A DNA stretch of 34,519 bases, taken from positions 1 through 34,519 of IMG/VR virus record IMGVR_UViG_3300025072_000018, one strand, 5' to 3'. The position numbers were made by a program, and so were the translations under genes. Of this stretch, positions 1 to 34,519 are shown in pieces (positions within the stretch are counted from its first letter, which is position 1; every line of letters starts with the position of its first letter). The notes beneath the pieces were generated by a model that was not told the DNA's origin, searched no databases, and was given only the letters and a program-made list of their open reading frames with translations. The DNA is from a virus.

Positions 1-1908
1 TCTACCTTATCAGCTATCGGCAATAAAACTGGCGTTGGCCATCACTATGAATTAAATTTTCATTCAGCACTAGCTGCCAACTTAAGTGATCCTGCTTATC
101 AACCGTGGACTCCACCATATTTCTATGGTAACAGCCATATTACTCTTGCCTTTAAACCAAATTCAGCCACTACACCGATAAGTGACGCGTTCCAGGCAAT
201 TGAAACTAGCTCATATTATTTTGAACAATATAATATAGAAGATGGTCTTACACCAAAAATACCCACAACAGCTTCAACAGCTCAAGGTTCTTTCACAAGA
301 ATGAAGATTGATGCCAGTATTGATATTTTTAATGAATTGCTGGAGGTCGAAGACCCGACTTACCACTCAGATAAAATTAAGAAAATATGGTATGCAATGC
401 CAAAGTGGGTCTGCCCGGTGCTTGATTTCTCGTCTTCACATTCGGGATATTATGAAACTGTCGGATATACAAACAATAATGAACGTAAACTTAAATTAAC
501 AACAATAAATAATCCATATCACGATGAGACAACGGGTAAGTCGATGTGGGGTGGCTATGGAACAGACCCCTATGATCCTTCTATTCTTACTGTCAACTTA
601 GCTTCTGGGGCCCCCCTAAAATCCGATAAGGGAATTTATTTTTCATTGGCTCCGACCTTCCCGGGCATAGGCGAGGATACACTAGAAACAGCCGGCTTCG
701 TAAGCGGCCTAGAAAGCGATGAAGGTTACTTTGTAACAAAAGAATCAACAATGGTGAAGCCGACGACTGGTTCGCTAGCCGAAAGATTAGGCCTAGGCGG
801 CGAAGGCTCAGCCCAAAAGAGCGATATTAGATTTGAAATAGGCAAAATGGCTAGCAAAAAGACAATACGAGAAGCCATAGCTATAGTTCCTTATTTCGAT
901 GAACCAATAGATTTAGCTTTTATAACAGAGGCGTATAATCAACCGGTTGATGAAGCAACTAATTTTTCAAGCAATTTAAGTGTTCTTGGCGGTATTTTTA
1001 AAACAAGACAGATAATACCAGGCAAACACTTCTTGGGAATACATAATTTAACTTTCGAAAAAATTCTCAATGTTATATTAACAGAAAAATTCTATAAAGG
1101 TAACTCGCTTAAATACAAGCAACTAACTGAACATTGGCTCACACAAGAAAATAATAATCAATCTACGCTTTCTAACGCTCTAAGTTGCGACGTTGGTAAT
1201 ATGATTTCTACACTAATTGGACACACGCACGTACCAGGCTCTCGTGGATACCAGCTACCTCCGGAATTTGACTTTATTCATAATAAAGATATTGGGCCAT
1301 TCCAGATGATGATTGTGCCTTTCGAACATCAGCTAAATAAACAAGATTTAATTAATATTTACCAGGGTATAATGCCAGATATTAGTTTGAGAGCAGAAAA
1401 AGCATTTAGTAGTGTGGTCACACATCCAGGTACCGAACATGCCATAGACGATCCTAATTTGATACCTAGCTTTATAAGACCCGGGTCTTCTACAGTAAGC
1501 CGCATAATGTTAACGGACTTTAATCTAGCAAACTTCCTTTCACCACTACCATTGGTAAGAAGAAAAATGATTGAGCAAGTATTAACAGCCGGCGGGCAAG
1601 GAAGTGTAACTTCAAAGCCAACAGGTGTCACTACTGCAAAAGAGTTTTATGAAAAAATGAAATTTATGGTTTTTAAAATTAAACAAAGGGCAGTCTCTAA
1701 TTATAAGAGATACAAAGAGAAAAATCTTTCTATGGTAATAGAGAGCAAGATACTTCCAGAATTAACACAGGGTGATGACGTGTCAATAAGCAATTTAAAT
1801 GATTCTTCAAATGTTTTTGCTGATGAAATTTATGGTCCGAACTGGCCATATGATAATTTCTCTTTGATAGAGGCAGCGAAGATGGATATAAAAATTAAGG
1901 TTGATTAG
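1..1908 (+). CDS. Virion structural protein, unknown family (5' end cut by window)
   Basis: The frame is open from the first base to the TAG at 1906-1908, so at least 635 residues are present and the true start lies upstream. The ATG at 301 is internal: the codons before it read as normal protein in the same style and there is no ribosome binding site. I see no catalytic motif, membrane segment or signal peptide. The composition (many Tyr, Pro, Asn; few Cys) and the position at the head of a run of large late-type genes point to a virion component such as a baseplate or tail-associated protein. That role is inference. A GTG-started gene follows after two bases, so the two are probably co-transcribed. 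Confidence 0.75.
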   Translation, partial: STLSAIGNKTGVGHHYELNFHSALAANLSDPAYQPWTPPYFYGNSHITLAFKPNSATTPISDAFQAIETSSYYFEQYNIEDGLTPKIPTTASTAQGSFTRMKIDASIDIFNELLEVEDPTYHSDKIKKIWYAMPKWVCPVLDFSSSHSGYYETVGYTNNNERKLKLTTINNPYHDETTGKSMWGGYGTDPYDPSILTVNLASGAPLKSDKGIYFSLAPTFPGIGEDTLETAGFVSGLESDEGYFVTKESTMVKPTTGSLAERLGLGGEGSAQKSDIRFEIGKMASKKTIREAIAIVPYFDEPIDLAFITEAYNQPVDEATNFSSNLSVLGGIFKTRQIIPGKHFLGIHNLTFEKILNVILTEKFYKGNSLKYKQLTEHWLTQENNNQSTLSNALSCDVGNMISTLIGHTHVPGSRGYQLPPEFDFIHNKDIGPFQMMIVPFEHQLNKQDLINIYQGIMPDISLRAEKAFSSVVTHPGTEHAIDDPNLIPSFIRPGSSTVSRIMLTDFNLANFLSPLPLVRRKMIEQVLTAGGQGSVTSKPTGVTTAKEFYEKMKFMVFKIKQRAVSNYKRYKEKNLSMVIESKILPELTQGDDVSISNLNDSSNVFADEIYGPNWPYDNFSLIEAAKMDIKIKVD

Positions 1909-1910
1909 TA

Positions 1911-2888
1911 GTGGAATTTTTTGATAAAAAACAAGATGTTATAGACTTACAAATGACTCAATTTGGTCGTTATCTTTTGTCACTTGGCAAGTTTAAGCCT
2001 GTTTTTTATTCTTTTCATGATGATAACATACTTTATAATGTAGAGAGCGCTGGTATCTCTGAATTACAAAGTGATTCGCAACCACGCATAAAAGAAACAC
2101 CAACACTACAACCTCAGATTTCATTTTCTTCGCTAGACAAGCAGTTTGATGGTGCTTACAAAAAAATTCTTATGGGCAAAGAGAAGCCGGGATCACAGGC
2201 CCTGCAGCCAACCGCAATAAGAAATTATATGTTTTCTTCCCCGATAGGTACAAGTGATATAAATTCTGATTATGCGCCGGCTTGGGGTTTGATGTTCCTC
2301 CAGGGCCAATTAAGTGGCTCAACGGGCTATACAGAACTAGTTGGGAAGTCGGGGGGCAAGAATACTTTAAAGATTTCTCAACTTGAAACCGAAGTGACCA
2401 TTGAAACAACCGATATTGAAGAATTAACAGAAAATATAGAAGAGGAGTTTTTGTCAGATTTTGCTGTTCTAACTAGCGAAGAAGATATGACAATATTGTT
2501 GAAGGTCGCTGAAGAAAATGCACCGTTTCAAAAGAAAAATTTTGATATTGAAGTTTATGAAATTATCGAAGAAGTAGAAGATGGACTTGCCATAGAAACT
2601 TTAAGACCATTATACTTTTCCAAAAAGCAACAAGACCTCACAGAATTTGATTTTATTAATGAAACAATACCTGATTTTGATGTGACACATGTACAACATT
2701 ACTTTGACTTATTGACTGATGATGAGATTGATGATGAAATGTTGTGTAAGTACGACCCAGTTCAGGTGAAGATGGGTGTTTTTGCCGATAACAGAACAAA
2801 GCTTTGTCAAGACGTTCTTAATGAAGAAGGAAAGAAAGTATTTGATATTTATGAAGATGAATCAGATAATCCAGGTGAGGTCTGTTAA
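1911..2888 (+). CDS. Putative virion protein with a GR-G-DD N-terminal domain
   Basis: 325 residues starting at GTG, two bases after the upstream stop; only a weak AAGG-type ribosome binding site precedes it, but no later start would keep the N-terminal domain. Residues 1-45 contain a patterned segment (MTQFGRYLLSLGKF, then a DD pair) that matches the N-terminus of the protein at 9519-10586 in order and spacing. Both are followed about 25 residues later by an I-x-x-TP-x-L motif. The C-terminal half (about 155-325) is very acidic, with many Glu and Asp. No enzymatic motif is visible. The neighbours are large structural-type genes, so a virion connector or baseplate role is inferred. Confidence 0.7.
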   Translation: MEFFDKKQDVIDLQMTQFGRYLLSLGKFKPVFYSFHDDNILYNVESAGISELQSDSQPRIKETPTLQPQISFSSLDKQFDGAYKKILMGKEKPGSQALQPTAIRNYMFSSPIGTSDINSDYAPAWGLMFLQGQLSGSTGYTELVGKSGGKNTLKISQLETEVTIETTDIEELTENIEEEFLSDFAVLTSEEDMTILLKVAEENAPFQKKNFDIEVYEIIEEVEDGLAIETLRPLYFSKKQQDLTEFDFINETIPDFDVTHVQHYFDLLTDDEIDDEMLCKYDPVQVKMGVFADNRTKLCQDVLNEEGKKVFDIYEDESDNPGEVC

Positions 2889-2890
2889 CT

Positions 2891-5800
2891 ATGGCAAATG
2901 AATGCAATATCATGGATATGTTTGTTGGTGATTTATTGCCTCAAATCTATTGTAAGAAAGTAACATTAGAAAACCATCCAGACGACCCAGAAAAGAAATC
3001 TAAAGTAACTCTTTTACTAGAAATGTATGAAGAAAGAGATAAGTTAAATAATGCTGGTTGGTTGACTAATATAAATATTCCTGGTGGTACTAATATTTTA
3101 GATTCGCTTTATATTAATTATCACATGATTACCGACAGCACTAATCTTGAAAAATTAAAACCCAACACAGATCCAGAATTTAATAGTACGGGCAATCTTT
3201 ATGTCTTAAAACAAAACAAACCTGATTGGAAATATATTCAAGGTTTACACTCGAAGCTGTGTAAGTTTTGTACTGCGAAAATTCAAGTCGCAGCTTCTTC
3301 TTTATTAGGTGATTTCAAAAAAGGCGATGTTCTGAGTGGCCTTGGTGGAAAAATGAGAGAAGAGTATAAAAACGGAAAATGGTATTATATTATTCCGTTC
3401 AAGCTTCTCCTCCCGTGGGAATTTGACTTCACCCCTCAAAATATGGGAATTATACTTTACAGCTACTTGGATATGGCGACTTTATTTCCAGAAAAAGTTA
3501 ATGATCCCTATGTACAGAGTTTGAGCCTCGAAGGCCCAGTTAACACAGAGATTATATTTGATGGCGGCAACCTAGCAACGACAAGACAAGCTTTTATAGC
3601 ACCCGGAGGCCTTCTTTGGGAAGGCGCGGTTCACTATCACGGAGACAGCAACCCGGCCCCTGATGGATATAAAGGCTGGATGGCTGGCGATCGCCACAGG
3701 GGAGGCACGGATCAACTTAAATTACAGCTTCTAGAAGTTCCAAATACCAAGATAACAGACTTCAGAGATTCTTCTATAATTATGCCGAATAGCCAGGAAG
3801 ATAATGTTCTTGGAATGGGTAAAGACTCCATAATAGGAGTTGGGCCAAATTATGAAAAAGCAGAAGCAATCATTGGCGGTATTTTAAGTCCCTTCCAGAA
3901 AGAAAAGAAGAAGGATTTTATTATTGATAACGATGATGAATATTCTAAATTATATCTCTCAAGAGACAGAAAAAATAATGCTCATGGCATGTTTTTTATT
4001 AATTTTAAAAATTTATTACAGAACAACTCTTCCCTTTATCCTATTTTGGGCAAGAAATATCAACAATATGGTGTCTCGACTGAAGCCGAGACATTACAAG
4101 AAATTTTACAAGAATCTAAAATACTTGAGTTAAGAGTATATCGTGATAGAGTTAGGCCTGTCAACTTGAGACAACCATATAAGAAGTTTTCAGATGGTGA
4201 AATGTTTGAGGAGCCATCTCGGTTGATTGGCACAATCTTTGATATAAATAATTACAAAACACCTAGAGAGAACTACGAAGCCGGGAAAACATATATTAAA
4301 GAAATCAGTTTGTCTTCTAAAGTTGAGTCTTACATGAACAGATATTTTGTTTTTTCTGATTACGAAGTTGGCTCTTACGATGCCGGCTTATATCAATACC
4401 GTGTTGAACTAGATTTTGTTGATGGAACAAAAGTTTTTATCAACAAACTTATGGATGAGTTAAGACAGATTAAACTTGAGATGGAACAATATTATGAATT
4501 CGCGATATCAGGAAGAAAAACTAACCTAGATTTTTCGTATAAAATGAGTTATTCTTCTGAAAGCGGTACAAAAGTACACTTCAAGCCTTATTACGATGAT
4601 ACTTATAAATCTTTTAATGATGAGTTTCTTGTCGATGCTACATATAATTTTGCTACAAAATTAAACATAGTACCCATATGGCAACGCGCCGCCGAATGGA
4701 TAATAAAAACGTATTTATACTTTATAGAGCAAGAAGCCCACGGCCTATCTATATTATCTTGGGGACTTAATTTAGCTAATATGATAAGTCCGACAAGCGG
4801 CACACCAGAGGGAATTAATTTTTGTATAAGGTTAATAGATTCGATAGTCACAAAAATTGATAGTATAATTGGTTCAACAAAAACGAGCAGTAACAATAAT
4901 TTAAATGATAAAAGTTCTGTTGACGACCAATCATATTTACCCGTCCACGCTTATGAATCCAAAGTCAACACGAATAACAGTGTGATATACGAAAAACATT
5001 CTTTTGATAATGCTGGGGAAGTATTCGACGCAACAATACATGAGGGTATATACGCAGATTTTCTTTCGGTTGGCACAGAAATTCCACTAGTTTTTAAAGG
5101 CTTAAGAGGCGTAACTCCGGAGTATTATAAGAATAGGGTGCTTCTCGAATCGGCTAAATTCTTCTCTACTGGTAAATCAATGGAGAGCCTTTACGAAACT
5201 TATACTCCGCCTTTCGCCACAAACACCCAAGATAGTATAATAAAAAATGCATTTGGGTACCTAACTCCTTCGGAGGTTAAAATATCTGATTCGGCTAAAA
5301 TAAATAAAACATTTAATTTTGTACAGAAATCTTTTAGCAACGCTGCTTATACTGCTTTGGAGCCCGGCAACTTAACAAAATTTTCTTTGCTTTCGAAAAC
5401 TTTTTTAAATCACAATAATTATAATAGCTTGATGGTCAGTTTAATAAACTATGGCTTAGACAAAGAAAGCGATAGAAATGTTGATGTAGTGGCCCCGCCA
5501 TTTGCTTTATCTGGTGACGCATCAGATTCGGAAAAAACCTACTTTCAACTGGATAGTGCCTATAGAAAGCTCTTTGAGGAATTAAATGTAACGTTACATG
5601 ATGTTAATAAACATGATAGTTTTTTTAATCCTCGCCGTCCAAAATCAGAAGATCCTAAAATTCCAGTGCACCCTCTAAAGAGGGAATTCTTCTCGGAAGC
5701 ACTCGGCTTATCTACTTTTTATTTTAGAGACTGTCTTTCAAACGAAAATCAAAAAATTATAAGTTTCCCGCCGGGAACTACACAGCCATATCCTTATAGT

Positions 5801-6406
5801 GAGAAATTACCAAATAGTTTTAAATCTCGGCAGATGTTTAATATTGGCTTGACCGATAGAATTTCTTCTGAAATGAAGGAAATATTTAATAAACCAGAAG
5901 AAGATCATTATGACGCTTTTAGATTTTTTAATTTTAATATGACAGCTATTGTTGAAGTGTTTTCTGGCACGGCCTCTCATCCATCGGATGATTTATGGGA
6001 AACTTTAAATGCCGATCATGTGTTATCTTTGGGCGATTTTGATGTATTGTTTTGCAGGCTAAAATATTATGATATTAAACTGCTTGGCAAGCTAGACATG
6101 CCAATAATAGATGAATATTTTCTGATATTCAAGGGAGCTGTTTCCATTCCCCAGCCATCGTTACCAGTGCAGATGATTTCGATAAAAGATGTTGTAGAAA
6201 AAAGTAATAAAGTTGGTACTTCGTTCATGAATCAACAGGCTAATGCAAAATTAAATGAGGTAGCAGCAACTTTGGCGAAGGGGGTTCTCCCCACTTCAAA
6301 TTTGTCAGTTACTCCCACTTCCACAGCAGCGCAAAATACTTCTGGCGATATTAATAAAGCCCCCGCAAAAACAGGCCAAGCCGGCCCACAAAATATTGAT
6401 TATTGA
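2891..6406 (+). CDS. Large putative virion structural protein (1171 aa)
   Basis: 1171 residues from an ATG preceded by a good AGGTGAGG ribosome binding site ten bases upstream. I do not recognise the family. There is no signal peptide, Walker motif or metal-binding cluster. The last 60 residues are rich in Ala, Thr, Pro, Asn and Gly and look like a flexible tail. Its size, its place between other large late-type genes and the two-base spacing to the previous gene suggest a major virion component such as a baseplate or tail protein; this is inference. Codon use is AT-rich, with short GC-rich patches near 3590-3700 and 6280-6292. Confidence 0.7.
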   Translation: MANECNIMDMFVGDLLPQIYCKKVTLENHPDDPEKKSKVTLLLEMYEERDKLNNAGWLTNINIPGGTNILDSLYINYHMITDSTNLEKLKPNTDPEFNSTGNLYVLKQNKPDWKYIQGLHSKLCKFCTAKIQVAASSLLGDFKKGDVLSGLGGKMREEYKNGKWYYIIPFKLLLPWEFDFTPQNMGIILYSYLDMATLFPEKVNDPYVQSLSLEGPVNTEIIFDGGNLATTRQAFIAPGGLLWEGAVHYHGDSNPAPDGYKGWMAGDRHRGGTDQLKLQLLEVPNTKITDFRDSSIIMPNSQEDNVLGMGKDSIIGVGPNYEKAEAIIGGILSPFQKEKKKDFIIDNDDEYSKLYLSRDRKNNAHGMFFINFKNLLQNNSSLYPILGKKYQQYGVSTEAETLQEILQESKILELRVYRDRVRPVNLRQPYKKFSDGEMFEEPSRLIGTIFDINNYKTPRENYEAGKTYIKEISLSSKVESYMNRYFVFSDYEVGSYDAGLYQYRVELDFVDGTKVFINKLMDELRQIKLEMEQYYEFAISGRKTNLDFSYKMSYSSESGTKVHFKPYYDDTYKSFNDEFLVDATYNFATKLNIVPIWQRAAEWIIKTYLYFIEQEAHGLSILSWGLNLANMISPTSGTPEGINFCIRLIDSIVTKIDSIIGSTKTSSNNNLNDKSSVDDQSYLPVHAYESKVNTNNSVIYEKHSFDNAGEVFDATIHEGIYADFLSVGTEIPLVFKGLRGVTPEYYKNRVLLESAKFFSTGKSMESLYETYTPPFATNTQDSIIKNAFGYLTPSEVKISDSAKINKTFNFVQKSFSNAAYTALEPGNLTKFSLLSKTFLNHNNYNSLMVSLINYGLDKESDRNVDVVAPPFALSGDASDSEKTYFQLDSAYRKLFEELNVTLHDVNKHDSFFNPRRPKSEDPKIPVHPLKREFFSEALGLSTFYFRDCLSNENQKIISFPPGTTQPYPYSEKLPNSFKSRQMFNIGLTDRISSEMKEIFNKPEEDHYDAFRFFNFNMTAIVEVFSGTASHPSDDLWETLNADHVLSLGDFDVLFCRLKYYDIKLLGKLDMPIIDEYFLIFKGAVSIPQPSLPVQMISIKDVVEKSNKVGTSFMNQQANAKLNEVAATLAKGVLPTSNLSVTPTSTAAQNTSGDINKAPAKTGQAGPQNIDY

Positions 6407-6436
6407 TGACGCATCTATTTATAGAGAGTACATATT

Positions 6437-9400
6437 ATGGCTGATTTCGAGCTAGTAGGAAAAAAGAAAAAAATAATAGATGCCACTTCTTGGGGCTCAC
6501 CACCGCGTTTATCTAATCACGGAGGCCCACAAGGAGGCACAGGTGCCTCCCCTATAGGTATGTCTTCAGACTTTGTGGAGATGTTTCAACACGGTCTTCG
6601 GAGACATCCTTTCCATGAGATTATAGACGGTAGGATGGTTTTTCTGGAAAAAGGAGGAGAACCGCTCCGCGATACTCTAAGAATATGTTTGGGCAAAAAT
6701 TGGGATTTTATAAAAAAAGATGCATCTTCTGATAAAAAAGAGCTAGGAAATAATTGGGCGCCCCTTGCTGTTTGGTACAACAATGGTTTAGAGCTAGAAT
6801 ATTGTGACCCCAACCCCACAGAACTTTATATAGATCCTGCTGCTTTTACTCTTCATGGCGCCGACGTCGATGCGTGGATAGCTGAAAACCCACATTTGAT
6901 TGATGAAAGTGGCAAACTTACTGTGGAAGGAAAAAAGCCGGCATTTTCCCTTACAAGCGAACACCAGGCAGTACCACCACTAGCCTATACTAATGGAATG
7001 GTGACAGAACAGAAAATTGTTATAAAATGTGATTTATCTAATGAAGTTATAGATGAATTTGAAAATAATCCAGATTTTGCCCCAACCCAAGAAAAATGGA
7101 TGTTCTTGATGAAGGCCGGCCTAAAGGGCGTAGACGGAGAAAAATTGCATCCTATCGTGACCAGCCCTCGTAAAGTGTTTTCTGATTTATATCATGAGAC
7201 TAGTTTACCTTTTACTAAAAAAGAACTGGCCTCAAAACAACCTGCTGGCAAGGCTTTTTTTGCAGATGTAAGAACATACTATAATGAGAGGGTTGGTTCA
7301 AGCTCTAGATCCGGTGGCAGGAATATGAGTTTTGAAAATAGAATAAAAGCTCCCAGTATGCACAATTCGATTCCTACTATATATGGCTTTTTAGATATAT
7401 TATATAATGAACTTGATGTTGGGGAGTTGTATCAAAAATTTGCTGACTATGGAAGCAACCTTACACCGGCATTGGTTGACCAGCCTTTTGGTATGCTCAC
7501 TACTTTTTGGGGAAAGATAAGTAAAGAAACGATAAAAAAATTCACAAATATAAATTATGACAGAGACGATGTCACTGCGTTTTATGAAGATTACTTTGAT
7601 GAGTGGGCAGAAACTTCTTCAAACCCATCCCTTTTAGGTGCTTTCTTCGAAGCTCTTGCTTTAAATATTCTAGAAAGGGCCTTCACAAATATTGCTTTTA
7701 GCCCAAATGTAGCTAGCTTCGTTAACAAAATTGAGAAATACAAGAATTATTTCCCCTTTTATAGCGAAATTGAATTTTCAGCGAAAATATTAACTGAGAT
7801 AGGTGATTTAATAAAAAAGACTTATATGACAAAATATCTCTCAACCGTAATAGCTGAAAATTCTACTTATAAATCTGATGCGTGGACTCTAGAGAGAGGC
7901 GATTTATTTCCAGAATCAGCAGCAAACGGTTGGATGCGCAATCGGCCTTTTATACAATATTACGAGGAAAAAGTTTATGAGGACACCAATGCAGACTCCC
8001 AGCTATCTGTAGAAGAAATGGCTTCACCAATTGCCGGCAAGGGCTTCGCTTACCCCATCGCCACGAATCAGACGGATGTTTTGAGGATTTTTAGAGTTTT
8101 AAAAGAATTTGTCGATGACAATCCAGATTATATATATCCAGAAGAAGATGGTTTAGATGTTGACGATATACAAAATTATGTATCTTATCTTCACAACGAG
8201 TTGTCTACTGCGCAGGGTGATATAAGCACATGCAACGCTTTTTTCAAAACTATATTTGGCAATGTTTTATTAAATAAAATAATTGAAACTTATAAAACAC
8301 ACAGAAGAAATTATAGCGAGATTTTGCAGGGCGTTCCAGCGTATACAGAGGACATTTTTTATAGAATAGAAAAATTGGTGAAAAAGAAAGGAGAAACATC
8401 TTTTCAACATTTACAGAATATTATTATTCCTAATACTTCTGACTTAGATATTGTTAAATATGTCGACACACAGGTAAAATATGCCGACGAAGCTGTTTAT
8501 AAATATAGGGTTTATGCGGAGAGAATAATATTTGGTAGTTTATATAATTATTTGTGGATTGATCCGGAAACAAATGAAGTACAGACGCCTGATTGGAATT
8601 ATTTCCCTGGCGACGAGGAGAACTTAGATGTTATTCCAACGCCGACTGATGGTTCAAATTTAACAGGAACTAGCGTCTCTGGGGCCTCTCCAAAAGATAA
8701 AAAAGCAGGCATATTTACGGCTACTTTGAAAGTTCGTGTCATGCCAAATATCGCTATGATGGAAGATTTAATTTTTTCGACACCAGAAGTGAGGATCTTA
8801 GACAGACCTCCAATCGCACCGGATGTTAACATACTTCCCTATAGGGCGGTCAATAATAAAATTAAAATTTTGTTCAATGGGATGGTTGATCGATATCGTG
8901 ATTTTCCAATTTATATTAATAAAGAAGTAGATGAAGCGAGATTTAATTTTATTAAAGAAGCACAGTTTTCATCAGATGGTAAAGTAGAATTTGGTTCTGA
9001 TGATCCAATCAAAAAATTTGAAATATTTAGAACAAAAGTTAAACCAAAAAAATATACTGATTTTGAATTTTATAAAACAGTTAATAGTAAATTCTATGAA
9101 GAGAAGATTTTACCCAATACAAAATATTATTATACATTTAGATCTGTTGACAATCACGATCATATATCAAACCCATCAGCAATTTTTGAGGTTGAGTTGG
9201 TCGATGAGCATGGTGCGGTAAGGCCTATGATAAGGGTGATTGAACTTGATAAACCGGCAATAAAAGAACATGTAAAAGAATGCCAAAAATATATTTATAT
9301 TAAACCTACGCCGCAACAAGTGTATACTTCTGGTAAGCAAGGCGTAGATTATATGTTTACAAATAATCAAGGAAACGCCAAAAGAAGATTTAAAGTTAGG

Positions 9401-9460
9401 TTAACGTCGAAAAGTACAGGTAAGAAGCTTGATGTAAATGTGGCTTTTAAAAAGAAATAA
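6437..9460 (+). CDS. Large putative virion protein with a C-terminal fibronectin III-like region
   Basis: 1007 residues; ATG with a modest AGAGAG-type ribosome binding site. Most of the chain is unrecognised. Residues of roughly 790-925 start with a PPIAPDV stretch and end with a segment reading as a typical fibronectin type III end: an ILPNTKYYYTFRSVDNHDH turn followed by a SNPSAIFEVEL strand. Such beta-sandwich domains are common decorations of phage tail and baseplate proteins. The last 50 residues are basic (RRFKVRLTSKSTGKK), possibly contacting DNA or an acidic partner. It follows the 1171-residue gene after 30 bases, so the two may be co-expressed and adjacent in the particle. The role is inferred. 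Confidence 0.7.
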   Translation: MADFELVGKKKKIIDATSWGSPPRLSNHGGPQGGTGASPIGMSSDFVEMFQHGLRRHPFHEIIDGRMVFLEKGGEPLRDTLRICLGKNWDFIKKDASSDKKELGNNWAPLAVWYNNGLELEYCDPNPTELYIDPAAFTLHGADVDAWIAENPHLIDESGKLTVEGKKPAFSLTSEHQAVPPLAYTNGMVTEQKIVIKCDLSNEVIDEFENNPDFAPTQEKWMFLMKAGLKGVDGEKLHPIVTSPRKVFSDLYHETSLPFTKKELASKQPAGKAFFADVRTYYNERVGSSSRSGGRNMSFENRIKAPSMHNSIPTIYGFLDILYNELDVGELYQKFADYGSNLTPALVDQPFGMLTTFWGKISKETIKKFTNINYDRDDVTAFYEDYFDEWAETSSNPSLLGAFFEALALNILERAFTNIAFSPNVASFVNKIEKYKNYFPFYSEIEFSAKILTEIGDLIKKTYMTKYLSTVIAENSTYKSDAWTLERGDLFPESAANGWMRNRPFIQYYEEKVYEDTNADSQLSVEEMASPIAGKGFAYPIATNQTDVLRIFRVLKEFVDDNPDYIYPEEDGLDVDDIQNYVSYLHNELSTAQGDISTCNAFFKTIFGNVLLNKIIETYKTHRRNYSEILQGVPAYTEDIFYRIEKLVKKKGETSFQHLQNIIIPNTSDLDIVKYVDTQVKYADEAVYKYRVYAERIIFGSLYNYLWIDPETNEVQTPDWNYFPGDEENLDVIPTPTDGSNLTGTSVSGASPKDKKAGIFTATLKVRVMPNIAMMEDLIFSTPEVRILDRPPIAPDVNILPYRAVNNKIKILFNGMVDRYRDFPIYINKEVDEARFNFIKEAQFSSDGKVEFGSDDPIKKFEIFRTKVKPKKYTDFEFYKTVNSKFYEEKILPNTKYYYTFRSVDNHDHISNPSAIFEVELVDEHGAVRPMIRVIELDKPAIKEHVKECQKYIYIKPTPQQVYTSGKQGVDYMFTNNQGNAKRRFKVRLTSKSTGKKLDVNVAFKKK

Positions 9461-9518
9461 AATACGGTTAAAACATAATTGAAATTATTAACTACTTATT
9501 ATAACGAGGAGCAAAAAT

Positions 9519-10586
9519 ATGGCCTTTTTGGATAATTCTGGAGATATCATCTTAGACGCAGTGTTAACTGATACTGGAAGATTGAGACTAGCACAAGGTG
9601 ACGGAAGTTTTAAAATTAGTAAATTCGCATTGGGCGATGATGAAATAAACTATGGTTTATATAATAAGACGCATGCTAGTGGGAGCGCTTATTATGATTT
9701 AGAAATTTTGCAAACACCAGTTTTAGAAGCATTTACGAATAATACTTCTAATTTGAATACAAAATTAATGTCAATGTCAAGAACAAATATCTTGTATATG
9801 CCGACATTGAAACTTAATAAAATCTCTTCTACCCTAACGGATGATAATTTGCAAGTACGCGCCTCCTCCATGTTCCAGGGCGCGGCTGGCCAAGTTGCCA
9901 CATGGGCAGATACCAAGTTTGTTGTCGCAGTCGACCAGGATACATGGAGTGCGCTTGTGAAAAATGAAGAGGGGATCACAGCATCCACCAACAAACCCAA
10001 CGGCGCGGATGTAATCCAGGGCTTTGGCGGCGCAACCACGTCTCCCACTGGCGCAGAAATTCGAATTGATCAAGGCATGGATACAGAGGCTATTAGTCCG
10101 ACAGTAGGCATGGATACTGATTTAGTTGAGACTGCTTATATTGTTGAAATGGATTATCGTTTGGGCAGGATAAAACCGCCGAGATCACAGTCACCGGCCC
10201 CTGTTAACTTTATAGACGATGATAATGTTGCTTCTTATTATATAACTGATACTGCTTATGTAATAAATAATCCTAGTGTTGATATAAAAGGTGTTGATGA
10301 CGAACACCCCAGGGGCCCTCAAGTCTTCGCTGGCCCCCGGGGCACTATTTTTCAATTTAGAATACACGCCTCGGCCGAGCTGCAAAATTCCACATATTTG
10401 TTCACGCAACTGGGCTCTTCTGAAGATACAGATGGCGCCGGAAACATATTTGGCTTTCTTGTTGCCGACGATCGCGACGTAGTTGAGGGCAAAACAACTT
10501 ATTACCTCGACACTACCGTTAGGGTTATTGGGGCGAATACTGGAATCAGAATGGACATTCCAGTAAGATATGTTAAAATAGCATAG
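9519..10586 (+). CDS. Putative virion protein with a GR-G-DDE N-terminal domain
   Basis: 355 residues; ATG with a strong GAGGAG ribosome binding site. Residues 1-50 hold the segment LTDTGRLRLAQGDGSF, then FALGDDEINYGLYN, matching in order the N-terminus of the protein at 1911-2888, so the two probably share a small interaction or assembly domain. The rest looks like a beta-rich virion protein, with ordinary hydrophobic and Gly/Asp turn patterns and no catalytic signature. GC-rich stretches at about 9857-10040 and 10300-10345 stand out against the AT-rich surroundings. The 58-base gap before it is the longest in the first 12 kb. Two paralogous structural genes follow. The precise role is unknown. 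Confidence 0.75.
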   Translation: MAFLDNSGDIILDAVLTDTGRLRLAQGDGSFKISKFALGDDEINYGLYNKTHASGSAYYDLEILQTPVLEAFTNNTSNLNTKLMSMSRTNILYMPTLKLNKISSTLTDDNLQVRASSMFQGAAGQVATWADTKFVVAVDQDTWSALVKNEEGITASTNKPNGADVIQGFGGATTSPTGAEIRIDQGMDTEAISPTVGMDTDLVETAYIVEMDYRLGRIKPPRSQSPAPVNFIDDDNVASYYITDTAYVINNPSVDIKGVDDEHPRGPQVFAGPRGTIFQFRIHASAELQNSTYLFTQLGSSEDTDGAGNIFGFLVADDRDVVEGKTTYYLDTTVRVIGANTGIRMDIPVRYVKIA

Positions 10587-10600
10587 ATAGGATATAAATT

Positions 10601-11617
10601 ATGGCAAGCACATTTAAAACATTATTAAACGATGATGTAGTAAACACAAGAACTCTTTTACACGAAGCAATTCCAATTACGGGAGCAATTGCCTCTGGCA
10701 CATATGCAGACAACAATATTAAGACATTTTCTCATGGCATGTTTGAGTCTGTTTATGATTATCCTTATTTGAGTTCTTCTGCAAATCATATTTTTGATTT
10801 AACTTTTGGACATAGCTCAAATGCGGCATCATCCTCACATACACAGAATTCTAAAAAACTAAATATATATAACCAGATGGCCCAAGTTTTAATGGGATAT
10901 ACCACAGATGGTCAAATTAGAAATTTTGATTCAGATGGGACTCTTGATGATCTTGCTGGTACAATGAATCATTGTTTCTTTATGAACTTTTCTAGACTGC
11001 TTACGAAGGATGAAGTTAAGAAAAATTCTTTTAGACTGGGACTATATGTCGACAACCCACTCGCCGATCCACAAGATGGCACCTTATTAACTCTTGGAGA
11101 TTTTGACGCAGCAGATGAATACAGAACCTCCCCATCCGGAGACTATGGATTAATATTTACTTCATCAGCTGATGTATCAGATAATACTAATAGCGTTGGT
11201 CTAATTTTCTATCAAGCTGGTGTCGTTGTGTTGACTTCTTCTGTTTTCTCAACAGCTGAGTTTGTTAGCGGCGATTTGCTTCCAGCCGCACAAACTGGCT
11301 CTACAATAGAACAAATGGCCGATGGTTTCAGACATCGCCTCTATGACATGGATTTTAATAATACTATTGAATTGAATTCAACAATTTATTTCTGCCGTAT
11401 TAATCATAACGAATTTAATTATAGCGCCAACCCAACTTATGTTTCTAGTAGCAAATTAGTTGTTAAAAACAATGTCAATGATTTGCCAGTATCTTATTTA
11501 ACAACAGTTGGTTTGTACTCAGCAGACAATGAATTGCTAGCAGTTGCTAAATTATCTGAACCTATTAGAAAAGACCCAAATACGGAGCTTACTTTGAGAG
11601 TACGTTTAGATTACTAA
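10601..11617 (+). CDS. Putative virion protein, paralogue of the next gene
   Basis: 338 residues; start ATG with only a weak AGGA upstream. The C-terminus (YLTTVGLYSADNELLAVAK, then PIRK and a closing RVRLDY) matches the last 40 residues of the following gene (SKVALYDEDKNLIAIAALAN, then PVKK and KLKLDI). A second shared block is VGLIFYQAGVVVLTSS here against VGVVLYNEGFMLLTSS there. The N-terminal thirds do not obviously align. No enzyme motif is present. The pair probably form related beta-rich subunits of tail, neck or fibre attachment structures; the location in the virion is inference. Confidence 0.75.
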   Translation: MASTFKTLLNDDVVNTRTLLHEAIPITGAIASGTYADNNIKTFSHGMFESVYDYPYLSSSANHIFDLTFGHSSNAASSSHTQNSKKLNIYNQMAQVLMGYTTDGQIRNFDSDGTLDDLAGTMNHCFFMNFSRLLTKDEVKKNSFRLGLYVDNPLADPQDGTLLTLGDFDAADEYRTSPSGDYGLIFTSSADVSDNTNSVGLIFYQAGVVVLTSSVFSTAEFVSGDLLPAAQTGSTIEQMADGFRHRLYDMDFNNTIELNSTIYFCRINHNEFNYSANPTYVSSSKLVVKNNVNDLPVSYLTTVGLYSADNELLAVAKLSEPIRKDPNTELTLRVRLDY

Positions 11618-11627
11618 GGAGTAACCT

Positions 11628-12785
11628 ATGTCGTCTCACAAGCCCCAATACGGCAACTTTTTCAAATTTGAAAAAGATGATATATTCCACAACAGGCTCA
11701 AGACATATCCTGAGGTAGAGTTCTTTATTTATAGTGGATCTGTATACTATAATAATGAGAACCAGAATGCTATGAATCCAAACACACCAAATGGGTGTGT
11801 AAATTTATATGAATTAAATGTTAATAAATCAGGTGATCAACTAATACACCCCTTTATAACAAAGGAGGGGTCTTTTACTAATTTTAAAACTATCTCAACG
11901 AGTGAATTTAATCATGATTTTGTTTTCGGTGATGTAATATCTGGTTCTTATCCCTTAACAGCTTCTATTTCTGTTGACAGATATGATGCGGTACTGTCCA
12001 CTGCGAAAAAGAGAGTGTTGTACGCTCTTCGAAATAGTTTAGATTTTAATTCTAAATTGAGCATGCATTATGCTTATTCTTCTGATTTAGGCGACAAAGA
12101 AACGCAACCATTAAACTTGATTAGCGTTCCTTCTATTTTTTATGGCTCTAGCATAAAGAAGGGCAGTGTGGTGTTGAAATATTATGTTAGCGGTTCCCTC
12201 ATAGCAGAGGCCTCGGACACTAAAAGAAATGGAGAATTAATTCAGACATCCGGGTCTTTGACAGGAAGCACGGTTGGTGTTGTATTATACAACGAAGGTT
12301 TTATGTTGCTAACCTCTAGCGTACCTATAGCGTTACATACAGAAAAATATTTAGAAGATCCAGTACTTCCTGCAGTTTCCGCTTCGTGGCAATATTTTGG
12401 TGTTACGGGATCAGGAGTGGGCGCCCCGTCTTCTAGTTATTCTATTAATTTTAAAGGTATAAACTATATTAATACTTTGACTATGTTTGCGCATGCGAAA
12501 GAAAATCAATTAAATTTTTCGAATAATATAACTTTTCTCACTACTGCATCTTTTACCGCCGCTACTTCATCCACGACCTATATCGAGCCAGATAAAGCAG
12601 ATATAAAAAATATCATGTCCAGCAGTTACGCTACCTATTCGGCTAGCTATCAACCTGTGACTTATATTTCTAAAGTCGCGCTATATGATGAAGATAAAAA
12701 CTTAATTGCGATTGCTGCATTGGCCAATCCTGTTAAAAAATTAGAAGATCGAAGTTATACATTTAAATTAAAGTTAGATATATAG
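11628..12785 (+). CDS. Putative virion protein, paralogue of the previous gene
   Basis: 385 residues; ATG behind a clear AAGGAG ribosome binding site ten bases after the upstream stop. It shares a middle block and the C-terminal 40 residues with the gene before it, as given there. It is longer because of an N-terminal region (FEKDDIFHNRLKTYPEVEFF onward) and Ser/Thr-rich insertions such as the stretch near residues 305-315. No catalytic or membrane motif is seen. It is the last gene of the leading structural run; a change of function to DNA metabolism follows after 12 bases. Assignment as a virion protein rests on context and composition. Confidence 0.75.
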   Translation: MSSHKPQYGNFFKFEKDDIFHNRLKTYPEVEFFIYSGSVYYNNENQNAMNPNTPNGCVNLYELNVNKSGDQLIHPFITKEGSFTNFKTISTSEFNHDFVFGDVISGSYPLTASISVDRYDAVLSTAKKRVLYALRNSLDFNSKLSMHYAYSSDLGDKETQPLNLISVPSIFYGSSIKKGSVVLKYYVSGSLIAEASDTKRNGELIQTSGSLTGSTVGVVLYNEGFMLLTSSVPIALHTEKYLEDPVLPAVSASWQYFGVTGSGVGAPSSSYSINFKGINYINTLTMFAHAKENQLNFSNNITFLTTASFTAATSSTTYIEPDKADIKNIMSSSYATYSASYQPVTYISKVALYDEDKNLIAIAALANPVKKLEDRSYTFKLKLDI

Positions 12786-12797
12786 TATAATTTATAT

Positions 12798-13346
12798 ATG
12801 ATTTTTGGTTTAGACATAAGCACCAGCATAACTGGCATTACTATTTTGGATGATGAGGGCGAAATCATCTTAAACGAAGCTTGGGATACAAGAAGATTTA
12901 AGAATTTTTTTGAAAAAGCTGATTTTATAAAAGAAAAAATAATTACTTTGCCCAAAAGACTTGGCCCCAACATTATAAAGGCAAAATGGGTTGACGCAAT
13001 TTTTATAGAACAATCTTTGCAGTCATTTAGATCTGGATTTTCGTCGGCCAAGACACTTTCAGCTTTATCACGTTTTAATGGCCTCGTCTCATGGCTACTT
13101 TATAACCATCTATATACAGAGCCACAATATATTGCTGCGACATCAGCAAGAAAAATATGCGGGATTAAAGTACCAAGGGGCGAAAAGGCAAAACAAGTTG
13201 TTATAAAACATATTGTTGACAACGTACCAGATGTTCTTATAGAATATACTAAGTACAACAACCCGAAACCTGAATGCTACGATAAGGCTGATAGTTGGGT
13301 TGTTGCTAGAGCCGGCTGGTTGCAATGTCAAAAAACACCAAAATAA
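12798..13346 (+). CDS. RuvC-like Holliday junction resolvase / RNase H-fold nuclease
   Basis: 182 residues. The N-terminus GLDISTSITG carries the first catalytic Asp (D6) of the RuvC/RNase H fold. E71 in the strand IFIEQS is the second acidic residue, and D162/D165 in the segment YDKADSWVVA fit the C-terminal acidic pair. The length is close to that of bacterial RuvC. By family it would cut branched DNA, resolving recombination intermediates or trimming branches before packaging. It is a substitute, not a sequence match, for T4 endonuclease VII. No Shine-Dalgarno sequence precedes the ATG; a TATAAT lies seven bases upstream. Its end overlaps the primase gene by 22 bases. Cleavage specificity is not shown by the sequence. 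Confidence 0.8.
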   Translation: MIFGLDISTSITGITILDDEGEIILNEAWDTRRFKNFFEKADFIKEKIITLPKRLGPNIIKAKWVDAIFIEQSLQSFRSGFSSAKTLSALSRFNGLVSWLLYNHLYTEPQYIAATSARKICGIKVPRGEKAKQVVIKHIVDNVPDVLIEYTKYNNPKPECYDKADSWVVARAGWLQCQKTPK

Positions 13347-14269
13347 ATATTTTAAAGAATACACTAGGCGAATATTATAGAAGCAATTCAGAGTATCTTT
13401 TTTATTGTCCTCGTTGTGAACATCACAAGCGCAAATTATCAATCAATATTGAAAAAAATATGTTTAAGTGCTGGGTTTGTGATTGGTCTGGCAGGAATAT
13501 TTATCGTATTATTCGACGATATGGTTCTTTCCAGGATCGCAACGAGTGGAAGAGGTTTTTTGATCAAATAGAGATTGAGAATTTTGCTGAAAAGCTCTTT
13601 GGGAAAGAAGAGGTGGAAAAGGATCCCACCCTGCAGCTACCAGAAGGGTTTGTTTCACTCGTCAATAAAAATTTGCCACCGACGTCGCAGTACCCTTTAA
13701 ATTATTTACAGAGTAGAAATGTAACAAAAACAGATATTATTAAATGGAAGATGGGATATTGTTTCGACGGTCAATATGGAGGCAGAATAATTTTACCTTC
13801 TTTCGACCTAGACGGAAAAATTAATTATTTTATTGCCAGGTCTTATTCCCCAAATACTTGGAAAAAATATATGAACCCACCGGTATCGAAAAATATTATT
13901 TTTAATCATTTATATTTGGATTTTGATGAAGACATAATATTAGTTGAAGGCGTTTTTGACGCTATTGTAGCGGGTGACAACACGATACCTCTCTTGGGCT
14001 CGACTCTAAGAGAAAAACACAAGCTTTTTCAAGAAATTGTTCGCAATGATACTCCAATTTATATTGCTTTGGACACCGATGCCACGAAAAAAGAACTTGA
14101 AATTATTAAGTTACTTTTGAAATATGATATTGAAATTTATAAAATTGATATTTCGCCCTATAAAGATGTTGGGGAGATGCCCAAATCTGTTTTTCTAGAG
14201 AAAAAACAAGAAGCAGCATTTATCAATTCCACGGACTATTTATTGAGAACAATCGGAGAAATTAAATAA
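13325..14269 (+). CDS. DNA primase (zinc-binding and Toprim regions)
   Basis: 314 residues. A four-cysteine zinc-binding module sits at C28, C31, C49 and C52 (CPRC and CWVC). A Toprim-like region follows, with the catalytic Glu at E208 in ILVEGVFDAI and the DxD metal site at D250/D252 in IALDTDA. That order is typical of phage primases and DnaG relatives, which make RNA primers for lagging-strand synthesis. No helicase domain is attached, so a separate helicase is expected elsewhere in the genome. The start overlaps the RuvC-like gene by 22 bases, which suggests translational coupling. A gene of unknown function follows after one base. Confidence 0.88.
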   Translation: MSKNTKINILKNTLGEYYRSNSEYLFYCPRCEHHKRKLSINIEKNMFKCWVCDWSGRNIYRIIRRYGSFQDRNEWKRFFDQIEIENFAEKLFGKEEVEKDPTLQLPEGFVSLVNKNLPPTSQYPLNYLQSRNVTKTDIIKWKMGYCFDGQYGGRIILPSFDLDGKINYFIARSYSPNTWKKYMNPPVSKNIIFNHLYLDFDEDIILVEGVFDAIVAGDNTIPLLGSTLREKHKLFQEIVRNDTPIYIALDTDATKKELEIIKLLLKYDIEIYKIDISPYKDVGEMPKSVFLEKKQEAAFINSTDYLLRTIGEIK

Positions 14270-14270
14270 T

Positions 14271-14810
14271 ATGCTTCAAAAGTTGAATGAAGAAATCACC
14301 GCAGCCGCTATCGCTACAGCAATTATAACTGCCATTACCGAATTCGATATTTTACCAGAATTAGATGTCGATGTGACATCATGGCCGGATGGATCTGAGG
14401 GCGCACTAGAAGTAAAGTCCACCGAGGGTCTCAGAGTACGAAATCAGAACGTAGAAGCGCTATTAAAACAAACTAATGAATTACTACAAAATATGCAAGA
14501 TATTTTAACAGTCCAAGTATCAAAGTTGGAAGATATGGATGTAAGTATTGATGGGAATACTGCCATGGTCGCCCAAACTGCCGGCGGCTCTATTTCGGGT
14601 GCAGATATCGAGGCAGCCCAGACAACTTATGGTCGCGCCGCTCCTCTGTCCATCACCACTACCAAAAAAGATACTCCTGAGAAAGCTCCAGAGAAAGAAG
14701 ATCTTAAAGAAAATAAAAGATCAGAAATCGATTATTGCGATTTAGAAAAAGTTGTGATAGAAGAGCTTAAAACGGTGTTATTAGAATTCTACAATGATGT
14801 AAAGAGATAA
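14271..14810 (+). CDS. Hypothetical protein with coiled-coil centre and charged linker
   Basis: 179 residues; ATG one base after the primase stop, with GGAG ten bases upstream inside the primase gene. I do not recognise the family. Residues 1-25 form an Ala/Ile-rich helix (AAAIATAIITAI), residues 55-85 a probable coiled coil, residues 125-150 a Lys/Glu/Pro-rich linker, and the end an acidic helix. The helical, low-complexity build resembles a structural or scaffold protein more than a replication enzyme, despite its place between primase and nuclease genes. Its stop is followed by a 74-base gap that holds a promoter for the next gene. Confidence 0.65.
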   Translation: MLQKLNEEITAAAIATAIITAITEFDILPELDVDVTSWPDGSEGALEVKSTEGLRVRNQNVEALLKQTNELLQNMQDILTVQVSKLEDMDVSIDGNTAMVAQTAGGSISGADIEAAQTTYGRAAPLSITTTKKDTPEKAPEKEDLKENKRSEIDYCDLEKVVIEELKTVLLEFYNDVKR

Positions 14811-14837
14811 AAAGTTTATTTCTTGATTTGTTTTTGT

Positions 14838-14846
14838 TGCTATAAT
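14838..14846 (+). promoter_or_regulatory. Extended -10 promoter for the SbcD-SbcC fusion gene
   Basis: The sequence TGCTATAAT is an exact match to the extended -10 consensus TGnTATAAT of the bacterial housekeeping sigma factor, a class that can work without a good -35 box. No convincing -35 lies 17 bases upstream. The predicted transcription start is near 14853, about 32 bases before the start codon and at the base of a hairpin. It lies in one of the few long intergenic gaps, which supports a real promoter. Confidence 0.6.
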
Positions 14847-14850
14847 ATCT

Positions 14851-14873
14851 ATATGTTGTGTTCTACAGCATAT
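14851..14873 (+). promoter_or_regulatory. Stem-loop directly upstream of the ribosome binding site
   Basis: ATATGTTGTG (14851-14860) pairs with TACAGCATAT (14864-14873) over ten base pairs, two of them G-U, around a three-base loop TTC. The AAGAGG ribosome binding site begins at the next base. If transcription starts near 14853, most of this hairpin would form the 5' end of the message. It could stabilise the RNA or tune translation. There is no U-run after it, so it is not a standard terminator. Confidence 0.5.
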
Positions 14874-14884
14874 AAGAGGTATTG

Positions 14885-17800
14885 ATGAAGTTTGCACACA
14901 TAGCAGACACCCACATTAGAAATTTAAAATATCATAAGGAATATCGTGTTGTGTTTGACAGACTCTACAAGAGCCTGCGTCAGCAATCAGTTGATTATAT
15001 TATTCATTGTGGGGATATTGCACACACCAAAACACAATTAAGTCCTGAGTTTGTGGATATGTGTTCTGGTTTTTTAAAAAATCTAGCAGATATTGCCCCA
15101 ACATATATTATCTTGGGTAACCATGACGGAAATTTAAGAAACTCTAGTCGTCAAGATGCGCTCACACCAATAATACAAGCATTAAATCACAAAAATCTTT
15201 TTTTGTTGAAGGACTCCGGAGAAACTCAGCTAAACGACGAGTTCACCCTCAATGTTTTATCGGTTTTCGACAGAAAAAATTGGCAACCTCCTGTTAACTC
15301 GGACAAAATTAATATTGCTTTGTATCATGGCTCAATTAGTGGTGTAAAAACCGATACTGGCTGGAAAATGGAGAACGGAGAAAATGATATTAATATTTTT
15401 GGTAATTTTGACTATGGTTTTCTTGGGGACATACACAAAACCAATCAAACCATTGACAAAAAGGGAAAGATTCGTTATCCGGGCTCCATGATACAACAGA
15501 ACCACGGGGAAACAAACGACAAGGGTTTTCTAATATGGGATATTGAAGACAAAGACTCTTTTACATGCGACCACCATGTTTTAAAAAACCCCAAACCTTT
15601 TTTGACGATCAAATTAACCCCCAAGGGCAGATTTCCAAACAAACTTAAGGTGCAAAAGGGCGCTAGAATACGCCTGGTATCTGAAAACAACCTACCTATA
15701 GGTGTTGTACGTAAAGCCGTTGACGCTGCGAAGTCGAGGTTTAAACCAGGATCCGTAACTTACTTGAACCGCGCCGCCGGGGAGAGAAAAAACATTGAAG
15801 AATTCACCGATCTTCTGAAACAAGAAGATTTAAGAGATATAGCAGTACAAGAAGAATTAATTTCTGAATATTTGGTTGACTATCAACCAGAAGAAGATAT
15901 ACTTAAAAAAATATATGAAGTTAACAAAAAATATAATGCGGTTGCTGAGCGTGAAGAGGAAGTCCAGCGCAATATTAATTGGAAATTGAAAAAATTAGAA
16001 TGGAGCAATTTATTTAATTATGGTGAAGATAATTCAATTGATTTTGGAAATCTAAATGGAATTGTTGGTGTGCTTGGAAAGAACTTTTCTGGGAAATCAA
16101 GTATTATCGATAGTTTGTTATACACAGTTTATAATGCTACTTCTAAAAACAATCGAAAAACAATTAATTTAATTAATCAAGATAAAGAAACATGTCGAGG
16201 ATATGTTGAAATTGATGTTGGGTCGAAAACTTATAAAATTGAAAGAACAAGTACTAAATATAAAAAGAAATTAAAGGGCAAAGAAACTCTAGAAGCTAGA
16301 ACAGATATTGAGTTTACTGTAACTGATAATATCGCCAGAACTACTCACTCCCTTAACGGCATCACGCGAGTAGAAACTGATAAAAATATTAGAAAAATAT
16401 TTGGCACAATAGAAGACTTTCTTATGACCTCCATGGCCAGTCAGTTAGATTCTCTAGCATTTATTAATGAGGGTTCAACTCGAAGAAAGGAGATTCTTGC
16501 AAAATTTTTGGATTTGGAATTATTTGATCGAAAATTTAAAATGATAAGAGAAGATTCGGCAGATCTCAAGGGCGCCCTCCGCCGCTTGTCCGACAGGGAC
16601 TACGATCAAGAACTAAAGGAAACTAGAGAAGATCTTGCACGCTCGGAAACAGAATTATCTTTAAAAAATAGAAAGTTTAGTGAACTGGAAGAGAATATTG
16701 GTCAAAAATCAGGAGACCTGGAAACAACAAGTGATCAAATTAATTCCATTCCAGCAGAAATAATTGATATTAGAAATATTAAAAAGCAGATTAAAAAAAG
16801 CCAAGAAGAACTAGATTCCCTTCTAGAAGATAACAAGGGTAAGCAAGGAGAGCTTGAATGTGAGAAGAAATTTCTTAAGAAGATCGAAAATTTTGTTGAT
16901 AACTTCGACGTTACGTCTTTTACTGATAAAAAACAGATTGTCGAGGAACATAAACGAAAAATTTTACAAATTGAAAAAGATCTTTCGCAACACGAAAAAG
17001 AAAAACAAGTAAATGATAGAAAAATAGAATATTTGAAAAAAATACCATGTAGCCACGCCGCGCGGGCCCGCTGCTTGTTTGTTAAAGATGCTAGAACCGC
17101 TATCGATGACACTGCAAGAGTTAAAATATCTGCAAACCAGATGAGTTTAAATAGAAAAACATTAACTAAGAAAATAGAGGATTTAAATCCCAATAAGATT
17201 GATGAATACTTAGAAAAATATCAACTGATCTCAGTGAAACGTTCAGAACAAAAGAACAAAATAACCCAATTGGAGCTTGATTACGAAAGAAACAAAACAA
17301 AGATTCTCCGTCTCCAGGCCAATTTAAAAACCTTAAGCGCGAAAGAGCAAGAATACGAAGAAAACAAAGAGACAATTGAAAATTTAGAAAATTTATTAGT
17401 GAAGAAAGATGATCTTTTTGAAAACCTAAGAAAACTAGAAAATGCACACAAAAAAGACAAATTGAAGTTGATGGAACTATATAAGTCTAATGGAATATTG
17501 GAGCAGAAATTTAATGAAATCGACAAGCAGAGGCAGGATTTTTATGATCTCGAAAATGAATTCACAATGGCTGATTTATTTATGCGATGCATGCATCCTA
17601 ACGGCATATCTTATGATATTATTAAAAGGCGATTACCAGTTATTAATGACGAGATTTCTAAAATTTTAACAAATATAGTTGATTTTGAAGTTTTCTTCGA
17701 GAATGATGAAAAAAAATTAGATATATCGATTAAGCACCCAAAACATGATCCGCGCCCAATCGAAATGGGTTCGGGGGCAGAAAAAACTATTGCAGCTATG

Positions 17801-18040
17801 GCAATTCGCTTGGCTCTGTTAAATGTTACAACCCTACCAAAGGGTGATATATTTATTCTGGATGAGCCAGGTACAGCACTAGACGCTGAAAACATGGAAG
17901 GGTTTGTTCGAATTCTTGAAATGATAAAAATCCAGTTCAAGACAGTATTGTTAATCTCTCATTTGGATAATTTAAAAGATGTCGTTGACCAGCAGCTGCT
18001 TATTGAAAAAATAGATGGTTTTGCGTATGTAAATGAATAA
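14885..18040 (+). CDS. SbcD-SbcC (Mre11-Rad50 type) single-chain fusion nuclease/ATPase
   Basis: 1051 residues. The N-terminal 340 are an Mre11/SbcD-type metallophosphoesterase: D8/H10 in ADTH, HCGD at 41-44, GNHD at 78-81, then YHGS and GDIHK. The C-terminal part is a Rad50/SbcC ATPase: Walker A GKNFSGKS at 398-405, long coiled-coil arms, a Cys pair C722/C730 at the arm tip, signature GSGAEK from 962, Walker B DIFILDEPG at 988-996, and an H-loop LLISH. In T4 these are separate proteins, gp47 and gp46, which process DNA ends for recombination-dependent replication and host DNA breakdown. ATG at 14885 is preferred to TTG at 14882 because AAGAGG sits five bases before it. It has its own promoter and leader hairpin. 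Confidence 0.9.
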   Translation: MKFAHIADTHIRNLKYHKEYRVVFDRLYKSLRQQSVDYIIHCGDIAHTKTQLSPEFVDMCSGFLKNLADIAPTYIILGNHDGNLRNSSRQDALTPIIQALNHKNLFLLKDSGETQLNDEFTLNVLSVFDRKNWQPPVNSDKINIALYHGSISGVKTDTGWKMENGENDINIFGNFDYGFLGDIHKTNQTIDKKGKIRYPGSMIQQNHGETNDKGFLIWDIEDKDSFTCDHHVLKNPKPFLTIKLTPKGRFPNKLKVQKGARIRLVSENNLPIGVVRKAVDAAKSRFKPGSVTYLNRAAGERKNIEEFTDLLKQEDLRDIAVQEELISEYLVDYQPEEDILKKIYEVNKKYNAVAEREEEVQRNINWKLKKLEWSNLFNYGEDNSIDFGNLNGIVGVLGKNFSGKSSIIDSLLYTVYNATSKNNRKTINLINQDKETCRGYVEIDVGSKTYKIERTSTKYKKKLKGKETLEARTDIEFTVTDNIARTTHSLNGITRVETDKNIRKIFGTIEDFLMTSMASQLDSLAFINEGSTRRKEILAKFLDLELFDRKFKMIREDSADLKGALRRLSDRDYDQELKETREDLARSETELSLKNRKFSELEENIGQKSGDLETTSDQINSIPAEIIDIRNIKKQIKKSQEELDSLLEDNKGKQGELECEKKFLKKIENFVDNFDVTSFTDKKQIVEEHKRKILQIEKDLSQHEKEKQVNDRKIEYLKKIPCSHAARARCLFVKDARTAIDDTARVKISANQMSLNRKTLTKKIEDLNPNKIDEYLEKYQLISVKRSEQKNKITQLELDYERNKTKILRLQANLKTLSAKEQEYEENKETIENLENLLVKKDDLFENLRKLENAHKKDKLKLMELYKSNGILEQKFNEIDKQRQDFYDLENEFTMADLFMRCMHPNGISYDIIKRRLPVINDEISKILTNIVDFEVFFENDEKKLDISIKHPKHDPRPIEMGSGAEKTIAAMAIRLALLNVTTLPKGDIFILDEPGTALDAENMEGFVRILEMIKIQFKTVLLISHLDNLKDVVDQQLLIEKIDGFAYVNE

Positions 18041-18068
18041 AAAACTATTTATTTAACAGGAGGTCAGA

Positions 18069-18266
18069 ATGATGACAGCAGTAAGAGCATGGTTAGATAA
18101 ACATTTAGAAAGATTTATATCCCGTAAATTTTTAGCATGGGGTACAGCAACTTATTTGGTTGCAAGTAATTCACTAACAAGTGAAGATTGGGTTGCAGTT
18201 ACTTTGGCTTATATTGGTTCTGAAGCACTTGTTGATATTGCAGCTCGCTGGAAACACGGAAGTTGA
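18069..18266 (+). CDS. Small membrane protein, holin candidate
   Basis: 65 residues behind a perfect AGGAGGT ribosome binding site, the strongest in the window. An amphipathic, charged N-terminus (WLDKHLERFISRKF) is followed by hydrophobic segments at about residues 22-34 and 41-56 and a basic end. The segment AYIGSEALVDIAARW resembles small phage holin-like proteins. Two further small membrane genes follow at once, which supports a lysis cassette. A holin would make the inner membrane lesion that lets the endolysin out; no endolysin is visible in the window. A second in-frame ATG directly follows the first. The function is inferred. Confidence 0.6.
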   Translation: MMTAVRAWLDKHLERFISRKFLAWGTATYLVASNSLTSEDWVAVTLAYIGSEALVDIAARWKHGS

Positions 18267-18267
18267 A

Positions 18268-18672
18268 ATGTTTACTAAAGTTTTCTGGAAAAAAGCGTGG
18301 ACATGGCTTAAACATTATTGGTATTGGCCTGTTATAATAGTATTATTAATATTTTCAACAGTCGCCGGCGCCAGCTCAAGAGAAAAGTTATTTGGTCTTC
18401 TCTCCAAACAAAAAGAAAACTATGAAAAAGAATTACAAATCGTTAAAGAAACAGTTGAAGAAACCGATAAGAAGAAAACTGAGATCTTCACGAAACACAT
18501 AGAAGAACTAGAAAGAATAGAACAAGAGCACGATATTAAAATAGAAGAGCTAGAAGAAGACAAACAAAATGAACTTGCTAAGATTATTGAAGAAAATAAA
18601 GACACTCCGGATAAGTTAGCAGAAGAAATAGCTAGAATTCTTAGCGCAGAATATCATAAGAGTAACAGGTGA
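18268..18672 (+). CDS. Inner-membrane coiled-coil protein, i-spanin (Rz-like) candidate
   Basis: 134 residues from ATG 18268, one base after the upstream stop. An earlier in-frame ATG at 18181 would lie inside the previous gene and lacks a ribosome binding site, whereas GGAAG precedes 18268. An aromatic, basic N-terminus leads into one membrane helix (about residues 18-36), then a long Glu/Lys-rich coiled coil (about 45-125). That build is typical of the inner-membrane spanin Rz, which helps disrupt the outer membrane at lysis. The next gene has a signal sequence and could be a partner. The role is inferred from architecture only. Confidence 0.65.
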   Translation: MFTKVFWKKAWTWLKHYWYWPVIIVLLIFSTVAGASSREKLFGLLSKQKENYEKELQIVKETVEETDKKKTEIFTKHIEELERIEQEHDIKIEELEEDKQNELAKIIEENKDTPDKLAEEIARILSAEYHKSNR

Positions 18673-18675
18673 TTT

Positions 18676-19134
18676 ATGTTAAAAAAAATATTGGTATGTT
18701 TTCTCACTATTCTAATAATAATTCTTCCAATTGAAGCAGCTGCAAATGAATTAGAGGGCAAAGTTACCTCTCTTACCTTAAACGAAAAGGCTCCCTATGC
18801 TGGTGTTTTGTTAGACCCTATTGCTGCATCAAAAATGATTGTAGATCAAAGATATTTAAAATCAGAAATTGAACTTCAGCTAAGAAAAGAATTTCAGCAA
18901 GATCTAGCCAGCAAGAGACTGGCCTTCGATTTACTTAAGGTAGAATACGATTCTTTAAAAATAATACACAAAGAAACTCTTTCCTTGAGAGAACAGCAGA
19001 TTAATGATTTGAACGAACTCCTAAAGGAGGAGATGGGTGACGATCATACTGAATGGTGGGTCATCGGCGGCGTAGCTTTGGGAATTATACTTTCGGTAGC
19101 TGTATTTTATGCAAGTGTTGAAGTTGCTAAATAA
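18676..19134 (+). CDS. Secreted or membrane-anchored protein, lysis-associated candidate
   Basis: 152 residues. A signal sequence (basic MLKK, hydrophobic core, likely cleavage near residues 22-24) leads to a KAPYAGVLLD motif at about 38-47, a helical coiled region (60-118), and a C-terminal membrane helix (128-148). The short motif plus coil plus membrane anchor occurs in phage proteins of unknown role near lysis genes. There is no lipobox cysteine after the signal, so it is not a classical Rz1 o-spanin lipoprotein. It could be a unimolecular spanin-like or structural membrane protein. Its stop overlaps the next start by one base. Confidence 0.6.
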   Translation: MLKKILVCFLTILIIILPIEAAANELEGKVTSLTLNEKAPYAGVLLDPIAASKMIVDQRYLKSEIELQLRKEFQQDLASKRLAFDLLKVEYDSLKIIHKETLSLREQQINDLNELLKEEMGDDHTEWWVIGGVALGIILSVAVFYASVEVAK

Positions 19135-19529
19135 TGAAAAAGAAAGATATTGATTATGTAGCAAGATTAGAAAGAGCCATAAAAGAAAAATATGGTGAAG
19201 ACACAATTCAAAATCCGGCAAAATATTGGGATGAAAACAAAGAAAAAGAATATTTGGAGCAACTCAAGGAGTTTGCTGCAAAACAAAAAATTAAAGAAAC
19301 AATTTCTGGTTTCGATAATGTTGACGGTATTTTAATATCTCGTAAACTAATTAATAAAGAAGTACTTTTAAATTGCCCGACGTGCAAAAATAAAATTAAA
19401 ACGATTAATGATGATATATTTATCATTAAATATGAATGCTGCAATAAATGTTATATAAAATATGTAGAAGGGCGAGAAAATCGTTGGCTACAAGGATGGA
19501 GACCAAAAGATGTCAGAAAAAACACTTAA
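19134..19529 (+). CDS. Zinc-ribbon protein of unknown function
   Basis: 131 residues; ATG overlaps the upstream TAA by one base (TAATG), suggesting coupled translation. The first 55 residues are a charged helical segment. The C-terminal part has a putative zinc ribbon: CPTC at 81-84 and ECCNKC with cysteines at 102, 103 and 106. Such ribbons bind nucleic acid or proteins. Its place just upstream of the terminase block suggests a role in packaging or late regulation, but this is speculation. The last 20 bases overlap the next gene. Confidence 0.65.
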   Translation: MKKKDIDYVARLERAIKEKYGEDTIQNPAKYWDENKEKEYLEQLKEFAAKQKIKETISGFDNVDGILISRKLINKEVLLNCPTCKNKIKTINDDIFIIKYECCNKCYIKYVEGRENRWLQGWRPKDVRKNT

Positions 19530-20052
19530 AGTAATAGAGGGAATTGCCCAGGCAGCTGCTGATAGCTACGACGGCGCCCTGGATGAAAAAGGCGAAGTAA
19601 TTAAGATTGGTCTTAAAAGAGAAGAAGGCAATCCTTTAATAGATTCTAGGATGATGGATGGTTTCAAGGTACGCTGCAGCGGAACCAATATGATTTGTAC
19701 TTACCAATCTCAGATTAAATTACGAGATGTATATGCTACCAAGTTCGAAGATGAATTAGAGCGCACAATGGTTAGTATTGTGAAGCACCTTAAAAAGAGG
19801 TATAAACAAATTACAGGTTCTGCTCTTGGACTTAAATCAGTTGGAGAAGTCGACGCTTTAGTACAAAAGTTGAATAATAATCTCGTTTTTGTTGTTGCAA
19901 CAAAGGTATATAAGATTTCTGGTATGGATGCAGAAGATAAAGCACAGCCTAGCGAAGATAATTTGGAGAAGGATTTTAAAAGCTTTCTTGAATTGGGTGG
20001 TTGGGGAAAGAAGTCTGCGAAGCCAAAGAATGTGACTCGTCGAACAGAATAA
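19510..20052 (+). CDS. Hypothetical protein upstream of terminase
   Basis: 180 residues; the ATG lies inside the previous gene, with a good AAGGATGGAG ribosome binding site, so the 20-base overlap is genuine. I do not recognise a domain. The segment EGIAQAAADSYDGALDEKGE at 10-29 and a KREEGNP motif near 35-42 look conserved in style. The centre is mixed alpha/beta and the last 30 residues are charged. The position directly before the large terminase is where a small terminase often lies, but there is no helix-turn-helix or gp16-like coiled ring pattern, so I do not make that call. Confidence 0.6.
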   Translation: MSEKTLKVIEGIAQAAADSYDGALDEKGEVIKIGLKREEGNPLIDSRMMDGFKVRCSGTNMICTYQSQIKLRDVYATKFEDELERTMVSIVKHLKKRYKQITGSALGLKSVGEVDALVQKLNNNLVFVVATKVYKISGMDAEDKAQPSEDNLEKDFKSFLELGGWGKKSAKPKNVTRRTE

Positions 20053-20053
20053 C

Positions 20054-21637
20054 ATGTCTTACCATCTTTCGAAAGAACAGATTGTAAAAGAAGTTGTTAA
20101 ATCTGGCAAAGACCCAGTATATTTTATTAATAATTATGCTAAGATTTCTCACCCGCTAAGGGGTCTGATTCCCTTTAAGACTTATGATTATCAAACAGAG
20201 ATAATCAAAAATTTTAATGATTTTCGCTTTAATGCTGTGCTAAAAGCAAGGCAGCTTGGCATCTCAACGATAACAGCAGCGTATGTTGCGTGGTTGATGA
20301 TGTTTCATCGTGATAAAAATGTTTTAGTTATCGCAACTAAATTTCAAACAGCTGCAAATTTAGTTAAAAAGGTGAAAGCCATACACAAGCACCTTCCAGA
20401 TTGGATGCGCATATCTGATATTGTAATCGATAATCGAACTTCTTTTGAACTGTATAATGGATCTCAAATAAAAGCTTCGTCGACTAGTGCCGATGCCGGC
20501 CGATCTGAAGCTTTATCTTTTTTAGTTATTGACGAAGCCGCACATGTTGAGGGGCTGGAAGAATTGTGGACTGGCTTGTACCCGACATTGAGTACGGGCG
20601 GCCGCTGCATAGCATTATCAACTCCGAACGGTGTTGGTAACTGGTTTCACAAGACTTGCATCGAGGCCGAATCTGGAGTTAATGATTTTAACTTGGTAAC
20701 ACTTCCGTGGGATGTACACCCCGAAAGAGATAAAGAATGGTTTGATAAAGAAACTAAAAACATGTCACGTCGACAAATTGCTCAAGAACTCGAATGTAAT
20801 TTCAACATGTCTGGTGAAACTGTTTTCCACCCAGAGGATATGGAGTGGATTGGAAGTGTGCTGTGCGAGCCAAAATACAAGACTGGTTTTGACAGGAATT
20901 TTTGGATTTGGGAAGAATATACTCCACAAAATTCTTACATGTTAGCAGCTGATGTGGCCCGCGGCGATGGCGAAGATTATTCTACATTTCATATTTTTAA
21001 ATTAGAAACTGATGAAATCATTGCCGAATATAAGGGCAAGCCGACTCCTGATATTTATGCCAACATGCTTAACGAAATTGGAAAAGAATATGGAAATTGT
21101 ATGATTGTTATCGAGAACAATACAGTCGGCTGGGCAGCTTTAGATAAATTGCAAGAATATGGATATCCAAATATTTATTTTTCTAAAAAGTCGACTCACG
21201 AGTATGTTGACCCACTTATGGCCGGCCATTCCGGAATCGTACCTGGTTTTACTACATCACAAAAAACCAGGCCTCTAGTTATAGCCAAAATGGAAGAGTT
21301 TGTTAGAAATAAACTAATTAAAGTTAAGTCTAGGAGATTATTTAACGAAATGAAAACTTTTGTTTGGCACAATGGAAGACCGCAAGCAATGAAAAAACAT
21401 AATGATGATTTAATTATGGCATGCGCAATTGGGTGCTGGGTCAAAGATACAGCATATTCTATTAACCAAAGAGACTTAGATTACCAAAAAGCTTTTTTAT
21501 CTTCTGTAGGAACATCGAATAGATCATTGAACACATCAATACCAGGTATGTTATCATATGAAAAGATTAAAAGAGAAAATAATCTTGAAGAAAGAAAACA
21601 AGAATATGCTGATTTTACTTGGTTGTTAAAAGGATAA
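20054..21637 (+). CDS. Terminase large subunit (T4 gp17-like)
   Basis: 527 residues. The ATPase domain has the Walker A-like ARQLGIST (65-72), the Walker B FLVIDEAA (156-163) and the coupling motif STPNG (189-193). The RNase H-fold nuclease domain follows with D300 in LAADVARGDGEDYS, E354 in MIVIENN and D451/D452 in KKHNDDLIMA. It is the motor that pumps and cuts DNA into the head at the portal. It is shorter than T4 gp17 (610 aa), mostly at the N-terminus. The start is one base after the previous stop, with no strong ribosome binding site, so coupled translation is likely. The portal gene follows after three bases. Confidence 0.95.
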   Translation: MSYHLSKEQIVKEVVKSGKDPVYFINNYAKISHPLRGLIPFKTYDYQTEIIKNFNDFRFNAVLKARQLGISTITAAYVAWLMMFHRDKNVLVIATKFQTAANLVKKVKAIHKHLPDWMRISDIVIDNRTSFELYNGSQIKASSTSADAGRSEALSFLVIDEAAHVEGLEELWTGLYPTLSTGGRCIALSTPNGVGNWFHKTCIEAESGVNDFNLVTLPWDVHPERDKEWFDKETKNMSRRQIAQELECNFNMSGETVFHPEDMEWIGSVLCEPKYKTGFDRNFWIWEEYTPQNSYMLAADVARGDGEDYSTFHIFKLETDEIIAEYKGKPTPDIYANMLNEIGKEYGNCMIVIENNTVGWAALDKLQEYGYPNIYFSKKSTHEYVDPLMAGHSGIVPGFTTSQKTRPLVIAKMEEFVRNKLIKVKSRRLFNEMKTFVWHNGRPQAMKKHNDDLIMACAIGCWVKDTAYSINQRDLDYQKAFLSSVGTSNRSLNTSIPGMLSYEKIKRENNLEERKQEYADFTWLLKG

Positions 21638-21640
21638 TAT

Positions 21641-23629
21641 ATGCCCCCTAGAAATCAAAACAAAAAGAACCCTAGAAATCCTAAAAATCCGCTTTTTAGA
21701 CAATTAACTAAATTATTATCCGGACCTCTTGTTAGATACAGAAGGCAGGATACAAAGCAACTAAAAAGACGTCAATTAGATAAATATAAATCACGTTTTC
21801 GCTCAGCTAGCGGCCAAGAATTTAAAATGTCAGCCTACCAGGATGTTTATGGCGCCCTGCAGGTTGAGTATTATTCGAATCAGAATAGATTAGATAGATA
21901 CGTCGATTTTGATCAGATGGAATATACTCCAGAAATAGCTTCTGCACTAGATATTTATGCTGACGAGATGACCACTTCCTCGTTATATACTCCTTTACTA
22001 AATATTATCTGTAGTAACTCTGAAATCAAGTCAGTTTTGGAAACTCTCTATTATAATATACTAAACCTTGAGTTTAATTTATATGGTTGGAGTCGTTCTA
22101 TGTGTAAGTATGGAGACTTTTTTCTTTACTTAGATATTGAAGAGGATGAGGGAATTAAGAATGCCATCGGCCTTCCCCCAAATGAAATTGAACGTCTAGA
22201 AGGAGAAGATAAAGAGAATCCAAATTATATACAATATCAATGGAATACTGCCGGTTTGACATTAGAAAATTGGCAAATGGCGCATTTTAGAATTTTGGGA
22301 AATGACAAGTTCGCACCGTACGGTACATCAGCACTAGATGCTGCTCGAAGAATATGGAGACAGTTGACTTTATTAGAAGATGCTATGATGGCATATAGGA
22401 TTGTTCGTTCTCCCGATCGTAGGGTTTTCTATATTGATGTTGGCAACGTACCCCCCGAGGATGTTGAACAATATATGCAGAAAGTTATGACGCAGATGAA
22501 GCGAAATCAAATTGTTGATGTTAATAGTGGTCGCGTCGATTTACGTTATAATCCTCTGAGCATTGAAGAAGACTATTATATCCCGATCAGAGGTCAGGCC
22601 TCGAATACCAAAATAGAGAGCCTCGGAGGCGGGAAATATACCGGAGACATTGAAGATGTTAAATATCTAAGAGATAAACTTTTTAGTGCATTAAAAATAC
22701 CTGCTTCTTATTTGTCTAGAGGAGAGGGGGCCGATGAAGATAAAGCAACTTTGGCGCAAAAAGATGTTAGATTCGCTAGAACAGTTCAGCGACTGCAGCG
22801 TTCAATCATTTCAGAGCTTGAAAAAGTAGGCGTTATACATTTGTTTACGATGGGATATCGTGGAAATGACTTATTATCTTTTAAGCTGGCTTTAAACAAT
22901 CCTTCAAAGATCGCCGAGCTACAAGAGCTTGAACACTGGAAGGCTAGATTTGAGGCAGCTGATGCAGCCAGCGAAGGATATTTTAGTCGTCGTTGGGTCG
23001 CACAGAATATTTTGAATGTTAGTGAACAAGAATTTGGGAGAATGCAAATTGAAGCTTTTTATGATAGAAAACATGATTTCGCTTTGGAACAGGTTGGTGA
23101 GGCTGCAGCTGCAGCCGGCGGAGGCCCCAGTGGCCTAGGCGGTTTAGATGACCTAGGAGCCGGCGGAGAAGAAATGGGTATGCCTGGTGAGCTGGAAGGC
23201 GCCCCTGAGGAAGGTGCACCCGAAGAAGGCGGGGAGGAAGAAGCAGGGCCACTCTTAGCAGCTACAGAGGCGCCATCCCCAGCCGAAGCTCCGGGAAACC
23301 GTGATGATTGGCCCTATACTGGCCGGGATAAATTTGAACGTCGTAAAACTACGACTCCCAGATCACATGGCTGGTATGAACCTAAAGTAAGCGATAAGCG
23401 AAAATCTTCTGGACCACGCCGGCGCTCAATGCTTGGAATGGTGGGAGCAGAATTAGGTAGCAATACTTCTAGAAATACTCTGAAAGGTTATTCAGATTTG
23501 AAGTTACTTTATAACCTTTCAGAAGATCTGGAAGCTAATTATGATGAGGAAGAGGCCAAACTATTTAAAGAAAGTCACGATATCAAAGTTTTGATTGATT
23601 CTTTGGAGAAAACAACTGATGAAACTTAG
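21641..23629 (+). CDS. Portal protein (T4 gp20-like)
   Basis: 662 residues directly after the terminase, with an AAGGAT ribosome binding site. The stretch FRSASGQEFK, then the segment DQMEYTPEIASALDIYADEM and ALKIPASYLSRGEG, follow the T4-like portal pattern: helical stem, wing and the region around the tunnel. The portal is the dodecameric ring at one head vertex through which DNA passes. The C-terminus has a long low-complexity Gly/Ala/Glu/Pro stretch (about 486-550), with GC-rich codons unlike the rest, then a basic segment; this looks like a disordered insert facing the head interior or scaffold. The last 11 bases overlap the next gene. Confidence 0.92.
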   Translation: MPPRNQNKKNPRNPKNPLFRQLTKLLSGPLVRYRRQDTKQLKRRQLDKYKSRFRSASGQEFKMSAYQDVYGALQVEYYSNQNRLDRYVDFDQMEYTPEIASALDIYADEMTTSSLYTPLLNIICSNSEIKSVLETLYYNILNLEFNLYGWSRSMCKYGDFFLYLDIEEDEGIKNAIGLPPNEIERLEGEDKENPNYIQYQWNTAGLTLENWQMAHFRILGNDKFAPYGTSALDAARRIWRQLTLLEDAMMAYRIVRSPDRRVFYIDVGNVPPEDVEQYMQKVMTQMKRNQIVDVNSGRVDLRYNPLSIEEDYYIPIRGQASNTKIESLGGGKYTGDIEDVKYLRDKLFSALKIPASYLSRGEGADEDKATLAQKDVRFARTVQRLQRSIISELEKVGVIHLFTMGYRGNDLLSFKLALNNPSKIAELQELEHWKARFEAADAASEGYFSRRWVAQNILNVSEQEFGRMQIEAFYDRKHDFALEQVGEAAAAAGGGPSGLGGLDDLGAGGEEMGMPGELEGAPEEGAPEEGGEEEAGPLLAATEAPSPAEAPGNRDDWPYTGRDKFERRKTTTPRSHGWYEPKVSDKRKSSGPRRRSMLGMVGAELGSNTSRNTLKGYSDLKLLYNLSEDLEANYDEEEAKLFKESHDIKVLIDSLEKTTDET

Positions 23630-24428
23630 TCATAATAAAAAACGCAATACTGCTTTGATTTACGAAATATTAATTAAAGAATTAACTAAATCTATCTTAC
23701 ACAAAGAGAACGCTAAAAAAGGTACGGTTATCAGCATACTTAAAGAATATTTTGGAAAAGAAAAGATTTTGAGGAAAGAAAAAGAGATATATGACTCCTT
23801 TTCAGAAATTGAAGATTTGCCACAAAAAACTATAGAAAAATTAATAATTGAAGCAAAAAAACAATTTAGTTCAATTAGCAAAAAAGAAGTTTTTAATCAA
23901 CAAACTAACCTGATTAACAAGATGAATAAGACTTTAACAAAAAATATTTGGAAAACTTTTGTTCCCTCTTTTAAAAGACTGGCCACCATTAACCAGATAT
24001 TACAAGAAAATTTGAACCCCAAAAAACAAATATTGCTTGAAAAAAAGTTTTTAGACTCTTTTACAACAAAAACAGAAGAAGATAATGGAAAGTTTCCTAA
24101 AATAAATAATTTAGCTATGAAAAATTTTGTTGAAAAATTTAATGAGCAGTATTCAGCAAACTTAAATGAATCGCAGAAAGAATTTTTAAATAAATATATT
24201 ACATCATATATGGATAATGGTTTAGAGTTTAAAGCGCTTTTGTACGAAGAGATTACACGCCTCTCTACTACGTTAAAAGAGAATATATCTTCTCAAAATC
24301 ATGCAACAAAAGAAAAAATGCAAAAGCTTCTGGAACGTATTTCAAATTACAACCAAAGAAAACTAGATAAAAGCTTAGTACTTGAAATATTCCAAATACA
24401 ATCATTGGTTAGCGAGATAAATAAATAA
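23619..24428 (+). CDS. Hypothetical protein between portal and head genes
   Basis: 269 residues from ATG 23619; an in-frame ATG at 23595 also exists, but GGAG at 23605-23608 fits the later one and gives the N-terminus MKLSHNKKRNTALIYEIL. The chain is almost wholly helical, Lys/Glu/Asn-rich, with coiled-coil potential and no enzyme motif. The GC content is clearly lower than in the portal gene. The position after the portal and before the protease is where T4 has small prohead core genes, so a core or assembly role is possible but unproven. It overlaps the portal by 11 bases and the next gene by one. Confidence 0.65.
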   Translation: MKLSHNKKRNTALIYEILIKELTKSILHKENAKKGTVISILKEYFGKEKILRKEKEIYDSFSEIEDLPQKTIEKLIIEAKKQFSSISKKEVFNQQTNLINKMNKTLTKNIWKTFVPSFKRLATINQILQENLNPKKQILLEKKFLDSFTTKTEEDNGKFPKINNLAMKNFVEKFNEQYSANLNESQKEFLNKYITSYMDNGLEFKALLYEEITRLSTTLKENISSQNHATKEKMQKLLERISNYNQRKLDKSLVLEIFQIQSLVSEINK

Positions 24429-24952
24429 TGCCCATAATCATTAAAATCGTAGAAGAACCTTCAATTGAAACAATCCATCTTAAAGCCAAGAAGACTATTG
24501 ATGGAAATATAATTATTGTTGATCATCCCGAGATTGATATTATGATTTTGCCAGCTCAAAAGAAAGTAGTTGCTTTGCCAAAAGAAGAGTTAGATGACGA
24601 AATACATGAAACTCAGGTTAGATTATTTAAATTTTTAAATTCAAATGGTGTTATAACTTACGATTCTGTCCAAGCTGGAAACTTATTTATGTCGATGGAA
24701 GCTTCATATCCTGACGCCAAAGAAGGTGATTCAATACAATATATATTATTTGCAGTATCAAAATTCTTTGATGGAGATTTACCTTTCTACGTAGATCAAA
24801 AGGAATTTGAAGCAGAAGTAGAGCGTAATTTACTTGAGCCAGAAATCGACGAATACACAGAGTTCGATCCTGAAAGGTATCACAGCGATAGAAAGGGTAC
24901 TTTACGACCAGGCGGCCCAGCTTACGGAATAAATTCAATTTATCGTATATAG
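24428..24952 (+). CDS. Hypothetical protein in the head gene cluster
   Basis: 174 residues; ATG overlaps the previous TAA by one base (TAATG). The first 50 residues are beta-rich (MPIIIKIVEEP, then HPEIDIMILP), the centre is helical, and the C-terminus is acidic and then Gly/Pro-rich. I do not recognise the family. It sits between a helical head-cluster protein and a small membrane protein, and is probably co-expressed with portal and protease. A head assembly role would be guesswork. Confidence 0.65.
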   Translation: MPIIIKIVEEPSIETIHLKAKKTIDGNIIIVDHPEIDIMILPAQKKVVALPKEELDDEIHETQVRLFKFLNSNGVITYDSVQAGNLFMSMEASYPDAKEGDSIQYILFAVSKFFDGDLPFYVDQKEFEAEVERNLLEPEIDEYTEFDPERYHSDRKGTLRPGGPAYGINSIYRI

Positions 24953-24958
24953 GTAATT

Positions 24959-25273
24959 ATGGAATTAATATATTTTATCTTGTGTGCTTACGGCCTAACG
25001 TACATCCTTGCTTACGGTTCAATTTTTAACTCAATGAGGCCAGCGCATGGCAAACTGGGAGAATTGTTCCATTGCCCACTTTGTCTTGGTTTTTGGGTTG
25101 GTGTTTTTTTGTGGGGGATCAATTGTTTCACAGAACTATTTACGTTTGAGTACAATTTAATAAATGGATTACTTTTGGGATGGTTATCAGCCGGGACAAG
25201 TTATTTCTTGAGCATGTTATTAAACGATTTCGGCTTAAAATTTAGAAATACAAATGGAGGTGAAGAGAAATGA
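24959..25273 (+). CDS. Small membrane protein with CPLCLGFWVG motif (DUF1360-like)
   Basis: 104 residues with three or four hydrophobic helices (about 3-22, 42-58, 67-90). The motif CPLCLGFWVG at 39-48 is characteristic of the DUF1360 type of small membrane proteins found in bacilli and many phages; the function is unknown. The two Cys could bind metal or form a disulphide. The gene ends the portal cluster: a structured gap with a terminator-like hairpin follows. The stop TGA is followed by an in-frame open stretch running to the next gene, which I consider coincidental. Confidence 0.7.
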   Translation: MELIYFILCAYGLTYILAYGSIFNSMRPAHGKLGELFHCPLCLGFWVGVFLWGINCFTELFTFEYNLINGLLLGWLSAGTSYFLSMLLNDFGLKFRNTNGGEEK

Positions 25274-25297
25274 AACGGCGTAACATTCCAGAAGTTC

Positions 25298-25320
25298 GTC
25301 GCTGCTGCAATGGTAGCGAT
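25298..25320 (+). promoter_or_regulatory. Stem-loop in the 99-base spacer
   Basis: GTCGCTGC (25298-25305) can pair with GTAGCGAT (25313-25320) over eight base pairs, two of them G-U, around a seven-base loop. It is followed six bases later by a second hairpin that looks like a terminator. Together they make the spacer a structured RNA element; whether it is regulatory or part of a terminator is unknown. Confidence 0.35.
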
Positions 25321-25325
25321 ATCGC

Positions 25326-25356
25326 GTGAGGGTGAGCCTCACAAATTATTTTTTTT
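25326..25356 (+). terminator. Rho-independent terminator candidate
   Basis: GTGAGG (25326-25331), a five-base loop and CCTCAC (25337-25342) form a perfect six-pair stem. A T-rich run follows (ATTATTTTTTTT). It lies after the small membrane protein gene and before the small basic protein gene, in the longest intergenic gap of the window. The short stem suggests partial rather than complete termination, which would lower expression of the downstream head genes relative to the upstream ones. Confidence 0.6.
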
Positions 25357-25372
25357 AAAAGGAGATTTAAAA

Positions 25373-25528
25373 ATGGCTAAAGGCGATAAAAAAGTAGTAA
25401 AAGAAGGAAAAGCTTCTTCGATGGTTTGGGGAATTAAAAATCCTGGCAAGGTTGCAAATCAGGCTCCTCCTGGTGCTGGCAAAGGCAAGATTGGTCCAAA
25501 CTTATCAACCAAAACAGTGAGAAAATAA
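25373..25528 (+). CDS. Small basic protein (51 aa)
   Basis: 51 residues, rich in Lys, Gly and Pro with few hydrophobics, so probably disordered or nucleic-acid binding. The start at 25373 is chosen because AAGGAG lies eight bases before it; an in-frame ATG at 25310 has no ribosome binding site and would run through the terminator hairpin. The sequence has no recognisable domain. It lies just before the prohead protease, so it may be an internal head protein or protease substrate, but this is inference. Confidence 0.6.
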   Translation: MAKGDKKVVKEGKASSMVWGIKNPGKVANQAPPGAGKGKIGPNLSTKTVRK

Positions 25529-25534
25529 TAGAAA

Positions 25535-26152
25535 ATGGCACAACGGCTTTTAAAAGAATATTTTGAGCTGTGCCCAGAAGGTCGATGTCCGGTAAATGTT
25601 TTAACCGAAGCCGAAAAAAGAAAGGCTATGGACGGCGCTATCTATCTTGTGGGCATATGCCAGAAGGCTGGTACCAAAAATGGTAATGGACGAGTATATA
25701 GTAAAAATATTCTTACTCGTGAAATTAAAAATTACCAAAAAGCGGTGCACGAGAGAAGATCTTTGGGGGAACTTGATCATCCTGATGACAGTGTGATTAA
25801 TCTCAAAAATGCTTCTCATTTGGCTATAAAGATGTGGTGGGAGGGAGAAAGTGTAATGGGAAAATTTGAAGTTCTCGACACCCCCTCTGGCCGAATTCTC
25901 AAAGATCTTGTAAAAGCAAATGTCAAGCTTGGTATTTCGTCTCGTGGTTTGGGTTCAGTTAAAGAAAAAGATGGAAAAACAATTGTTGAAGATGATTTTC
26001 AACTTATTTGTTTCGATATGGTCTCTGAGCCCTCAACTCCGGGCGCATATGTACACCCGTCCACAAATATCAATCCAGAAATTAATTTATATTTAAATGA
26101 GTCAAAAAAGGATCGAATTGATCACTTGCTAGATTCAATATTGAGAGATTAA
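25535..26152 (+). CDS. Prohead (capsid maturation) protease, T4 gp21-like
   Basis: 205 residues. The N-terminal AGTKNGNGRVYSKNIL segment (45-60), the catalytic His in GELDHP (H82) and the nucleophile Ser in LGISSRG (S135 or S136) match the T4 gp21/herpesvirus assemblin type of serine protease. It cleaves scaffold and capsid proteins inside the prohead before packaging. No ribosome binding site is obvious, so translation may depend on the small gene seven bases upstream. A helical scaffold candidate follows after one base, as gp22 follows gp21 in T4. The major capsid gene that would normally come next is absent. Confidence 0.9.
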   Translation: MAQRLLKEYFELCPEGRCPVNVLTEAEKRKAMDGAIYLVGICQKAGTKNGNGRVYSKNILTREIKNYQKAVHERRSLGELDHPDDSVINLKNASHLAIKMWWEGESVMGKFEVLDTPSGRILKDLVKANVKLGISSRGLGSVKEKDGKTIVEDDFQLICFDMVSEPSTPGAYVHPSTNINPEINLYLNESKKDRIDHLLDSILRD

Positions 26153-26153
26153 A

Positions 26154-26528
26154 ATGAATAGAGAAGATTTTAAAAAAATTCTTAAGCCCCTGATAAGGCA
26201 AACAGTTCGAGAAGTAATTCTAGAAGAAGGAATGTTGTCAGGCATCATTTCTGAAGTTGTTCGCGGAATGAACACTGGTGTTGTAATGGAAACAAAAAAA
26301 GATTCAGAGCAAGGAAAGCTAGAAGAAGAATATGAGCGTAAACGTCAAGAACGTATTAAACGTTTAAATGAATCTGTCAAAGTGAAGGCTGACGTTTTTG
26401 GCAACGTTCCAGAAATAAGGGAGTCATCACCAGGATCCCCGCTAGCTGGCGTTGCAGCTAACGACGCCGGCGTTGATATAGCCGGTATACTGAATATTGT
26501 TGACGACAAGTGGAAACACATGATATGA
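26154..26528 (+). CDS. Putative prohead scaffold/core protein
   Basis: 124 residues directly after the protease. The N-terminal 70 residues are helical and charged (for example EEYERKRQERIKRLNESVK), with coiled-coil potential; the C-terminus is Gly/Ala/Pro-rich and ends in a short helix. This composition and position fit a small scaffold or core component, but it is much shorter than T4 gp22 (269 aa), so the call rests on context. The end overlaps the bS21-like gene by four bases (ATGA), so translation of the two is likely coupled. Confidence 0.55.
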   Translation: MNREDFKKILKPLIRQTVREVILEEGMLSGIISEVVRGMNTGVVMETKKDSEQGKLEEEYERKRQERIKRLNESVKVKADVFGNVPEIRESSPGSPLAGVAANDAGVDIAGILNIVDDKWKHMI

Positions 26529-26764
26529 GCAAGGGTAAGAGACCAGTTAACGTGAAAGTTGATATAAGAGAAGTTGGCGGAGATATAAATCGCTTAATAA
26601 GAAAATTTATCAAAAAGGTCAAAAAAGAAAGAATAATTGAAGACTATTTAGATAAGAGATTTTATATTAAACCTTCGAAAAAACGTCGACAAGAAAAAAT
26701 TAAAAAATTTCAAAATGCCAGAAAGGCAGAACAAGAAAGAAATAGAAAACTAAATATAAGGTAG
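26525..26764 (+). CDS. bS21-like ribosomal protein homologue
   Basis: 79 residues. The segment RFYIKPSKKRRQEKIKKF (45-62) matches the bS21 core (a ReFYEKPt-type motif followed by a basic helix), and the preceding part INRLIRKFIKKVKKERII fits the first helix of bS21. bS21 is a small, exchangeable protein of the 30S subunit near the anti-Shine-Dalgarno site; phage copies are known from aquatic viruses and may compete with the host protein. ATG 26525 is preferred to GTG 26510 because it forms an ATGA overlap with the upstream stop and has GGAA upstream. Strongly basic overall, with a basic C-terminal tail. Confidence 0.75.
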   Translation: MSKGKRPVNVKVDIREVGGDINRLIRKFIKKVKKERIIEDYLDKRFYIKPSKKRRQEKIKKFQNARKAEQERNRKLNIR

Positions 26765-26772
26765 GAATAAAA

Positions 26773-34519: not shown

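Follow-up and report, generated by a model that had tools for sequence, protein, structure and literature searches.

The window analysed in this work, a stretch of 34,519 nucleotides of viral DNA, contains a gene (positions 14885-18040) that, judged from its sequence, codes for an entire SbcD/Mre11 nuclease and, after it, an entire SbcC/Rad50 ATPase. This phage Mre11-Rad50 fusion is real, yet it is common in a marine phage group, and viral fusions of this kind were described in 2011. The original prediction of a single-chain SbcD-SbcC with the motifs of both active sites in one open frame was borne out, with one conservative change (GHxH to GDIH), but the novelty of the arrangement was not. 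Mre11/Rad50 fusions were reported by Yoshida, Claverie and Ogata in 2011 in Mimivirus R555, bacteria, plasmids, eukaryotes and a Bacillus phage (PMC3175470), relatives of the window protein are encoded in at least 411 viral stretches, and the fold search yielded further viral proteins of fusion length.

The fused sbcD-sbcC (mre11-rad50) gene, delineated from the reading frame, Pfam and PHROG matches and relatives, is one uninterrupted open reading frame on the + strand, the strand also of its parts and of the primase and RuvC-like neighbours described below. It runs from the ATG at 14885 to the TAA ending at 18040 (14885-18037 plus the stop codon) and specifies 1051 amino acids. The sequence AGAGG lies immediately 5' of this ATG, and the TTG at 14882 is a further in-frame start. 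In Pfam, Metallophos matched residues 1-161 (1.5e-11) and SMC_N matched residues 368-1036 with a score under the curated cut-off, and PHROG 77 (SbcC-like) matched residues 140-1051 (3.4e-47). Sequence matches in the PDB were to Mre11/SbcD for the first third of the protein and to Rad50/SbcC for the remainder, the nuclease being N-terminal and the ATPase following in the same frame.

The fusion was modelled by AF2 as a single chain from 57 sequences (mean pLDDT 83.4, pTM 0.49), and the domain boundaries given here are our reading of the AF2 secondary-structure string. The model has the order nuclease, cap, helix-loop-helix, linker, Rad50 head, coil and second head lobe, with a low-confidence loop at residues 298-311; at this overall pTM the model does not fix how nuclease and head lie with respect to each other. 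Fold matches in the PDB were the Mre11-Rad50 complexes of Chaetomium, E. coli, Methanocaldococcus and human.

Pfam, motif alignments and AF2 assign the Mre11/SbcD phosphoesterase domain to residues 1-232 (14885-15580). All five phosphoesterase motifs of two-metal binding are there: DTH (8-10), GDIAH (43-47), GNHD (78-81), H148 and GDIH (181-184). The sole catalytic departure is in the last motif, where one ligand is Asp, not His (Asp182, GDIH versus GHxH); the aligned residue of Pyrococcus Mre11 is His206. A capping domain with beta-beta-alpha-beta topology was predicted by AF2 at residues 239-295 (15599-15769), with a PDB fold match to 7dog (SbcD nuclease and capping domain).

Beyond the cap, AF2 placed two helices (residues 319-333 and 337-356, 15839-15952) at the site of the helix-loop-helix with which Mre11 binds the Rad50 coil at its root. 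In view of this model and of the position of the T. maritima helix-loop-helix, residues 319-356 are likely the Rad50-binding element. Alignments and AF2 place next to it a linker of about 8 residues (357-364) with an RNxxW motif at residues 362-366 (together 15953-15982). The predicted 1:1 ratio of the two enzymes follows from the fusion; the separate Mre11-Rad50 complex is 2:2 anyway. The predicted change in how the nuclease sites pair found no support, since the helix-loop-helix and the short linker agree with how the separate complex is arranged, as was argued in 2011 from the T. maritima complex for a helix-loop-helix and a linker of 9-12 residues (PMC3175470).

All Rad50/SbcC ATPase motifs were found by alignments and AF2, in two lobes parted by a coiled coil (residues 545-903, 16517-17593; AF2). 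The N-terminal lobe of the head (residues 365-544, 15977-16516) carries Walker A GKNFSGKS (398-405, 16076-16099) and Q520, and the C-terminal lobe (residues 904-1051, 17594-18037) carries the signature SGAEK (963-967), Walker B ILDE (991-994), the D-loop residue D1000 and the H-loop residue H1026. Two cysteines at the apex of the coiled coil, C722 and C730 (17048-17074; alignment, AF2), form a putative hook with the spacing CX7C, as compared with CXXC of the zinc hook. The spacing drifts within the family: distant relatives have CX2C, forms near the window CX6C and CX7C. No description of this drift was found in the literature searched. With Asp182 and the wider hook, metal use or zinc binding could be different.

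In the alignment of 57 sequences, conservation of the RN..W residues was 90% or more, and the split phage proteins that were aligned lack the motif; no description of such a linker motif kept across fusions was found in the literature searched. We consider it rather unlikely that RNxxW is a docking element which locks the nuclease to the ATPase in cis and which, together with GDIH and the widened hook, defines a distinct single-chain Mre11-Rad50. If it were true, this phage family would have a mechanistically distinct Mre11-Rad50, in which the linker is no passive tether.

The proximity and the common order of sbcD and sbcC in phages with split genes could suggest that an assembly or sequencing error merged two adjacent genes, but the conservation of the fusion refutes this explanation, whose probability we regard as negligible. 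Three contigs from other metagenome records had 99.98-100% DNA identity to the window over the shared stretch, including the fusion gene, and relatives at 82, 67, 55, 40 and 30% identity were all fused. A full-length in-frame fusion was present in 113 of the 133 fetched loci with a match, at identities reaching as low as about 30%, which is far beyond chance; the two viral scans had a few contigs in common, which were counted twice. Moreover, T4, S-SSM7, a Moorella phage and Twort have at least one small ORF separating sbcD from sbcC, so that a simple frameshift there would not yield this product. In pairwise comparisons with three relatives, the proportion of changed sites was much higher for synonymous than for replacement sites in both halves and at the junction, all of which are under strong purifying selection.

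Most of the other 20 loci were cut by contig ends. They also included two distant phages with separate genes (BSP36 and AG-345-L05), two separate SbcD-type matches in MAGs, a 735 kb huge phage whose fused protein aligned only partly, a locus with an inserted ORF (L040) and one at an N run in a MAG scaffold (L126). L040 belongs to LR756508.1, a huge phage of 484 kb. Its fusion gene is interrupted just past the final nuclease motif by an ORF of 305 aa (4665-5579), in which zinc-ribbon-like repeats were seen by eye and Pfam matched a TnsA-like endonuclease domain (5.8e-6); this is probably a homing endonuclease or intron insertion. In L126 (WOR-3 MAG chromosome CP070664.1) a phage-type fusion fragment ends at the N run beside unrelated coding sequence, and this locus is likely a scaffold chimera. 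No full-length fusion was among the matches in the plasmid collection. The bacterial genome scan gave 12 loci, each of them on a MAG contig; those with the full-length fusion probably lie on contigs of phages, as indicated by the short contigs and, for L128 and L130, by a primase neighbour.

T4 gp47/gp46 and their cyanophage equivalents are homologous to the nuclease and the ATPase, and the fusion likely shares their part in end resection and recombination-dependent replication. The T4 genes are separate, as had been stated in the original prediction, and so are those of cyanophages, Twort and others. T4 and S-SSM7 have two genes with small ORFs in between, whereas the window has a single ORF; the T4 and cyanophage nucleases have GHxH where the window has GDIH, and their SbcC proteins are shorter (560 and 574 aa). 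SbcD and SbcC of Herelleviridae (Twort, BSP36) belong to the same module with a primase nearby, but the genes are split. In contrast, WWT39521.1 of Microcystis phage Mel-JY01 (annotated "AAA domain containing protein"), on which phage no publication was found, is fused, is 31% identical to the window protein over its full length and has a primase upstream; its hook is CX2C, compared with CX7C in the window. The best viral fold match was a 1379-aa Tupanvirus protein, followed by proteins of Harvfovirus, Yasminevirus, Terrestrivirus and Catovirus, all of them giant-virus proteins of fusion length, and then by Tenacibaculum phages PTm1 and pT24 and Listeria phage LMTA-57, whose 1009-aa protein in the fold library is also of fusion length.

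Comparison with the R555-type fusions and their marine (GOS) homologues, made by description, showed the same domain order, GDxxH and GDxH variants and helix-loop-helix with a short linker, as well as neighbouring primases of the Twort/SPO1 type and a marine viral source. The differences are in length (1351 aa for R555, 1051 aa for the window fusion), in the carrier (giant virus versus tailed phage) and in the CX7C hook of the window. R555 homologues are abundant in marine metagenomes (GOS), mostly viral and probably from phages, and their scaffolds carry primases such as Twort ORF023 (PMC3175470). As the primase of the window matches Twort ORF023 and its linker is near the described length, the window fusion appears to be a full-length member of the kind reported there. 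Trees were built from the fusions and eight split phage pairs. In the ATPase tree a branch with 99/99 support parted the fusions from the split phage forms, and a single fused group was weakly supported in the nuclease tree (73/82). These topologies are consistent with one old fusion within the sampled set; several fusions across viruses and cells were inferred previously (PMC3175470). A closer likeness to the R555 type than to canonical cellular proteins may be suggested by the top viral fold match (Tupanvirus) and the common GDxH, the trees covering fusions and split phage pairs.

Upstream of the fusion are a RuvC-like Holliday junction resolvase gene (12798-13346; PHROG 159, synteny) and a gene for a DnaG-type primase like Twort ORF023 (13325-14269; PHROG 47, Twort match, synteny). 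Both are conserved neighbours, the primase in 78 of 81 loci and the RuvC-like gene in 66 of 81; terminase and portal genes lie downstream. The Flavobacterium immuto phages have the primase in common, with no SbcCD annotated beside it. The window being a 34.5 kb fragment, the absence of a second copy was judged from relatives: contigs of up to 191 kb had no separate full-length SbcC/SbcD pair alongside the fusion. Across 19 records no long SbcC/SbcD pair was seen other than the fusion (for L040, the two parts of it), the exception being an extra SbcC-like match in the 735 kb huge phage, and the few further phosphoesterase matches were short separate ORFs.

The position in a replication module with primase and RuvC-like genes and the single copy point to the role of T4 gp46/gp47. 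We are confident that this gene provides, in a single chain, the sole Mre11-Rad50 enzyme of the phage; by analogy its role is likely end resection for recombination-dependent replication. Sequence and model show two complete catalytic modules joined through the Mre11 helix-loop-helix and the conserved linker of about 8 residues; two chains would dimerise by their nuclease domains and ATP-engaged heads, and the cysteine hooks would join the tips of the coiled coils. ATP cycling may then let the nuclease process DNA ends or hairpins, and the processed ends may serve repair and recombination-dependent replication, and possibly also the degradation of host DNA, as with T4 gp46/gp47. The fusion itself appears to be an old, stable trait of a large group of marine phages, similar in kind to Mimivirus R555.

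A different function would follow if Asp182 rendered the nuclease half inactive or altered and the protein were mainly an ATP-driven DNA tether. GHxH is replaced by GDIH in every fusion examined, and R555 carries the same His206-to-Asp change (PMC3175470). Metal binding is possible with Asp, however, the remaining metal ligands are invariant or nearly so in the alignment, purifying selection on the nuclease domain is strong and GDxH also occurs in a split T5-like phage protein, and we find this function improbable. Pairs of an SMC-like ATPase and a nuclease are known in defence systems, and the fusion might accordingly be a defence-type or anti-defence nuclease and no replication or recombination enzyme. 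Such a role is more improbable still: the fusion has a conserved place beside the primase and RuvC-like genes, it is the sole SbcCD pair found in most records scanned, and it best matches phage and viral proteins of recombination or repair.

The general view of Mre11-Rad50 is unchanged by the window fusion. The present data extend a little-studied fusion from few partial marine sequences to more than 100 fetched loci, nearly all of which share a consistent phage gene neighbourhood, and single-chain proteins of this size could suit structural work on a tethered complex.

Three minor observations concern the surroundings of the fusion and a huge phage that carries it. Between primase and fusion lies a 179-aa ORF (14271-14810) without a Pfam or PHROG match, which among the loci scanned was found only in a near-identical copy, the slot being variable in relatives. 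Directly 3' of the fusion, a 65-aa ORF (18069-18266) without a Pfam match, holin-like by eye, was kept in 70 of 81 loci. The 735 kb phage LR756501.1 (W02) encodes, beside its 1202-aa fusion, a second SbcC-like match (670999-672753) in which in-frame TAG and TAA codons were counted, possibly reflecting recoding or a split gene.
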